From: Verrucomicrobiota bacterium
Lineage (GTDB): Bacteria; Verrucomicrobiota; Verrucomicrobiia; Verrucomicrobiales; Akkermansiaceae
Direction of reading: 5' to 3'
DNA: 64,000 nucleotides
NCBI GenBank assembly: GCA_030835305.1
Contig: JAURPJ010000120.1
Span: forward strand, 1 to 64,000
Made by a program: the position numbers and the translations under genes. Shown here in pieces: positions 1-64,000 of the stretch (position 1 is its first letter; every line of letters begins with the position of its first letter). A model generated the notes under the pieces. It was not told the origin of the DNA. It made no database searches and saw only the letters and a list, made by a program, of their open reading frames with translations.

Positions 1-356
1 AATGAAGAACGATCGAAAACGGCCCCGGAATTCACCGCTTGAAAAATTTCCAGATACTTTCGACCAGGCAATCCAAGTCTGGATATCTTCAGATTAGTTC
101 CGTAGTCAACTTCATCGATTTCTTCCCAAAACTCCGCGGGCATCCCCTCAATTTTCAGCCTCGCTGCCGTCGTCGTATCAAGAAGTATCCCAAGTTCGGC
201 CGCCGCTGCTTGCACCCCCGTCGGCAATGGAAAGGCATCCTGAAAATCTTCGACAACAACCGCCAGCACCTCGAAACCTTCGCTTTTTTCCCAAACCACC
301 AAATGGGAAAATTCATCGAGCTTTTCCGCCAACTGCAACAATTCCGGAATCTTCAT
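1..356 (-). CDS. hypothetical protein, C-terminus outside the window
   Basis: An open frame starts with ATG at 356 and runs without a stop to the window edge (118 codons seen). Its ATG overlaps the TGA stop of the menF-like gene in an ATGA junction, which suggests translational coupling in the same operon. The visible part begins MKIPELLQLAEKLDEFSHLV and is acidic and soluble, with no signal peptide or membrane segment. I do not recognise a family. Its position after menF and menD hints at, but does not show, a role in the menaquinone pathway. Confidence 0.6.
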   Translation of the reverse strand, partial: MKIPELLQLAEKLDEFSHLVVWEKSEGFEVLAVVVEDFQDAFPLPTGVQAAAAELGILLDTTTAARLKIEGMPAEFWEEIDEVDYGTNLKISRLGLPGRKYLEIFQAVNSGAVFDRSS

Positions 357-1339
357 TTCAAAGGAAAAAACAAGCCACGCACCGCATTCCGTTTCAAAGC
401 GAGCTCGCGCCACTCACTCACCAGTCGACTTTCCTGTATCACTCCGCAACCGCTGGGGAGAAGAAAGTCTTCACCATTCCAGGCCACCATTCGAATCGCG
501 ACCAAGGCTTCAAAATCACCATCACGTAACAACCCAAATGGCGCTCCGAACTCAACCGGACACCCCAGACGTTCACGCCAATCCGTGATTTGCGCCATCG
601 TTTCCAGAGTCCGGGGTAATGGCCCCAAAGCAGGGGTCGGATGCAAGCGCTCGATCAAGGTCTTTGTTTCCTGATACTGATAGAGCTCTACCTTGATGAG
701 AGTTTGAAAATGAATGAGCCGCCCCAAATCAAGGATGTCCCTTTCGCGACGAATCACCATTCCAAGATCAGAGAGCTTTGCAATCAAGGTCTGCGCGACA
801 AATTCGTGTTCGCGAATCTCCTTGTCATCGACCGCGAAAAGCCGTTGCTCATCGCGGCGCGCAGTTCCTGCCAGCGCCATCGTATAAATCCGACCGTCGA
901 AATAGCGAAATAACACCTCCGGGGTAGCCCCCAAAAAACCCCCATTTTCGCCAATCCAACCATAAGGCCGCAGGGTCTTCGGTAATTGCAGCAACGACGC
1001 CAGAAGTGTCTCGGACGAGCAGGTCCCCTTTCCTCTTTCAGTCACAACCGGGACCGATTTCTCGATTAAACCATGACCGATCGCGGCGGAAATTTCCCGA
1101 AAAACCTCGGCAAATTCCCCGGGGTCAGGTTCCTCCCACTGGATCCGGCATTCGCCCCTGGCAGGTGGTTTTTCTAGGACTTCGATTCGGTTGGGAACAA
1201 GCCAGGGTTTCTCGACACTGAGGGAGAAGTCATTTTTGTAAAACGTCACCCCTCCGGCAGGTGGCTCTGCCAATGCCTTGAACGGTCCATGGCCGACGAG
1301 CACCTCGCCGGTCCGGGTTCCAAAAACCGCTCTTTCCAT
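353..1339 (-). CDS. menF: isochorismate synthase-like chorismate-binding enzyme
   Basis: This 328-residue protein belongs to the chorismate-binding family (MenF/EntC/TrpE). Conserved blocks are visible: GATPEVLFRY, LAGTARR, EHEFVAQTLI, HPTPALGPLPR, and the C-terminal PSGCGVIQES followed by EWRELALKRNAVR. In the menaquinone pathway the enzyme converts chorismate to isochorismate. The protein is shorter than typical MenF (about 430 residues), mainly in the N-terminal half, so the family call is firm while the exact member is inferred from menD 0.8 kb upstream on the same strand. It starts at ATG 1339, 7 bases after the tpiA stop. The downstream unknown gene overlaps its stop codon. Confidence 0.85.
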   Translation of the reverse strand: MERAVFGTRTGEVLVGHGPFKALAEPPAGGVTFYKNDFSLSVEKPWLVPNRIEVLEKPPARGECRIQWEEPDPGEFAEVFREISAAIGHGLIEKSVPVVTERGKGTCSSETLLASLLQLPKTLRPYGWIGENGGFLGATPEVLFRYFDGRIYTMALAGTARRDEQRLFAVDDKEIREHEFVAQTLIAKLSDLGMVIRRERDILDLGRLIHFQTLIKVELYQYQETKTLIERLHPTPALGPLPRTLETMAQITDWRERLGCPVEFGAPFGLLRDGDFEALVAIRMVAWNGEDFLLPSGCGVIQESRLVSEWRELALKRNAVRGLFFPLK

Positions 1340-1346
1340 GATGCGG

Positions 1347-2111
1347 CTATTCTACCACACCATTCTTGATCAGCTCGGCGAAACTTGCCGCCTCGAGACT
1401 GGCACCCCCAACGAGAGCACCATCAATGTCCTTCTGACCAAGAAGTTCAGCAGCGTTATCCGGCTTCACCGAACCTCCGTATTGAATACGAATTTTTTCC
1501 GAGACTGAAATCCCGTAAAGATCAGTGAATACCGACCGAACAAATTCGTGGGCATCCTGCGCTTGCTTCGGCGAAGCAGTCACGCCAGTTCCGATGGCCC
1601 AAACAGGCTCGTAGGCAATTACCGTATCGAGTGCCTGCTTCTCGGAAACATTTTTCATCCCTTCGGTAATCTGAGTACGAAGAATCTCTTCCAACTTGCC
1701 ATCTTCGCGCTCTTGCAAGGTTTCTCCGATGCAAAAAATAGGCTTCAGTTCAACTTCGTGAGCTTTCAAAATCTTGGTATTGATCAACTCGTCCGACTCA
1801 CCATAAATCGCCCGTCGCTCAGAGTGTCCAAGAATGACGTAGTTGACAAAAATCTCTTTCAACATGAAAGCGCTCACCTCGCCCGTGAAAGCTCCATTAT
1901 CTTTCTCGCTCATGTTCTGAGCGGAAACTCGGACCTTGGAGTGAGCCAGCAATTCGGTGGCTTTCGGCAGAGACACAAAGGGCGGCGCAATCACGATGTC
2001 GACCCCTTTCGGGAGATCAGCTAGTCTGCTCTCAAAACTCTTTATAAAGTCTTCGGTGTCGGACGGTCCTTTGTTGAGCTTCCAGTTGGCGGCGATAATT
2101 GGCTTCCTCAT
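1347..2111 (-). CDS. tpiA: triosephosphate isomerase
   Basis: Interconverts glyceraldehyde 3-phosphate and dihydroxyacetone phosphate in glycolysis and gluconeogenesis. The 254 residues match the normal length. Substrate-binding Asn9 and Lys11 lie in AANWKLNKG, the electrophile His96 in VILGHSERR, the catalytic base Glu168 in AYEPVWAIGTG, and the phosphate-binding loop in QYGGSVKPDN. The gene sits between menD (46 bases upstream) and the menF-like gene (7 bases downstream) on the same strand, so a glycolytic gene is probably co-transcribed with quinone genes. Confidence 0.97.
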   Translation of the reverse strand: MRKPIIAANWKLNKGPSDTEDFIKSFESRLADLPKGVDIVIAPPFVSLPKATELLAHSKVRVSAQNMSEKDNGAFTGEVSAFMLKEIFVNYVILGHSERRAIYGESDELINTKILKAHEVELKPIFCIGETLQEREDGKLEEILRTQITEGMKNVSEKQALDTVIAYEPVWAIGTGVTASPKQAQDAHEFVRSVFTDLYGISVSEKIRIQYGGSVKPDNAAELLGQKDIDGALVGGASLEAASFAELIKNGVVE

Positions 2112-2156
2112 GTCGGGTATCGGCGTAACTCAGTGTGTCCCTTTGCGCAAGACTGT

Positions 2157-3671
2157 TCACACCGCATAAAATTGCTCGGTCTCGCCGAAATCGGGAATCA
2201 GCTCTACCAACAGGGTCTTTTCTCCCACCTCCAAGGCGTCGAAGCCCTCGCGACTCTCGATTCGCAAGTAATCCAGATTCCACATCTGGGCCCAGCCTTT
2301 CAAATCAACATTCTGTGACTGCACAATGGCATCTTTCTGATTCTCAGCGAGTTGTGACAACCTCGGAAGACGCTCGAAAATCTGCCCCCCTCCGTTGTTG
2401 ATCACGACCAGAACACGCCCCTGGCACTCCACTTGAGAAAACATAGCCGGGGCTGCCAAATCATAGAGAGCCGTCAAATCACCAAACACACCCCACGAAT
2501 CCGGTGTCTCCGCTGTAGCTCCCAGCCAACTTGATAGCTGTCCGTCTATCCCGTTCGCACCCCGGTTCGCAAAAACGCGCGCATACGGCGTCTCCCTCTG
2601 ACCATATTCATTCCACTCACGAATCGGCAAACTGTTGCCTATAAAAAGACTCTCTCCAGTTGTAGCATATACTGAGAGCAGGTTCACTAATCCCGGTTCG
2701 CTGTCTGGAAACGATTCCAGTCTCTCATCCGTCTGGGAAAAGATCGGCCGCCCTCTGGAAAAATCATCGCGTACGTCTCCAATAAAATCCGCCTCACCCA
2801 ATCCTCGAATCACCCTGCCAATCTCGCCACGAATCACCATCGATTTTCTCGCCAATCCCGGCAGGCCGTTTCGGCAAATCGAAAGAACCGAGGTCGCGGG
2901 ATTCGCCTCAAGGTCACGCCACAGTCTTCCCACCGGAACTTCACCCAATCGCAAAACCCGTCCGGGCAAATGCCCTGAAAACGTTTTTTCAGAAACCAAA
3001 AGATCCTGAAGCAATTCCCGAATCCCGCTATTCACATCTGCCACTACCGGAATCCCGAGCTCTTTTAGGAAGTAGAAAACATCCTCCCGATCCTCCGGTT
3101 CCAGCCCGCCAACCATGGCAACAATCCCCTTGAAGACTCCGTCGTCAAGAAAGTCGCGTAAGCTTCGTACTTCAAAAGAAATCTTTTGCGGGAGGAACCC
3201 CTCCACCTCAGCCTGCCAATCTCGGCAATCAATGACTTTCTCCTCGAGTGAGACATTCAAATGAAGAGGCCCGTGACCGTCCCATCCGTCAAGATATCTC
3301 ACCGCATGGTTTCCAAAGATCCCATCCTGATCAATCACCTGCGGAGCTCCCGATCCTCGGAATATCTCGGGGCGGTCCGCGGACAACACCACCAACGGAA
3401 GACAACTATAGTGCGCCTCGATCACCGCCGGCAGACACTCGGCCACCGCCGTGCCGCTCGTGGTCACAACCGCACAAGGCCGCCCGGTATCCTTGGCACG
3501 TCCCATCGCAAAAAAAGCCGCTCCGCGCTCTTCAAAGTGCTTCCAGACCTGCAAGCCATCCGCCGCCTCCAGCAAAGCAACCAGACCGGCATTTCGGGCA
3601 CCTCCGCAAACCACGAAATCGCCGCAACCCGCCTTAAGAAGGCGATCGACAATATCTTGTTCCGGTGTCAC
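2157..3671 (-). CDS. menD: 2-succinyl-5-enolpyruvyl-6-hydroxy-3-cyclohexene-1-carboxylate synthase
   Basis: Thiamine diphosphate enzyme that condenses isochorismate with 2-oxoglutarate in menaquinone synthesis. The N-terminal pyrimidine-binding domain has the ThDP-activating Glu in FEERGAAFFAMGRA, followed by VVTTSGTAVAECLPAVIEA and LSADRP. The C-terminal pyrophosphate domain has NRGANGIDGQLSSWLG, GDLTALYDL and INNGGGQIFERLP. At 504 residues it is somewhat shorter than most MenD proteins (about 550-580). The start is GTG at 3671, three bases after the fabF stop. Its reaction follows that of the menF-like enzyme two genes downstream. Confidence 0.95.
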   Translation of the reverse strand: MTPEQDIVDRLLKAGCGDFVVCGGARNAGLVALLEAADGLQVWKHFEERGAAFFAMGRAKDTGRPCAVVTTSGTAVAECLPAVIEAHYSCLPLVVLSADRPEIFRGSGAPQVIDQDGIFGNHAVRYLDGWDGHGPLHLNVSLEEKVIDCRDWQAEVEGFLPQKISFEVRSLRDFLDDGVFKGIVAMVGGLEPEDREDVFYFLKELGIPVVADVNSGIRELLQDLLVSEKTFSGHLPGRVLRLGEVPVGRLWRDLEANPATSVLSICRNGLPGLARKSMVIRGEIGRVIRGLGEADFIGDVRDDFSRGRPIFSQTDERLESFPDSEPGLVNLLSVYATTGESLFIGNSLPIREWNEYGQRETPYARVFANRGANGIDGQLSSWLGATAETPDSWGVFGDLTALYDLAAPAMFSQVECQGRVLVVINNGGGQIFERLPRLSQLAENQKDAIVQSQNVDLKGWAQMWNLDYLRIESREGFDALEVGEKTLLVELIPDFGETEQFYAV

Positions 3672-3674
3672 CGC

Positions 3675-4919
3675 TTAAAACTTCTCTACCAGCAGGGAGG
3701 CATTGTGCCCGCCGAAGCCGAAGGAGTTGCTCAAAGCAGCCTTGATCTCAACTTCTCGCGCGATATTGGCGCAGTAGTCGAGGTCGCACTCGGGATCTTG
3801 ATCCTCCAGGTTAATGGTTGGCGGAATCACCCCGTCACGGATGGCGTTGATGCAGGCCAGAATCTCCACCCCACCGGCAGCTCCGAGGAGGTGACCGGTC
3901 ATCGACTTGGTCGAACTTACAACGAGCCCTTCCTTGCTCCAGTTTCCGAAGGACTTCTTGATCGCCTTGGTTTCACAAATATCTCCCTGTGGGGTCGAGG
4001 TGCCGTGAGCGTTCACGTATTGCACATCTTCCGGATTGAGCCCGGCGTGCTTCAGTGCCATGTCCATGCAACGGGCCGCGCCCAAACCCTCGGGATGAGG
4101 CGAAGTCAGGTGATAGGCATCGGCGCTGAGGCCATATCCGGTGAGCTCGGCGAGAATGGTCGCACCGCGTTTCTTGGCATGGTCAAGTTCCTCGATCACC
4201 ACTACTCCGGCACCCTCGCCCATGACAAATCCATCACGGCCGGTGTCAAACGGACGTGATGCCGCGTTCGGATCGTCATTTCGGGTACTGAGGGCCTTCA
4301 TGTTGCCGAAGCCAGCTAGACCCATTGGGAGGATAGCTGCTTCAGACCCTCCAGCCACGAAAGCATCGGCATCACCAAATTTAATCATTCTCCAGGCCTC
4401 TCCGATACTGTGGTTTGCGGTCGCACAGGCCGTCACAATCGCCATATTAGGGCCGCCAAACCCATGTTCCATCGAGAAGACCCCGCTGGCTATATTGGAA
4501 ATCATCATCGGAATAGTGAAGGGGGACACACGGCTTGGGCTTCGTTTCATGAGCGCGGTGTGGTTGGCCTCAAGCGTCCCGAGTCCCCCGATTCCACTTC
4601 CCAGCATCACGCCCACCCGGTCGCGATCGAGCTCCCCCTCGCCAAGACCCGACTCGGTGAGAGCCATCTGGGCTGCCGCGATGGAAAGGTGGGCATAGCG
4701 GTCCATACGACGGGCATCCTTGGGATTGCTAAAATACCGGGTGTGATCAAAATCACGCACCTCACCCCCGATCTTCACAGGATACTCGCTGGTATCCATG
4801 GACTCGATCAGGCTGATCCCACTCCGCCCTGCTTTCATGCTTTCCCAAGTTGAGTTGGCATCATTTCCCAAGGGGCTCACGGCCCCGATCCCTGTGACTA
4901 CGACGCGTCGGTTTTCCAT
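3675..4919 (-). CDS. fabF: beta-ketoacyl-ACP synthase II
   Basis: Elongating condensing enzyme of type II fatty acid synthesis, using malonyl-ACP and acyl-ACP. The 414 residues are typical of FabF. The catalytic triad is visible: Cys165 in VTACATANHS, one His in VNAHGTSTPQGD, and the second His in STKSMTGHLLGAAGG. The glycine-rich GFGGHNAS near the C-terminus is also canonical. No acpP is found next to it, which is unusual because acpP often precedes fabF. It is the first gene of the run fabF-menD-tpiA-menF and is followed by menD after three bases. Confidence 0.96.
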   Translation of the reverse strand: MENRRVVVTGIGAVSPLGNDANSTWESMKAGRSGISLIESMDTSEYPVKIGGEVRDFDHTRYFSNPKDARRMDRYAHLSIAAAQMALTESGLGEGELDRDRVGVMLGSGIGGLGTLEANHTALMKRSPSRVSPFTIPMMISNIASGVFSMEHGFGGPNMAIVTACATANHSIGEAWRMIKFGDADAFVAGGSEAAILPMGLAGFGNMKALSTRNDDPNAASRPFDTGRDGFVMGEGAGVVVIEELDHAKKRGATILAELTGYGLSADAYHLTSPHPEGLGAARCMDMALKHAGLNPEDVQYVNAHGTSTPQGDICETKAIKKSFGNWSKEGLVVSSTKSMTGHLLGAAGGVEILACINAIRDGVIPPTINLEDQDPECDLDYCANIAREVEIKAALSNSFGFGGHNASLLVEKF

Positions 4920-4988
4920 TGCTGCTAGAAGGTTTAGTTGTGGTTAGCCCGTGTTCTTTTGAAAAGCAAGGCCTGTAATTGGCAGGAT

Positions 4989-5228
4989 TCACCCCAACTT
5001 GCGGTGGCCACCCCGGATATTGCGTGCAGAGCACTTGGGACAGGTGGAGAGCTTCACTCGCTTTTCTTCAGAATAACGTTTACCGCATAGGTGACATTCC
5101 CTCGTCGAAGAGCGGAGACGGCGTTCCTCCCGGTGCTCGGCAATAAAGGAAAACCCCCAATCCACCGCAATCCAGACGAACGCAAGCATGACGATCACCA
5201 AGAGAAGATCAGAAAATGAAATAATCAT
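4989..5228 (-). CDS. small membrane-anchored zinc-ribbon protein
   Basis: A 79-residue protein. Residues about 5-30 form one hydrophobic segment (DLLLVIVMLAFVWIAVDWGF), followed by a basic stretch and a C-terminal four-cysteine zinc ribbon, ECHLCGKRY and TCPKCSARN. The ATG overlaps the stop of the preceding gene by four bases, so it is coupled to the ExbB/ExbD-like operon. The family and function are not recognised. The architecture suggests a membrane-tethered cytoplasmic metal-binding or protein-binding module. Confidence 0.75.
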   Translation of the reverse strand: MIISFSDLLLVIVMLAFVWIAVDWGFSFIAEHREERRLRSSTRECHLCGKRYSEEKRVKLSTCPKCSARNIRGGHRKLG

Positions 5229-6007
5229 TGGTTGGCAGGGCGGTTGACAAGCTCCGCTTCAAGCCTCCACACCCGCAATGGTCCCATTTCAGGTAACGGC
5301 TCGATCCTTTCGCTTCGAAGTCTGTTTAAAATGGGGCCGGTCCGGACATCATTGGCCTTCTCCCACCAAGCCTCAACCGCGACGACACGTCCGCGCCAAT
5401 CCGCAGTCAAAACGATAGACCAAATCTCTCCCTCGCTCATTAAATTTGGATCCTGGGACCATTCGAAGGGGAAATCCAAGAACTTCAAGCCCGCCGGACC
5501 ATCGACCACCTTGACCTTGATCCACCAATTCGGCTCCTCGCTCGAATACGTCACCGATGCCACTGCATCTGGTTCGGGCAGCGCATCCGGCCCCATTCCA
5601 GGCAGATTTGCCAACTTCACTTCCGGCTCAGGAAGTGAGATCTGACGCAAGGTCGGCTCGTAGACGCGCGGAGTGGTTGCGGCGAGGGTCTCCGCTACCA
5701 CCTGATCAATGACACTGGAATTGCTGACATTCCAACGCTGCTGAAAAAGTGTTTTCCGATCGATGACCTCGGCCAATCCGCGATACTCATCAGCTTTGAG
5801 ATTCACCATCGCGACATCAATTTCATTCTGCGCCAGCTCAACCGGTTCGACTTCACGTACCTGCACAAACCGATAAATCCCACCCCAAAAAGCACCCGAA
5901 ACCACAAAGGCGATCAACAAGCGGTAGGAAGAACCATGTCCCCGACGCCAATCGAAAACCATTCCGGCAGCCTGGTCACGAAGAACTTTCCGATGACGCC
6001 AAAACAT
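5225..6007 (-). CDS. membrane-anchored protein of an ExbB/ExbD-type operon
   Basis: A 260-residue protein with a short basic N-terminus, one transmembrane segment at about residues 29-47 (LLIAFVVSGAFWGGIYRFV) and a soluble remainder that should lie in the periplasm. It begins three bases after the ExbD-like gene. That is the position a TonB or TolA energy transducer would occupy, but I see no proline-rich spacer and no TonB C-terminal domain. The final part (residues about 155-255) is rich in Trp and charged residues and is not recognised. A role as a partner of the adjacent proton channel is inferred only from position and topology. Confidence 0.7.
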   Translation of the reverse strand: MFWRHRKVLRDQAAGMVFDWRRGHGSSYRLLIAFVVSGAFWGGIYRFVQVREVEPVELAQNEIDVAMVNLKADEYRGLAEVIDRKTLFQQRWNVSNSSVIDQVVAETLAATTPRVYEPTLRQISLPEPEVKLANLPGMGPDALPEPDAVASVTYSSEEPNWWIKVKVVDGPAGLKFLDFPFEWSQDPNLMSEGEIWSIVLTADWRGRVVAVEAWWEKANDVRTGPILNRLRSERIEPLPEMGPLRVWRLEAELVNRPANQ

Positions 6008-6010
6008 CTC

Positions 6011-6448
6011 TCAGGGCACCTTGTTGGAATCATCCACCCGTTCATAGCCCTCAAAAATACGAATCCCGTTGAGCCTTCCAATCGAATCGATCAAGACCTG
6101 ACGCTCCGCCATCGTCGCTCCGGAATCCACTTTAAGCGCCACCACCTTGGTTCCCAGCTTCTCAGCAGACTCGAACACAACGTTCCCGAGAGAGCCCTCG
6201 GGCACCTCGACCCCTTCCACATAATAAACCGGCCCGGAAGTCGTGCTCTTCAACATCACCACGACCGGATTCTCATCACCCAAACGCTTTCCCCGAAATT
6301 CCGAGCGCGGAAGCTTGATCTCGACATAACTTTCTTTTGCAACCACCCCCGTGAGCATTACCAGAGCGAGCAATAGCGCAATGAAATCGAAGCCTGGAAT
6401 CACGAAAATCCATCCGGGACGCTCGGGCAATGACATCTTTAGCTTCAT
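6011..6448 (-). CDS. ExbD/TolR-like membrane protein
   Basis: A 145-residue single-pass protein. The N-terminus contains IFVIPGFDFIALLLALVML, matching the ExbD/TolR pattern of a membrane helix with an Asp facing the proton path, followed by a periplasmic domain of about 110 residues. The sequence is divergent from canonical ExbD (compare the copy at 10791). It lies three bases after the TolQ/ExbB-like gene, which supports the assignment. Energising an unknown cell-envelope process with the proton gradient is the inferred role. Confidence 0.75.
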   Translation of the reverse strand: MKLKMSLPERPGWIFVIPGFDFIALLLALVMLTGVVAKESYVEIKLPRSEFRGKRLGDENPVVVMLKSTTSGPVYYVEGVEVPEGSLGNVVFESAEKLGTKVVALKVDSGATMAERQVLIDSIGRLNGIRIFEGYERVDDSNKVP

Positions 6449-6451
6449 GGT

Positions 6452-7174
6452 TCAGGAGTCCTTATTGTCGGACATCTTTGATCTCATCGAGGACTTTTTG
6501 GACTTCGGTTCCGGGTTCTGGGCCTGTCTTTCCACGCTATCCCGAAAAGAAACGATACGGTCATGTTCGCGGCTATCGCACACAATGTTCACAGTCTCAA
6601 TTCCAGCTCTCTCAAGCCGGTGCAGCATTCGCTGGGCCTTTCCGTAAAGGTAGAGATAGACAAGATAGGAAGGAATCGCGAGCGCCAGCCCGACCGCAGT
6701 CGAGACCAGGCTTTGGAACATTCCACTTGCCAGGGCAGCCTGGGCCACCGCCGAATCAGCCGCATCCACCTTCATGAAAACTTCAATCAAGCCGAGAACC
6801 GTTCCGAACATTCCCAGCATGGGAGCCAGCATCGCAACCCCGAGAAGCACCCGCAGGTAGCGCTCGATCCGGGGAATTTCCAACTGCCCCGCCTCCTGCG
6901 CAATTTCACGCAAATTGGTCCGGTCCAGATGGTGGCGCATCAAAACCGAATGAATCACTCTCGCCTCCGGCCCCCGAGCACGCGAGGCCTCGTGCAGAGC
7001 CTCTGCATAAGCCTTCTTACGGACATGATTCGTTACTCCTAAAAGTAAATCAGCCACCTTTGCGCGGGCATGCTGGAAAAACACCATGCGCTCTACCATG
7101 ACCAATAGGCCTACAAAACCGAGAACGACCTGTAACCACAGGATCACCCCGCCTGCCTCATTCGGAAAGTTCAC
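6452..7174 (-). CDS. MotA/TolQ/ExbB-family proton channel subunit
   Basis: A 240-residue protein with three hydrophobic segments: near residues 8-25 (VILWLQVVLGFVGLLVMVER), 110-130 (VLLGVAMLAPMLGMFGTVLG), and 155-180 (SLVSTAVGLALAIPSYLVY). The motif GMFGTVLGLIEVF is the hallmark of the family. It is the first gene of a four-gene block with the ExbD-like gene, the anchored protein and the zinc-ribbon protein. The C-terminal tail after residue 200 is unusually long and charged. A second, more canonical exbB-exbD-tonB set lies at 10.2-11.9 kb, so this copy probably powers a different envelope function. Confidence 0.88.
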   Translation of the reverse strand: MNFPNEAGGVILWLQVVLGFVGLLVMVERMVFFQHARAKVADLLLGVTNHVRKKAYAEALHEASRARGPEARVIHSVLMRHHLDRTNLREIAQEAGQLEIPRIERYLRVLLGVAMLAPMLGMFGTVLGLIEVFMKVDAADSAVAQAALASGMFQSLVSTAVGLALAIPSYLVYLYLYGKAQRMLHRLERAGIETVNIVCDSREHDRIVSFRDSVERQAQNPEPKSKKSSMRSKMSDNKDS

Positions 7175-7213
7175 GAAGGCAGAATACCAGACAATACCCG
7201 GAAGGACCAGCGA

Positions 7214-7831
7214 TTACGCGCCAAGGCTGACATTCTTCCGGTCCGGCGAAATAAATTCCTGCCAAACCTGCTCGCTCGCCTGCTTTCGAAAGCCAAAAAG
7301 CGGCCGCCATTTGGGCGCGCGCGGCTCATTGAGAAGTCGCATGCCAATTTCGCACGGCAAACGGTTCGCCTTGCGGGTGTTGCACGGAATACAAGAAGTC
7401 ACGATATTCTCCCAGGTTGTTTTCCCGCCCTTGTCCCGAGGAACAACGTGATCGAGATTCAACTTCGCCTCGGGAAAGACCTCGGTGCAATACTGGCAGG
7501 TGTGCTTGTCTCGAAGAAAGACATTCTGCCGCGTGAACTTCACTTCCTTTCGCGGAATGCGATCATAAAGAGCCAAAACAATAATCTTGGGAACCCGAAG
7601 GGCCACCTTGACCGAATGCACCAATTCGGCAGCCGCCGACTCCCTTTCCCCGCCTGAATACTCGACCCAAGATCCGATATCATGTGTTTGATATCGACAT
7701 TCCCCCTCCGTTTGAACCACTTGGGCATGACCGAGGCAGAGAAGTTTCAACGCCCGCTTTACCGAGCAAGTGTGCACCGGCTGCCACAGCCGATTAAGGA
7801 CAAGGACCGGACGCTCAAGCAATACTTCCAT
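7214..7831 (-). CDS. HNH endonuclease domain protein
   Basis: About 205 residues from the ATG at 7831, chosen because the family usually begins near the conserved VLVLNRLWQPVH. A longer start at 7921 would add 30 unrelated residues. The HNH zinc-finger nuclease domain spans about residues 110-165: a CQYC pair, LDHVVPRDKGG with the catalytic His, WENIVTSC with the Asn, and the second pair CIPCNTRK. Free-standing HNH proteins of this type are common in many phyla and their substrate is generally unknown. It reads toward the ExbB-like gene, 39 bases away. Confidence 0.87.
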   Translation of the reverse strand: MEVLLERPVLVLNRLWQPVHTCSVKRALKLLCLGHAQVVQTEGECRYQTHDIGSWVEYSGGERESAAAELVHSVKVALRVPKIIVLALYDRIPRKEVKFTRQNVFLRDKHTCQYCTEVFPEAKLNLDHVVPRDKGGKTTWENIVTSCIPCNTRKANRLPCEIGMRLLNEPRAPKWRPLFGFRKQASEQVWQEFISPDRKNVSLGA

Positions 7832-7993
7832 GGAGAAATAAGAATTAGTAGAGTAAATACAGATTCCTTGAAGATGAGGCAATCTTAAATCGCCCTTCAA
7901 ACCCATTCCCGGCCAAGGCACCTAGAATCACCGCGAAATTCCTGGCACCTTCTTTTGACTCGCCCCCGCAGAGGGACATGGTACTTCATCTCC

Positions 7994-9211
7994 ATGTCCT
8001 TTTTGAAACGCTCGATCATTTCCACACTCATTGTCTGCCAAATGGCTCGGGCCGATGAGCTGGGTGAAACTCTAGATGAGCTTGACGCCCGACACGGCAA
8101 ACTCGAGGGATACCAGGCCACCTACGCCGCTGAAACGAGTACTGGCCGAACCGGCACTATTGAGATGGGCGTCGATTTTAAATCGGGGTGGTCCTATCTC
8201 ATCTCAGAACTCAAAGACGAAAGCGGCAATATTATGCAGCAAGGGCAGCAATGGACCACAGCGGACGGGAACTATCTCCTTCAGTCCGGCGACCAAAAAG
8301 TTGTATTTGAGGGATTTGGCGCCTTGGGCAACCGATTCAGCGACCTCGTTGAGATCATCGAACGAGAAAAAGAAGACAAAATCCCCGCGCGCATCAAACC
8401 CGACTCCTACCTGGACAAGACAGGCGTCAACATAGGCATCTCATACACCACCGGAGGAGCCGGACTTTTGGTAAAAGCGGAAAAACTCGTCAGCAAATCC
8501 GATAACGAAGTCGTTCTGGACCTCGGGGAACTTGGCACAGTCACCGTCGACGCCAAAACCGGCTTGATCACCTCACAAGTGGTCACATCCGAAGACCAGA
8601 TACGATCGTTCAAGCGAACATTCTGGAAGGCAAATCCCGGCAAAGAAGCCATCTCCGCCAAATTCAAATTCGATTTGGAAAACACCCGGCGTGAAAACCT
8701 CACCGCCTCCGGAATGAGCCAGAAATTCACCAGGCAGGTTCTGCAAAACCTCATCAATGAAGCTTCCCGAGACAAAAAACTTGCTGATTCACTGCGAACT
8801 TACCTTGTGTCCATCGAGGATCGATTCATCGACTTCCTGAGCCAGGAGCCGCTCAACAAATCAGGATTCATCAACAACGAGTTTTTCTTTAAATTTCTCG
8901 ATCAAGCCATGGCAAAGACCGCCAAACGACTGAAGCAAGACGGAAAACAAATCGGTGCAGCCGAAATCCTCACAACAGCTGAATCACGCAATGCGTTCAT
9001 CGCGAACCTCGTCAGATTATTTCGCCAGCAAGCTCCCCCGGTTAAGAAACAGGAATACCTCGCCGAGGTGCTCAACGGGAAATTGGAAGGCTCAAAAGGA
9101 CAGGCCCTCGTCTCCCGAATTCTTGTCGAAGATTTTGTGGAAAACGCCTACTACCGCGTTCGGATTGGCCGCGCCATCGACGCCTATGTCCAACAACTGA
9201 AAGGGAAATAA
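7994..9211 (+). CDS. secreted hypothetical protein
   Basis: About 405 residues from ATG 7994, chosen because it gives a clean signal peptide (MSFLKRSIISTLIVCQMARA, cleavage after ARA). The upstream ATG at 7955 would place 13 extra residues before it. The N-terminal half (mature residues 10-200) has alternating strands reminiscent of LolA-like lipoprotein carriers, such as KLEGYQATYAAET and VVLDLGELGTVTVDAKTG. The C-terminal half is alpha-helical and charged. I cannot assign a family with confidence. It is flanked by genes on the opposite strand, so it is probably monocistronic. Confidence 0.8.
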   Translation: MSFLKRSIISTLIVCQMARADELGETLDELDARHGKLEGYQATYAAETSTGRTGTIEMGVDFKSGWSYLISELKDESGNIMQQGQQWTTADGNYLLQSGDQKVVFEGFGALGNRFSDLVEIIEREKEDKIPARIKPDSYLDKTGVNIGISYTTGGAGLLVKAEKLVSKSDNEVVLDLGELGTVTVDAKTGLITSQVVTSEDQIRSFKRTFWKANPGKEAISAKFKFDLENTRRENLTASGMSQKFTRQVLQNLINEASRDKKLADSLRTYLVSIEDRFIDFLSQEPLNKSGFINNEFFFKFLDQAMAKTAKRLKQDGKQIGAAEILTTAESRNAFIANLVRLFRQQAPPVKKQEYLAEVLNGKLEGSKGQALVSRILVEDFVENAYYRVRIGRAIDAYVQQLKGK

Positions 9212-9236
9212 GATTCACTCTCTTTTGCATGAGGAC

Positions 9237-9269
9237 AAAAAAAGAGCCTCACTCAAAAAGGAGACTCTT
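9237..9269 (-). terminator. rho-independent terminator of the PEP-CTERM gene
   Basis: On the minus strand an 8-9 bp stem (AAGAGTCTC paired with GAGGCTCTT, one G-T pair) with a 10-base loop is followed by seven T residues. It starts about 22 bases after the stop of the minus-strand gene at 9292 and also sits 25 bases after the convergent plus-strand stop at 9211. Confidence 0.75.
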
Positions 9270-9291
9270 ATAAAATAGAGGCAAGGACAAG

Positions 9292-9951
9292 CTAACGGCG
9301 TCGGCGTAGCAACCCAATTCCGGCAAACCCGAGAAGTAGGACTGAAGACGGCTCTGGAACAGGAGTGAATCCCGCTGACGCGAAAACAGCAACGTGCTCC
9401 TGCTCGTTCATACCATCGAAGGCTCTATTATTAATCGAGTAATTTGCCAGGTCGAAGGCCTGTGGCCCACCTCCGAGCCGCTGCGCGAAACCATCCATAT
9501 ATTCCCAATCTTCCCCGGTCCCATCCGTGTTAATATCCCCGAAAACATCAACTACGTTTCCACCGCTGAAAAGCTCAATGGCATCGTCGCCATTGATGTT
9601 CGCCGCGCCATTGACCAAAATAGTAAAATCCTGAACAAAATTGTTTGCGAAGAAATCTCGGGAGTCCGAATTCGGAACAATCACGAAAACGTCTCCAGCT
9701 GCCGCGGATCCAGCAGGTAGAGTGAACTCCTGACCATCAGAACCTCCTCCATTGTTAGCAGAACCAACGCCCCAAGCTGTCAGGTCTGCAACTGGCGCAA
9801 CCGCTTGAAGCATGATCGATTTTGGATTCCCTCCACTGAGATCGCCATCGGTGACGGCCGCGATGACAAAGGCAGCCTGGCTTGTAGAAACAAGTAACAA
9901 TGGTGCCATAGCCATTGTAGCCAGGTGCTTAGTTCGATTATTTGATTTCAT
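9292..9951 (-). CDS. PEP-CTERM surface protein with lamin-tail-like domain
   Basis: A 219-residue exported protein. A signal peptide ends at about VSTSQA. The middle (about residues 28-170) resembles the lamin-tail-type beta domain found in bacterial extracellular proteins, with FVIAAVTDG, FTLPAGSAAAGDVFVIV and DDAIELFSGGNVVDVFGD. The C-terminus has the PEP-CTERM sorting signal: VPEPSS, a hydrophobic helix LLLGFAGIGL, then RRRR. PEP-CTERM proteins are processed by exosortase, which is not encoded here. A terminator follows the gene. The lamin-tail call is tentative; the sorting signal is clear. Confidence 0.88.
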   Translation of the reverse strand: MKSNNRTKHLATMAMAPLLLVSTSQAAFVIAAVTDGDLSGGNPKSIMLQAVAPVADLTAWGVGSANNGGGSDGQEFTLPAGSAAAGDVFVIVPNSDSRDFFANNFVQDFTILVNGAANINGDDAIELFSGGNVVDVFGDINTDGTGEDWEYMDGFAQRLGGGPQAFDLANYSINNRAFDGMNEQEHVAVFASAGFTPVPEPSSVLLLGFAGIGLLRRRR

Positions 9952-10154
9952 TCTTTTACTTTCTGGACGGTTTTTCTCTTTTAGAGGAGCAAGACGGAGT
10001 ATTTAAGGAAATATAAGCGCTCGTAATCTATTGCAGGCTGACTACCTCGCTATCAAAGTCAACTGAAAATCGTTCTGATTCAACCAGCGTAGTCATTAAA
10101 TCAGGATTTCTAGCTTTTGATCGCGACCCCGAGGCGGCAGCATTCTCCCAACGC

Positions 10155-10736
10155 ATGGAATTCTCATTAAAAGACCTCTTTTTGAAAGGCGGTAACTTTA
10201 TGTGGCCCCTCCTCATTCTCGCGTTCATTACGGTTCTAATCGTTCTTGAGCGCTCCGTTTATTACGCGTTTCGTCGATATCGACTCTCGAAAGCTATTCG
10301 GGCCCTGCACCAAGAAAAAACCTCCCGGTCAAATCCTATTTCTCAAGTAGGCTTCGTCTTCATCAACGCCACCTCCGATGGTGAAGAGCACACCCTCAAC
10401 GTCAGCGAGCGTGAAGTTTCCCGCGTCATCCGCCAGCACGAGCGCGGTTTGCGTGTCCTCGCTCTCATCGCGTCTATTTCTCCTCTCATTGGACTTCTTG
10501 GAACTGTCTGGGGTATGGTCATCGCCTTCTCAAAAATAGCCAAACTGGGAGAAAACGTAACTCCGGCCGATTTTGCTGATGGCATTTGGACTGGGCTCCT
10601 CACGACTGTCGCCGGCCTCCTTGTGGCGATTCCTGCCATGGCTATGGCCAGAATCTTCGAAGCTCGCGTCGACAAGCTCGTCCACGATCTCAACGAGCTC
10701 ACATCTCACCTTCGGGAACATTTCTTTGCCAAATAG
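10155..10736 (+). CDS. exbB: ExbB/TolQ-type proton channel subunit
   Basis: A 193-residue inner-membrane protein and first gene of an exbB-exbD-tonB operon that energises outer-membrane transport. Three helices are visible: WPLLILAFITVLIVLERSVY (about 17-36), LALIASISPLIGLLGTVWGM (about 99-118), and IWTGLLTTVAGLLVAIPAM (about 143-161). The motif SPLIGLLGTVWGM is canonical. The next gene begins 54 bases downstream. Confidence 0.93.
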   Translation: MEFSLKDLFLKGGNFMWPLLILAFITVLIVLERSVYYAFRRYRLSKAIRALHQEKTSRSNPISQVGFVFINATSDGEEHTLNVSEREVSRVIRQHERGLRVLALIASISPLIGLLGTVWGMVIAFSKIAKLGENVTPADFADGIWTGLLTTVAGLLVAIPAMAMARIFEARVDKLVHDLNELTSHLREHFFAK

Positions 10737-10790
10737 CGCTGCCACTTCATCACCCCTCCTGGCAACCCGACACCTCTCTTTCACGATAGA

Positions 10791-11201
10791 ATGATTACCA
10801 GAAAGCGCCGTATTGATGCCGGCATCGACATGACCCCGCTCATCGACGTCGTTTTCCAACTTCTCATCTTTCTCATGGTGAGCAGCCAATTCATCAAACC
10901 AGATCGGCGGGTTGATCTCCCTGCAGGTCCCATGGAGTCAGCCACTGCAAACCCTAACGATCTCAATCTCTCACTCGTCATCACTTCCGAAAACATCATT
11001 TTCCTCGAGGGCGAGGAAACCACCAAGGAAGAGCTCGAAAGCAAACTCCGAGACGCTATCAAACACAGCGATATCGATACAATGGTCCTTCGGATCGATA
11101 AAGCTGCACGTGCCGAAATTATTTTCCCAGTGATGGAAATCGCCAGGAAAAGCGGTATCATCAATCTGGCCTACGATAAAAAAAATGAACTCACAGAGTA
11201 G
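10791..11201 (+). CDS. exbD: ExbD-type biopolymer transport protein
   Basis: A 136-residue single-pass protein starting MITRKRRIDAGIDMTPLIDV. The membrane helix carries the essential Asp in TPLIDVVFQLLIFLMVSS. The periplasmic domain follows with VDLPAGP and a typical ending LAYDKKNELTE. The tonB start lies inside its last codons (17-base overlap), which indicates translational coupling. It works with ExbB to couple proton flow to TonB. Confidence 0.94.
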   Translation: MITRKRRIDAGIDMTPLIDVVFQLLIFLMVSSQFIKPDRRVDLPAGPMESATANPNDLNLSLVITSENIIFLEGEETTKEELESKLRDAIKHSDIDTMVLRIDKAARAEIIFPVMEIARKSGIINLAYDKKNELTE

Positions 11202-11901
11202 CCAGCCCCTGATCTGGACTTTCGTCGCCCTTCTCACGGCGGCTCTCTTTGCGAGTGCTCTGAAGTGGGGAAGAATCACAATTGACCTTCCCGAACCTCC
11301 GATTCAGGAGTCCCAATTCATCGACCTGAGCTTCATAAAAATCCAGAAACCAGAGTCGAACTCTACTCCCAGGCCAGCACCACCCATCATCCCTCCTCAA
11401 GAATCTCCCGCCCCAGAGCCGGAACCCGTTCCTCAGTTGGGAGCCCTTGCAGAACCTGAACCCAAGCCCAAACCACCCAAGCCAGATCCCGCCCTCGCAG
11501 AGAAACAACGACAGGTCAAAGCAGCCCAAGAACGAGAAATCGCCCGAAAGCGTATCGAAGAAAAGCGGCGCCAAAGGCTCGCCGCCCAGAAAGCCGCTGC
11601 CGCTCGCGCCGCTGCACGCAAACAGGTCGTAAGCAAACCCTCCGGCATCAACCAACCCAAACCCAAATACCCCTCCGCCGCCCGCCGCGCAGGCCAGCAA
11701 GGCACCGTGACCCTTTCCTTTACCGTCGGAACCTCCGGAAACGTCACCTCCGTTCGCATCGCCAAATCCAGCGGACACTCCCTTCTCGACAACGCCGCCC
11801 TCGCCGCCATCCGGCGCTGGCGTTTCAGACCCGCCCGCAACGCCCTCGGCGAAGCCATCAGCTACAGTTATACCCTGCCCATGCCATTTCGACTGCGATA
11901 A
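11185..11901 (+). CDS. tonB: TonB energy transducer
   Basis: A 238-residue protein with an N-terminal membrane anchor (PLIWTFVALLTAALFASAL, about residues 8-26), a proline- and charge-rich spacer (about 50-150, many PEPEP/PKPKP-like repeats, then a Lys/Arg/Ala-rich helix) and a C-terminal TonB domain (about 155-238) with PKYPSAARRAGQQGTVTLSF, SGHSLLDNAALAAIRRW and RFRPA. It spans the periplasm to drive TonB-dependent outer-membrane receptors, none of which is in the window. It overlaps exbD by 17 bases. Confidence 0.94.
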   Translation: MNSQSSQPLIWTFVALLTAALFASALKWGRITIDLPEPPIQESQFIDLSFIKIQKPESNSTPRPAPPIIPPQESPAPEPEPVPQLGALAEPEPKPKPPKPDPALAEKQRQVKAAQEREIARKRIEEKRRQRLAAQKAAAARAAARKQVVSKPSGINQPKPKYPSAARRAGQQGTVTLSFTVGTSGNVTSVRIAKSSGHSLLDNAALAAIRRWRFRPARNALGEAISYSYTLPMPFRLR

Positions 11902-12072
11902 GCGAGGATCCTTATGAGCCACCAAACTCTCAAGCCGCCCAAACCAGTAAAAAATCAAACTCGCGGAAAACTGGAAACATGTCCGGCCTTGTCTTTATCA
12001 GCACCCTAATTGGAGGCAGGATTTGGAGTAAAATCATCACGATCAAATATAGGAATGCCACCTCCATCGAAG

Positions 12073-12512
12073 ATGGCCGAACAATTGAGCTATTCATGGA
12101 TCATTATGGATCAGTGCCACAGTTGGATTGGTCGTTATCGCATCCGGCCTACTTACATTAATTTTAACTCTTATCGCAGGATTCCGAAGAAAATCATGAG
12201 CGATCTCCGTTACGCCCCACCGGCGGAAGAAGCTGAAACTCAGATCACGCCAGTAAATCGCCACACCTGAAGTGGCAGAAAATCTACACCTTCACTGCCA
12301 TTCCCATCAACAACCTCCCCGCCACCTTTCCCATCATCGCCATCTTCGCGCTTGCCACGAATGGATTTAAAAGTATTACCACACCCGTTGCCATTCTCAT
12401 AATTATCATCGGCCTGACTCTCGTTGCGAGTTGGATCTATGCCAGACGCCGCTTTTCGAAGCTAAGACGGGATCAGCTTCTGCACAACGGCAACCGAAAA
12501 ATTCCGCAATAA
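12073..12512 (+). pseudogene. frameshifted remnant of one or two small membrane proteins
   Basis: No single frame covers this stretch, yet protein-like segments follow one another in three frames. MAEQLSYSWIIM (from 12073) is followed after a shift by a hydrophobic helix TVGLVVIASGLLTLILTL. This ends at a TGA that overlaps ATG 12196 (ATGA). The frame from 12196 (MSDLRYAPPAEEAE) stops at 12270. The next frame then gives KWQKIYTF and two more hydrophobic segments ending at 12512. The ATGA overlap suggests two coupled small genes, each with one frameshift. They lie downstream of tonB and read in the same direction. Family unknown. Confidence 0.45.
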
Positions 12513-12568
12513 TCCCTGGCTGAATTTCAAACTTCACTCCTTACTCTTCAACCTTCACGTTAACGCCC

Positions 12569-13579
12569 ATGAGTTCAATCAAAGTTCACAACGCCATGTG
12601 GCCAGGTCTCGTCGGAAAAGAAGAAGGCACCGACCACCCGCCCATTTCACTCGAGCGCATGCTCGAACTCACCACCAATGCCGAAGTCAACGGGCAAAAA
12701 TTCGACGGCATCGATTACTTCCTCTTCCACCCCCACACCGACCCCGATGCTTCCGAGGATGACCTGAAAACAATAGCCGAGCTCGTCGCCTCAAAAAACC
12801 TCAAAATCGGCACCCTCGTCGCCCCCGTCTGGGAAGGCACCGTCGGCGGCTCCGCCTTCGGCTCTCAAACCGATCGCGACAACTTCGTCCTCGCCGTCGA
12901 AAAAGCCTGCCGCGTCGCCAACATCTTCAAAGCCCACGGCGTCCGTGAATACGGAGCCATCCGCATCGACACCGCCGGAGGAGTGGAGGACTGGGCCAAG
13001 GACCCTGCCGGCAACACCACCCTTGCTGCCGACACCATCAAACGGGCGGCTAAGGTCGCTGCCGACAACGGCGAGCGCCTGGCCATGGAAGGCGAGATTT
13101 GCTGGGGCGGTATCCATTCGTGGAAAGACACTCTTGATCTCCTCGAAGCCATCGACATGCCTGAAACCGTCGGCTTCCAATCGGACCTCGCCCATACCTA
13201 TCTTTACCTCCTCGGCTACAACGCCCCCGAGCACGCCCTCGTCAAGCCAGACCATACCGACGAAGAATTTTGGGCCGCCTATCGCCCCATGGTCGACAAG
13301 CTCCGCCCCTGGACCATCGACTTCCACGTCGCACAAAACGACGGCACCGTTCACGGCACCGGCGCCCATGACAAAACCGGTCGCCATTGCCCTGCCGATG
13401 ATCCAAACGGCAAACTCGATATTGTCGCTTGCTCCTCCGAGTGGCTCAAAGACCACGCCGACCGCAAAATCGAGCACATCTGTTGGGACGGCTGCATGTT
13501 CTCCAATGAACTCCTCGAAGAGCAGGGAACCTGGAACACCATCCTTGACACAATGCTCAAAGTCCGCGACGCCCATTAA
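12569..13579 (+). CDS. sugar phosphate isomerase/epimerase (TIM barrel)
   Basis: A 336-residue cytoplasmic protein of the xylose isomerase-like TIM-barrel family (AP endonuclease 2 superfamily). Candidate metal ligands are the acidic and His residues in [28 protein letters not shown] and HICWDGCMF. Members isomerise or epimerise sugars and polyols; the substrate cannot be read from the sequence. The gene lies just upstream of a sodium/solute symporter and a Gfo/Idh dehydrogenase, a common arrangement for uptake and oxidation of one sugar or cyclitol. Confidence 0.9.
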
Positions 13580-13638
13580 GGCAAGCGGGCGTCGCGTCGA
13601 GTGCCGACCCAAACCACGCGTCATAGACCATAGCGCCC

Positions 13639-15213
13639 ATGCCTGCCCTGCATCCCGCCGATTGGATCATCCTGATCCTCTACTTTGGAGGAACCATGGC
13701 CATGGGCTTTTACTTCTACCGACTTACCCGCTCAGTGGAAGGTTACACCGCAGGTAACCGCTCAATCCCCGGCTGGGTCTGCGGACTCTCGATCCTGGCT
13801 ACTTACGTCAGCTCCATCAGCTACCTCGCCCTGCCCGGTAAATCCTTCGCTGGCAACTGGAACGCCTTCGCCTTCTCTCTCTCAATCCCCTTCGTCGCGA
13901 TCATCGCGGTGAAATACTTCCTCCCCTACTACCGGAAAAGCGGAGCCGTCTCAGCATACCAACTTCTCGAGGATCGTTTCGGTCCCTGGGCCCGCATCTT
14001 CGCCAGCTCTTTTTACCTCCTCTTCCACATCTCCCGTATCGCGGTGGTTCTCTATCTCATGGCCCTCCCCATGCAGATCATTTTTGGATGGGACATCTAC
14101 GCCGTCCTCCTCGTCACCGGGCTCTGCGTCACCATCTACTCCCTCGTCGGCGGACTCCCCGCCGTCATCTGGACCGATGCCATCCAGGCCCTCGTCCTCC
14201 TTGGAGGCGCGCTCATCTGCCTCATCGTCCTCCTCAATGGCGCCCCCGGCGGCCCCTCCGGCATCATCGAAACGGCAGTAGCCAACGACAAATTCTCCCT
14301 TGGATCCTTCTCCCTCATCGAATTCTCTTCCACCACCTTCTGGGTCATCTTTCTATTCGGTCTCGTTGACAACCTCCGTAACTTCGGCATCGATCAATCC
14401 TACGTCCAGCGCTACATCGCCTCCAAATCCGACGCCGAAGCACGCCGCTCGGTCTGGATGGGTAGTCTCCTTTACATTCCCGTCAGCGCCCTCTTTCTCC
14501 TCATCGGCACCACCCTTTTCTCCTTCTACGGAGCTGATCAAAAGCTCACCAATGACTCTGGTGTCATCGAAGCTCCGGGGCAACTCGATGAGGTCAAACT
14601 CATCGCAGCTCAACAAAAACTCTCGCAAAAAGGCATCACTTCCGACTTCAAAGAAGCCGCTACCGAAATTGCAATGGATCTCTCCCTCGCAGACGTCGGC
14701 GACCGCGTCTTCCCCCATTTCATATCCACCCACCTCCCTCCCGGCCTCACCGGACTCCTCATCGCCGCCATCTTCGCCGCCGCCATGAGCACCGTTTCCA
14801 CCAGCTTGAACTCATCCGCCACTCTCATCATGAATGATTTCTACAAGCGCTTCTTCAACCCCGAAGCCACTGGAAAATCGGCCATGAAATCCCTCTACCT
14901 CGGCACCATTCTCTGGGGCATCCTCGGAACCTCGCTCAGCCTCTACCTCGTTAAGGTCACCAATAGCGCCATCGACATCTGGTGGACCCTTTCCGGAATC
15001 ATCGGCGGAGCCATGACCGGACTTTTCCTCCTCGGAATGGTCAACAGATTCGCCACCAAACGCTCCGCCGTCGTTGCCACTCTTGCGGGGGTCATCGCCA
15101 TCATCTCAGTCACTTCAACCTCACTTCTCCACGCACAAATGGCTCCGGTCATTGGCGTCCTAACCACCCTCATCGCCGGAACTCTTTGCACCACCTTCCT
15201 CAAACAAAAATGA
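13639..15213 (+). CDS. sodium:solute symporter (SSS family)
   Basis: A 524-residue inner-membrane protein with about 13 hydrophobic segments. The family signature region is present at the N-terminus (DWIILILYFGGTMAMGFYFY, then GYTAGNRSIPGWVCGLSI and ATYVSSISYLALPGK), followed by GLPAVIWTDAIQALVLLGGA and FAAAMSTVSTSLNSSATL. It probably imports the sugar handled by the flanking isomerase (59 bases upstream) and dehydrogenase. The loop at about residues 290-350 is long and hydrophilic. Substrate unknown. Confidence 0.94.
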   Translation: MPALHPADWIILILYFGGTMAMGFYFYRLTRSVEGYTAGNRSIPGWVCGLSILATYVSSISYLALPGKSFAGNWNAFAFSLSIPFVAIIAVKYFLPYYRKSGAVSAYQLLEDRFGPWARIFASSFYLLFHISRIAVVLYLMALPMQIIFGWDIYAVLLVTGLCVTIYSLVGGLPAVIWTDAIQALVLLGGALICLIVLLNGAPGGPSGIIETAVANDKFSLGSFSLIEFSSTTFWVIFLFGLVDNLRNFGIDQSYVQRYIASKSDAEARRSVWMGSLLYIPVSALFLLIGTTLFSFYGADQKLTNDSGVIEAPGQLDEVKLIAAQQKLSQKGITSDFKEAATEIAMDLSLADVGDRVFPHFISTHLPPGLTGLLIAAIFAAAMSTVSTSLNSSATLIMNDFYKRFFNPEATGKSAMKSLYLGTILWGILGTSLSLYLVKVTNSAIDIWWTLSGIIGGAMTGLFLLGMVNRFATKRSAVVATLAGVIAIISVTSTSLLHAQMAPVIGVLTTLIAGTLCTTFLKQK

Positions 15214-15347
15214 TTCTCAAAAACAGCCTTTTTGTTTCAGAGGTGCCACCCCAATAAGCTTCAGCCTCAAACGGGAGAAACCCAGGATTTGTAGTCTTCC
15301 CAATTCACCTCACAGAATTCTAGATCAGGGTCACACCTTCTCTGAAA

Positions 15348-15578
15348 ATGGCCCAAAGACCCCATCACCATCGCAGGGCCTGGCTCACCCTTGCTGCCCT
15401 CGCTATTCTCACTCTGATCCCGTTCGCAATTAATCACTCGCGACAAGTCGAAGCACCAATCACTGGCTCCAGCTCAAGGACAAACACACCCCCGGGCAAA
15501 AATCCCTCCTCTCAAAGCAGAATAGAGCGGTTCTGCCTTGCCCCCTCTCTTCCCTTTTCTAATCTGTCACACAGATGA
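15348..15578 (+). CDS. doubtful small ORF before the dehydrogenase
   Basis: A 76-residue frame with one hydrophobic stretch ([18 protein letters not shown]) after a His/Arg-rich start. Its TGA overlaps the ATG of the dehydrogenase at 15575. The second half is low-complexity and looks non-coding, and an alternative frame across the same bases ([18 protein letters not shown]) looks equally protein-like. It may be a small membrane protein, a frameshifted remnant, or nothing. Confidence 0.22.
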
Positions 15579-16726
15579 GCAAAAAATCTGTCCGCATCGG
15601 CGTCGTTGGTTACGGATTCATGGGGCGCACCCATTCGAATGCCTACTCCCAACTTGATCACTTTTTCGATACCGAACATGTCCCCGTCAAGCAGGTCATC
15701 TGCGGACGCTCCGAGGACAAGGTGAAAGCTTTCGCTGAAAAGTGGGGCTACGCCGATACCGAAACCGATTGGCGCGAACTCGTCAAACGTGACGACGTCG
15801 ATGCCATCGACATCTGCACGCCCAACAATTCGCACTACGACATCGCGATGGCTGCCATTGAAAATGGCAAGATGATCCTTTGCGAAAAACCTCTCGCTCT
15901 CAACGGTGAGCAAGGCCTTAAAATGGTAGAAGCCATCGAGGCTGCCGGTCTTCCCAACCTCGTTTGGTATAACTATCGCTTCCTTCCTGCTGTCACTCTT
16001 GCCAAGCAAATTGTCGATCGCGGAGATCTCGGTCGCATTTACCACTACCGCGCCAACTTCCTTCAGGACTGGACCATGTCCGAAGAACTCCCCCAGGGCG
16101 GAGAAGCGCTCTGGCGACTCGATGCCGCCGCCGCCGGCTCCGGAGTCACCGGTGACCTCCTAGCCCACAACATCGACTGCGCCCGCTGGATCAACGGCGA
16201 CATTGTCTCCGTCTCCGCGATGACCGAAACCTTCATCAAGGAACGCGTCCACCAGGAGACCGGCGAAAAGCACCCCGTCACCATCGACGACGCCTGCGCC
16301 TTCCTCGCCCGCTTCGAAAACGGCTCCACCGCGATCTTCGAATCGACCCGCTACGCCCGCGGCCACAAGGCACTCAAGACTTTTGAAATCAATGGCCATA
16401 ACAAATCAATCTCCTGGGATCTCCACGATCTCAACCGTCTCTCGTACTTCGACCACGATGTTCCCGGCGAAACCCGTGGCTGGTCCAGCATTCATGTTTC
16501 CGATGGTGACCACCCCTACACCGGAAACTGGTGGGTTCCCGGCCTCTGCCTCGGCTACGAGCACTCCTTCGTACACGGCGCCGTCGAGTTCATGAAAAGC
16601 CTAGATGACCCCTCGGCCGAAAAATCCTACCCCGATTTCCGCAACGCCCTCGGCACCCAATACGTCTGCGACGCCGTCCTCGAGTCGGCCAAAACCGGAC
16701 AATGGGTGGCCGTCAAACGCGCATAG
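15575..16726 (+). CDS. Gfo/Idh/MocA-family oxidoreductase
   Basis: A 383-residue NAD(P)-dependent dehydrogenase. The N-terminal Rossmann fold has [16 protein letters not shown], the middle has [12 protein letters not shown], and the hallmark EKPLALN carries the catalytic Lys. The C-terminal alpha/beta domain contains [14 protein letters not shown] with the usual Asp/His pair. It likely oxidises a sugar or inositol-type substrate brought in by the symporter and rearranged by the isomerase upstream. A strong terminator follows at 16750. Confidence 0.93.
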
Positions 16727-16748
16727 CAAACCACCTAAAACGATCATA

Positions 16749-16777
16749 CAACCCGATGCCTTGGCATCGGGTTTATT
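16749..16777 (+). terminator. intrinsic terminator after the sugar dehydrogenase
   Basis: A perfect 11 bp stem AACCCGATGCC / GGCATCGGGTT with a two-base loop, followed by TATTGT. It lies 24 bases after the dehydrogenase stop and closes the isomerase-symporter-dehydrogenase cluster. The T tract is short. Confidence 0.75.
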
Positions 16778-16827
16778 GTCTCATCTGACTACCCCCCCTG
16801 AATCACACCGTATCAAGGGATCGGTCC

Positions 16828-17975
16828 ATGAAACTTTTTATACTCACACTCTTCGTCATTCTCTCTTCCTGCTGTGAAGAAGCGGAGTCCGAGTCTCATG
16901 ACCACGAGTTTTCCTTCATCATTGTCAACGGAGAACTCCCGGAGCCGCCTGAACGTTTCCGCATCGTCAGCAAAGCCATTTACGATCTCATCAAGCAAGA
17001 CGATTATCCTGCTTTCGAAAAGTATACCGAAACCATCCCCCTCTCGGATAACGCGACTTTCCACCTCGTTCCAATCCAAGGAGGCGAATTCGCCATGGGC
17101 TCCTCAGCAGACGATCCCGATCACAAACCCGACGAACTCCCAGCCCACCGCGTCCAGGTCGACTCGTTTTGGATGGCATCCACCGAGCCCACCTGGGCCA
17201 TGTATCAGGGCTTCCTACACCAAGCTAACCTCAATCATCAGGACGCATACGGCTTTCCTCTCGAGCCCGTCTCAGATCAGCCCATCGACATGATCAGCGG
17301 CCCGTCTTCGCCCTATCTCCCCTCTCATTCAGGTCCCTATCGAGAGAACGAACCAGGAGCCTCCCAGCCCAACATGAAAGAACCAGCTATTGGGATGTCC
17401 CGGCACTCCGCCCTCAAATTCTGCCAATGGCTTACCGCTCAAACCGGACACTACTACCGCCTCCCTACCGAAGCCGAGTGGGAATACGCCTGCCGCGCCG
17501 GCACTACCACACGATACTCCTTCGGCGATAACGAAGCCTTACTCCACGAATATGGTCGCTTCCATGAAAGCGACCTTGATGACCTCCGCCTTGATCCTGT
17601 TGCCAGTAAAAAGCCAAACCCCTGGGGACTTTACGACATGCACGGAAACGCCAGGGAATGGACCCTCGACGCCTACAACCCCGACTACCAAAAACTCTCC
17701 GGCGTGATTAAAAACCCCATCTCCTTTTCTCCCAAACTCCACCAAGGCGTAGCGCGCGGCGGAAGCTTCGACCACGACCCGGAAGATCTCCGCTCCGCCA
17801 CCCCGCTTGTCGTGAATGGAATCTAGGAGACCCTCAAAGACCAGCCTCGATCTGGTATCATTCAGATACGCTCTGGCTGGGATTCCGCATCGTCCGCCCT
17901 TTAAAAACTCCTTCACTCGAAGAAGCTCATCTCATCTGGAATGTCGACTCAGGGAAGTTCTGGAACTTCGAGTAA
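16828..17975 (+). pseudogene. formylglycine-generating-enzyme-like (SUMF1) lipoprotein, frameshifted
   Basis: The first frame gives 332 residues with a lipoprotein-type signal (MKLFILTLFVILSSCC) and a sulfatase-modifying-factor domain from about residue 70: PIQGGEFAMGSS, WMASTEPTWAMY, YYRLPTEAEWEYACRAGT, NPWGLYDMHGNAREW and VARGGSFDHDPEDLRSA. It then stops at 17826. The missing C-terminus is present in the next frame (CREWNLGDPQRPASIWYH, LWLGFRIVRPLKTPSLEEAH, stop 17973-17975), so there is one frameshift at about 17795-17812. True formylglycine generators activate sulfatases; many SUMF1-domain lipoproteins have other or unknown roles. Either a recent mutation or a sequencing indel. Confidence 0.85.
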
Positions 17976-18005
17976 CCATCCGCCCACCTGAAACGTATTC
18001 CTGAA

Positions 18006-18437
18006 ATGAGAACGCTTCTCCCCTCCCTCTAAATTTTCAGCCTTCTCCCTGTTTCAATTTCAGCCTAATCCAAGGACAAGAAAAGAGCCCTCATCGAGCA
18101 GGGTTTGCGCGAAGCTTTTAGCGCCTGTCAAAAAGAGGACCTTGAGACCATCACCTAGCGACTCAAAGAAGTCTTGAAAGCGATTGGCGAAAGGAAAGCC
18201 GAGAAGGTTGGCGCCGTCCTTCCCGGTGAAATCGATGACTGGAAGACCGATGAACTGGAGCTCGAAGACCTTGCTGCTCTCGGGGGCGGAATCTCGGTGA
18301 AGCGCGCCTACACTCTCGAAGAAAAAAGCATTACCGCAAAGGTCGACTTATACGATCTCGGAACTCCTCGCGGCGGCCGACTGCCAGTCGGTCTCCGGAC
18401 ACATCAGGCGATCCTCCGTGAAAAGCAAAATGCCTGA
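18006..18437 (+). pseudogene. secreted-protein gene with three in-frame stops
   Basis: One frame runs from ATG 18006 to TGA 18437 but is interrupted by TAA at 18030, TAA at 18066 and TAG at 18156. Read through, it starts with a typical signal peptide (MRTLLPSL, then IFSLLPVSISA) and continues into a charged protein with QGLREAFSACQKEDLE and VGAVLPGEIDDWKTDELELE. The second and third stops are each one C-to-T change from a Gln codon. The gene begins 31 bases after the broken SUMF1 gene, so the two may have been one operon and decayed together. Family not recognised. Confidence 0.7.
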
Positions 18438-18461
18438 CCGGTTCGAAAATCAGCCAGGCAA

Positions 18462-18488
18462 ACACACAAAACGCCATTATTCCGGCGT
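18462..18488 (-). terminator. weak intrinsic terminator of the DUF2934 gene
   Basis: Minus strand: stem ACGCC/GGCGT with an 8-base loop, followed by a T-rich tail TTTGTGTGTTT, 12 bases after the stop at 18500. The stem is only 5 bp, so this is tentative. Confidence 0.4.
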
Positions 18489-18499
18489 GAATCACTCAA

Positions 18500-18742
18500 C
18501 TACTTCGTGAGGAGACGCTCCGCCTCCAACCAATCACCTTCAGGAGTTCCGGGAGTCCCAGTTTCCTGACGTTTGAGGAAAAGCAGGTAAGCTGCCTGAC
18601 CAATATCGTCGGTGGTAATCACTTTCGTCGCAGCTTTCTTCACGGCAGCTTTTTTGGCAGCCGCCTTGACCGTCTTTTTGGCCACGGTTTTCTTCACGGC
18701 TTTCTTTGCCACCTTTTTGGCAGCTTTCTTTTTCGCAGGCAC
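18500..18742 (-). CDS. DUF2934 protein with lysine/alanine-rich histone H1-like tail
   Basis: An 80-residue protein. Residues 1-40 consist of repeated AKKA/VKK units (MPAKKKAAKKVAKKAV and onward), like bacterial histone H1-like proteins. Residues 45-80 form a short helical domain matching DUF2934: IGQAAYLLFLKRQETGTPGT and GDWLEAERLL. The basic tail should bind DNA or another polyanion. Free-standing DUF2934 domains have no known function. A weak terminator follows. Confidence 0.85.
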   Translation of the reverse strand: MPAKKKAAKKVAKKAVKKTVAKKTVKAAAKKAAVKKAATKVITTDDIGQAAYLLFLKRQETGTPGTPEGDWLEAERLLTK

Positions 18743-18848
18743 AGAGGCTGATCAGCAGGGAAGGTACCAAGAAAAATCGAGGATGCGAAAGAACTCTAAA
18801 ATAAATTTCCGCTCAAAATGAAATGGGTTCATCGGGCTAATTTTCTCG

Positions 18849-19442
18849 CTAAAGAGAACCGAAAACCCCGCGAAGACGAATTTCAAGAACATCACCACCA
18901 GGAGAATTTTGTGTTCCTGCTAAAATCCGGCCCACAAATTGATCAATCACCATGGAAACTCGCTCCTGAAGGTGATCGCGCCGCATCCCAGATTCCGCGA
19001 GGAGCATTCCACAAGCCAAGACGCGCTTTTGATTCACATGACCGTTTAACGGATTCGAGTATTCCTCTAATTTCGCACGGACCATTTCCCATTTTCGGTC
19101 AGCCATGACTAAATCTTCCTTCAGACGACTAAATTTCCAGAGCTCCTCCTCTAGAAACTCTCTTATTTTAGTCCAACATCCGGGATCCTCACTCGCCGAT
19201 TGTAATATTTCACGGCACTTTGTGGTCACAAAAGTAATAGTTTTTGCCGAAAACTCATCTTTAAGACTCAATTCACCCTCTTCGGGCTCTTGAAAACAAT
19301 TTGCTAAAACCTTGCTAATTTCCTCAACTTTTCCACTTCCAACGGAGTTTCCCTGACTAAGCAGAAAGTCTTCCCTCATTGCAAATTCAGCGAGAGATTG
19401 ATTGGTTTCGAGGGAGTTCTGGGGAAGCCGCTTGGATTTCAT
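18849..19442 (-). CDS. hypothetical protein
   Basis: About 197 residues from ATG 19442 (a TTG at 19493 would add 17). It is soluble, strongly helical and charged, with segments such as EEISKVLANCFQEPEEGELS, EFLEEELWKFSRLKEDLV and VSMVIDQFVGRILAG. The DNA is more AT-rich than its neighbours, which may indicate foreign origin. It is divergent from the gene at 19606, with a strong hairpin between them. No family recognised. Confidence 0.55.
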   Translation of the reverse strand: MKSKRLPQNSLETNQSLAEFAMREDFLLSQGNSVGSGKVEEISKVLANCFQEPEEGELSLKDEFSAKTITFVTTKCREILQSASEDPGCWTKIREFLEEELWKFSRLKEDLVMADRKWEMVRAKLEEYSNPLNGHVNQKRVLACGMLLAESGMRRDHLQERVSMVIDQFVGRILAGTQNSPGGDVLEIRLRGVFGSL

Positions 19443-19556
19443 GGGATTGGGAGATTTCTTGTCAAAGAAGTTCGACAGCCCCAAAACTATCAAAAAACTC
19501 TCTTGAGTCCAGATTTTTAGAGTTTTACTCTAATTTTCTTGGGTTTTTTATTTTAG

Positions 19557-19592
19557 ATTAGCGAAATATCTTGCATTTCGCTAATTTTTTTT
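19557..19592 (+). terminator. perfect 11 bp hairpin with T8 tail between divergent genes
   Basis: ATTAGCGAAAT and ATTTCGCTAAT form a perfect inverted repeat with a 7-base loop, followed directly by eight T. It looks like an intrinsic terminator for the plus strand, but its 3' end is only 13 bases before the ATG at 19606, where a normal terminator would silence the gene. It could be an attenuator, an operator, or a terminator for upstream transcription with an internal promoter. The surrounding 19500-19600 is very AT-rich. Confidence 0.6.
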
Positions 19593-19605
19593 CTAATTCC
19601 ATCCC

Positions 19606-20103
19606 ATGGATGACTCCTCGGCCCTAAAAAAAATTGCAGAATTAGTGTGGGCTCTCGAACTCGACGGAGCCAAAGCAGCCTGTGACGTCGTCCAAAAGAT
19701 CATCGAGGCCAAAGAGGCTGTCGAAGGTGGCACTGAGCAGATCGGCATCCGACAGGATCAAAAAACGTCGGACGAACTTCGCGAGGTCCGCCGCTTCCTC
19801 GATAACGGCATCCTTGATCTGAACGGCCCGGAGTGCGTCCTCCTTGGCAGTTTCTTCAAACACCGTGAAAACGTTGATCTCCTCGACACCCGCTCCCTGA
19901 ACGTCACTCTCGACAGTTACGGGCGAAAGCCTTCCAACACCACCAGCACTGTCGAGAATCTGGAAAAGAAGGGCATGATGGAATTTGTGGCCGGCGAAAA
20001 TCTCAACGCCCACAAAACCTTTCGGCTGACCAGCCAGGGATTTGCCGAAGTCCGCAACTTGATGGGGAGACTGGCCCGCAAGAATTTCTCCGCGGTCGGT
20101 TAG
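19606..20103 (+). CDS. hypothetical protein with winged-helix-like C-terminus
   Basis: A 165-residue soluble protein. The C-terminal third (TTSTVENLEKKGMMEF, then a short wing, then TFRLTSQGFAEVRNL) resembles the recognition helix and wing of winged-helix transcription regulators. The N-terminal half is helical and unrecognised (MDDSSALKKIAELVWALELD). No membrane segment or signal peptide. A regulatory role, possibly through the hairpin immediately upstream, is inference only. Confidence 0.6.
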   Translation: MDDSSALKKIAELVWALELDGAKAACDVVQKIIEAKEAVEGGTEQIGIRQDQKTSDELREVRRFLDNGILDLNGPECVLLGSFFKHRENVDLLDTRSLNVTLDSYGRKPSNTTSTVENLEKKGMMEFVAGENLNAHKTFRLTSQGFAEVRNLMGRLARKNFSAVG

Positions 20104-20221
20104 ACCACTTCGCTCTCTTGCAGATACGCGGAATTGTCTTTTATTAATTCAGGTGGCTCTGCTATTTCTCCCCACGTCGCGGGAGGCGACAAACTTCCAC
20201 TCATCTAAATTTTCCAAGACC

Positions 20222-21520
20222 ATGCCGATCAACATTGAAATGCCCAAACTCTCCGACACCATGACCGAAGGAACCGTGGTGCGCTGGCTCAAGCAGGAGG
20301 GTGAGGAAGTTGAAATTGGCGACATCATTGCCGAAATCGAAACCGACAAGGCAACCATGGAAATGGAAGCCTTTGATGAGGGCGTCCTTTCCAAGATTTC
20401 TGTTTCCGAAGGTGGCAAGGCTCCTGTGGGGTCGGCGATTGCCGTCCTACTCGAAGATGGTGAAAGCGACGAGGACGATTCTGCACCCGCCGAGGAAAGC
20501 GCTCCAGCTGCTTCATCCAGCGCACCTCCCGGAGTGGCCAAGGCTCTCGAATCAGCCGCCGCCACTGTCAACAAATCGCAAACCACCACCCCGGCTCCTG
20601 CGGCCACTCCCGTCAGCGGTGAGCGCATCAAAGCCTCTCCACTCGCGAGGAAGATCGCCGAAGCCGAAGATGTCGATCTTGCCAGCGTGACCGGAACCGG
20701 ACCCGGAGGTCGCATCGTGAAAGCAGACGTTGTTGCAGCCCCAGCGGCTCCTGTAACTACCGCGCCGGCTCCTTCGCCCTCCTCGGCAGCCACTCCCGCT
20801 CCCGCTGCAATTTCGCCCGTGGCCGGAGGCGAGGACCAAATCGTCGAGCTCTCCAGCATGCGCAAGATCATTGCCGAGAGACTTCTTACTTCCAAGGTTA
20901 CCATCCCGCACTTCTACCTTCACCTTGAGGTCGACGCCGCGCCGCTCATGGCCCTCCGCAAGCAGATCAACGCGCAAGCCGAAGCCACTCACGGTAACAA
21001 ATATTCCGTGAACGATTTTGTTGTGAAAGCCCTCATCAACGCCTCGGTGGCCGTGCCCGAAGTGAACGCCTCCTACAACGGCGACCACATCGTCCAGTTC
21101 GCTCACGTTGGCATCTCAGTGGCCATCGCGGTTGATGACGGCCTCGTCACTCCCGTTGTCAAAAACGCCGAGCAAAAATCCCTCCTCGCCATCTCCAAGG
21201 AAATCAAAGAGATGGCCGTTCGTGCTCGCGACAAGAAGCTCGCTCCGAACGAATTCGATGGTGGCACCGTCACCATCTCAAACCTCGGAGCCTGGGGCGT
21301 CGAATCCTTTGATGCCATCATCAACCCTCCTCAGGCTGCCATTCTCAGCGTAGGGGGAATCATCGAGAAGCCCGTCGTCAAGGACGGAGCGATCGTTCCG
21401 GGCCTCCGTATGAATCTCGGCCTCAGCTGCGACCACCGTGTTGTCGATGGAGCTGTCGGGGCCAAGTTCCTCGGGGAGATCAAGCGCCTCCTCGAGAACC
21501 CCGCCCTCATGCTCGTTTGA
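20222..21520 (+). CDS. pdhC: dihydrolipoamide acetyltransferase, E2 of a 2-oxoacid dehydrogenase
   Basis: 432 residues from ATG 20222, which starts the lipoyl domain (MPINIEMPKLSDTMTEGTV); the longer upstream frame adds unrelated residues. The lipoylated Lys is in EIETDKATMEME. An Ala/Pro/Ser-rich linker, a peripheral-subunit-binding domain (SPLARKIAEAEDVDL, TGTGPGGRIVKADV), a second linker and the acyltransferase core follow, ending with the active-site His in CDHRVVDGAVGAKFL. It transfers acetyl groups to CoA in the pyruvate dehydrogenase complex. No E1 or E3 gene is adjacent, so the pyruvate assignment rests on overall similarity. Confidence 0.93.
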   Translation: MPINIEMPKLSDTMTEGTVVRWLKQEGEEVEIGDIIAEIETDKATMEMEAFDEGVLSKISVSEGGKAPVGSAIAVLLEDGESDEDDSAPAEESAPAASSSAPPGVAKALESAAATVNKSQTTTPAPAATPVSGERIKASPLARKIAEAEDVDLASVTGTGPGGRIVKADVVAAPAAPVTTAPAPSPSSAATPAPAAISPVAGGEDQIVELSSMRKIIAERLLTSKVTIPHFYLHLEVDAAPLMALRKQINAQAEATHGNKYSVNDFVVKALINASVAVPEVNASYNGDHIVQFAHVGISVAIAVDDGLVTPVVKNAEQKSLLAISKEIKEMAVRARDKKLAPNEFDGGTVTISNLGAWGVESFDAIINPPQAAILSVGGIIEKPVVKDGAIVPGLRMNLGLSCDHRVVDGAVGAKFLGEIKRLLENPALMLV

Positions 21521-21541
21521 TAATTTTAGCCTAAGATTTCG

Positions 21542-21590
21542 AAACGCAGAGTATCCGGACGGTCCAGACCTCCGAAACTCTGCGTTTTTT
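21542..21590 (+). terminator. nested-stem intrinsic terminator after the E2 gene
   Basis: An outer 11 bp stem AAACGCAGAGT / ACTCTGCGTTT encloses a smaller CGGA/TCCG and GGTC/GACC stem and runs into a T6 tract. It ends 21 bases before the pseudouridine synthase start and separates the two genes. It also argues against the longer upstream starts of the next gene, whose coding frame would have to run through it. Confidence 0.85.
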
Positions 21591-21611
21591 GTTTCAGCTC
21601 CTTGCCAGCCG

Positions 21612-22187
21612 ATGCTCATTGCCTTCAACAAACCCTACGGTGTTCTCAGCCAGTTTAATGCCAACCCCGGGGACGAAGGGCAGCGCACTTTGAAGGAATT
21701 CGACTTCCCGCCGCGGTGCCTTCCCCTCGGACGACTCGACATGGACTCCGAAGGGCTCCTTCTTTTCACAGACAAAAAATCTCTCGAAGATCGCCTTCTC
21801 AATCCCCGCTACGCCCACCGCCGCCGCTACCTCGTCCTTGTGGAGGGAGAGCCCGATGACGCCGCTCTCACCAAACTTCGCAGCGGCACTCTCGTCATCA
21901 AAGGTCACAAGTGCCTCCCCTGCCGGGCCAAATCCCTTAAGCAGGCCCCACCAATTCCCGATCGTGATCCGCCGGTCCGATATCGCAAAAATATCATCGA
22001 TACCTGGCTTCGCCTCGAACTTCGAGAAGGCAAGAACCGCCAGGTTCGTCGCATGACCGCTGCCGTCGGCCACCCCACTCTCCGCCTCCTCCGCGAAGGC
22101 ATCGGCGCCTTCCCCCTCGGCGACCTGCCCGTTGGCGAATGGAAAGAACTCACCCCGGAAGAACGCGCCGACGTCTTTTCCCGTTGA
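21612..22187 (+). CDS. pseudouridine synthase, RsuA/RluE type
   Basis: 191 residues from ATG 21612 (MLIAFNKPYGVLSQF), the usual start for RluE-like proteins that lack the S4 domain. The catalytic Asp lies in LPLGRLDMDSEGLLLFT; the C-terminal motif is ELREGKNRQVRRMTAAVGHP. It isomerises a specific uridine to pseudouridine in rRNA. RluE modifies 23S rRNA in E. coli, but the exact target here is not decidable. Transcription probably starts after the terminator at 21542-21590. Confidence 0.92.
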   Translation: MLIAFNKPYGVLSQFNANPGDEGQRTLKEFDFPPRCLPLGRLDMDSEGLLLFTDKKSLEDRLLNPRYAHRRRYLVLVEGEPDDAALTKLRSGTLVIKGHKCLPCRAKSLKQAPPIPDRDPPVRYRKNIIDTWLRLELREGKNRQVRRMTAAVGHPTLRLLREGIGAFPLGDLPVGEWKELTPEERADVFSR

Positions 22188-22287
22188 GACAAATCACCTG
22201 AAAAGCCGGGGTCCTCTAAAAATCCCCATGGAGGAACATCATCTAACATATCTAAAATTCATTTCATCTTCTCTAATTCCCGATTAG

Positions 22288-22301
22288 TGTTCAATTGAAC
22301 G
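22288..22301 (+). promoter_or_regulatory. candidate LexA (SOS) box
   Basis: TGTTCAATTGAACG contains the perfect 12 bp palindrome GTTCAATTGAAC. It matches 13 of 14 positions of TGTTC-N4-GAACA, the LexA motif I recall being described for Verrucomicrobia (tested on the Verrucomicrobium spinosum recA promoter). The last base abuts the ATG at 22302, so a bound repressor would block transcription or initiation of the repair operon. Only the final position (G instead of A) departs from consensus. Confidence 0.72.
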
Positions 22302-23582
22302 ATGGAACTACAACAAAAACTCGAGATCCTTGCGGACGCCGCCAAATACGATGCTTCGTGCGCCAGCTCCGGTGCCACCCGCAAAAATTCCTCCAGCGGC
22401 AAGGGAGTCGGCTCCACCGGCGGAGCAGGCATTTGCCATTCCTACGCCCCCGACGGCCGCTGTATCTCTCTTCTCAAAGTCCTCCTCACCAACCGCTGCC
22501 TCTACGACTGCCACTACTGCATCAACCGCCGCTCGTCCAACGTCCAACGCGCCGCATTCACCTCCGATGAAGTTGTCAAGCTGACCCTCGACTTTTATAA
22601 GCGGAACTACATCGAAGGCCTCTTCCTCTCCTCAGGCATTATTCGCAGCGCAGACCATACCATGGAGATGGTCATTGAAGTCGCCCGCTCCCTCCGTGAG
22701 GACCACGACTTTCGCGGTTACATTCACCTTAAAACAATCCCCGAAGCCTCGGTCGAACTCATCGAAAAAGCCGGTCAGTTTGCCGACCGAATCTCCATCA
22801 ATATCGAACTCCCCGATGAAGAAAGCCTGAAAACCTTTGCCCCCGAAAAGTCACTTAGGAGAACCCGGATCGCGATGGGGAAGATCCGCCATCGTGTCGA
22901 AAACGCCAAGGAAGTTCGCCGCGAAAAAGGAGGAAAACGTTCCCCGGACTCCCGCTTCGCCACCGGTCAAAGTACGCAAGTTATCGTAGGTGCCGATAGC
23001 TCCACCGACCAAACCTTTCTCAAACGCTCCACCGACCTTTACTCAAACTATCGTCTCCGCCGGATCTACTACTCCGCTTTCAGCCCCATCCCGGAGCCCT
23101 CCTCGATTCTCCCGATCAAGTCGCCCCCGCTCGTTCGCGAGCACCGGCTATACCAGGCCGATTGGCTCATGCGCTTCTACGGTTTTGATGCCACCGAAAT
23201 TGTTTCGGACGATCTTCCAAATCTCGACCTTGATCTCGACCCCAAGCTCTCCTGGGCTCTCCGCAATCGCCACCTCTTCCCCATCGATCTCAATCGCGCC
23301 GACAAGCTCATGCTTTACCGCGTTCCCGGCCTCGGCATTCGTAATGCCGACCGCATCCTCGGCATCCGGCGCTATGGAGCCATCAAAATCCAAGATCTTA
23401 TCCGCCTGCGGGTCTCCCTCAAGAAAGTCCTCCCCTTTATCATCACCGCCGATCACACCCCAAGCACCCGCGAACTTGATCACGAAAACCTCCGCTCTAG
23501 ATTCGCGCCCCCTCCCGAACAAATGGAACTCGCGCTCTCTCCCTCCGACCAAGGATCTCCCCTTGGAAAAGTCATCGATTGA
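22302..23582 (+). CDS. putative DNA modification/repair radical SAM protein
   Basis: A 426-residue radical SAM enzyme of the family that co-occurs with the UdgX/DUF4130 protein. The 4Fe-4S/SAM motif is Cys66-X3-Cys70-X2-Cys73 in TNRCLYDCHYCINRRS. Ahead of it comes a Gly/Ser-rich loop with two more Cys (GAGICHSYAPDGRC). The C-terminal region carries helix-hairpin-helix-like DNA-binding sequence, LYRVPGLGIRNADRILGIRR. Its reaction is unknown; the family name reflects genomic linkage to DNA glycosylase-like proteins. It starts right after a candidate SOS box, and the UdgX fusion gene begins three bases after its stop. Confidence 0.93.
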   Translation: MELQQKLEILADAAKYDASCASSGATRKNSSSGKGVGSTGGAGICHSYAPDGRCISLLKVLLTNRCLYDCHYCINRRSSNVQRAAFTSDEVVKLTLDFYKRNYIEGLFLSSGIIRSADHTMEMVIEVARSLREDHDFRGYIHLKTIPEASVELIEKAGQFADRISINIELPDEESLKTFAPEKSLRRTRIAMGKIRHRVENAKEVRREKGGKRSPDSRFATGQSTQVIVGADSSTDQTFLKRSTDLYSNYRLRRIYYSAFSPIPEPSSILPIKSPPLVREHRLYQADWLMRFYGFDATEIVSDDLPNLDLDLDPKLSWALRNRHLFPIDLNRADKLMLYRVPGLGIRNADRILGIRRYGAIKIQDLIRLRVSLKKVLPFIITADHTPSTRELDHENLRSRFAPPPEQMELALSPSDQGSPLGKVID

Positions 23583-23585
23583 GCC

Positions 23586-25040
23586 ATGCTCACCCTCACT
23601 GTCGAGAACGACTTTGAAGACTGGCGGGAGAAAGCCCGTGCTCTTCTTCTTGCTGGCATTTCACCGGCCAGAATCATCTGGGAAGAGCCCGGCCAGCGCG
23701 GACTTTTTGAGACCGACAGGCCCCTTCCGCCACCGGCGACTGCTCCGGCCCCTAGGGTGTCGCGCGAGTTCCTGTCGCTTGCCGAAACAATCGCCCACCA
23801 CTGCTCTGCCGAGCGCTGGGCCCTGCTCTACCAAACCCTTTGGCGACTCACCTTGGGCGGCGAAAGCAATCTTCTTAAAAGAACGACAGACCCTGACGTT
23901 TCACGCCTGTTTCGTATGCGTAAGGAAATCTCGCGCGACATACATAAGATGCACGCCTTCGTGCGCTTCAAAAAAACCGGTGAAAATTCTAAGACCGGCC
24001 GCGAGCGATTCATGGCGTGGTTCGAACCGGACCACCGTATCATGCCCCTAACCGCGAAATTCTTCCAAAAGCGTTTCACCGGGATGGACTGGGTCATCTT
24101 CACCCCGACCGGTTCCGCTTCCTGGGATGGAAAAAACCTCTGCCACGGCCCGGGCGTTGATAAGGTCGAGGTTCCCGAAGAGAAACTCGATGAACTCTGG
24201 CGGGGTTACTACAAGAGTATCTTCAATCCCGCCCGCCTCAAGGTGAAAGCGATGCAGGCCGAAATGCCCAAGAAATATTGGCACAACCTTCCCGAATCCG
24301 ATCTCATTGAATCGCTCATCTCCGGGAGCCGGCACCGCGTTCAGGGCATGCTCGAAGAGCACCTCCGCCCGACTACCAGCGGAGGAAAAAATCCCTACCT
24401 CAAACATCTTCGCAAGCTCACCTCCCAAGATAGCAACAGCGTCTTTATCCCCGACGATCACATCGGTAAACCTCTTGATGACCTTCGTGAACTGTCAACT
24501 TGCTGCCACGCCTGCCCGCTTCATCAAGCTGCCACCGGAACAGTGTTTGGAGAAGGTCCGGACGATGCCGAAATCATGCTCGTGGGAGAGCAACCCGGCG
24601 ATCAGGAAGATCTTCTCGGCCGTCCCTTCGTCGGTCCGGCCGGACAACTTCTCGATCGTTTCCTCGCCGAGGCCGGAATCGATCGAAAGACGTGCTATGT
24701 CACCAATGCCGTGAAGCACTTTAAATTCACCCTGCGCGGAAAACAGCGACTTCATCAAAGCCCAAATCAGGACGAAATTTCCCGTTGTAAACCGTGGCTC
24801 GTTGGTGAACTCCTCGAAGTCAAACCCCGCACCCTCATCCTTTTTGGTGCTACGGCCGCCCGCTCGCTAATCGATCCAAATTTCAAGATCACCCGGCAAC
24901 GCGGCATTGTCCCGGACACCGGCCTTGCCGAAAAAGTGATCGCCACCGCTCATCCCTCCTATCTGCTCCGACTCCGGGACACTCCGCAGCGAGAAGTCGA
25001 AGAGGCTCTTTTTCTAAAAGATCTCCAACTCGCAAAGTAG
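23586..25040 (+). CDS. DUF4130-UdgX fusion: uracil-DNA-binding/glycosylase-like protein
   Basis: 484 residues in two parts. Residues about 1-250 are the DUF4130 domain linked to radical SAM partners (LRMRKEISRDIHKMHAFVRF-type region near 115-135, then WFEPDHRIMPLTAKFFQKRF). Residues about 295-484 are a UdgX-type family 4 uracil-DNA glycosylase fold: Fe-S Cys in TCCHACP, GEQPGDQEDLLGRPFVGPAG, the UdgX-specific loop KQRLH (Lys386-His390) and the C-terminal ATAHPSYLLRLRD. In characterised UdgX the loop His becomes covalently bonded to the abasic site after uracil removal; His390 is the counterpart. The operon partner is the radical SAM protein. Confidence 0.93.
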   Translation: MLTLTVENDFEDWREKARALLLAGISPARIIWEEPGQRGLFETDRPLPPPATAPAPRVSREFLSLAETIAHHCSAERWALLYQTLWRLTLGGESNLLKRTTDPDVSRLFRMRKEISRDIHKMHAFVRFKKTGENSKTGRERFMAWFEPDHRIMPLTAKFFQKRFTGMDWVIFTPTGSASWDGKNLCHGPGVDKVEVPEEKLDELWRGYYKSIFNPARLKVKAMQAEMPKKYWHNLPESDLIESLISGSRHRVQGMLEEHLRPTTSGGKNPYLKHLRKLTSQDSNSVFIPDDHIGKPLDDLRELSTCCHACPLHQAATGTVFGEGPDDAEIMLVGEQPGDQEDLLGRPFVGPAGQLLDRFLAEAGIDRKTCYVTNAVKHFKFTLRGKQRLHQSPNQDEISRCKPWLVGELLEVKPRTLILFGATAARSLIDPNFKITRQRGIVPDTGLAEKVIATAHPSYLLRLRDTPQREVEEALFLKDLQLAK

Positions 25041-25101
25041 CCGAAAGCTCCCACTTCTAGTCACCGAGCCGGAGCGTCTGAAAGCTGGAGCTTTCGTCTA
25101 C
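25037..25101. repeat. imperfect palindromic intergenic repeat, copy 1
   Basis: GTAGCCGAAAGCTCC at 25037-25051 and GGAGCTTTCGTCTAC at 25087-25101 form a 15 bp stem with one mismatch. A smaller palindrome GAAAGCTGGAGCTTTC lies inside the right arm. The left arm contains the TAG stop of the UdgX fusion gene. A related sequence, GTAGCCGAAAGTT with its reverse complement, occurs after another stop codon at 41155. It may also act as a terminator between the convergent genes. Confidence 0.65.
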
Positions 25102-25127
25102 TTTCTCCCAACAAACCGGGGAAGAAA

Positions 25128-26531
25128 TCAGCTCGCCTCGACTTTGTTCTCTTCCTCTTCCTCAAGTTCCTCGGGGAGCTTTACAAAACGCAATTGCTCG
25201 ATCCGACGCCCGTCGGTGCTGGTCACGCTCGCCTCAAACCCTTCGACCTCAATCGTCTCGCCGGGATCCGGCAGGTGCCCAAGTTGCTGCACGATGTAAC
25301 CTCCGATCGTGCTCACTTCGCCACTTTCCAAATCAATGGCTGGCTCGTGGTCGGAAAGCTCATTGAGGCTCAAGCCGCCCTCGACAACAAACTCCTCTTC
25401 GTTGATGCGGAGGAAATTGGTTTCTTCGTCCTCATCAAATTCGTCGTGAATATCGCCGACCAACTCCGCCATGATATTGTCCATAAAGACCAATCCCGAG
25501 GCATCACCAAACTCATCGACGACCAAAGCCAGTTGCGCCCGTTCCTTCAGAAAATACTGAAGCAAGTCATCCAACCTCATCGTGGCCGGAACCATCTTGA
25601 GCTCGCGACGAATCTCCATGAGATCGGGCTCTTCGTTCTTCATCAGGCTCACTACATCCTTGATGTGGATCAAGCCCTCGGTCTCATCAAGGTGCCCCGT
25701 CACGAGAGGGAATCGGGTATGTTTGGATCTAATAGCAAGTTCCAGATTCTCTTGAAAACTCAATTCCAGATCCAGAACCACGACCTCGCTGCGCGGAGTC
25801 ATGACGTCCTTCACCGAGACATCGTTCAACTCGAGAGCATTGATAAGGATCTCGCGTTCGGTCTCGGTCACCTCCTGCTGGCGCTCGGACTCCTCGACAA
25901 GGAGAGCCAGCTCTTCCGAGCTATGAACCGCTTCACCTTCTGACACCGGGTCAATTTTGAAAACCTTCTTGAGCAACCAATTTGCGGTACCGTTCAGGAT
26001 AAAAATAAAGGGACGGAAAATGGCATAGAAAAGGTGAAGCGGCCGGGCAATCACCAACGTGGTAGCGAGCGACTTCCGGATCGCAATTGACTTCGGCAGC
26101 AGTTCTCCGATCACCACGTGGAGGAAGGTGAACGAGAGCATCGCGACAAGAAAAGTGATGATCTTGATCCATTCTTTCGCCATCCCCGTCTTGAGGAGAC
26201 TTGGCCCAATCAGCTTTTCGATGAATGGCTCACCAAGAAAAGCGAGTGCCAAGGAAGCAATGGTGATTCCCAGCTGGTTTGCGGAAAGATAACCATCGAG
26301 GTTGCTCACCACGTGCTTGGAGATTCCTGCACGCCGCGGTTTTTTCTCCAATTCGCCCTCGATCTGGCTCGGGCGGACTTTGACGATGGCAAACTCCGAC
26401 GCCACGAAGAAAGCGTTCAGGAGAAGAAAGAAAATAATCCCAAGGAGATACCAGGCGGCTTCAGCCCAAGTGGGATACTCGGTTGGGACTTCTCCCGATG
26501 CACTTGCCAGATGAAATAGCGAATCAATCAT
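25128..26531 (-). CDS. CNNM/CorC (hemolysin C)-family transporter-like protein
   Basis: A 467-residue inner-membrane protein. The CNNM (DUF21) domain occupies about residues 20-215 with four hydrophobic segments (LLGIIFFLLLNAFFVASEFA, LGITIASLALAFLGEPFIE and others). Two CBS domains lie at about 230-350 (VMTPRSEVVVLDLELSFQEN and DEFGDASGLVFMDNI), and a CorC_HlyC FAD-like domain at about 365-455. Homologues take part in Mg2+ or Co2+ homeostasis; the old name hemolysin is misleading. It is convergent with the UdgX gene and lies 12 bases downstream of the FmdB-like gene. Confidence 0.92.
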   Translation of the reverse strand: MIDSLFHLASASGEVPTEYPTWAEAAWYLLGIIFFLLLNAFFVASEFAIVKVRPSQIEGELEKKPRRAGISKHVVSNLDGYLSANQLGITIASLALAFLGEPFIEKLIGPSLLKTGMAKEWIKIITFLVAMLSFTFLHVVIGELLPKSIAIRKSLATTLVIARPLHLFYAIFRPFIFILNGTANWLLKKVFKIDPVSEGEAVHSSEELALLVEESERQQEVTETEREILINALELNDVSVKDVMTPRSEVVVLDLELSFQENLELAIRSKHTRFPLVTGHLDETEGLIHIKDVVSLMKNEEPDLMEIRRELKMVPATMRLDDLLQYFLKERAQLALVVDEFGDASGLVFMDNIMAELVGDIHDEFDEDEETNFLRINEEEFVVEGGLSLNELSDHEPAIDLESGEVSTIGGYIVQQLGHLPDPGETIEVEGFEASVTSTDGRRIEQLRFVKLPEELEEEEENKVEAS

Positions 26532-26543
26532 TTTGGTTAGTCG

Positions 26544-26804
26544 CTAGACCTTGTCATAGCCACCATCGCAGTTCTTCTTGAGAACGTTGAATCCGGCGGC
26601 TTTAGCCTCGGAGTCGGAATACTCCTTGGTGGCAACCTTGGTGTTGACCCGGCTGATTAGCTTCCTCACCGGGCGGCGGCAGAGGGGACACTTTTGCAGC
26701 GCCTCTCGTCCTATCGGGCGTTGCAGCTCAAATCCTTTTGCGCAGACGCTACAACTCCCCTCCGGATCATCCGGATTTTCAGATTGATATTCGTAAATTG
26801 GCAT
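26544..26804 (-). CDS. FmdB-family zinc-ribbon protein
   Basis: 86 residues from ATG 26804, where the family-typical MPIYEYQS begins; an upstream TTG/ATG would add four residues. Two CxxC pairs (SCSVCAKGFEL and KCPLCRRPVRK) form a zinc ribbon. FmdB-like proteins are regarded as putative regulators with no firm function. It is followed by the CNNM/CorC gene after 12 bases and preceded by rpsN. Confidence 0.88.
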   Translation of the reverse strand: MPIYEYQSENPDDPEGSCSVCAKGFELQRPIGREALQKCPLCRRPVRKLISRVNTKVATKEYSDSEAKAAGFNVLKKNCDGGYDKV

Positions 26805-26873
26805 GGTCGTAACCAAGAAAAGGGTGCCGGCCAGAGAACCGCACCCTCAAAACTTCTGACTACCGCACCTTAC

Positions 26874-27143
26874 CTACCAGGAGGACTTTGTCACTCCCGG
26901 AATCATGCCGTGGGAGGCCATCTCGCGGAAGGTGATCCGGGAAAGGCGGAAACGGCGGAGGAAGGCACGACGACGGCCGGTCACTTCACAACGGTTCACA
27001 AGCCGGGTCGGGCTTGCGTCACGAGGGAGCATTGTCAAACCAACGTAGTCCTTCTCCTTCTTCAACTGGTGACGAAGGTCAGCGTATTTCGCTACAGTCT
27101 TTGCTTTGCGCTTGTTGCGCTCAATCCAGCATTTTCTTGCCAT
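26874..27143 (-). CDS. rpsN: 30S ribosomal protein S14
   Basis: 89 residues, the normal length of the longer, zinc-independent S14 form: CxxC pairs are absent. Recognisable stretches are [39 protein letters not shown] and [17 protein letters not shown] with the end PGVTKSSW. It belongs to the small subunit head. Here it is outside the large ribosomal operon, in front of an FmdB-like gene. Confidence 0.96.
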
Positions 27144-27313
27144 GGGAGCGCTGGAATAGTGGAAATCCCCGCTCAGGCAAGGTTTTTTTAGACAATTACA
27201 AAGTATTTTTTACGAAATGCCCTCCGGGCGTCGTGTTAGTTAAAATAACTTAAATACCCCGCCCCAAGATCAATTCAACTTGCCTTGAAGCTCTTGGGAA
27301 ACTAATTCCGCGC

Positions 27314-28090
27314 ATGGACCGACCTGATGGACGCGCAATTCCCGATCTTCGCCCGATCTTCTTTATCCCGAACGTTGCCCCGAACGCCACAGGCTCGGTG
27401 TTGGCCTCTTTCGGGAACACCCGCGTGATTTGCGCAGCCACCGTGGAAGAAAACGTCCCCCGTTGGATGAAAATCCAGAATGTCGACGGCGGCTGGGTAA
27501 GCGCGGAATATTCTATGCTTCCCTATTCCACCCACGACCGTAAACAGCGTGACGTCAATCGCGGCAAGCTCGATGGCCGCTCCTCTGAGATCCAGCGCCT
27601 TATCGGCCGCTCGCTCCGCGCCGTCATTGATCTCAAGAAGCTCGGAAAACGCACGATCTGGATCGATTGCGATGTGCTTCAGGCCGACGGGGGCACCCGC
27701 ACCGCGTCCATCACCGGGGGCTGTGTCGCCGCCGCCATCGCTATCAATCGCCTGATGTCGCAAGGAAAACTCAAGGATTTCCCTCTCAAAAAACTCGTCG
27801 CTGCAGTGAGCGCAGGGATTTACCAGGGCGAGGCCATTCTTGACCTCAACTACCCCGAGGACCGCGATGCTGCCGTCGATTTCAATGTGGTCATGACCGA
27901 AAGCGGTGAATACGTCGAATTGCAAGGCAGCGGAGAGGAGGATGTCTTCACCAGCGAGCAAATGACAGCGATGCTCGATCTCTCGCGGGACGGCATCGCC
28001 AAATTGATCAAATTGCAGAAGGAAGCCATCATCGCCGCTGACAAGGCGACCGGTGCTGACCTAGAGGGATTGGCGGCGGCCTTCAAATAA
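27314..28090 (+). CDS. rph: ribonuclease PH
   Basis: A 258-residue phosphorolytic 3'-5' exoribonuclease that trims tRNA 3' ends. Family blocks are visible: MDRPDGRAIPDLRPIFF, GNTRVICAATVEENVPRWMK, GWVSAEYSMLPYSTHDRKQR, SSEIQRLIGRSLRAVIDL, and the phosphate-site region TIWIDCDVLQADGGTRTASI. It diverges from rpsN across a 170-base AT-rich region holding the promoters. A pseudopilin gene follows after 131 bases. Confidence 0.96.
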   Translation: MDRPDGRAIPDLRPIFFIPNVAPNATGSVLASFGNTRVICAATVEENVPRWMKIQNVDGGWVSAEYSMLPYSTHDRKQRDVNRGKLDGRSSEIQRLIGRSLRAVIDLKKLGKRTIWIDCDVLQADGGTRTASITGGCVAAAIAINRLMSQGKLKDFPLKKLVAAVSAGIYQGEAILDLNYPEDRDAAVDFNVVMTESGEYVELQGSGEEDVFTSEQMTAMLDLSRDGIAKLIKLQKEAIIAADKATGADLEGLAAAFK

Positions 28091-28221
28091 AAGACCATAA
28101 CAGCCTGCTGAATTGTCTTGCGGCGACTTGTGGGTCGATTATCATTTGTATGTGGAAATAGCTTTCGAGAAGTTCCCGCAAATAAAAACCGGAGGGTCAC
28201 CTCCAAACCATAGACAAAATC

Positions 28222-28923
28222 ATGAAACTGAAAAAAACACAGAAAGTGAAGGGCTTCACCTTGGTAGAGCTGCTCGTGGTGATCGCAATCATCGCTGTTC
28301 TTGCCGGAATCGCGACTCCGCTCATCCTCAAGGCCCAAAAAGCTGGTGACCGGACCAAGGCACTCGCCAACGCCAAATCGGTTGTTGGTGGCTTGCTGAG
28401 CTTCAAGAGTGACAAAGGGGCCTACCCCTGCCAGTCCACTCGCGAACTCCTCGAGGACGAGGGCATTGACTTTCTTCCTCCTGGGAATGATGCCAATGCT
28501 TACCTCGCCCAGCTGGTCGCAACCGACAACATCGATACCGAGAAAGCATTCTTCGCTCCCGGTGTCATTGGAGCCAAGGAAGGTGACAACATCAAAGGAA
28601 GCGCCGACAAGCTCCTCGCTCGTGGCGAAAACAGCTTTGCCTACATCATGGCTGAAAATGAAGCTCCCCTCACCGACACCAAGAGTTACACTCCTCTCGT
28701 GATCGCTCCGATCAAGAGCGGCGGCGACAATCCAAAGTTTGACGGTGGTCCATACGGAGACAAGTTCGTTTACGGTCTTGTTGACGGATCATCCACTGCC
28801 GGTGACATCGCCGAGGACGGAAGCGCCAAGTCCTCCGGACGCGACAGCTTCTTCCAGACCGGCCGTGACTCCCTCTTCGGGAACGACACTCCTGTCGTGA
28901 AGCTCCCAACCGGCATCCAGTAG
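28222..28923 (+). CDS. type II secretion system pseudopilin-like protein
   Basis: A 233-residue protein with a class III prepilin signal: basic leader MKLKKTQKVKG, cleavage before Phe, then FTLVELLVVIAIIAVLAGIA with Glu5 of the mature form. The remainder (DRTKALANAKSVVGGLLSFK and a C-terminal globular part ending PVVKLPTGIQ) is of the GspG/H type that is abundant as solo genes in Verrucomicrobia. No other gsp gene is adjacent. A GGAGGGTCACCTCC inverted repeat lies at 28191-28204 in its leader, and a strong terminator follows. A broken tandem copy lies downstream. Confidence 0.92.
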   Translation: MKLKKTQKVKGFTLVELLVVIAIIAVLAGIATPLILKAQKAGDRTKALANAKSVVGGLLSFKSDKGAYPCQSTRELLEDEGIDFLPPGNDANAYLAQLVATDNIDTEKAFFAPGVIGAKEGDNIKGSADKLLARGENSFAYIMAENEAPLTDTKSYTPLVIAPIKSGGDNPKFDGGPYGDKFVYGLVDGSSTAGDIAEDGSAKSSGRDSFFQTGRDSLFGNDTPVVKLPTGIQ

Positions 28924-28956
28924 ATCCCGGTTGATTGAACTGAAAATCATCTTTAA

Positions 28957-28989
28957 AGAAGCGGGCCTCTCACGAGGCCCGCTTTTTTT
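28957..28989 (+). terminator. strong intrinsic terminator after the pseudopilin gene
   Basis: A 9 bp perfect GC-rich stem GCGGGCCTC / GAGGCCCGC with loop TCAC, followed by T7. It lies 37 bases after the pseudopilin stop and isolates the broken copy downstream. Confidence 0.93.
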
Positions 28990-29019
28990 GGTGACGTGAA
29001 ATACAAATGACTTCGAACC

Positions 29020-29700
29020 ATGAAATCATACTCGCTTCACAAGGGCCTCAGCTGGCCCGTAATCCTCTGAGGCTTAATCGTCTTTGTCGCTACCATCCTC
29101 ATCTCCCCACCTGTGATCTTCCGCTCCTCGCCAGGAGGAGAACGCACCAAAGCCCTCGCAAACGTCAAATCCATTATGGGTGGATTACTTAGTTTTAAGC
29201 CGGATTATGGAGCCTTTCCCTGCGACGCGACTCGCGGCGAATTAGCGAAAGAGGAATTCACCAACCTTCCAACCAGCAACAGTTCAAACGCCTATCTAAC
29301 CCAGCTTCTTGTCGCCGAATCCATCGACAATCCGGCCCCCTTCGCCGTCCCCGGAACGAAATTTACCAAAAACAATCGTTGGTCAAAAAATGATATCGCC
29401 ACAGGAACAAATGGCTTTGCCTACCTCATGGCAGCCGACGGTGCACTCCTAAGCGACACCAAAAGCTTCACGCCACACATCCTCGCCGAGATCGTAACCA
29501 TAGGAACCGAGCCCGTCTTCGACGCTCAAGTCTTGGGCGGCAAGTTTGTTTTCGGCCGAGTGGCCGAGTCATCAGAAGCAAGAGACCTCGACGAAAATGG
29601 TCACGTCTTTTCAACCGACGGCGGTAGCCTCTTCCAAACCGGCCCCTATTCGATCTTTGGCAAAAACACTCCGGTTTTGAAATATCCTCTCGGTCTTTAA
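29020..29700 (+). pseudogene. tandem pseudopilin copy with stop codon and lost prepilin motif
   Basis: One frame from ATG 29020 to TAA 29700 is broken by TGA at 29068-29070, inside the N-terminal helix. Aligned without gaps to the gene at 28222, the 35 positions after the leader KG correspond exactly, but FTLVELL became LSWPVIL, so the cleavage-site Phe and Glu5 are gone. From ERTKALANVKSIMGGLLSFK onward the paralogue is well preserved (NGFAYLMAADGALLSDTKS, GGSLFQTGPYSIFG). Translation could restart at 29113 (195 residues), but that product would lack a pilin helix. A decayed tandem duplicate is the simplest reading. Confidence 0.85.
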
Positions 29701-29800
29701 TGAACCCGCCTCTCCCTCTGTTGCTTCGCTTCTATGCGTGAGGCCATCTCAAAAATCCCGTTTGCCCATCTCACGACCTCTGTCATGTTATATTGAATTT

Positions 29801-30229
29801 ATGGACGAACTAACGACCGACATCATTGTCAATAAAGGGGCTTTCATGCCTTACCCGGTTTCGACCCTGAGTCCCAAAATCGTTCCAAACGATCTCTCTA
29901 CCTTCAAATCACGTGGCATCAGCCAGGTCGAGCGCGATCTCCAGCAGAAGCTCGTCCAGATGCGCGAGGAATACATCGCCACCATCGAGCACTTCAACTG
30001 GAACAAGCTCGTTTACGAGGCCGACATCAACTTCGAGCCCATTGTTGGTGAGACCTATCACCTCTATCGCATTCGTGGAAAAAACACCCTTTCCATGATC
30101 GCTCCCGACCAATGGCCCCACCCGCACCTCGCCAGTTTCCGGCTCAATGTTGACCGTCAATGGGAGCTGACCGAAGCCAGCGTGGAAGGACGCTCGCTTT
30201 TCACTGACGAAGAGGTTACAGATCTTTGA
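29801..30229 (+). CDS. DUF2452 domain protein
   Basis: 142 residues from ATG 29801; upstream starts add a non-conserved leader. The sequence MDELTTDIIVNKGAFMPYPV, GISQVERDLQQKLVQMREEY and GETYHLYR with LSMIAPDQW matches the DUF2452 family, whose function is unknown. It is soluble and helical in the middle. Its TGA is 8 bases before the lpxA ATG, so the two are probably co-transcribed. Confidence 0.8.
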   Translation: MDELTTDIIVNKGAFMPYPVSTLSPKIVPNDLSTFKSRGISQVERDLQQKLVQMREEYIATIEHFNWNKLVYEADINFEPIVGETYHLYRIRGKNTLSMIAPDQWPHPHLASFRLNVDRQWELTEASVEGRSLFTDEEVTDL

Positions 30230-30237
30230 ACGTCAGC

Positions 30238-31008
30238 ATGATCCATCCCACCGCTATCGTCTCGCCCGACGCACAGATCGGCACCGACACCGAAATCGGC
30301 CCCTACTGCGTCATTGAAGCAAACGTCCGCCTCGGCAACCACTGCAAGCTCCACTCCCACGTCGTGATTCACGGCCACAGCGAGATTGGCGACGAAAACG
30401 AGTTCTTCCAATTCGCCGCCATCGGCACCAAGTCGCAGGATCTCAAATACGCAGGCGAACCCACCGCGCTCATCGTAGGTGACCGCAATGTTTTTCGAGA
30501 AAACACCACCGTCCATCGCGGCACCGACGAAAAAACCCCCACCTCCATCGGCTCGGACAATCTTTGCCTCTCTTACTCGCACATCGCGCACGACTGCCAA
30601 GTCGGAAACCACATCATTCTTTCCAACAATGGCACGCTCGCCGGTCATGTCCAAGTGGCCGACTATGCCATCATCTCCGGCCTCACCGCCGTCCACCAAT
30701 TCTGCCGGGTCGGAGCCCACTCCATCACCGGAGGCATTTCGAAAATCGTGCAGGACATTCCGCCCTTCACCATCGTCGATGGCAATCCTTCCACCGTCCG
30801 TGGAATCAATAAGGTCGGCCTCCAACGTCGGGGCTTCACCAATGAAGACATCCGAGCCCTGCGGACTGCTTACAAAAAACTCTTCCTCAAGAAGGACACC
30901 AACCTCGCCGAAGCCGTTAAGGCGCTCGACCCGGAACTTGCCGAGAACGTCAAGGTTGCCGAGCTACTCCACTTTATTGGAACCTCGGAACGTGGCGTCA
31001 TCCGCTAG
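30238..31008 (+). CDS. lpxA: UDP-N-acetylglucosamine acyltransferase
   Basis: First enzyme of lipid A synthesis: transfers a 3-hydroxyacyl chain from ACP to UDP-GlcNAc. 256 residues from ATG 30238 (MIHPTAIVSPDAQIG); a TTG at 30226 is possible but overlaps the previous stop. The left-handed beta-helix hexapeptide repeats run through residue about 185, with the catalytic His region LSYSHIAHDCQVGNHIIL and GLTAVHQFCRVGAHS. The helical C-terminus (RRGFTNEDIRALRTAYKKLF) is canonical. It shows that the organism makes LPS. Its stop shares bases with the convergent pfkA stop. Confidence 0.95.
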   Translation: MIHPTAIVSPDAQIGTDTEIGPYCVIEANVRLGNHCKLHSHVVIHGHSEIGDENEFFQFAAIGTKSQDLKYAGEPTALIVGDRNVFRENTTVHRGTDEKTPTSIGSDNLCLSYSHIAHDCQVGNHIILSNNGTLAGHVQVADYAIISGLTAVHQFCRVGAHSITGGISKIVQDIPPFTIVDGNPSTVRGINKVGLQRRGFTNEDIRALRTAYKKLFLKKDTNLAEAVKALDPELAENVKVAELLHFIGTSERGVIR

Positions 31009-31970
31009 CAACTGAGACCGCGAACCAAATTAAGCAGGCTCGCCTCGCTCTCATGCTTGGTATCAGCGATCTGGTGGATCGACGAACTGCCAAATCGACC
31101 ATTCCTGAAGGTCACCACGCGATTGGTATCGCCCGCCAAAAGGTGATCGACAGCTGCCACCGCAAATTTGTAGGCCATGATCCGGTCATAAACCGTGGGT
31201 GATCCCCCACGCTGGACGTGCCCCAAAACAGTAAGCCGGGCATCCATTTTTAAGACCTCGCCCATCCACCGCGTCAGTGGCTCAGCCATTCCGGTTCCTT
31301 CCGCGACAATTCCCAAAACATAGCGTTTCCCGGCTTCGTGCTGCTCACGCAAGCGTTCGCCGACCGCATTGAGATCATATTCGATCTCGGGGACAAGGCA
31401 GACTTGCGCCCCGTTCGCAAGTGCACTGACCATGGCAAGATACCCGCAATGCCGACCCATCGTCTCGATGACGAATGCCCTCGAAAATGAAGAGGCCGTG
31501 TCACGAATACTATCCACGCTTGAGCGAATCATATTGAGGGCGGTATCGACCCCGAGACAGTAATCAGTCCCCGAAATATCGTTGTCAATCGTCGCCGGAA
31601 TTCCCGCAAACGGCACCTCAAAATCCACATAGAATTGGTTCAGCGCTCTGAAGGAACCGTCTCCGCCAATGATAATCAGCTTCGAAATCCCCAGCTTTTG
31701 CAGATTTTCAAAAGCTTGCTTGCGGAATTCGTAGTCGTGAAACCTCTTCGATCTTGAGGAGCCAAGCGCAGTGCCTCCTCGGTAAAGCATACCATCCAAC
31801 CGCTCGTGTGTCGCCTCCTCGATCCAACCTTCGATCAGACCTCTCAACCCCCATTCCACCACATAGGGCACCATCCCCTTCTGGCGGGAATAATCGGCGG
31901 CTGATTTCACCGCAGGATTCATTCCAGCAGCATCTCCACCGGAAGTCAGGATCGCAACTTTCGTGTTCAA
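31005..31970 (-). CDS. pfkA: 6-phosphofructokinase
   Basis: 321 residues, typical of bacterial PfkA. The ATP site has IIIGGDGSFRA (a Gly after GGD, as in ATP-dependent enzymes rather than PPi-dependent ones). The catalytic region is PATIDNDISGTDYCLG, the sugar-phosphate site MGRHCGYLA, and the C-terminal site LGHVQRGGSPTVYDR. It phosphorylates fructose 6-phosphate in glycolysis. It is the last gene of a minus-strand run with two PAS-SpoIIE proteins (33 bases upstream) and a glcD-like oxidase, which is an unusual context. Its TAG and the lpxA TAG overlap in the palindrome CTAG. Confidence 0.95.
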   Translation of the reverse strand: MNTKVAILTSGGDAAGMNPAVKSAADYSRQKGMVPYVVEWGLRGLIEGWIEEATHERLDGMLYRGGTALGSSRSKRFHDYEFRKQAFENLQKLGISKLIIIGGDGSFRALNQFYVDFEVPFAGIPATIDNDISGTDYCLGVDTALNMIRSSVDSIRDTASSFSRAFVIETMGRHCGYLAMVSALANGAQVCLVPEIEYDLNAVGERLREQHEAGKRYVLGIVAEGTGMAEPLTRWMGEVLKMDARLTVLGHVQRGGSPTVYDRIMAYKFAVAAVDHLLAGDTNRVVTFRNGRFGSSSIHQIADTKHESEASLLNLVRGLSC

Positions 31971-32003
31971 GATGGACGTGCAATATCACAGATATCGGCG
32001 ATC

Positions 32004-34034
32004 TCAAGTCCGGCGCCCGAAATCGACCCCCAGAATGCAGAGATCATCCTCAAACCCTTCGTGAGAGGCGAAATCGACGGCAGCCTTCACCATCCGGTCA
32101 ATGGTCTCCATCCCTCCGCCACCGCTCTGAAGCACCTCACACATCCTGGTCTGACCAAATTCCTCCCCATCCGCGCCAAGCACTTCAAAGAGTCCGTCTG
32201 TGAAACTCCAGATTCCTTCCAAAAAGTCGATCGACAGACACATTTCAGGAAATTCAAAGTCAGGAACCATTCCCAAACCGGGCCCCTGGGCCTCGGCCTC
32301 CAATTCTAAAATTTCAGCCACGCCTTTCCGCCTCACAATTGGATCCGGGTGACCGGCGGAAGCAATCTTCAACTCGCCCCGCTCCAGATCCACGTAGCCA
32401 TAAATGGCGGTCGCAAAAATCAATTGGCTGGTTCGCTCGAGCAAGTGGCTCAGGCCGTCGTTCAAGCCCGTTAAAAAAGCGCCCGGTTGACCACCGAGAG
32501 TCTCAACCTGCTTTTCAATCAATCCACGCAACATCGAGACAATCAGGGACGATCGTACGCCGTGTCCCATGACGTCGCAGACAAAAAATCCCGCCTTGTC
32601 TTCACCCAGTGGAATCACCTCAAAAAAATCACCCGCCAGATGAGAGGCGGGCTGATATCGATGGTAAAAGTCCGCCGTCCGCCCACTCTCAGCAGAAGCG
32701 ATGGATGGAATGACACTGGGCAGCGCCGCTTGCTGAATCTCACGCGCCAGCCCTAGCTGCTCCTCCAGGGCATCATTTTGACGACCAAGAATCTTCGCGA
32801 TTTTTTCAAGCTGTTGCTTCGTTTCCACCAGTCTCGTCACCTCCGAAGAGATCCCAAAAGTTCCGCGCAAGGTCCCGTCCGGCAAATACCACGGATATTT
32901 CGAAGAGACAGCCCAGGAAACATGACCATCCTTCCAACGAATCTCCTCCAGCTTCTTTACCACAGGTTCACCGGTGGCCATAATCTCCCGCTCATCACGA
33001 GACGACTCCTGAACCAACTTTTCACTAAAAAAGTCCCGGTCATTCTTGCCGACCACCGATTCCGGAGAGTCCGCCCCCACCAGGACAGACATCCGCCGGT
33101 TCACCAGTACGAAGTTTGAATCCACATCCTTGAAGTACACCAACACCGGCATGTTATCGATGACCAGTCGCAGGAGGTGACGCTCTTCACTAATTTCCCG
33201 ATTCACCACCTTCAGCTTATCCGCAATCTGCTCAAGGTTCCGCTCTGTTTCGATCAACTCGGTCACATCGTGGGTCAGGCCAAAAGTTCCGAGTAATTCT
33301 CCATCCAAGCCCCGCCATACCTTCTTGGTCACCAAACTCCACGAATCATGACCGTCCCCCCAGATCTCATGCTCCAGCTTCTCTTCCTGGCCAATCCCAG
33401 TTTGCATGATTTCAAGCTCCCGCGCCCGCGACAAATCGGCATGCTCCTTCTCAAAAAAATCGTGATCCGTTTTCCCCACCAAATTCGCGACCGTCCCTGA
33501 CCCCACCCGTTTTGCGGTGGAAAGATTTGCTCGCTGAAAACGGGACTCCTTGTCTTTGAAATAAACATTGATCGGCACCCGGTCCAAGACGAGATCGATC
33601 ATCCTCCGCTCCTCTGCCAGGGCATCCTCGGCAAATCTTCGCTTGGAAATATCAATCAAGCTCCCCACCAATCGCTGCAAACTCCCATCATCGCCGCGCA
33701 AAGGTAATGCACGCGCCCGAAACCATTTCCACTCGCCCTCGTTTGTCCGAATTCTCGCTTCGTCCGCAAACAACTTCCCTTCAAGGTGCAAGACCCGGTT
33801 CAGCTTACGGGTAAACCGCGCCAAATCATCGGGATGCACATGCTTCTCCGGCTCCTCCAAAATATTTGGCGCCCCAAATCGCCCGTATCCCAAAAAACCA
33901 AGCAACCGATTGGAGTAATAAATTTCTCCCGTCTTGAGATCCCAATCCAGAATTCCCTCATTCGAGGCCTTGAGGGCCAGATCAAGCCTCTCCTCTTCCA
34001 AAGTCATCTCGTGATCTCCCATCCCAGTAAGCAA
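32004..34034 (-). CDS. triple-PAS sensor with SpoIIE-type PP2C phosphatase, probably active
   Basis: 676 residues without membrane segments. Three PAS/PAC modules lie at about 15-130 (ASNEGILDWDLKTGEIYYSN), 145-270 (VLDRVPINVYFKDKESRF) and 290-410 (VIDNMPVLVYFKDVDSNF). A short coiled coil (ILGRQNDALEEQLGLAREIQ) joins them to a SpoIIE phosphatase at about 455-670. Metal-site motifs are intact: LAGDFFEVIPL, FFVCDVMGHGVRSSLIVSM and ASAGHPDPIV. Such proteins usually dephosphorylate anti-sigma-factor antagonists. It overlaps the upstream paralogue by 31 bases and precedes pfkA. Confidence 0.92.
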   Translation of the reverse strand: MLTGMGDHEMTLEEERLDLALKASNEGILDWDLKTGEIYYSNRLLGFLGYGRFGAPNILEEPEKHVHPDDLARFTRKLNRVLHLEGKLFADEARIRTNEGEWKWFRARALPLRGDDGSLQRLVGSLIDISKRRFAEDALAEERRMIDLVLDRVPINVYFKDKESRFQRANLSTAKRVGSGTVANLVGKTDHDFFEKEHADLSRARELEIMQTGIGQEEKLEHEIWGDGHDSWSLVTKKVWRGLDGELLGTFGLTHDVTELIETERNLEQIADKLKVVNREISEERHLLRLVIDNMPVLVYFKDVDSNFVLVNRRMSVLVGADSPESVVGKNDRDFFSEKLVQESSRDEREIMATGEPVVKKLEEIRWKDGHVSWAVSSKYPWYLPDGTLRGTFGISSEVTRLVETKQQLEKIAKILGRQNDALEEQLGLAREIQQAALPSVIPSIASAESGRTADFYHRYQPASHLAGDFFEVIPLGEDKAGFFVCDVMGHGVRSSLIVSMLRGLIEKQVETLGGQPGAFLTGLNDGLSHLLERTSQLIFATAIYGYVDLERGELKIASAGHPDPIVRRKGVAEILELEAEAQGPGLGMVPDFEFPEMCLSIDFLEGIWSFTDGLFEVLGADGEEFGQTRMCEVLQSGGGGMETIDRMVKAAVDFASHEGFEDDLCILGVDFGRRT

Positions 34035-36019
34035 ATCGCATTTCCGAATTCCTGATCCCCGCTAAAAACCTTCACCGCCTCAGCAAGCCTTTCCATGACG
34101 CGCTCCAAATCACCGCCCCGCTCGATCTCTTCCAACATCCGGGTCACACCGAACTTCTCGCCCTCCGCATTACTCGCATTCTGGAATCCCTCGGTGAAAC
34201 AAATCAGCCTTCGTAAGCCTTGCAACGGTGCGGTCACCGTTCCATAACGTGTTCTCTCGTCAGCTCTTAAAGCCGGCCCGCGAGCATGATCCGGCGGCAC
34301 CAATTGACGAACGCCATCCACGAAAACCGCGATCGGATTCACGTGCCCCGCCACCGAGAGCTGAATCTCGGCCTTCGTCAAATCCACCACCCCATAAAAC
34401 GCCGTCGCTTTAGCCTCATGCCCCGATTCCACCAACAAGTGAGCCAGCCCTACGTTGATTCCGGTCAAAAAAGCCCCCGCATCTCCTGCCGAAGCAATCT
34501 CCTTCTCGATCAACCCCCTCAACATCGATACGATCAAAGCCGAGCGCACTCCCTTGTCAAAGACCTCACCCATTAAAAAACCAACCCGGTCCGAACCCAG
34601 CGGCACAACCTCAAAAAATTCACCCGTCAAGAGGCGGGCCGGTTCATAAAGACGGCAAAAATCCATCGTCAAACCTCCAGCCGAAATCGACGGGAATTCA
34701 TCAGGCAAAAGCGCCTGCTGCACCTCACGCGCCAGCTGCAGTTCCTCGGCCATTTCACGATTTTTCTTCTCGTAGGTCGCTGCCAGTTTACGGAGGTCGG
34801 ACTGTGCCACCATCATGTCAGAAATATCGCTCGAGACCCCAAAAGTTCCGACTATGTTCCCCTCACTGTCGCGCCAGGGATATTTCGAGGTCATCACCCA
34901 GGTGTCCTTCTTCCCCCCCCAAACCTCCTTCTCGATCGTTCCCACGATCGCCTCTCCCGACTCCATGATTTGTTTCTCATCAGCCTCCGTTTTCCTCCAG
35001 TGTTCCTCGGAAAAAATATCCCGATCCGACTTATCATAAAGAGTTTCAGGACCGCCGAACCCGAACCACTCCGCGATAGCCTGATTAGCGATGACAAATT
35101 CATGATCCCGATTCTTAAAGTAGACATGAAGTGGCACACTGTCGATGACCAGACGCAGCCTTTCCCGCTCCTCCTCGATAAGCTGATTCTGCGCATTGAG
35201 CTGCGAAGTCACCTTTTCCTGGGCTTCGCGCGTCCGCATCAATTCGGAAATATCAATGGTCACCCCAAAGGTCCCCCGCACCTTGCCATCGTGACCGATC
35301 CACGCATGCTTCGTGCTTTTCACCCAGGTGTCTTCACGGTTCGCCCACTTCTCATGCTCGGTCAAATCCTCCACTCCACCGCCCGAAGCCATAATCTCCT
35401 TCTCTACCATTCGCGCGTGACGGGCATGCTCCTCACTGAAGAAATCAGCATCGGATTTCCCGACCAACTGATTGACGGAACTTAAGCCCATCTTTCGCGC
35501 TGTCGGCAGATTCGCCATCACAAAACGCGACTCCTCGTCCTTAAAATAAACATTCATGGGAATGTTATCCAAAAGAGTTTCGATGAGATGACGCTCCTCG
35601 GCCAACTGACGCTCCGCCTCTTTGCGCTTTGAGATATCGATCAAGCTACCCGCAATCCGGGTCACCCCCCCAAGTCCGTCCCGCACCGGAGTGCCCCGCA
35701 CCCGGAAAGATCTCCAATCCCCCCGGTTTGTCTTCACTCTGGGCTCCACCGCAAACAAGTCCTCACCCTCCTGTAAAACACGCCGCAGGGCTTCGTTCAC
35801 GGCTGCCACCGAGGCCCCGTCCATATGCTCACTGCGATCCTGAAAAAAATTCGGCATCTCATCCTTGCGATACCCCATAAACCGGCAAACCCGCGGCGAA
35901 AAATAGATGGTCCCCTTCACCAGGTCCCAATCCCAGATGCCCTCTCTCGAGGCTTGGAGCACCAACTGCAGCCGGTCTTCTTTCCAACTCGCCATCTTCA
36001 AGCTCTGAAGAAACACCAC
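34004..36019 (-). CDS. triple-PAS sensor with degenerate SpoIIE-type phosphatase domain
   Basis: 671 residues, a paralogue of the following gene with the same order: PAS at about 20-135, 150-275 and 290-410, coiled coil, SpoIIE domain at about 450-665. In the phosphatase part the metal-binding Asp positions are changed: LTGEFFEVVPL instead of LAGDFFEVIPL, and LMGEVFDKGVRSALIVSM instead of VCDVMGHGVRSS. The AGH loop remains as VAGHVNPIAV. Loss of two Asp residues suggests weak or no phosphatase activity, so it may act as a regulator or partner of its neighbour. It starts 40 bases after the glcD-like gene. Confidence 0.9.
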   Translation of the reverse strand: MVFLQSLKMASWKEDRLQLVLQASREGIWDWDLVKGTIYFSPRVCRFMGYRKDEMPNFFQDRSEHMDGASVAAVNEALRRVLQEGEDLFAVEPRVKTNRGDWRSFRVRGTPVRDGLGGVTRIAGSLIDISKRKEAERQLAEERHLIETLLDNIPMNVYFKDEESRFVMANLPTARKMGLSSVNQLVGKSDADFFSEEHARHARMVEKEIMASGGGVEDLTEHEKWANREDTWVKSTKHAWIGHDGKVRGTFGVTIDISELMRTREAQEKVTSQLNAQNQLIEEERERLRLVIDSVPLHVYFKNRDHEFVIANQAIAEWFGFGGPETLYDKSDRDIFSEEHWRKTEADEKQIMESGEAIVGTIEKEVWGGKKDTWVMTSKYPWRDSEGNIVGTFGVSSDISDMMVAQSDLRKLAATYEKKNREMAEELQLAREVQQALLPDEFPSISAGGLTMDFCRLYEPARLLTGEFFEVVPLGSDRVGFLMGEVFDKGVRSALIVSMLRGLIEKEIASAGDAGAFLTGINVGLAHLLVESGHEAKATAFYGVVDLTKAEIQLSVAGHVNPIAVFVDGVRQLVPPDHARGPALRADERTRYGTVTAPLQGLRRLICFTEGFQNASNAEGEKFGVTRMLEEIERGGDLERVMERLAEAVKVFSGDQEFGNAICLLGWEITR

Positions 36020-36059
36020 TTGCCCTCTGGCCTCAACGCAAAAGACAACAATCTCAAAA

Positions 36060-37424
36060 TCAATCCAAAAACTTGCCGGGGTTCAAAATCCGATTGGGGT
36101 CGAAAGCATCCTTCACCGTCAGGTGGGCAGTAAAACCAGCCTCACCAAGCGCCTCATTAATCCACCGCTTTTTCGCCAATCCTACTCCGTGCTCCCCCGT
36201 GATCACCCCCCCGTTCTCAAGCACCCAGGTGAAAAGAACATCCAGAGCCGCATCGGCTTGTTCGCGAACGTCCGGATCATCGTAGTCCTCCACCATCAAA
36301 TTTGTGTGAATATTGCCGTCGCCCGCATGGCCGAAACAGGCCACCGGAATCCCGGTCCGTTCCTCAAGCCCCGCCGCAAAGTTGGCTAGCTCCACCAGCT
36401 TGGAGCGCGGCACCACAATGTCCTCATTCAACTTCGTCAGACCGGTCGCCCGTAACGAATAAGAAAAATCCCGGCGCAACTGCCACACCTTCTCGCAAGC
36501 CTCCTCATCACCATGCAACTCACTCGACAAGGCCCCAGCCCCATTCAGCACTTCTTGCAGTTCCTCCAGCTCACCCGCCACCGCCTTCACCCGACCATCG
36601 ATCTCGACAATCAAATGCGCCTTTCCCGGCGGCAAGGAATCCTCTCCCAAATAAGCCCGCGCCGCCTTCAAAGTGAACTCATCCGTAATCTCGAGCGCCG
36701 ACGGTAAATGCCCCGCATTAAGAATCGCCTGTACCGCTCCCGCCGCATCGACAAACTCCGGAAACGTCGCCGTCAACATCGCCCTCGTCTGCGGATGCGG
36801 AATGATACGCAAGGTCGCTTCGGTGATCACTCCCAGCATCCCCTCACTCCCGACAAAGAGATGGAGCAAATCAAAGCCCGTCTTGTTCTTATGACACCGC
36901 CCTCCGACATCTAGAACTTCGCCGCTCGCCAAAACCACCTCCAGTCCCAAAACGTAATTCTTCGTCACCCCGTATTTCAAGCACCGGGGACCTCCCGCAT
37001 TGGTCGCCAAATTTCCACCGATCGAACACTCGTTTAATGAAGCCGGATCCGGCGGATAATACCAACGGAGTTCGCTCACCGCGTCCTGCAGATCCTTCAA
37101 AATGACTCCCGGCTGGGTCACCACCACACCATCCTCCGGCGCAATCTCCACCAGCGACTTCATCCGCGCCACCGACAGTACTATCCCGCCTTCAACCGGG
37201 ACACAGCCGCCCACATAACCCACCCCCGCACCCCTGGTCGTTACCGGGATCAGCCGTTCATTGGCAAACTTCATCACAGCCACCACATCATCCCGACATT
37301 CCGCAAACACCACCACCTCCGGCACATGAGAAAAATTCCACCGGTCGGTGCCATGCTCCTCAAGCACCTCCGCCATCGTTGAAACCTTGCCGTCCCCCAA
37401 AAGCTCACGTAGTTCGTCAATCAC
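36060..37424 (-). CDS. FAD-linked oxidase, glycolate/D-lactate dehydrogenase GlcD type
   Basis: 454 residues. The PCMH-type FAD-binding domain spans about 35-210: RGAGVGYVGGCVPVEGGIVL, PPDPASLNECSIGGNLATNA and FVGSEGMLGVITEATL. The C-terminal substrate domain includes VACFGHAGDGNIHTNLMV, the hallmark ITGEHGVGLAKKRW and a typical end DPNRILNPGKFLD. It oxidises a D-2-hydroxyacid such as glycolate or D-lactate. GlcE/GlcF partners are not adjacent. It is the first gene of the run that continues through the PAS-SpoIIE pair to pfkA. Confidence 0.92.
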   Translation of the reverse strand: MIDELRELLGDGKVSTMAEVLEEHGTDRWNFSHVPEVVVFAECRDDVVAVMKFANERLIPVTTRGAGVGYVGGCVPVEGGIVLSVARMKSLVEIAPEDGVVVTQPGVILKDLQDAVSELRWYYPPDPASLNECSIGGNLATNAGGPRCLKYGVTKNYVLGLEVVLASGEVLDVGGRCHKNKTGFDLLHLFVGSEGMLGVITEATLRIIPHPQTRAMLTATFPEFVDAAGAVQAILNAGHLPSALEITDEFTLKAARAYLGEDSLPPGKAHLIVEIDGRVKAVAGELEELQEVLNGAGALSSELHGDEEACEKVWQLRRDFSYSLRATGLTKLNEDIVVPRSKLVELANFAAGLEERTGIPVACFGHAGDGNIHTNLMVEDYDDPDVREQADAALDVLFTWVLENGGVITGEHGVGLAKKRWINEALGEAGFTAHLTVKDAFDPNRILNPGKFLD

Positions 37425-37516
37425 AAGTCCTACTTGCCAAAATCCCCCAAAAACACAAACGCGAACTAAGGAGTCCTTAATTTGATACAGTCCAATGACT
37501 GCCTCATCTTTTCAGG

Positions 37517-37995
37517 ATGGAACATTGGCCAAAGAGAATGCTGATTCTAATTCCCTCCAATTCATCAACTCGCACCGATGCCAATCCAAGTCGAACTATC
37601 ACCCCTTACGAACGACGAAATGTTGTTGTTCATGCCAAAATCGTTTCCGCAAAAATCTGCCTCGCCGCATTGGTGCGGGCTTACGATGCTTTTTACGATA
37701 AATACCAAATCTTGCCGGGCAGCGATTCTTCGGCAATCGACGCCGGCGAAATCTCAAACAATCCTTCAATGGCTTCCCTGATTGACTTGCTTGTTGCTGT
37801 GGACGACAATTCGGGGTTCCAGACCTTTTCGAATACAAAAGTTCCGGTGATTTAAAGAAGGACGACCTCTTCCGCGTCCCAAACTTGGCCGAACTCTTTG
37901 ACAACTCTTTTACCCACAAGTCAATTACGACCACCTCAAATCCCTCCGTAGGGACCGATTTCAGCAACCGCCTTGTCAACGAAGACGCCATTTAG
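37517..37995 (+). pseudogene. probable pseudopilin-like remnant, frameshifted
   Basis: The first frame (37517-37855) contains AKICLAALVRAYDAFYDKYQ, then ILPG, and MASLIDLLVAVDD, which looks like the part of a solo pseudopilin after the N-terminal helix (alpha-spine residues, Tyr-rich, then LPG). The helix with FTLVE is absent. Another frame continues with DLFEYKSSGDLKKDDLFRVP and NLAELFDNSFTHKS to TAG 37993-37995. At least one frameshift joins the parts. The call rests on pattern resemblance only. Confidence 0.4.
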
Positions 37996-38032
37996 TGATC
38001 GCATCAGCAAGGAATTTCCGCAAAACTCCCCT

Positions 38033-41000
38033 ATGCGTTTTGCCCTAACAGCCTTACTTCTGACATCACCTCTCATTGCGAAGGACTTTGCCCAAAGCCC
38101 AAAACTTCAAGCCAAAGACTCCCGGCGACTGCACGAACTTACTGCAGACATCGCCGGACTTGAAATCATCGAACTCTACGTCAACGACCTCGGCAATGAG
38201 TCCCACGATTGGGCCGCCTGGATCGACCCAACCTTCCATACCAAGGACGGAAAAAAGATCCCGGTTATCAAGGAATTCATCAGCAACCACGAACAGGCCT
38301 GGGGAAGCCTGGGAATCAATCACTCGGTCGGGGGAGGATCGCTTTCCATCGATGGCAAAACCTACCAAAAGGGCTTGGGCACCCACGCCAAGTCGGTCAT
38401 TCAGCTAAAAGTCCCAAAGGGAGCTGTCAAGTTCACGGCCCAGGTCGGACTCGATGACGGCGGCGCCAAACAACAAGGCAAGATCACCGAAGCCGCCGTT
38501 CAATTCGTCGTCCGCGCCCCCAAGGATCCCAACGCCCCGTGGGAATCCGAAATCGATCATGCGCTCGTCGACCTCGCCCAGTTCAAGCTCCCCGAAGATC
38601 TCGAAATCACAGTTTGGGCCACCTCGCCCTACCTTTACAACCCCACCAATATTGACTTCGACCACGCCGGACGCATGTGGGTTGCCGAAGGCGTCAACTA
38701 TCGCCGCCATAACGGGCGCCGCCAAGGCGGTGACCGCATCGCAGTCGTACAAGACACCGATGGCGATGGCAAAGCCGACACCTCCCACACCTTCGTGCAG
38801 GAAAAAGGACTTGTCGCCCCGCTCGGCGTCGCCGTTTTTGACAACGTCATTTACGTCTCCCAGCCACCCGAACTCCTCGTTTACACCGACGTCGATCGTG
38901 ACCTCAAATTTGACCCCGCCATCGACAAACGCGAAGTCCTCCTGACCGGCTTCAATGCCAAAAACCACGATCACTCCCTCCACTCTGTCACAGGTGGGCC
39001 GGACGGAAAACTCTACTTCAACAACGGCAACTGCGGCGCTGTTTTTAAAGACAACTCCGGCAAGAATTTCTACATGGGCGGCCCCTACAAAGGCGGCGGC
39101 GGCGAATGGCCTGCTGATCACCTCGCTGTCTCCGGCAAACGCTCGGACGACGGACACATTTGGACCTCCGGCTTCACTGTGCGCATGAACCCCGATGGAA
39201 CCAACGCCGAAATCATCGGCCACGGCTACCGCAATTCCTACGAGCAATCGCTCGACTCCTTCGGCAACGCGTTCCAAAATGACAACGACGATCCACCGGC
39301 ATGCCGTGTTTCCTACATACTTGAATACGGATGCGCCGGCTACTTCACCCGCGATGCCAAACAAGGTTACCGCGCCGTCAAACGTCCCGGTCAGGATCAC
39401 GGTCGTGCCCACTGGCGTCAGGATGACCCGGGCACGATGGACGTCGGTCACATCTACGGAGGCGGCTCTCCTACCGGAGTCACCATGTATGAAAACGGAG
39501 CGCTCCCCGAAAGCTACAATGGATCCTTCTTTGCCTGCGAACCCGGCAAAAACACCGTCTTCCACTACAAGCCCGAACCCCAAGGTGCTACCTTCAAGCT
39601 CGAGCAAGGCAATCTCACCACCACTAACCCGAACAAGCAATACGCGGGTTCCGACTTCGTTGGCGGTGGCGCTGACCCGAACGATACCAAGATCCTCTTC
39701 CGCCCGTCCGACGTTGTCGTTGGACCGGACGGAGCGATCTATATTTCCGATTGGTATGACGCCCGCGTGGGCGGACACGGGGACCGCGATGACTCCTGCT
39801 CCGGCACGATCTACCGCATCGCGCCAAAAGGCTTCAAACCCGAGATTCCAAAGTTCGACCTCAAGACCGTCGAAGGAGCCATCACCGCTTTAAAAAGCCC
39901 CGCCATCAACACCCGCTTCCTCGGCTTCACCGCCCTCAAGGAAATGGGAGAACAAGCTCTCCCGGCGTTGGCGCAGTTTGCCGATGAAAGCAATCCCATG
40001 ATCGCCGTTCGCGCCATCTGGCTTCTCCCCCACCTCGGTGAAAGGGGCCTTGAAGCATGCGTGAACCTTCTTGATCATGATGCACCTTTGGCCCGCCTCA
40101 CCGCTTACCGTGCCCTGCGCCGCGCCGACCAAGACATCTTGCCCCACGCCGAAAAAATGGCGAACGACCCGGACCCCGGAGTCCGACGGGATGTCGCCCT
40201 CTCTCTCCGTGATCTTCCCGCTGCCAAGACGAAGCACATCTTCGCCAAGCTCGCTCCGCAAGTCGACCACACTGACAAGAATGCTGTCGAAGCCATCGGG
40301 CTGGGCTCCGCCAATCAGGAATCCGAGATCTGGCTCGCCATCAAAGCGGCCATGAAGCCCGGCGCTCCTCACGAATGGTCCGACCAATTCGCGAAGCTCA
40401 CTTGGCGACTCTGGCCCGCCGCCGCCGTCAAAGACCTCCACGCCCGCGCCAATCATTCCTCGCTCACTCACGAGCAGCGCGCCTTCGCCATCGAATCGCT
40501 CGCCTTCATCGATGATCCATCATCGGCCGAAGCCATGCTCGACCTCGCCGCGAAAGGCCTGTCCAAAGGTGAAGCCGCTCTCTGGCTTCTCCGCAACGCC
40601 AACGGCGAGTGGCAGAAATACGGAGTCATGGAGGAGCTCAAAATGCGTGGTATCTACGATCCCTCCAAGGTCGTCGTTGCCTCAATCACTGCTCCAAAAC
40701 CAGACAAGCCCAAGTTTTCGGTCGAAGATGTCCTTAAGCTCAAAGGTGACGCGGCCAAAGGAAAGGTCACCGCAAACCGATGCATCATGTGCCATGAATT
40801 CAATGGCGTGGGAGTCAACTACGGTCCTAATCTAAAAGGCTGGGGTGAAGGGCAAACGCCAGAAATCATCGCCCTCTCCATCATCGATCCTTCTGCCGAA
40901 ATTTCCCACGGCTACTCCGGTTCCGGAATCGAGCTCAAGGAGGGCGGACACGTTCACGGCATCGCCTCGAGCGATGGCGACCCCATGATCATCACTTCCA

Positions 41001-41152
41001 CAGGCGGATTGACCCAAATGATTCCACGCAACCGCGTGAAGAGCAAACGCCCATACAAGCTACAGCATTCCCTCATGCTTTCGGCCGACCAAATGGGTCT
41101 CACTCCTCAGGACGTCGCCGACCTCGCCGCCTTCCTCAAAGCTTACAAGTAA
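38033..41152 (+). CDS. PVC-type secreted haem protein with NPCBM, propeller, HEAT and CxxCH domains
   Basis: 1039 residues from ATG 38033, which gives a signal peptide (MRFALTALLLTSPLIAK); the 20 residues of a longer start are not leader-like. Domains in order: NPCBM-type carbohydrate-binding module at about 35-160 (WGSLGINHSVGGGSLSIDGK, GLGTHAKSVI), a membrane-bound-dehydrogenase-type beta-propeller at about 175-600 (FDHAGRMWVAEGVNYRRHNG, VGPDGAIYISDWYD), HEAT-like repeats at about 610-880, and a C-terminal c-type haem domain with NRCIMCHEFNG. Family members are hallmarks of Planctomycetes and Verrucomicrobia and are thought to oxidise sugars or polysaccharides in the periplasm. Confidence 0.92.
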   Translation: MRFALTALLLTSPLIAKDFAQSPKLQAKDSRRLHELTADIAGLEIIELYVNDLGNESHDWAAWIDPTFHTKDGKKIPVIKEFISNHEQAWGSLGINHSVGGGSLSIDGKTYQKGLGTHAKSVIQLKVPKGAVKFTAQVGLDDGGAKQQGKITEAAVQFVVRAPKDPNAPWESEIDHALVDLAQFKLPEDLEITVWATSPYLYNPTNIDFDHAGRMWVAEGVNYRRHNGRRQGGDRIAVVQDTDGDGKADTSHTFVQEKGLVAPLGVAVFDNVIYVSQPPELLVYTDVDRDLKFDPAIDKREVLLTGFNAKNHDHSLHSVTGGPDGKLYFNNGNCGAVFKDNSGKNFYMGGPYKGGGGEWPADHLAVSGKRSDDGHIWTSGFTVRMNPDGTNAEIIGHGYRNSYEQSLDSFGNAFQNDNDDPPACRVSYILEYGCAGYFTRDAKQGYRAVKRPGQDHGRAHWRQDDPGTMDVGHIYGGGSPTGVTMYENGALPESYNGSFFACEPGKNTVFHYKPEPQGATFKLEQGNLTTTNPNKQYAGSDFVGGGADPNDTKILFRPSDVVVGPDGAIYISDWYDARVGGHGDRDDSCSGTIYRIAPKGFKPEIPKFDLKTVEGAITALKSPAINTRFLGFTALKEMGEQALPALAQFADESNPMIAVRAIWLLPHLGERGLEACVNLLDHDAPLARLTAYRALRRADQDILPHAEKMANDPDPGVRRDVALSLRDLPAAKTKHIFAKLAPQVDHTDKNAVEAIGLGSANQESEIWLAIKAAMKPGAPHEWSDQFAKLTWRLWPAAAVKDLHARANHSSLTHEQRAFAIESLAFIDDPSSAEAMLDLAAKGLSKGEAALWLLRNANGEWQKYGVMEELKMRGIYDPSKVVVASITAPKPDKPKFSVEDVLKLKGDAAKGKVTANRCIMCHEFNGVGVNYGPNLKGWGEGQTPEIIALSIIDPSAEISHGYSGSGIELKEGGHVHGIASSDGDPMIITSTGGLTQMIPRNRVKSKRPYKLQHSLMLSADQMGLTPQDVADLAAFLKAYK

Positions 41153-41154
41153 GC

Positions 41155-41177
41155 GTAGCCGAAAGTTCCAACTTTCG
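41155..41177. repeat. palindromic intergenic repeat, copy 2
   Basis: GTAGCCGAAAGTTCCAACTTTCG: a perfect 8 bp stem CGAAAGTT/AACTTTCG with two-base loop, five bases after the stop codon of the haem protein at 41152. The arm GTAGCCGAAAG is shared with the longer palindrome at 25037, also placed at a gene end. Confidence 0.6.
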
Positions 41178-41615
41178 AATCACTTCTTCTCAAACCAGCC
41201 CTCGTCCCGAGCGATGGCCGGTTTTTTTGCCCGAGTAGGAATGACAGGAATCGGCTTGAAGCAGACTTTCACGATCACCATATCCCGAGAGGCTATCCTC
41301 CGTTCGTAAAAATCTCCCCGGAAGACCGGTTGATGATCACCGATTCTGAGCGTCTCGCCGACTTAAGTGCCCGGAACCGAGGAGTCGATTCGTCCAGCCA
41401 ACCCATTCCCCCTTCACCGATCACTCCTTTCTCATTTGATCTTCCTTACCCGATAGCCCATACAATACTCCAATTACTAACCGCGGTAATCTTCACAAGT
41501 CCCCCGGCCATCAACTGATTAATGAAACTCACCTCCCTACCTTGGAGGCTATCTGAATGGGGGCCCCAAAAAAGAGGGCGAATTTTTTCACCAGCCCGTT
41601 AGTATATAATAAATC
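41178..41615. other. intergenic region without a recognisable gene
   Basis: About 440 bases between the haem protein and the phosphoesterase. Beyond the palindromic repeat at its left end I see only a 62-codon frame at 41330-41518 without protein-like character. The last 60 bases are AT-rich and probably carry the promoter of the gene at 41616. Confidence 0.5.
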
Positions 41616-43616
41616 ATGAAACACTTTCTCCTCCCTTTGCTTTTCTGCACCACCCCCGCCCTCGCGGATCCCCCCATCAATCCCAACATCGGGCACAATC
41701 ATCACCTTCACCATCACGGCGAGAAACACGAAACGGTCGCTCCCACTCCTGCACGCTTCGTGACCTCTCGAAAAAGTAGCGTCGAGCTCCCGCTCCCCAA
41801 CGAGAAGGATGCTTTTACCTTCATCGTTTACGGTGATCGCACCGGCGGTCCTCCGGAAGGGGTTTCCGTTCTCGCTGACGCCGTCCGTGACACCAATCTC
41901 CTCGAGCCCGACTTCGTCATGACGGTTGGCGATCTCATCAATGGATACAGCAATGAAGAAGTCTGGATGACTCAGATGAAAGAATACAAATCCATCATGA
42001 ACGAACTGGCCTGCCCGTGGTTTCCCGTCGCAGGAAACCACGACATCTACTGGCGCGGCTCTGACAAGACGAAGAAGCCCGAAGGCGAAATGGAATCCGC
42101 TTACGAGATGCACTTCGGCCCGCTCTGGTATGCATTTGAGCACAAAAAATCCTGGTTCATTGTCCTCTACTCCGATGAAGGTGATCCCAAGACCGGAGAA
42201 AAGACCTTTGGCAAACCAGCCGCTCAAAAAATGAGCCCGGAGCAATTCACCTGGCTCGATCAAACCCTGACCAAAGCCAAGGATGCCGAACACGTCTTTC
42301 TCTTCCTCCACCACCCGCGCTGGCTGGGACGTGGCTACGGAGACGATTGGGATAAAGTCCACAAACGTCTCGCTGACGCCGGAAATGTCTCCGCGGTCTT
42401 TGCCGGACACATCCACACCATGCGCTACGACGGCCCCAAAGATGGCATCGAGTATGTCACTCTCGCCACCACCGGCGGCGGCCAATCCGGAGCCATTCCG
42501 CAGGCCGGCTACCTGCATCACTACGACATCGTTACGGTACGCAAGGACCGCATCTCCCTAGCCGCCGTTCCGGTTGGCGAAGTCCTCGACGTTCGTGAAA
42601 TCACCGGCGATCTTGTCGCTCAGGTCAACCGTGTTAAAAGCGCCCCCGTTAAGATCACCCCTCCAATTCCCCTCACAAGCGATGTCGGAGGACGCCACGA
42701 TATCACAGTGACTCTCACCAACCCGAGCGACCGTGCCATTGCGGCCGTTCTTTCTCATAACACCCCTAGTTCTTCCTTCAGCTGCCAACCTGACCACCAT
42801 CACGCCACGCTCAAAGCGGGGGAATCCCTGGACTTCGTATTTACCCTGAATTGGGAAGCCTCCACTTTGGCCGGGAATTTCATCACTCCTTCGTTCAATC
42901 TCGATGCGGAATATCTCGCCAAGGGCTTTGCCTATGAAATCCCAAGACGTTCGATCAGGATCCCCCTCGACTTTCAACTCACCCGCGACGACGACCTCCC
43001 CAATGGAGCCGCCCGGTTCAACGGACAAAACACCGCACTTTCGATCCCGTCGAACCGTTTCAAAATCCAAAAAGAGCTCACCCTTGAGTGTCGTTTCAAT
43101 CCCACCTCCTTTGTCGGTCGGACCGGGTTGGTGACCAAAACCGAGAACTCGGGCTATGGCCTTTTCATCAGCGATGGCCGGCCTTCTTTCTCGATCAATC
43201 TTGATGGAAAATACCTCGTCGTGACGGCCTCATCCCCCGTTTTAAAAACCGACACCTGGCATGACCTCGCGGCAGTCTATGACGGAAAGAAAGCCCGTCT
43301 CTACCTGGATGGCAAACTGATTGGCTCGCAGCAAGGACAAGGCAACCTGAAGGACAACAAACTTCCTCTCATCATCGGAGGTGATGTTGACGGAAGAGGT
43401 CAGGCCACTTCCCACTTCAACGGTCTGATCGATTATGTACGGCTGACTCCCAAGGCTCTATACCAGGCGGAAAACGCCACCTTCCAGGAAGATGCCGATG
43501 GCACCATCATCGACCTCCAGCTAAATGAAAATATCGGCCCTTGGCACCCCGACTCCTCACCTTCAAAGGCCCACTCCATGAGCACCGGCGGCGTGGCGAT
43601 CGAGCCCATAAAATAA
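41616..43616 (+). CDS. secreted calcineurin-like phosphoesterase with LamG-type domain
   Basis: 666 residues with a signal peptide (MKHFLLPLLFCTTPALA) followed by a His-rich stretch (HNHHLHHHGEKHE) that may bind metal. The metallophosphatase domain at about 65-320 has all the motifs: VYGDRTGG, TVGDLINGYS, AGNHDIYW, LFLHHPRW and FAGHIHTMRY. A beta-sandwich linker (about 340-460) is followed by a concanavalin A/LamG-like domain at about 465-640 (LTLECRFNPTSFVGRTGLV, DTWHDLAAVYDGKKARLYLD). The substrate is probably an extracellular phosphoester. Start chosen for the leader peptide. Confidence 0.92.
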   Translation: MKHFLLPLLFCTTPALADPPINPNIGHNHHLHHHGEKHETVAPTPARFVTSRKSSVELPLPNEKDAFTFIVYGDRTGGPPEGVSVLADAVRDTNLLEPDFVMTVGDLINGYSNEEVWMTQMKEYKSIMNELACPWFPVAGNHDIYWRGSDKTKKPEGEMESAYEMHFGPLWYAFEHKKSWFIVLYSDEGDPKTGEKTFGKPAAQKMSPEQFTWLDQTLTKAKDAEHVFLFLHHPRWLGRGYGDDWDKVHKRLADAGNVSAVFAGHIHTMRYDGPKDGIEYVTLATTGGGQSGAIPQAGYLHHYDIVTVRKDRISLAAVPVGEVLDVREITGDLVAQVNRVKSAPVKITPPIPLTSDVGGRHDITVTLTNPSDRAIAAVLSHNTPSSSFSCQPDHHHATLKAGESLDFVFTLNWEASTLAGNFITPSFNLDAEYLAKGFAYEIPRRSIRIPLDFQLTRDDDLPNGAARFNGQNTALSIPSNRFKIQKELTLECRFNPTSFVGRTGLVTKTENSGYGLFISDGRPSFSINLDGKYLVVTASSPVLKTDTWHDLAAVYDGKKARLYLDGKLIGSQQGQGNLKDNKLPLIIGGDVDGRGQATSHFNGLIDYVRLTPKALYQAENATFQEDADGTIIDLQLNENIGPWHPDSSPSKAHSMSTGGVAIEPIK

Positions 43617-43684
43617 TATGGCTCTGTAATATTTTACTCGCCCGAATCACCACCACCCAGGCCTAATCCGGGATCACACGGATG

Positions 43685-45031
43685 TCATTTCTGTGTGAGG
43701 CCGGCGGTGGATTCTGAGCTAACTTCGCCCCGCAGGGAGCAGGAGGCGATGAGATTCCCGCTTCCTTCTCCTTGAAACCGGATAGCGGCTTTCGCTCGTG
43801 GTGTACCGCGGGTGTCGGCAATGGTGCAACCGGTTACGACGACATCGCGGCAGTCAAGTGCATCAATTCCACAGGGGACGCCATTGCTGAAGTTGCATCC
43901 GCTCACTGCAATTCGTTGACAGTTTTGCAGCTCCAAAAGCGAGGCTCCGTTTTTCTGGCCTTCCTCGGATTCGTCATGGAAACTACAGCCTGAAATGGTG
44001 CAATCCCGGCTATCAATCAAGCGGATCCCGGTTCCAGCAGTGGCGGTGTGGCGGCGAAAATGATTGCTCCCAACGGTGACTAAGCGTGAATCCTCGATCA
44101 GGAGATTTCGATAGGAACAGGAATAGATCGAGTTGCCGGTTAGGGAAACTCCGTAGCAGCCGCTCAGATGAACATTCGTCTCCTGCGAGCCGATGATATT
44201 TCCAGTGATGGTGATCAGACCAGGTGGTCTCGAGCGATCAGATCTCTCCATGATGCGGATGTTCCGTCCGTCTTTGGAAGCCGTCGCCTGGATGGTATTG
44301 GAAACGATAGTCACTTCATTGACGCTTGCTCCATCCGTGGCAGCATCGATCCAAATTTCAGCCGTTGGCTCATTTAGCAGCTCCGGGAAGGATCGCGGGG
44401 TGTTATTATATTCGATATCGTTCCCGGTGATCTGGAGGTTACGAATCTCCGATCGCTCAATACGAATTCCACCCAGCCGATTGTAACTGATATGGGAATT
44501 GGCGATGTTGATCTGATGTAGGTTGAGACCGTCCATAAAGATACCAATTCCCCGGTTATGATAGAGGTGGCAGTTCACGATCTGGATGTTCCGATTACGC
44601 TCTACAAGGTGAATGGCATGCCTGACGTGGCGAATCATGACGCCGTCAAAAATGGCCTGCATCGTCCCTTTGACTTCGAAGCCATCCGCTTCCGCATGGG
44701 ATCCTTCAATTGCGATTCCGCGAACAGCGGGCATTCTTTCCGACTGCCACACGGCTGGTTTTAGCGAACCGGGATCGCCTGTTCCTCCGTGGTTCCCGAG
44801 AAGACGGAAAGCAGGGCCGGGACCCGCCATGACAATAGTGGCGGCACCCAGTGTGCCGGAGATCCCGAAGGGGCCCGAATCTTTGAGATAGATTTCGAGC
44901 GATTTAGTAAGCCGATAAGTCCCCCGCGGAAACTCCAACAGGCCATCACCATCCGTGATTGCATGTTGGATCGCTACAGTATCATCGGTCAGTCCGTCGC
45001 CGGTTGCCCCAAAATCCTTGACGTTACTCAT
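43685..45031 (-). CDS. right-handed parallel beta-helix protein (pectate-lyase-like)
   Basis: 448 residues. The N-terminal motif NVKDFGATGDGLTDDTVAIQ is the classic opening of pectate-lyase-superfamily and GH28-like proteins, followed by LEFPRGTYRLTKSL. From residue about 100 on, repeated coils with NxxG and I-x-N patterns (NIQIVNCHLYHNRGIGIFMD, NLQITGNDIEYNN, GVSLTGNSIYSCSYRNLLIE) form the helix. No signal peptide is visible, so export or cytoplasmic location is unclear. Activity (lyase, hydrolase or epimerase) cannot be read from the sequence. Confidence 0.88.
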   Translation of the reverse strand: MSNVKDFGATGDGLTDDTVAIQHAITDGDGLLEFPRGTYRLTKSLEIYLKDSGPFGISGTLGAATIVMAGPGPAFRLLGNHGGTGDPGSLKPAVWQSERMPAVRGIAIEGSHAEADGFEVKGTMQAIFDGVMIRHVRHAIHLVERNRNIQIVNCHLYHNRGIGIFMDGLNLHQINIANSHISYNRLGGIRIERSEIRNLQITGNDIEYNNTPRSFPELLNEPTAEIWIDAATDGASVNEVTIVSNTIQATASKDGRNIRIMERSDRSRPPGLITITGNIIGSQETNVHLSGCYGVSLTGNSIYSCSYRNLLIEDSRLVTVGSNHFRRHTATAGTGIRLIDSRDCTISGCSFHDESEEGQKNGASLLELQNCQRIAVSGCNFSNGVPCGIDALDCRDVVVTGCTIADTRGTPRAKAAIRFQGEGSGNLIASCSLRGEVSSESTAGLTQK

Positions 45032-45093
45032 TGGAGGATCCTAGGCCAACGCAACCCTCCTAGGAAGAGATAAAGGGGCTCACCCAGGAACAA

Positions 45094-46611
45094 CTACTCG
45101 AACCCGATCGCCCCAAATCTTTTCAAAAAACCCATTCCTTGAATTAAGGCAATGGCTGTTTTCCGTTCTTCGGGAGAAAGCATAGAGTCATTATCTTTAT
45201 CCAGCGCCTTTAGCATTCCCACTGCAATCTGCAACTGCCCTTTCCTATTCCCATTCCCATTCCCATTCCCATTCCCAACATCGGCGCGGCGCTCCCAGAT
45301 ACGATCAATAAATTGATTTGCCAAGAAAAACCGCAGCGCATTGTGGGTCGCTTCTTTCTGCTCCTTGGTCTCAAACATCGCAGCCAGGGTAATCGACCCC
45401 ATCTCGTCGGTCGTCTGCGGTCCCCACTTCACGTTTTTAGGCGGGCTTGTGGGATTATTGGGGTTCGATGCAGAGTTATCGTAAGAAATTAGCATGTCCA
45501 GGCGGGTACCTGCAGGGAGCTTGACCGGCTTTTCGAAGGAATAGTCTTCCTGCCATCTGAAATCCCATCGTGTCGTTCGGAGAAGGCGGATGGCTTTGCC
45601 GTTAGGCAAAGTGGCAGTTAACTCCATGCGCTTGGCCAGATAGTGGGCGTGGGCGTTTACAGCAAAGGCTTCACAATCTTCCGGGAGGATAAAGGACGCC
45701 TCTTCGATATGTTCTTTGTCACCGGCCTTGATTTCGATGCCTTGCATTTGACCAAAGTGCGGAGGAACCTGAATGATGCTCCAGGGACGGGCTGTCGGCT
45801 TGTCCGAGTAGTGGAAACCAACCGATGATTGATCGGTCATCTCTCTGCCATTCGGGTGATAATGAATTTGCACCACCAAGTCTGCCCCCTTAGGAATTAA
45901 GAAACGAAGTCCATGGGGTAATTCAGTAGGTTGGGTCCCCACGTCCCAGCCACCGATGTAGCTGAAGCCGGCATTGGATTTTGACATACTAAACCCGGGC
46001 TTCTTGTCTTCGGCGTCATATTTCCGGGCCTTCCCGGAGGTATCGAGGAAGTAGAGAATGTGATGAACGATTTCCGGTGCACCAGGCAGAAATTCGATGG
46101 CTTCCACCCAACGATCCTCCTCAAGGTTCATCGGGATCACAAAATTTCGGTAGATGTCACTTCCCTCGGCGCGGACGGTGAAGCGCTCGGTCATGGTCGC
46201 AATTTGATCCGGCTCGCCGATTTGCCACTTCTCATGGAATTCGGGCAAGGGAGGGGTCTCGGCCGGATCTCCCTCGGGTCGACCAGCGGTCACCCAATCG
46301 GAGAGAAGTTTGATTTGCTCCGGGCTCAGAGAGCGATTGTTGCTGAATTTGACATCACCAGGATCAGCGTGCCAGGGAGGCATGGTGCGATCTTCGGTGA
46401 CTTCAACGATCTGCTTGGCGCGTCTCTTAACCGTTTTGTAGTCAGTCAGGGCAAAGGGGCCAATCTGCCCCGGCCGGTGACAGGTCGTGCAGTTCTCAAA
46501 AATGATGGGAGCAATATCTTTGCTGAAGGTGACGGATTTCTCTTCTCCAGCGCCCTGCAAGGGGGAAAGAAAGAGGCAGAGCAAGGCCGCTGATTTCTTG
46601 ACTAATTTCAT
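45094..46611 (-). CDS. secreted haem c / copper monooxygenase-like protein with EF-hand
   Basis: 505 residues from ATG 46611, which starts a signal peptide (MKLVKKSAALLCLFLSPLQG); a longer frame upstream runs into the redoxin gene and is not coding. Domains: cytochrome-c-like with ENCTTCHRPGQIGP at about 40-140, then a PHM/DBM-type copper fold with paired His in APEIVHHILYFLD, VVQIHYHPNG and NAHAHYLAKRMEL, and a C-terminal EF-hand loop DKDNDSMLSPEE. A Gly-Asn repeat (GNGNGNGNGN) precedes the EF-hand. It is coupled to the redoxin gene (four-base gap). The reaction is unknown; a copper-dependent oxidation fed by haem is inferred. Confidence 0.9.
   Translation of the reverse strand: MKLVKKSAALLCLFLSPLQGAGEEKSVTFSKDIAPIIFENCTTCHRPGQIGPFALTDYKTVKRRAKQIVEVTEDRTMPPWHADPGDVKFSNNRSLSPEQIKLLSDWVTAGRPEGDPAETPPLPEFHEKWQIGEPDQIATMTERFTVRAEGSDIYRNFVIPMNLEEDRWVEAIEFLPGAPEIVHHILYFLDTSGKARKYDAEDKKPGFSMSKSNAGFSYIGGWDVGTQPTELPHGLRFLIPKGADLVVQIHYHPNGREMTDQSSVGFHYSDKPTARPWSIIQVPPHFGQMQGIEIKAGDKEHIEEASFILPEDCEAFAVNAHAHYLAKRMELTATLPNGKAIRLLRTTRWDFRWQEDYSFEKPVKLPAGTRLDMLISYDNSASNPNNPTSPPKNVKWGPQTTDEMGSITLAAMFETKEQKEATHNALRFFLANQFIDRIWERRADVGNGNGNGNGNRKGQLQIAVGMLKALDKDNDSMLSPEERKTAIALIQGMGFLKRFGAIGFE
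45247..45276 (-). repeat. hexanucleotide tandem repeat (ATTCCC)5 in coding sequence
   Basis: Five perfect tandem copies of ATTCCC (GGGAAT on the coding strand), encoding (Gly-Asn)5 in the linker before the EF-hand of the haem/copper protein. Because the unit is six bases, copy-number change would alter linker length without shifting frame. Confidence 0.95.
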
Positions 46612-46615
46612 GTGC

Positions 46616-47212
46616 TTATTTTGGTGATTTGGGGAGAGGACCTTCGGGGAAAGAAATGTAACAACCGATAGGCTTGGTAACCTTTTTAGCAACAGGGTTC
46701 CCCGCCAGCACTGCATCCAGAGCCATACGCAGGTCCCGCACGCGGGGGGCGGGCCGAACTGTTCCAAACTTAACCGCCCGGTCGTCGATCCGTCCACGGT
46801 AGAGGATTTCGCCATCGTGCCCCAAAATACAAGCCTCCGGCATCACAGTCGCGCCGGTAAATTTGGCTAGCTTGACTTCCGGGTCGAGTAGGGCACGCAG
46901 GGAAAGCTTGTAGTCACGTTGGTGCTTTTGAACCTCGGCCGCCTTTTCATGAGCATAGACGGCTAGGCAGGTAACCCCTTGCTTTTTGTATTGCTCGACG
47001 ATGCGGGTGATTTCGGGAGAGTAAAGATTGCCGATCGGGCATTCGGTTGTCAGGAAAAACAAGACTGTTGCCTTTTGCCCTTTGTTGGCCAGAGGCTCCA
47101 CCAATTTGCCAGATGAGTCTTTCAAACGAATGGAATCGCGCTCTCCTCCAAAAAGAGATGCGATCGCGAGCAGCAGAATCACAGAGGCCGCGCCAAAAAA
47201 TTTGTGGTTCAT
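46616..47212 (-). CDS. secreted redoxin (AhpC/TSA-thioredoxin-like)
   Basis: 198 residues from ATG 47212, giving a leader MNHKFFGAASVILLLAIASL. The thioredoxin-like fold has VLFFLTTECPIGNLYSPEI with a single Cys in place of CxxC, then VYAHEKAAEV, DPEVKLAKFTGATVMPEA (cis-Pro loop) and YRGRIDDRA. This ECPIxN type is common beside copper-monooxygenase-like haem proteins in Planctomycetes and Verrucomicrobia, as here (stop four bases before the next start). It may deliver electrons or repair thiols for its neighbour. Confidence 0.9.
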   Translation of the reverse strand: MNHKFFGAASVILLLAIASLFGGERDSIRLKDSSGKLVEPLANKGQKATVLFFLTTECPIGNLYSPEITRIVEQYKKQGVTCLAVYAHEKAAEVQKHQRDYKLSLRALLDPEVKLAKFTGATVMPEACILGHDGEILYRGRIDDRAVKFGTVRPAPRVRDLRMALDAVLAGNPVAKKVTKPIGCYISFPEGPLPKSPK

Positions 47213-47621
47213 GGGGAAATTGTTTTTGATGAGGGGTATAGGGCGAAAATTATCACTGTTATAGGAAGGCACGTTGCAGAATCTTTTCTTCTTGGTATTC
47301 GGTACAGGACACTCTGAAGCGTCGTTTACCAGGGGGAATTCTCAGTGGGCTTAACGAGAACGGAACAGGCCAAAGCAGAAAGAAGGCGTCATAAGACGGG
47401 AAAATTGTTTCATCAGTCGGCTCTATGCGATGAGTCGAGAAATGGTTACAGCAAAACTTTATTACTCACCGTATTGTGAGGCCACCTCCAACCGGAGATT
47501 TTGACAAGTTGGGCGCGCCTGATATCGCCGGAAACCCAAGAATCTGGATCAGCTTGAAGTCTGTCCTCGCCCGAGGTCAAATTAGGTAAACTGAGAGTTT
47601 TCAGCCCAAATTTCGTAAAAT
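47213..47621. other. intergenic region without a recognisable gene
   Basis: About 410 bases between divergent genes. I find no RNA gene, terminator-like hairpin or convincing frame. It presumably holds the promoters of the redoxin operon (minus) and the small membrane protein (plus). Confidence 0.5.
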
Positions 47622-47627
47622 GTGATC

Positions 47628-48032
47628 ATGCTTTTCGCCCTTCTCCTTGTTCAACTCGCAGCCTGTGCCGCTATGACCGGAATCATCTGGCTGGTCCAGA
47701 TTACGATCTACCCCTTATTTGCCCGGCTTGAAGGTGAGATATTTGACGAATATCACGCACGCTACATGGCCCGGGTGACCTATGTCATTGCCCCCCTCAT
47801 GCTCATCGAGGCGACAAGCTGTGCGGCCTGTCTCTACCTTGGAGATTGGCAGACAATGATCCTTTCCACCCTCCTCCTTGCCGTGATTTGGGCCTCCACA
47901 GCTCTAATTCAGGTTCCCCAGCACGCCAAGCTCACTCAGAAAACCGTTCCAGGCTTGGTTCGCTCCAATTGGATCCGAACCATCGCGTGGACTACGAGAA
48001 CCGTCCTTTTGGCCTCGATGAGCATTGGATGA
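47628..48032 (+). CDS. four-helix membrane protein
   Basis: 134 residues from ATG 47628 (GTG 47622 is an alternative). Four hydrophobic segments: LFALLLVQLAACAAMTGIIW, VTYVIAPLMLIEATSCAACL, MILSTLLLAVIWASTALIQV and TIAWTTRTVLLASM. The stretch IIWLVQITIYPLFARLEGEI and the end RSNWIRTIAWTTR occur in a family of conserved bacterial membrane proteins of unknown function. No operon partner: the next recognisable sequence downstream is a pseudogene. Confidence 0.75.
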   Translation: MLFALLLVQLAACAAMTGIIWLVQITIYPLFARLEGEIFDEYHARYMARVTYVIAPLMLIEATSCAACLYLGDWQTMILSTLLLAVIWASTALIQVPQHAKLTQKTVPGLVRSNWIRTIAWTTRTVLLASMSIG

Positions 48033-48308
48033 ATCAACCTTCATTTGCAGACCTAAATCTTATGATTACAATAGCTCACAGTGTCATTTTACTCGTTGAG
48101 ACAGGATTGTCCTCTGTTATGAAGAACCAATCGTCGTATCGGTGAGTTGTGTGGCACTTGCCGTATTTATGGATGAAGTAGCCAAGGCAAAAACAATTCG
48201 TGGGACAGTCACGTGGAGAATCCGCTTCGCTTCCTAGAAGCTCGAATGGCTCGCCAAAAAAATGAAGCGGGCTCGCTTCCCCCATCCTCCTCACTTCATC
48301 CCGGCGGA

Positions 48309-49010
48309 ATGAAATCACTCGAGGCAATTCAAGAATGGCTAATCTCGGCCATCCAACAACCGGCAGCGGCTCAAGGCATTTGGGAAATGGTGCATGACGA
48401 ACAAGGTCGCCGGTTGAACGGCTCAAAATTTATAGAAAGTCGTTTTACGGATGTTTATTGCAGGTTCTGGAGGGAGAATTCCCCGTGCTTCGCCACGCCA
48501 TGGAGGGCGATCTTTTTGCGTAATTTGCAAGCGACTACCTGCGAATCCATCCTCCGGGGGGCTCCACTCTGACCGACCTCGGGAAGAACTTTCCAAAGCA
48601 TCTCCGGGACACCCACCTCGAGGACTCGAACGAACTCTGGTCCGAGTTTCTCATCGAATTGGCAATCCTCGAACGGGTCTTCAGCGAGGTCTATCAAGGT
48701 GACGGCCCTGAGAATCTTGATGTCACTCCAGCGGAGGACTTTGAAGGTATCGTGTCGGAACCTTGGATGAAGATTCTATCCTGTAATTTCCTGGTCCATC
48801 GCTACTTCCTTGCGGTCAGAAAGCAGCAAGATTCCGAGCTTCCTTCCCCCGTGAGACGACCCTTTTGGCTTACCGGCGAAACTACCGAGTCAGGCTGAGA
48901 ACACGCTGCCCCCTTTGGTATCCCAAGGTTTTCGAGGGACTCACTAATCCTATCATCGCAAATTCTACACTCGGAGTTGCTTGGCTCCTTGCAGAATTAT
49001 TTGGAGAAAC
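48309..49010 (+). pseudogene. DUF2063 (HvfC/BufC-like) protein, multiply frameshifted
   Basis: The parts of a DUF2063 protein lie in successive frames. The N-terminus is MKSLEAIQEWLISAIQQP (ATG 48309). After a shift near 48464 comes VLEGEFPVLRHAMEGDLFA, an in-frame TAA, then FASDYLRIHPPGGSTLTDLG and LIELAILERVFSEVYQG to a TGA at 48898. The expected C-terminal AYRRNYRVRLRT follows in another frame. Two frameshifts plus one nonsense codon mean the gene is dead. DUF2063 proteins usually partner a DUF692 (MNIO) enzyme in copper-peptide maturation; no DUF692 gene is present here. The end coordinate is approximate. Confidence 0.75.
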
Positions 49011-49354
49011 TCTCAAGTCAGGTCGTAGTGTTTTCACAAAATACACAAGCTATGAAACAATCAAATCTCCGACATCCAGCGCAGCGGTAGCCGCCACAAT
49101 AGCAGGCTCCAAGTTTCCGAAAAGTGGCACAGTTTCTTATGCCGTTTCTTTCTTGGAACGAACTCCGCGAACACGCCCCGTCCGATGAAGGAAACAACCC
49201 GAAGATTCTCGCCTTTGAAATGCGAAGGTAAATCATCTCGAGTCATAACCTACGGGAATACGGAAGAGTGCTTCGCCTTAATCTCCCTCTATGCGACATC
49301 TTCCACGAAAACGAATTGCCAAGCGGCAATCTAAAGCCAAGTTAAGTCCACTAA

Positions 49355-50971
49355 ATGTCTGACTTTCTAGTGATCGGTTCCGGTGTCGCCGGGCTTTCCT
49401 TTGCCATCAAAGCGGCCGAATTCGGCAGGGTGACTGTCATCACCAAAGGCAAGCTCCTCGAATCCAACACTGCCTGGGCCCAAGGTGGCATCTCGGCCGT
49501 CCTTCCCGAAGGTTTGCGCGACCCTGCTGACAATTGCGAAAAGCATGTCGCCGACACCCTCGATGCCGGCGCCGGACTCTGTAACGAGGAAGCCGTTCGC
49601 ATTATCGTCAGTGAAGGTGCCGAGACCATCGAAGAACTCGTCGCCTGGGGAACTGATTTTGACAAAGATCACGACGAGCCAGATCGCTACTCACTTGGCA
49701 AAGAGGGCGGCCACTCCGAACGCCGAATCCTTCACGCCAAGGATACCACCGGACGCGAGATCGCCACCTCACTCGTCGAGACTGCCAGGCGCCATCCCCG
49801 GATCACCCTGTGCGAAGATAACTACGCCATTGATCTCATCACGACAGGGAGACTGGGCGTTGTCACCGACGACCGTGTCCTCGGGGCCTACGTTCTCGAG
49901 ATTAAAACCGGTCAGGTCAAAGTCATGGAATCACCTCGTGTCATCGTGGCCACAGGTGGCTGCGGGAAGACCTACCTTTACACAACCAATCCCGACTCCG
50001 CGACCGGCGACGGACTCGCAATGTGCTGGCGGGCGGGTGCTTCGATCGCAAACATGGAGTTCGTCCAGTTTCATCCCACCTGTTTCTACAACCCCGCCGC
50101 AACCGGCCCGGAAGCCCGCTCCTTCCTCGTCTCGGAAGCCGTCCGGGGAGAAGGAGCGGTTCTCGTCAACGATCAGGGCCATCAGTTCGTCAATGATCAC
50201 GACCCGCGCGGTTCCCTCGCTCCGCGTGACATTGTTGCGAGAGCCATCGACACCGAAATCAAACGTACTGGCGCGCCCTGCGTTTTTCTCGACGTTTCAC
50301 CGCTCGGCAACACCTTCACCGAGCGCTTTCCTTTTATCCACAAAACCCTCCTCACCTTTGGGCACAACGCTCTCGAAAAGCCCATCCCCGTCGTGCCCGC
50401 CGCACACTATCAATGCGGAGGAGTCGAAACCGACCTGTTTGGGAAAACCTCGGTGCGCGGACTTTATGCGATCGGCGAGGTGGCCTGCACCGGACTTCAC
50501 GGTGCAAATCGATTGGCATCCAACAGCCTTCTCGAAGGCAACGTTCTCGCCCGCCGTGCCCTCGCTGAAATCATGCGCCTTTACCCTCCGGGCAAGGAGG
50601 TCCCCGCCGCTCCCGGAATACCCGCCTGGGAAAGTGGCAATGCTGCTACGCCCGACGAATTGGTGAACATTTATCATGCCTGGGACGAACTGCGGCGGAC
50701 CATGCAGGATTACGTCTCAATCGTGCGTACTGACAATCGACTACGACGCGCCTCGTACCGACTCAGAAACCTCCGGCGCGAGGTCAAGGAATTCTACTGG
50801 GGCTACACCCTCACACCGGACATTCTCGAACTCCGAAACCTCGTCGCCACCGCGTCTCTGATCGTCGACTCAGCTCTCCTGAGGAAAGAGTCACGAGGAT
50901 CTCACCACACTCTGGATTACCCGGAGCGCGAAGAAAGATTCGATCACGACACCGTCCTCCGGAAATTTTAG
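49355..50971 (+). CDS. nadB: L-aspartate oxidase
   Basis: First enzyme of de novo NAD synthesis, oxidising L-aspartate to iminoaspartate with FAD. 538 residues, normal length. FAD site LVIGSGVAGLSFAIKAA; family blocks SNTAWAQGGISAVLPE, GKEGGHSERRILHAKDTTGR, MEFVQFHPTCFY, SEAVRGEGAVLVN, CGGVETDLFGKTSVRGLYAI and HGANRLASNSLLEG. The helical C-terminus holds VSIVRTDNRLRRA. nadA and nadC are not in the window. It appears monocistronic. Confidence 0.96.
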   Translation: MSDFLVIGSGVAGLSFAIKAAEFGRVTVITKGKLLESNTAWAQGGISAVLPEGLRDPADNCEKHVADTLDAGAGLCNEEAVRIIVSEGAETIEELVAWGTDFDKDHDEPDRYSLGKEGGHSERRILHAKDTTGREIATSLVETARRHPRITLCEDNYAIDLITTGRLGVVTDDRVLGAYVLEIKTGQVKVMESPRVIVATGGCGKTYLYTTNPDSATGDGLAMCWRAGASIANMEFVQFHPTCFYNPAATGPEARSFLVSEAVRGEGAVLVNDQGHQFVNDHDPRGSLAPRDIVARAIDTEIKRTGAPCVFLDVSPLGNTFTERFPFIHKTLLTFGHNALEKPIPVVPAAHYQCGGVETDLFGKTSVRGLYAIGEVACTGLHGANRLASNSLLEGNVLARRALAEIMRLYPPGKEVPAAPGIPAWESGNAATPDELVNIYHAWDELRRTMQDYVSIVRTDNRLRRASYRLRNLRREVKEFYWGYTLTPDILELRNLVATASLIVDSALLRKESRGSHHTLDYPEREERFDHDTVLRKF

Positions 50972-51154
50972 CTCCGTAGCACAGTATGGATTTTCAGCCC
51001 CTGCTGCACTTCGATGAACACGTCAATGGTCATAAGGCGGCCGGAAACTGAATGGTAAAGAGGACCGTCTATCCATCAATCGGGAGTTGATCAACGAGCC
51101 CTCTTCCTCCGACGCTACCACCAACAGGGTAGATATTTCTCGGAATAGAGCCAA

Positions 51155-51862
51155 TTAACAGCGGGCGAATCTCTTCTTCTTACCAATCCGGCCCATCTTC
51201 TCGATCTTTTCGATGTATGCCAAGGCATTGGGCGTATTGCAAGCTGTGTCACCTTGATTCACTTCGACCACCCCGATCTTCCGGGCCAGCTTCTTTGCCA
51301 ATCCCGTCACTTCCGGCAAATAGCTTCCTGCTGAAATCAAAAATCCATTCATGGCAGCCTTCACTTCATTGGTTTCGGTGTGAATCTCCAGCAACACTCG
51401 TTTGAGCAGGGTCTCAATCTCATTCGTATCAACGCCATCGTTATCAGCGATGGAAAGATCGTGGGAAAAAGTCTGCCAGCCTGCAGCTGCAATAAGCTCT
51501 TTTTCGGACTCGATCCACTTCCGGCCCAGAGCTAAACCATGCCTCGATTCCGCAGCCAGCGCCGCCACTGCGGTCCCCGAGATTAATGACCAGGTTGCTT
51601 CATTCACCCAACGGTCAAGCTCCTCTTCGGTCACCTTCTCCGAATCAGCGATCAAACCCGCGAGATACATCGCGTCGGAATTTCCCGTGCCATAAAGCGC
51701 CAGTGCGATATCGTGATCGTTCTTGAGTTCCTTTCGAAGCCCCTTGAGGTCCCCGATCTTCACCCCAAATAACGGTTCCACCGCACCATGACGCAAGAGA
51801 GTCTTCTTGGTCTGCTCGTTTCCGAGAGACTCCAGTTCGGCCATTACCTCACCAACAGTCAT
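51155..51862 (-). CDS. DNA alkylation repair-like (AlkD superfamily) protein
   Basis: 235 residues from ATG 51862; a longer start would overlap the upstream gene. The all-helical HEAT-like repeat sequence (MTVGEVMAELESLGNEQTKK, LFGVKIGDLKGLRKELKND, MYLAGLIADSEKVTEEELDR, WVNEATWSLISGTAVAALA) matches the AlkD-type family that binds or excises alkylated bases. The C-terminal Lys/Arg-rich end (KMGRIGKKKRFARC) could contact DNA. AlkD catalytic Trp/Asp equivalents cannot be placed with certainty. It starts five bases after a small unknown gene. Confidence 0.82.
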   Translation of the reverse strand: MTVGEVMAELESLGNEQTKKTLLRHGAVEPLFGVKIGDLKGLRKELKNDHDIALALYGTGNSDAMYLAGLIADSEKVTEEELDRWVNEATWSLISGTAVAALAAESRHGLALGRKWIESEKELIAAAGWQTFSHDLSIADNDGVDTNEIETLLKRVLLEIHTETNEVKAAMNGFLISAGSYLPEVTGLAKKLARKIGVVEVNQGDTACNTPNALAYIEKIEKMGRIGKKKRFARC

Positions 51863-51867
51863 GTCTG

Positions 51868-52164
51868 CTAAAGCTGATACTCTCCGTCCTCGTCCGTACC
51901 ATACCATCCAAGTTCCCGAAATGCCGTAATGATTGGAATCTCAAGATGCTCGTCTTCACCTTCCGCAAATTCGATCGTGGCAGAGCGGGTCATGCCTCGT
52001 TCGGAAGCAATACTGATGACAGTCTTGTTGGGCGGAAGATTGATCCAGTCACCCCAATCCTTCTGATCATGCTTGGGCTCGAGCCCTTGATCATGCAACG
52101 AGGAAATCACTTGCTTGATTGATGAGGCTTTTTCGGTTTCGGGAATATGTAAAACGGTTTCCAT
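51868..52164 (-). CDS. hypothetical protein in an operon with the AlkD-like gene
   Basis: 98 residues from ATG 52164 (METVLHIPETEKASSIKQVI). It is small, acidic and soluble, with GDWINLPPNKTVISIASERG and TAFRELGWYGTDEDGEYQL. No family recognised. A TGCTA-N4-TAGCA palindrome lies 10 bases upstream of its start. The AlkD-like gene follows after five bases, so both are probably controlled together. Confidence 0.7.
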   Translation of the reverse strand: METVLHIPETEKASSIKQVISSLHDQGLEPKHDQKDWGDWINLPPNKTVISIASERGMTRSATIEFAEGEDEHLEIPIITAFRELGWYGTDEDGEYQL

Positions 52165-52173
52165 GTCAATGTG

Positions 52174-52187
52174 TGCTACGCATAGCA
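52174..52187 (-). promoter_or_regulatory. candidate operator TGCTA-N4-TAGCA
   Basis: TGCTACGCATAGCA is a 5+4+5 inverted repeat just upstream of the start of the small unknown/AlkD-like operon. The spacing is that of a dimeric helix-turn-helix regulator, but the half-site differs from the LexA-type half-site at 22288. The regulator is unknown. Confidence 0.4.
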
Positions 52188-52230
52188 TCCCCGATGAACA
52201 CAGCCCGCGGCAAGAGCGAAAGGCACCAAC

Positions 52231-53379
52231 TTAAACTTTTATCCAGGAACCAACCTTGTGGCTCTCCCAGGACTTGGCCGCGAGATCGACTCCTTTGGCC
52301 CCTTCCCTGAGAGTCCACGGAAATGGTTCGTCCCGCGCGACGTGCTTAAGGAAAATTTCCCATTGAATCTTGAAGGCATTGTCGCAAGGTCCGGGATCAA
52401 CAATATCCCAATTCGCGTAGTAATCGATCGGACTGTCCACATCAGGATTCCATACCGGCCGGGGAGTGTTTTTCAGACTCTGGGCCCAGCACTTGCGCAA
52501 CCCCACGATCGCGCTTCCCTTGGTTCCATCCACCTGCATGGTGAGGAGATCATCCCGGCGCAGCCTGACATCCCACGATGAGTTGAACTGGCAGACCACT
52601 CCGGTTCTGGTCTTGAACAGGGCATAGGCCGAATCATCGGCAGTGCACTTGTACGGATTTCCATCTTCCCCAATTCGCTCCGGCAAATGAGTCGCGGCAT
52701 GTGTGAAAACCTCGGTAATTTTGCCAAAAAGATTATCGATGACATAGCGCCAATGACAATGCATGTCGATAATGATCCCTCCGCCATCTTCCTCACGGTA
52801 ATTCCAACTCGGGCGCTGTGCGGACTGGCCCTCATCGTGCCCGGAAAATACCCAGTAGCCGAACTCGCCGCGAACCGAAAGAATCTCACCAAAAAACCCT
52901 TCGTCGCGTAGCTTCAAAAATGACTGAATTCCCGGCAGCCAAAGTTTGTCCTGCACCGTTCCGTTCTTCACACCGGCAGCCTCGGCAACCTCTGCAATGC
53001 GAAAAGCTTCAGCAGGATCAACCGCCGTCGGTTTCTCACAATAAACGTGTTTACCGGCTGCAATCGCCCGCTCCAAAAACCCAACGCGATAGGGAGTCCC
53101 TGACGAGTCGAAAAAAACCGAATACGAACTGTCCGCAAGCACCGCGTCAAGATCCGTGGAATATTTCTCCACTCCATGCTCAGCAGCGAGCGCCTGTAGC
53201 TTCTCTTTATTCCGGCCGGTCAAAATCGGATCCGGCATGAGTCGCGTGCCGTCATCCAACTCGACACCACCCTGGGCACGGATTGCCAAAATCGACCGAA
53301 CCAAGTGTTGATTCGTTCCCATGCGTCCGGTGACGCCATTCATGATGATCCCGATTCTCCCGGTATTTTCCGTATTCAT
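52231..53379 (-). CDS. Gfo/Idh/MocA-family oxidoreductase
   Basis: 382 residues from ATG 53379. The Rossmann segment is IIMNGVTGRMGTNQHLVRSI, somewhat divergent (GVTGRMG). The hallmark catalytic Lys is in HVYCEKPTAVDP, and the C-terminal domain includes GGGIIIDMHCHWRYVIDNLF with Asp and His. It likely oxidises a sugar acid or related compound. Its ATG overlaps the TGA of the upstream isomerase (ATGA), and it is the last gene of the LacI-type operon. Confidence 0.92.
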   Translation of the reverse strand: MNTENTGRIGIIMNGVTGRMGTNQHLVRSILAIRAQGGVELDDGTRLMPDPILTGRNKEKLQALAAEHGVEKYSTDLDAVLADSSYSVFFDSSGTPYRVGFLERAIAAGKHVYCEKPTAVDPAEAFRIAEVAEAAGVKNGTVQDKLWLPGIQSFLKLRDEGFFGEILSVRGEFGYWVFSGHDEGQSAQRPSWNYREEDGGGIIIDMHCHWRYVIDNLFGKITEVFTHAATHLPERIGEDGNPYKCTADDSAYALFKTRTGVVCQFNSSWDVRLRRDDLLTMQVDGTKGSAIVGLRKCWAQSLKNTPRPVWNPDVDSPIDYYANWDIVDPGPCDNAFKIQWEIFLKHVARDEPFPWTLREGAKGVDLAAKSWESHKVGSWIKV

Positions 53380-54200
53380 AGTGATTGATAAATTTTGTCG
53401 TATGCGTGAAGAATTTCGTCGAGAAATTCCTGTTGATCCCGTTCCCACCACTTGGAGGAAAAAATCTCCACCTCACGAGAGCCCTCAAAGCCCGCATCCC
53501 TCATCATGACATCTATTCCATGGAGATCCGCGCACCCCTCTCCCATAATTCCTCGATCCAGAAGAAGGTGGCTTTGGTCGGGCTTAAAGTCGCAAATGTG
53601 ATACGCGTCCAACCATCCGCCCCTCGCACAGCGTTGGATTTGCTCGGCCAGATCAAGCTCCCACCAGACGTGATAAACATCCAGGGCAATTCCCACGTTG
53701 TGATGATTGATTTCTTCGCAAAGATCATTCGCAACCTTGAGCGAGGAAATTGCAGAACGGTTGCCGGCATAAACAGGGTGCAGAGGCTCGACCAAAAGCT
53801 TCACCCCGTGCGATGCCGCCTCATCGGCAAGCGTCCCGATCCCGTCGCGAATCTGCCCGTAGTTCTCACGTGGATTTTGGCCAACGGTAGCCCCGCAAAC
53901 CAAAACCAAGGAAGGGAGCTCGAGAATTTCCGCCTCGCGAATCAACTGACGATTTTCCTCAAGCGCATCTCTCCTCTCCTTTTCGGTCTCGCCGGTAAAG
54001 AATCCTCCCCGAACGTACGAAATCCCCCGTAATCCCGCATCACGCACCTTTCGTGCCACCGAGCAAAGATCTTCCCCCTCAAGGGTCTCACGCCAAATCG
54101 AAATTCCTCCGATCCCGCGCCGGGCATACCCCTCAATACATTCATCAATCGACCATGGCTTAGTCGTAAAAGTGTGAACAGCAAGATCCTGGTAATTCAT
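53376..54200 (-). CDS. sugar phosphate isomerase/epimerase (TIM barrel)
   Basis: 274 residues of the xylose isomerase-like TIM-barrel family. Candidate metal ligands lie in KLLVEPLHPVYAG (Glu), VGIALDVYHVWWE (Asp and His), AYHICDFKPD and EVEIFSSKWW (Glu), following the common E-D-H-E pattern. The start lies three bases after the LacI-family regulator stop, and the end overlaps the dehydrogenase start, so these three are certainly co-transcribed. Substrate unknown. Confidence 0.9.
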   Translation of the reverse strand: MNYQDLAVHTFTTKPWSIDECIEGYARRGIGGISIWRETLEGEDLCSVARKVRDAGLRGISYVRGGFFTGETEKERRDALEENRQLIREAEILELPSLVLVCGATVGQNPRENYGQIRDGIGTLADEAASHGVKLLVEPLHPVYAGNRSAISSLKVANDLCEEINHHNVGIALDVYHVWWELDLAEQIQRCARGGWLDAYHICDFKPDQSHLLLDRGIMGEGCADLHGIDVMMRDAGFEGSREVEIFSSKWWERDQQEFLDEILHAYDKIYQSL

Positions 54201-54203
54201 CTT

Positions 54204-55208
54204 CTAGGTGGTCTCTCCGACCAGTAATGCTCCTCTAATTAGGAGGACATTCGCTGTCTTCTCTCGCTCCACAATTTCAGACTGAAGCGAACGCCCCACT
54301 TCACGGGCGAGTTTAAAGATTGAAAGATCAACCGACGTCAGCTTGGGATGGGAAATCTCATGAATGGGACCGCAATCACAGCCGGTCACCTTCACTTCTC
54401 CGGGAATTTGCAAACCAAGCGATCGCAATTGCTGCATGAGAATGATACCCACGACATCGTTGAATCCCACAAAAGTGCGAACCCCGCGATCATAAAGCTC
54501 TTTCACATGATCGGTCGTGATCCCGCTAGGCCCCTCAACCTTCGATTGATCAGCCGGGGGATCAAACTCAATTCCATGCTCCAAACATCCTTCCGCGAAT
54601 CCGTTTAAGCGGGCACGGGTAAGGTCGCCAAAACCGCCATAATAAACATAACAGCAACCTCCTCTCACACCACACCCGGCGAGGTGCCCCGCAAGTTGCT
54701 TCATCGCATCATGATGATCACTGACAACATGCCTCACCCCGCGCACCATTCGGTTCAAGACCACACAAGCGGCTCCTGTCTCCTGAATCTCGTCCACAAC
54801 GCAGCTCGAAGGGCGGTGGAAGGCAAAAACAAATCCGTCCACCTCTCCACCTTTCTTGTGTGGAAACGGGCGATAGTCGTCCGAGGACGTTTCGACGATC
54901 AAGTTAGCCACCGACGGCAGAAGTCCTTCGCGCAAACCATCGGCAAGAGTGGTGAAATTATAAAACAATTGGGTGCTTCTCTCCTTTGCCGGAGGCAGCA
55001 CCAACTTGATCGTGAGGATTGATCTCTCAGCGTGGCGCTTCTGGGAGCGCCTGATGTAACCAAGCTCATGGGCGATGGCTTCAACGTGCGACCGGACATC
55101 CTCCCCAATCAACATTGATCCACCCAGGGCCCGGGAAACCGTCGCCTTGGAGACGCCCGCTTTCTCGGCAACCTTGGCCATCGTCACTTTTTCAACCGTC
55201 TTGCCCAT
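54204..55208 (-). CDS. LacI-family transcriptional regulator
   Basis: 334 residues from ATG 55208. The helix-turn-helix and hinge lie at about 8-65: VTMAKVAEKAGVSKATVSRA and AIAHELGYIRR. The periplasmic-binding-protein-like sensor domain fills the rest (GVRTFVGFNDVVGIILMQQL, ISHPKLTSVDLSIFKLAREV). It lies inside the operon it probably controls, two bases after the DHDPS-like gene and three bases before the isomerase. Two palindromes at 56154-56183, before the first gene, are candidate operators. The effector is probably the sugar or acid degraded by the operon. Confidence 0.93.
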   Translation of the reverse strand: MGKTVEKVTMAKVAEKAGVSKATVSRALGGSMLIGEDVRSHVEAIAHELGYIRRSQKRHAERSILTIKLVLPPAKERSTQLFYNFTTLADGLREGLLPSVANLIVETSSDDYRPFPHKKGGEVDGFVFAFHRPSSCVVDEIQETGAACVVLNRMVRGVRHVVSDHHDAMKQLAGHLAGCGVRGGCCYVYYGGFGDLTRARLNGFAEGCLEHGIEFDPPADQSKVEGPSGITTDHVKELYDRGVRTFVGFNDVVGIILMQQLRSLGLQIPGEVKVTGCDCGPIHEISHPKLTSVDLSIFKLAREVGRSLQSEIVEREKTANVLLIRGALLVGETT

Positions 55209-55210
55209 TT

Positions 55211-56155
55211 CTAAAAGTAGCCCAATCTCTTGGCGCAGTCTCTCATGATCTCCACCTCCCATTCTGGTCGGCGGGGACAGCGTTTGTGAGGTTCACTGGT
55301 TGGAATGCGTCCCAGAAGGTGCTGAAAAACCGCACAGCTGTGCTTGTAGGCCGGGACGGAATCGCGAAAACCAACGTTTCCAAGATACTGCAAGGCATCG
55401 TTCAGCTCAAAATAATCCGCGTCATTCGCAGCCCACAACCGGTCGCGCTCGGCAAACTTCTCCGGACAAAAGGCAGCAAGCCCCAAAAGATAATCAGAAC
55501 CGTATTCAATCATATCGATTCCAAGGTCGTTCCCGGTATAAATACGGAAATCAGGCCTGACTTCATCACGCAAAGCGAGTCGCTTCAATTCCTCACCCCG
55601 ACTGAGTGAAGAGTGCTTGATCCCCTTCAGAGAAGGAATGCCCATCAAACCACGAATGACATCTTCGCTGTAGATCATACCGTTGGGCGCAAACATCCGT
55701 CCCAACTCAAATCCAAGAACAGATTCATAGGGCTCGCAAACCCTGGCATAAAGCTCGACGATCTCCTCCGCAGTCCACTCGTGAAAACGGGTCGTTTGAA
55801 AAAGAATCGGCGTTCCGCCCCGCTTGGCAATAGCATCAGCCCCTCTCCGGTAAAGGTCGATCAAATCGCCCTCCAACCCCTCCACAAAAACCCCCGCGAC
55901 AAAGGGCCGATCAGGACCAAGCGCTTCCCGCGTCCAATCCAGCACCTGGGAACGTTCGCCGTCCGAAAGATAATTGGCATAACCGGTATCCATGTTCACC
56001 GCACATTTGAGACCCGCCTCCTCCGTCCGCTTCACCGCAGCCTGAAAGGCTCCCCGTGCCATCGAACCATTTTCCTCGAAGGGAAGAAGACACGCCGCCA
56101 TCCCCTCGGGCTTACGCCCCATTTTCCGCTGCTGCAATCGCTCGCTGAGATTCAT
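55211..56155 (-). CDS. dihydrodipicolinate synthase-like aldolase/lyase
   Basis: 314 residues from ATG 56155. TIM-barrel protein of the DapA/N-acetylneuraminate lyase superfamily in divergent form: ACLLPFEENGSMARGAFQAA near the N-terminus, GADAIAKRGGTPILFQ in the middle, and a likely Schiff-base Lys in SLKGIKHSSLSRGEE. FRIYTGNDLGIDMIEYGSDY follows. Members split or form 2-oxoacids from sugar acids. As first gene of the operon with LacI, isomerase and dehydrogenase, it probably performs the aldol-cleavage or dehydration step of a sugar-acid route. Confidence 0.85.
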   Translation of the reverse strand: MNLSERLQQRKMGRKPEGMAACLLPFEENGSMARGAFQAAVKRTEEAGLKCAVNMDTGYANYLSDGERSQVLDWTREALGPDRPFVAGVFVEGLEGDLIDLYRRGADAIAKRGGTPILFQTTRFHEWTAEEIVELYARVCEPYESVLGFELGRMFAPNGMIYSEDVIRGLMGIPSLKGIKHSSLSRGEELKRLALRDEVRPDFRIYTGNDLGIDMIEYGSDYLLGLAAFCPEKFAERDRLWAANDADYFELNDALQYLGNVGFRDSVPAYKHSCAVFQHLLGRIPTSEPHKRCPRRPEWEVEIMRDCAKRLGYF

Positions 56156-56183
56156 TGCTAGCAATTTATTTGCACGCAACAAA
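56154..56183 (-). promoter_or_regulatory. tandem palindromes, candidate LacI-family operator
   Basis: Two adjacent inverted repeats: ATTGCTAGCAAT (perfect, 56154-56165, overlapping the start codon of the DHDPS-like gene) and TTATTTGCACGCAACAAA (56166-56183, symmetrical pattern TT-N2-TTGC-N2-GCAA-N2-AA). The 18 bp element has the length and symmetry of LacI-family operators, and the operon encodes such a regulator. Binding is inferred. Confidence 0.5.
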
Positions 56184-56193
56184 TCCGCAAGCG

Positions 56194-56463
56194 TTAATTT
56201 GAGGAGATGACCCCGACTCTCAGGCGCATAAACCGGTTCGTGACGTCTGTGACCGGCTGGCTATCGAAGACTTTGCGCAGAACTGTCCCATCACCATTAT
56301 CAGACGGTTCTGCAACAAGTCCGGCTTGACTGACCCCTTGGACCAGATCACCGCAAGATTCAACGATTACTGTCAGATCGAGCGACTTGGCCTGGATTCG
56401 ATGAGTCATCAGCAGACGTTCGACGCCTTCCACTTGCTGGATCGGACCTCCGATAGTTGCAGG
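56194..56463 (-). pseudogene. C-terminal fragment of a secreted verrucomicrobial protein
   Basis: A frame between the aldo/keto reductase stop and the DHDPS-like operon reads IQQVEGVERLLMTHRIQAKS, LDLTVIVESCGDLVQG, PSDNGDGTVLRKVFDSQPV and TNRFMRLRV before a stop at 56194. This is the pattern of the terminal beta-domain of many large verrucomicrobial surface proteins (VESS-DL ... DNGDGT ... RFLRL). The rest of such a protein is absent, so it looks like a leftover of a deletion. Resemblance judged by eye. Confidence 0.4.
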
Positions 56464-56475
56464 GCCCTAGTCGGC

Positions 56476-57492
56476 CTATCCCATCGGATACCTTATTTCC
56501 TCGCTTACCTTGTCGATCAGGGTGAGCGTTTTTTCATCCAACTTTAATCCGGCCGCCTTGAGAATCGGCTTCATTTGGGCGACCGAACGAACTCCCACAA
56601 TCGTCGAAGCCACAAAATCATGTTGCTTGCTCCAAGCCGTTGCCAGTGTCGTGACATCGAGACCAAGATCATTGGCGATGTCACCAAAGCGCTTCGTCGA
56701 AGCAATTGTCTCATCGTTCACGAATCGAGTCGCCATCGCCCGCTGACGCACGCCTCCGGTTGTTAAATATTCTGAAAAACGGGCCCCATCGGGAATCCCG
56801 TCATTATATTTCCCCGTCAAAACCCCGCCCGCAAGTGGGCTATAGGGTAGCAGACTGACCTCCTCCCTGCGCAAACACTCGGCCAACTCGTGCTCGTCCC
56901 TCCGATTGTTCAGCGAGAAATTGTTCTGCACAGTATCAATCCGTGTAAAACCTTCCAAATCACTTGTCCAAAGGCTCTTCATCACCCCGTAGGAATTATC
57001 GTTACTCAAACCAATCGCACGCACCTTCCCCTCTTTGACGAATTCATTGAGCACTTCGAGAGTATCGGCGGCCCTCATGCCATGGTCCGGCCAGTGGACT
57101 TGATACAGATCGACATAATCAGTCCCCAAACGACGCAAACTCCCTTCGAGTGCCTTTCGCAAGTGAACCCGGTCCAAGGCCGCCTTGCCATCGCGAATCG
57201 GCGGACAGAACCACCCATGCGCCGCTCCCGCCACTTTTGTCGCCAGAATCACCGACTCCCTCGGCTTCCCCTGCAACCATTCCCCCACCCACTCCTCGGT
57301 CAGCCCAGCCAACTCCTCAGTCGGAGGCACCGGATAGACCTCCGCAGTGTCAAAAAAATCGATTCCAGCCTCAATCGACTCATCCAAAATCCGAAAACTC
57401 TCCCTTTTGTCTGCTTGCGTTCCGAAGGTCATTGTTCCCATGCAAATCTCACTGACCACAATTCCGCTCGTTCCCAATCGTCTCTTTTCCAT
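56476..57492 (-). CDS. aldo/keto reductase
   Basis: 338 residues from ATG 57492. NADPH-dependent (beta/alpha)8 reductase: catalytic Asp and Tyr in GIDFFDTAEVYPVPP, Lys in VILATKVAG, His in DLYQVHWPDHGM. Other family segments are GKVRAIGLSNDNSYGVM, LLPYSPLAGGVLTGKY and STIVGVRSVAQM. It resembles the Tas/YajO-type branch. Substrate unknown; it may add a reduction step to the sugar operon downstream, but a 0.3 kb remnant separates them. Confidence 0.93.
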   Translation of the reverse strand: MEKRRLGTSGIVVSEICMGTMTFGTQADKRESFRILDESIEAGIDFFDTAEVYPVPPTEELAGLTEEWVGEWLQGKPRESVILATKVAGAAHGWFCPPIRDGKAALDRVHLRKALEGSLRRLGTDYVDLYQVHWPDHGMRAADTLEVLNEFVKEGKVRAIGLSNDNSYGVMKSLWTSDLEGFTRIDTVQNNFSLNNRRDEHELAECLRREEVSLLPYSPLAGGVLTGKYNDGIPDGARFSEYLTTGGVRQRAMATRFVNDETIASTKRFGDIANDLGLDVTTLATAWSKQHDFVASTIVGVRSVAQMKPILKAAGLKLDEKTLTLIDKVSEEIRYPMG

Positions 57493-57599
57493 GGCTTGAA
57501 TTCTCCCCAAGCCTTTCCAACAGGCAAGCGTCTTTGCTTTTTTCCCTCAATTTCCCCGCCGTCGGCACGACATCGGCGAATTCTCGAACTACGAATTGC

Positions 57600-57611
57600 A
57601 TTTCATGAAAT
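57600..57611. promoter_or_regulatory. palindrome ATTTCATGAAAT between divergent genes
   Basis: A perfect 12 bp palindrome in the 150-base region between the aldo/keto reductase (minus) and the exporter operon (plus), 33 bases before the ATG at 57645. It could be an operator; AT-rich palindromes of this length also arise by chance. Confidence 0.25.
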
Positions 57612-57644
57612 TTAAAGCATCTTAAAGAAGATTCAAGATAGCAA

Positions 57645-59846
57645 ATGAGCGACCCTTATTTCACTAAAAACGACAAAGGCTACGTCTGCGTTGATCTCCT
57701 GACCCGCCTTGGACAAGTCACCGGCCACCAGTTCGATATTGAGCGCATCTACCAGCTCCTCGAAGTGGTTTACGGCAGGGCACACGGCGATCCGATCGCC
57801 CAACTCGCACTCGCAGTCGAAGAACTCACTCTAAAAGCTGCCACGGCTTTCGAGCCACTGGCCCAAGCCGTCTGGCATGCCAACGCCGATAACCCGCTAG
57901 TCTTTTGGAGCGAACCCGAGCAGCGCTATTTTATCGTGACCGGAGTCACCGCTTTCAAAGTCCGTATCGCCACCTTTGAAGAGGACGCCTACGGCTCCGA
58001 GACGATCTCGCGCGCGAAGCTGGGGCGCCTCCTGGGCATCAAAAGCGTCAACGAGCCCCTCGAATACGCCATCATCGAATCCCAAACGCCCACCGAGGGA
58101 GCCAGCGCCGCGACCGAAAAGCGCAAAGGTGAACAGTTCCTCCGTCACTCCGCCTCCACCCATGGCCATGACGAGCATGGTCACCACAGCCACCTGCCCC
58201 CGCTGAAGCGCTTCCTGCGGATCCTTAAACCAGAGCGCAGGGACATCATTACCCTGCTAATCTTCTCTGTCTTCTCCGGGGTCCTCTACCTCTCACTTCC
58301 TCTCGCCGTTGATACCATCGTGACCAACCTGGCCTTTGGTGCGCAGTCCGATCCCTACATTCAGGCCCTGATTGTCGTCGCGAAGATTCTCGCCGCCTGC
58401 CTCATCCTGCAAGCCCTTGTCCTGGCCTTCCAATACTACGTCGCAGAGGTTATCCAACGGCGCATCTTCGTCCGGACCGCCAGCGAACTAGCCTTTCGCC
58501 TCCCCCGCGTTCGTGCGGAATCTCTCGATGGCATCCACGGACCCGAGTTGGTCAATCGCTTCCTCGACGTCGTGACCGTCCAGAAAAACACGACCTATTT
58601 TCTATTGGAAGGGGTCAATCTCGTCGCCGCCAGCTTGATCGGAATGATCCTTCTCGCCTTTTACCACCCACTCCTCCTTCTCCTCGTGACCATACTGGTC
58701 GTGCTCATCATCCTAGTCACCTGGATTCTCGGACGAGGCGCTGTCGATACCGCAATTGAGGAATCCATCCCCAAATACGATCTTGTCGCCTGGTTTCAGG
58801 AAATCGCGGCCTACCCCTTCATGTTCAAAGGTTCCGGTGGCTACGATATGGCCTACCACCGCACCAACCTCCTTGCCACCAAGTTTGTCAGCGCGAGGAA
58901 GAAGCACTTCGGCAAAGTCTTCCGCCAAATTTCCGGACTCCTGATTCTGTCCATCATCGCAAGCGTCGCCGTGCTCATTCTCGGCACCTGGCTTGTCCTC
59001 AGCCAGCAGATCACCCTCGGGCAACTCGTCGCCTCCGAGCTCATTATGAGCAGCATCGTCTACTCGCTTCTCAAACTCGGCAAAAAACTCGAAGCGTGGT
59101 ATGACACCATGGCCTCAACCGACAAATTGGGCCACATCTTCGATCTCGAAACTGAAACGACTGTCGGAGAATGCCCGGTCATTGATTACACCCGGGGGAT
59201 CTCGATCAAGGCCCGCGATCTCGCCTTCGGCTACAAAAGAGGCAAACTTCTTTTCCAGGAACTGAATTTCGAAATTGCTCCCGGTGAGAACGTCGCGATT
59301 TATGGACCTCAAGGCAGTGGAATCAGTTCGATTCTCCACCTTTTATTCGCAGTTCGTCAGCCAAACAATGGATCGATTTCTTTCGACGGGCTGGACGGCC
59401 GCAGTTGGGATCTCGAAACCCTCCGCGAGTCCGTCCAACTCCTCCGGCGCGACGAGTTCATCGAAGGCTCCATCGTGGAAAACCTTCGCCTCGGGCGAAG
59501 CGAGATCAGCATGGACGAAATCCGCGACGCCCTCGAGAAGGTTGGCATTCTCGACCGGGTTCTAAGTCGCCCCGAAGGGTTCGACCTGCAAATTCAAGTC
59601 GGAGGCTCCCCCCTTTCCTACACCCAGAGAATCTCCCTTCTCTTTGCAAGAGCCCTGGTTCAAAGGCCACGCCTCCTCCTCATCGACGAACTCTTTGATG
59701 GGCTGGATAGCCCCATCTACGAGCACCTCACCAAGGTGATCTTCGAGTCCAACCTTAACTGCACCATCGTGGTGGCCACCCGGACCAAGGACCTCCTCTC
59801 CAAATGTGACCGCACCCTAAGTCTTTCCACCCCCTCCCGACCCTAA
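57645..59846 (+). CDS. type I secretion ABC transporter-like protein with degenerate ATPase domain
   Basis: 733 residues. N-terminal cytoplasmic domain (about 1-165), a His-rich linker (HGHDEHGHHSH), six membrane helices at about 200-470 as in HlyB/LapB-type exporters, and a nucleotide-binding domain at about 510-733. That domain keeps the fold and the Walker B acids (LLLIDELFDGLD, Asp681-Glu682), but Walker A is GPQGSGISS with Ile560 in place of the Lys. The ABC signature is LSYTQR instead of LSGGQ, the Q-loop Gln is replaced (LLRRDEF), and the switch His is Thr712 (VVATRT). It heads an operon with HlyD- and TolC-like genes. Confidence 0.9.
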   Translation: MSDPYFTKNDKGYVCVDLLTRLGQVTGHQFDIERIYQLLEVVYGRAHGDPIAQLALAVEELTLKAATAFEPLAQAVWHANADNPLVFWSEPEQRYFIVTGVTAFKVRIATFEEDAYGSETISRAKLGRLLGIKSVNEPLEYAIIESQTPTEGASAATEKRKGEQFLRHSASTHGHDEHGHHSHLPPLKRFLRILKPERRDIITLLIFSVFSGVLYLSLPLAVDTIVTNLAFGAQSDPYIQALIVVAKILAACLILQALVLAFQYYVAEVIQRRIFVRTASELAFRLPRVRAESLDGIHGPELVNRFLDVVTVQKNTTYFLLEGVNLVAASLIGMILLAFYHPLLLLLVTILVVLIILVTWILGRGAVDTAIEESIPKYDLVAWFQEIAAYPFMFKGSGGYDMAYHRTNLLATKFVSARKKHFGKVFRQISGLLILSIIASVAVLILGTWLVLSQQITLGQLVASELIMSSIVYSLLKLGKKLEAWYDTMASTDKLGHIFDLETETTVGECPVIDYTRGISIKARDLAFGYKRGKLLFQELNFEIAPGENVAIYGPQGSGISSILHLLFAVRQPNNGSISFDGLDGRSWDLETLRESVQLLRRDEFIEGSIVENLRLGRSEISMDEIRDALEKVGILDRVLSRPEGFDLQIQVGGSPLSYTQRISLLFARALVQRPRLLLIDELFDGLDSPIYEHLTKVIFESNLNCTIVVATRTKDLLSKCDRTLSLSTPSRP

Positions 59847-59891
59847 ACCGGAAACCTCCTGATCTTGAAAACCAGCCATTCCAACAAACCA

Positions 59892-61154
59892 ATGACTGAC
59901 CTCCCGGCACTGACCCTCACGGGCTCCAACCGCAAGAGTTACTTCTTCAGCCGTCTCCTCATTCTCGGCCTCATCGGGGTGATTCTCTTCATCGTCTTTG
60001 CTCCTTGGCGGCAGTTCGTCACCGGATCCGGCAAGGTCATCGCCTTCAACCCCCTCGATCGCTCGGTCAATATAGAGGCACCCATTGAAGGTCGTATCCG
60101 CATGCTCAATGTGGTGGAGGGTCAACCCATCATGAAAGGCGAGATTATTGCTGAGATCGAAGATAACGACCCCAACCTTCTTACGAATCTAAAGTATCAG
60201 CAGGAGCAATTAACCAAACGCCTCGAAAACGAAAAGGAACGCCTCCGTGCCATCACCCAGAAGAAGGGCTTTCAAGAATTGGAGAAAAATCAGGCCATAC
60301 GCTCCGCCCGGGAAAAAATCGCCGCCGCTGAAATCGAGAGTAAGACCGCCCGGCTCAACTTCACCCGAATCGAAAATCTCTTCGAAAAGGGCCTCGAATC
60401 CCGGCAAAACTACGAAGCAGCAATCCTGCGGCGTGACTCCGCCACCGCCGGACTGAACGCCGCCAATGCCAACCTCATCCAGGTTGAAAAAACCTATGAC
60501 TCTGCTCTCGCCGATACACGTGGTGCCATCGAGGCCGCAAAAGGTGCCATCGCAGCGGCGGACAACGAACTCAAGAAGCTCGATATCTCCGTTAATCGCA
60601 CCGCCAGCCAGGTCATCCGGGCACCTCGGGATAGCTTTGTCCTCAGCGTCCCCGTCACCGCTGGCTCTTATCTCAAGCCAGGCACCCTCGTCTGCACCCT
60701 CATCCCTCAAACCGATTCACGATTTGTAGAGATCATGGTTGATGGTAACGACATTGCCCTCATTGCCGCCCGCGATGAAGAAGCAGGCACCCCCGGCAGC
60801 CCGGTCCGCCTCGCGTTCGAAGGCTGGCCCGCCATCCAGGCCATCGGCTGGCCCCAACTCGCCATCGGCACCTACGGCGGCGAAGTGGTCTTCATCGATG
60901 CCACCGACAATGGCACAGGTAAATTCCGAGTCGTCGTTGGGCCTGCGACCGACAAGGTGAAACGTTACGGCGAAATCGGCGATATGGAAGTCCCCTGGCC
61001 CGATCACAAGACCCTTCTCCGCCAAGGCGTCCGCACCCGTGCCTGGCTTATGCTCGATGAAGTTCCTCTTTGGTTCGAAGTCTGGCGTCAAATCAACGGC
61101 TTCCCCCCAATCGGTACTGGTATCGAAGAAATCGACCCAACCCTTAAAAAATAG
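59892..61154 (+). CDS. HlyD-family membrane fusion protein
   Basis: About 420 residues from ATG 59892 (a TTG at 59865 would add nine). One membrane helix near the N-terminus (LLILGLIGVILFIVFAPW), a split biotinyl/lipoyl domain (SVNIEAPIEGRIRMLNVVEG and QVIRAPRDSFVLSVPVTAG), and a long coiled-coil hairpin at about 95-235. It bridges the inner-membrane ABC protein and the outer-membrane channel. The C-terminal part (about 300-420) is longer than usual. The gene begins 45 bases after the ABC gene and ends 5 bases before the TolC-like gene. Confidence 0.92.
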   Translation: MTDLPALTLTGSNRKSYFFSRLLILGLIGVILFIVFAPWRQFVTGSGKVIAFNPLDRSVNIEAPIEGRIRMLNVVEGQPIMKGEIIAEIEDNDPNLLTNLKYQQEQLTKRLENEKERLRAITQKKGFQELEKNQAIRSAREKIAAAEIESKTARLNFTRIENLFEKGLESRQNYEAAILRRDSATAGLNAANANLIQVEKTYDSALADTRGAIEAAKGAIAAADNELKKLDISVNRTASQVIRAPRDSFVLSVPVTAGSYLKPGTLVCTLIPQTDSRFVEIMVDGNDIALIAARDEEAGTPGSPVRLAFEGWPAIQAIGWPQLAIGTYGGEVVFIDATDNGTGKFRVVVGPATDKVKRYGEIGDMEVPWPDHKTLLRQGVRTRAWLMLDEVPLWFEVWRQINGFPPIGTGIEEIDPTLKK

Positions 61155-61159
61155 ATCTC

Positions 61160-62584
61160 ATGCCCGCGCGCCTCCTTATCACCCTCCTCTTCATCTTCTC
61201 CATCCCTTCAACCACCCTCGCCAAAAAAAACCTCGGACTTGAAGACATTCTAACCAGCGTTCGCAAACAGTATCCTCCGCTCCTCGCGGTCCGACTTCAA
61301 AGGGACATCGCAAACGGCAAGGTTCGCAAAGCCGAAGGGGCCTTTGATCCCATTCTCAGCGCCGCCTTGATGGCCCGTCCCGCAAACTACTACACCGGAA
61401 CCAACGGCTCGGTCATGATTGCGCAACCGCTCCGTAATTCAGGGGGCGAAGTCTATGCCGGATACCACGTAAGTTCCGGATTCCTCGCCAACTACGAGCG
61501 AAAAATCAGAACCGCCGATGGCGGCGAAGGTGTCCTTGGGGTCAACCTTCCCCTTCTTAGAAATCGCGCCATTGATGAACGCCGCGCCAAACTCACCCAG
61601 GCCGAGCTCGACCGCGAACTCGCCAACCCGGAGATCCTCCGGCAATACCTCAACTTCATGCGTGCCTCACGGATCGCATACTACAACTGGATCGCCGCCG
61701 GCAAGAGCCTCTCCGCAGCCGAACAAATTCTACAAATTGCCAAAGATCGTGACACCGCCCTTGGTGAGCAATTGAGAGAAGGTGCCATCGCCCGCATCGT
61801 GCAAGTCGACAACCGCCGCCTCATCGTGAACCGCGAGATCGCCGTCGTGAACGCACGCCGATCCTTCGAAGCCGCCAGCATCGCCCTCTCTCTTTTCCAC
61901 CGGGACCTCAAAACTGGGACCACCATCATGCCCACCCGCGATCAACTTCCTGAAGGCTTCCCACCACTCCTTCTCCTCGATGAGATGACCCTCGTCAACG
62001 ACCGTGGACGCGCCATCTTTCGACGCCCCGAGGTTCGCCAAATCGGAATCCTTCAGTCCAAGGCAAAGGTCGATCAGCGACTTGCGCTGAACAACCTCAA
62101 GCCCAACCTCGATCTTGCCGTCGAGCTCAACCAGGCACTCGGTGGCGACCTCCCCAAGGACATCGAGAATACCGAGCTGACCGCTCTTTTAAACTTCTCA
62201 GTACCTATTGGGCGAAACGAAGCCAAGGGTCGTCTGGAAGCCGTGAAAGCCTACATGGCCCAACTTGTCAAAGAGAAGGAGTTTGCCCGTGAAAACATCA
62301 TCGCCGATGCCAACGACAGTTTTTCGGCGCTCAATGCCGCCTATCAAGCGCTCGCACAAACCACTTTCAACGTCGAGCTTTCCGAAGAACTGGAACTCGC
62401 CGAAGCCGAGAAATTTAAAAATGGGGCCAGCGACCTCCTCGCTGTTCAGATTCGCGAGCAAGCGACCTTCGACGCCCGCATCCTTGAGATCGACGCTTTA
62501 AACACCTATTTCAAAGCTCTCGCCGATTACCTCGCCGCCGTCGCCAAAGACTCCCCGACCCACCTCACTCCCGTGAATCGCTAA
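61160..62584 (+). CDS. TolC-family outer-membrane efflux protein
   Basis: 474 residues with a signal peptide (MPARLLITLLFIFSIPSTTL). The two tandem outer-membrane-efflux repeats are visible as long helical stretches, for example RRAKLTQAELDRELANPEIL and LEAVKAYMAQLVKEKEFARE, separated by beta segments such as ANYERKIRTADGGEGVLGVN. It forms the outer-membrane tunnel of the export system begun by the two upstream genes. All three are tightly spaced, so they form one operon. The exported substrate is not evident in the window. Confidence 0.9.
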   Translation: MPARLLITLLFIFSIPSTTLAKKNLGLEDILTSVRKQYPPLLAVRLQRDIANGKVRKAEGAFDPILSAALMARPANYYTGTNGSVMIAQPLRNSGGEVYAGYHVSSGFLANYERKIRTADGGEGVLGVNLPLLRNRAIDERRAKLTQAELDRELANPEILRQYLNFMRASRIAYYNWIAAGKSLSAAEQILQIAKDRDTALGEQLREGAIARIVQVDNRRLIVNREIAVVNARRSFEAASIALSLFHRDLKTGTTIMPTRDQLPEGFPPLLLLDEMTLVNDRGRAIFRRPEVRQIGILQSKAKVDQRLALNNLKPNLDLAVELNQALGGDLPKDIENTELTALLNFSVPIGRNEAKGRLEAVKAYMAQLVKEKEFARENIIADANDSFSALNAAYQALAQTTFNVELSEELELAEAEKFKNGASDLLAVQIREQATFDARILEIDALNTYFKALADYLAAVAKDSPTHLTPVNR

Positions 62585-62617
62585 CTCCGGAACGGAGATC
62601 AACCAACGGGGCCCGCC

Positions 62618-63030
62618 ATGGACGCTATCTTCATCGCCGTTGCCTTCTGCCTGGGACTGGCCGCCCGCTAATTCCGCCTGCCTCCAATGGTGGGCTTTTT
62701 ATTTGCCGGATTCATCCTCCAGGCTACCGGTCATGAAGCAGGCAGTGACCTCCGCCCCCTCGCAGACATTGGCGTCAAACTCCTTCTCTTCACCATCGGT
62801 CTAAAACTTCAGGTTCGGAGCCTCATGAAACCGGAAATCTGGGCCTCGACCACTCTGCACTGCGGTCTGACCCTCCTGCTCTTTTCCCCAAGCATTTTGG
62901 CCCTTGCCGGTCTTAGGCTCGGTCTCTCGTGGAAAATCGCCCTTCTCCTCGCCTTCAGCTTTTCCAGCACCGCCTTCGCTATCAAAACCCTAGAATGATA
63001 ACGGCGACCTCGGCTCCCTCCACGGAAAAT
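62618..63030 (+). pseudogene. truncated KefB/KefC-type cation:proton antiporter
   Basis: The frame from ATG 62618 reads MDAIFIAVAFCLGLAAR, TAA at 62669, then LPPMVGFLFAGFILQATGHE, ADIGVKLLLFTIGLKLQVRS and LLLAFSFSSTAFAIKTLE, the first three or four helices of a CPA2 antiporter. It stops with TGA at 62996. After a frameshift NGDLGSLHGK follows, which is the next conserved block of the family, and then homology ends at about 63027. A full gene would be about 1.6 kb. Nonsense, frameshift and loss of the 3' three-quarters make this a dead gene. Confidence 0.85.
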
Positions 63031-63618
63031 TCGATCATATCAATCTCAATTCTCTCGGTGGAGAGGTTGTCGAGGAGTGATTTCAATAATTCATCTGGAC
63101 TGTGATGGAGCATACAAGCTCCATAAACAAGATTTACCCCCACAATACCCAAAGCATCCTGCGGGTGCGTTCGTCCGGTCCAGCATCCGCACGTGAATCA
63201 AGATCTGACTGCTCTCGTCCCTGGGATGAGCCTGAAATTTCATCCCGAGCCAGCCGTGGCATTCGTTCGTTCCATAGAAATCTCGTGCGGAACCCGTGTT
63301 TGTAAAAGTGAAAAAGGCGGTGGTATCTCCTCGATCAAGCTTAAGGCGCTTCAGATTGAGATCTTGTTCATAAGCCAGCATCGCCTCCAACCTCTCGCGA
63401 CAAACATAACGGGAACATTTCCAGTAAATCGCATCACTCACCTTCATATCGTAGGCCGAAATACTTTTGGAAATCGTCCCGGCAGCCCCTCCAGCCTGGA
63501 AAAACCACCGGACAACCTCTTGCCCGGCACCAATCTCCGCAAAAGTCCCGTAGCGCCTCTGATCAAGATTGACGTGAAGGGCCTTATCCAGCGTCGTATG
63601 AACTTCGTTTACCGTCAT
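62982..63618 (-). pseudogene. conserved protein of unknown function, frameshifted and 3'-truncated
   Basis: The first frame from ATG 63618 has the conserved opening DKALHVNLDQRRYGTFAEIG and AGQEVVRWFFQAGGAAGT, with NECHGWLGMKFQ and LIHVRMLDRTN. This is a widespread family of about 480 residues whose database names are inconsistent and whose function I do not know. A frameshift near 63171 is followed by QDALGIVGVNLVYGACMLHH and LLDNLSTERIEIDMIEFS in another frame. Homology then ends at about 63027, where the antiporter remnant of the other strand ends. The formal stop at 62982 lies inside that remnant. Confidence 0.7.
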
Positions 63619-63853
63619 TTCACCCGCTTCAAGAGCAGGAAGCGTGCGCAAAACAAAAAGAAATCTACCCGCTTCTCAAAATGGGAGTGCCCGACAAGGA
63701 ACTTTGCACAAGGCAGTGGAGCTACTTTACGGCTACCGATGTCTTAAGCTTTTTCCTTTCCTCTCTTCAACCAGCCTGGTTTCAACGGTCACCACACCCG
63801 GAATCGCGCTCGTTTGATTTCGTTGCTGCCACTCCGGGCACGCGTCCCCCGAT

Positions 63854-64000
63854 CTATTTTGAGGGAACTTCGTTCACCGTGTAATAGGCGTGACGGTGAA
63901 GCAATTCACCTCCGTCACTTGACCGCAAAGCGCCAAGATCGAACTCGTGCACGTGACCTTTCTTGACAGTCTCCAACTCGATCATCGCAGACATGCCATC
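63854..64000 (-). CDS. C-terminal end of a hypothetical protein running off the window
   Basis: A minus-strand frame open at the window edge ends with TAG at 63854. The 48 residues seen include GMSAMIELETVKKGHVHEFD and LLHRHAYYTVNEVPS. It has coding character and no competing long plus-strand gene. The family cannot be assigned from this piece. The roughly 235 bases between it and the remnant at 63618 show no gene. Confidence 0.5.
   Translation of the reverse strand, partial: DGMSAMIELETVKKGHVHEFDLGALRSSDGGELLHRHAYYTVNEVPSK

Follow-up and report, generated by a model that had tools for sequence, protein, structure and literature searches.

Operon layout and encoded proteins

The locus lies within the window, by which we mean the whole 64,000-nucleotide stretch of DNA that was analysed, and consists of a gene for a radical SAM protein and a gene for a DUF4130-UdgX fusion, preceded by a LexA-like palindrome (Table 1). 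The first-pass annotation had assigned both genes from the sequence, and profile searches agreed, returning TIGR03916 for the radical SAM protein and then TIGR03915/DUF4130 plus TIGR03914/UdgX within a single protein. The fusion gene starts three bases past the radical SAM stop codon. Upstream, a pseudouridine synthase gene on the same strand ends at 22187; downstream, the neighbouring gene (CNNM/CorC domains) is convergent. With 114 intergenic bases upstream and a convergent neighbour downstream, the two genes appear to form one unit that has a control region to itself.

Table 1. Features of the locus, in window positions
Feature	Position	Strand	Basis or remark
Predicted LexA operator TGTTCAATTGAACG	22288..22301	.	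9/10 specified bases of TGTTC-N4-GAACA; conserved before orthologues
Intergenic region, pseudouridine synthase gene to operon, 114 bases	22188..22301	+	Presumed promoter location
Radical SAM protein, TIGR03916, 426 aa	22302..23582	+	Profile; CX3CX2C at residues 66-73; presumed helix-hairpin-helix at about 335-360
DUF4130/TIGR03915 (residues 5-237) and UdgX/TIGR03914 (240-482) fusion, 484 aa	23586..25040	+	Profiles

The radical SAM protein scored 552.4 bits against TIGR03916 (curated cut-off 343.5), a family that we take to be the COG4277 radical SAM/HhH protein. The three cysteines of its CX3CX2C motif, C66, C70 and C73, were invariant among 26 aligned orthologues. The helix-hairpin-helix is presumed from a reading of the residues by eye, not from a profile. 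A structure model of the protein (mean pLDDT 79) resembled many radical SAM enzymes and favoured none of them. PADLOC gave no match, so a defence role is without support.

The UdgX domain scored 269.8 bits against TIGR03914 (cut-off 189.95) and was close to Mycobacterium smegmatis UdgX (PDB 6AJO and others; 45 % identity, Z 27.1, 194 residues, rmsd 2.2). In structure comparisons of the fusion protein, matches to this domain took up the lists, leaving none for the DUF4130 domain. Ten residues of the M. smegmatis protein were studied by mutation according to PMC10776899, namely E52, Q53, D56, D59, F65, N91, K94, R107, H109 and H178, and equivalents of all ten are present here. By alignment, R388, H390 and Q336 are the equivalents of R107, the cross-linking H109 and the motif A residue Q53, whose roles are described in PMC10776899 and PMC10359453. 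The domain differs from M. smegmatis UdgX in its fusion behind DUF4130, in an R-loop that reads KQRLH instead of KRRIH, and in having HPSY in motif B. Since all ten of the mutation-studied residues are present, covalent capture of abasic DNA by this domain is likely.

The UdgX part is not a constant feature of such loci. Of 50 loci, 42 had a DUF4130 match after the radical SAM gene, and in only 15 did this match extend well into the UdgX part; the remaining 27 comprised 26 complete ORFs of 270-305 aa without UdgX and one that was cut. In the other eight loci, two of which are cut by contig ends, the sequence that was read gave no DUF4130 match. The conserved core is thus the radical SAM protein plus DUF4130, with UdgX optional at the locus, and we infer that the two core proteins carry out the base reaction.

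The candidate operator and its conservation in the order

The palindrome TGTTCAATTGAACG ends where the radical SAM ATG (22302) begins, leaving no gap, just as the first-pass annotation had read it. The same annotation counted 13 of 14 positions matching TGTTC-N4-GAACA; this is right if the four N are counted, and corresponds to nine of the ten specified bases. We take TGTTC-N4-GAACA to be the verrucomicrobial LexA motif, and it is present here before lexA in relatives. The site at the operon is like this operator in its arms, its spacing and its placement next to a start codon, and differs in the last base, which is G here and A there. With no gap before the start codon, the palindrome would share bases with the ribosome-binding region or with the transcription start. 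A search of the control region before the operon for the sigma-70 consensus gave no match.

The quality of the match was compared with chance at three scales. No second match had been noticed in the window when it was first read. The window indeed contains no exact TGTTC-N4-GAACA, but four places equal the operon site in quality (4952, 7432, 8607 and 35001), three of them within listed ORFs. The place at 4952-4965, TGTTCTTTTGAAAA, is a one-mismatch site 32 bases before a minus-strand ketoacyl-synthase gene and is probably a chance occurrence. With up to two mismatches, 24 matches were observed in the window vs 28.7 expected from shuffled sequence. In the whole genome, 102 places had at most one mismatch vs 68 for the reversed control pattern, a 1.5-fold difference. 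Ranking the site with a LexA weight matrix, as the first-pass annotation had proposed, gave an unremarkable result: a matrix built on 24 lexA operators from the order placed it below 33 of the 54 genomic places that were scored (50 among the matches listed and the other four sites in the window), and 25 of those 33 were likewise non-exact. The match alone therefore does not exceed chance. A genome search with a sequence-only covariance model of 24 lexA operators returned nothing at E values up to 10, because 14 positions are too few.

Unlike the match alone, the position and the conservation of the site do exceed chance. Of the 112 genomes in the order, 49 had TIGR03916 above cut-off; 48 of these, together with G040, whose gene is partial and scores below it, supplied 49 orthologues. 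Within 250 bases upstream, TGTTC-N4-GAACA was found at 8/10 or better before 35 of the 49, at 9/10 or better before 23, and exactly before 14, counts that are not independent since the genomes are related. When all 1,024 palindromic half-sites were scored alike, TGTTC came first with its 23 at 9/10 or better, the runner-up reaching 6, and within the radical SAM gene none of the 49 reached 8/10. The supposition that the palindrome would be conserved upstream of orthologues was thereby borne out. Eighteen spacers occur among the 23 best sites, 17 of which are found no further than 60 bases from the ATG. No site at 8/10 was present before 14 of the 49 orthologues, six of which lie outside family f3 (see below). 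In L116, the named relative with the greatest similarity, TGTTCGCATGAACG occupies the position of the operon site, and G092, which is outside the 49-orthologue set, has an operon site at 8/10.

In 7 of 35 cases a further site, matching at 7/10 or better, stood exactly 15 bases from the first, in head-to-tail orientation and separated from it by a single base, while every other distance up to 40 bases accounted for at most two cases. Head-to-tail LexA-like pairs 15 bases apart, with one or both members degenerate, were seen at the genome's own recA (L017) and at operons such as L018, L028, L040, L042 and L046.

LexA-like sites before SOS genes and in other bacterial groups

The genome's own lexA (C11) carries TGTTCATCGAAACA, a 9/10 site 9 bases before its ATG, so its promoter shares the motif of the operon. 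The first-pass annotation had set the motif against both the lexA and the recA promoter of this genome; the lexA promoter agrees, but the recA promoter does so weakly, holding only 8/10 sites. There are three of these, two of them in tandem at the 15-base distance, as counted from a recA start that was chosen by hand. At L005 (C43:9044-9057) an exact TGTTCATTAGAACA lies 4 bases before a presumed imuA, which is followed by an imuB-like gene with an IMS domain; the imuA label comes from the position before the IMS-domain gene, the candidate itself having no Pfam match. Because an exact site precedes this pair, an imuA-imuB operon for SOS mutagenesis is probably present in the genome. At both lexA and the presumed imuA the site is close to the start, as in the operon. 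Eight exact sites exist in the genome (L001-L008). Five of them (L001, L002, L006, L007 and L008) are inside ORFs and probably arose by chance; L003 falls in the gap separating two ORFs, at 200 bases from the start of one, and L004, which overlaps other ORFs, is just before an ORF that looks transposase-like by eye.

Across the order, lexA promoters had the motif at 9/10 or better in 34 of 44 genomes: 9/9 in f1, the genome's own family, 9/9 in f2, 0/6 in f3 and 16/20 in f4. This set of 44 leaves out G041, G090 and G093, and G062 and G055 gave no lexA match; among the genomes left out, G090 has an exact lexA site, G041 has one at 8/10 in front of a divergent copy, and the copy read in G093 is also divergent. 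Presence at the operon went together with presence at lexA (each at 8/10 or better): 32 of the 44 genomes had both sites, five the lexA site only, one the operon site only and six had no site at either place (Fisher p = 0.0004, with no correction for relatedness). The operon-only genome, G004, has an exact operon site and no lexA site at 7/10 or better.

In family f3 the site is missing both before the operon (0/8) and before lexA (0/6). The f3 LexA proteins (L078, L082, L091, L092, L098 and L109) have an altered presumed recognition helix, e.g. AAVDVLRALE vs AAMSHLRALE. In four f3 genomes the DNA just before the operon resembles, by eye, the end of another reading frame. A dyad search upstream of the f3 lexA genes and operons (4-base half-sites, gaps of 0-12) found none common to at least four sequences.

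Of the 80 loci found by a scan of named genomes, 77 entered the scoring; the upstream sequence was too short at L131 and L159, and the match in L134 lacked its 5' end. Group labels were taken from the titles of the records. Among named Verrucomicrobiales loci, 10 of 19 had TGTTC-N4-GAACA at 9/10 or better and nine did not reach 9/10; of two further loci of the phylum, that of Chthoniobacteraceae had it exactly and that of Pelagicoccus lacked it. In Alphaproteobacteria, TGTTC-N4-GAACA at 9/10 was found before none of 43 orthologues, and GTTC-N7-GTTC, in either orientation, before 41 of them. The latter is the alphaproteobacterial LexA motif according to PMC8565304. As controls, eight other spacings gave 0 to 2 of the 43, three regions within the gene gave 0, and a region further upstream gave 2. 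CTGT-N8-ACAG, another LexA box, was exact in two of three betaproteobacterial loci and in none of three gammaproteobacterial loci, two of which had it at 7/8. It also occurred in 2 of the 19 Verrucomicrobiales loci, where it overlaps TGTTC-N4-GAACA as an extension of that palindrome. The single locus titled only Proteobacteria had an exact GAAC-N7-GAAC. In six Xanthomonadales-type loci none of the LexA boxes scored was present; a LexA1 box is known from Xanthomonas.

Four loci from Luteimonas, Pseudoxanthomonas and Stenotrophomonas (two) (L142, L150, L154 and L162) show by eye a different palindrome, TCTCA-N5-TGAGA, near the radical SAM start. The lexA genes read in three of those Xanthomonadaceae genomes have TTAGTA-type or TGTACAAATGTACA boxes, not this palindrome. 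Exact copies of it numbered 3, 2 and 7 in three genomes vs 0 for the reversed pattern. The sequence TCTCAAAATTTGAGA is common to the Luteimonas and Pseudoxanthomonas genomes (L205 and L209), its nearest ORF in L209 appearing mraZ-like by eye.

Proposed SOS control, rival readings and earlier reports

SOS control of the radical SAM/UdgX operon is very likely real, judging from the position of the palindrome and its recurrence. We hold with high confidence that the palindrome is a LexA operator, so that the operon would be repressed by LexA and derepressed upon damage. The predicted events of LexA binding, repression and induction at the operon are as follows. In undamaged cells, LexA would cover the beginning of the radical SAM gene, keeping the two-gene operon repressed. 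DNA damage would activate RecA and with it the self-cleavage of LexA, upon which the operon would be derepressed along with lexA and the presumed imuA-imuB mutagenesis operon. The operon products would most likely act on damaged or uracil-containing DNA and, where the UdgX domain is present, it would excise uracil and then bond covalently to the abasic site, a step that rests on the conserved residues and on known UdgX chemistry. A DNA repair role for the operon is suggested by inference.

If the palindrome were a 13-of-14 match that precedes the gene by coincidence, one would see what the window and genome counts indeed give, that is, similar matches at chance numbers in the window, a 1.5-fold excess over the control genome-wide, and 33 of 54 scored places ranking above the operon site. 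The recurrence of the motif before orthologues, at the top of 1,024 half-sites, and the TGTTCGCATGAACG at the same place in L116 nevertheless make coincidence extremely improbable. A dyad-binding regulator other than LexA, with a LexA-like site, would better accommodate G004, where a site stands before the operon but not before lexA, as well as the four Xanthomonadaceae operons with the unrelated TCTCA-N5-TGAGA; indeed, because that palindrome stands there, another regulator may hold the operon in Xanthomonadaceae. As an account of the present operator this is very unlikely, though, given that the same motif precedes lexA in 34 of 44 genomes, that the two sites are jointly absent in f3, and that the LexA boxes of other classes stand before the operon in Alphaproteobacteria (41/43) and Betaproteobacteria (2/3).

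A rival that is compatible with LexA control concerns function only: the products might serve mutagenesis or another damage response, such as nucleotide or RNA modification, rather than the repair of DNA bases. PMC3765255 calls DUF4130 a predicted mutagenesis-related enzyme, and the 26 orthologous operons with a complete 270-305 aa DUF4130 ORF and no UdgX can be read the same way. Set against these are a UdgX domain that keeps all ten mutation-studied residues and the presumed DNA-binding HhH segment seen by eye in the radical SAM protein, and we consider a non-repair function possible but rather unlikely.

The idea of SOS control for an operon of this type is not new. A 2021 paper states that SOS regulation of a UDG repair system had earlier been reported in Verrucomicrobia and Alphaproteobacteria, and describes a COG1573-COG4277 UDG operon under LexA in Bacteroidetes, citing Erill et al. 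2016 for Verrucomicrobia (PMC8565304). The novelty of the idea was for this reason overrated. The present operon is like the COG1573-COG4277 operon in having two genes, a UDG-superfamily protein and the clade's own LexA motif; it is unlike it in coming from a further genome and in its UDG, which is a UdgX joined to the C-terminal side of DUF4130. What is added here are the conservation counts, the finding that UdgX is optional, the tandem spacing and the parallel lack of both sites in f3, for none of which do we claim priority in print. Among the papers searched, none has both UdgX and radical SAM. Another radical SAM protein, the spore photoproduct lyase SplB, is linked to DNA damage in several SOS regulons according to PMC8565304 and PMC3765255. 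The protein described here shares with SplB this tie to DNA damage, and differs in scoring over the TIGR03916 cut-off and in having no SplB model among its profile matches.

More tentatively, and with somewhat more doubt than confidence, the LexA-controlled operon may be one form of an ancient damage-response module of radical SAM protein and DUF4130 that is under SOS control in several phyla, its LexA operator having been exchanged between TGTTC-N4-GAACA, GTTC-N7-GTTC and CTGT-N8-ACAG. Such a module might perform a base reaction that is novel for DNA repair; the cross-linking UdgX would then be an optional partner, serving to mark the product or to protect it.

The joint absence of the operator and of the lexA autoregulation site in f3 offers a natural case of regulon rewiring. 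That differing SOS operators stand before the operon in Verrucomicrobiales and Alphaproteobacteria suggests that the operon is needed when DNA is damaged. To our knowledge, few radical SAM enzymes have been proven to act in DNA repair, and the SOS link gives the radical SAM reaction a testable setting, in the form of damage-induced expression and a deletion phenotype.
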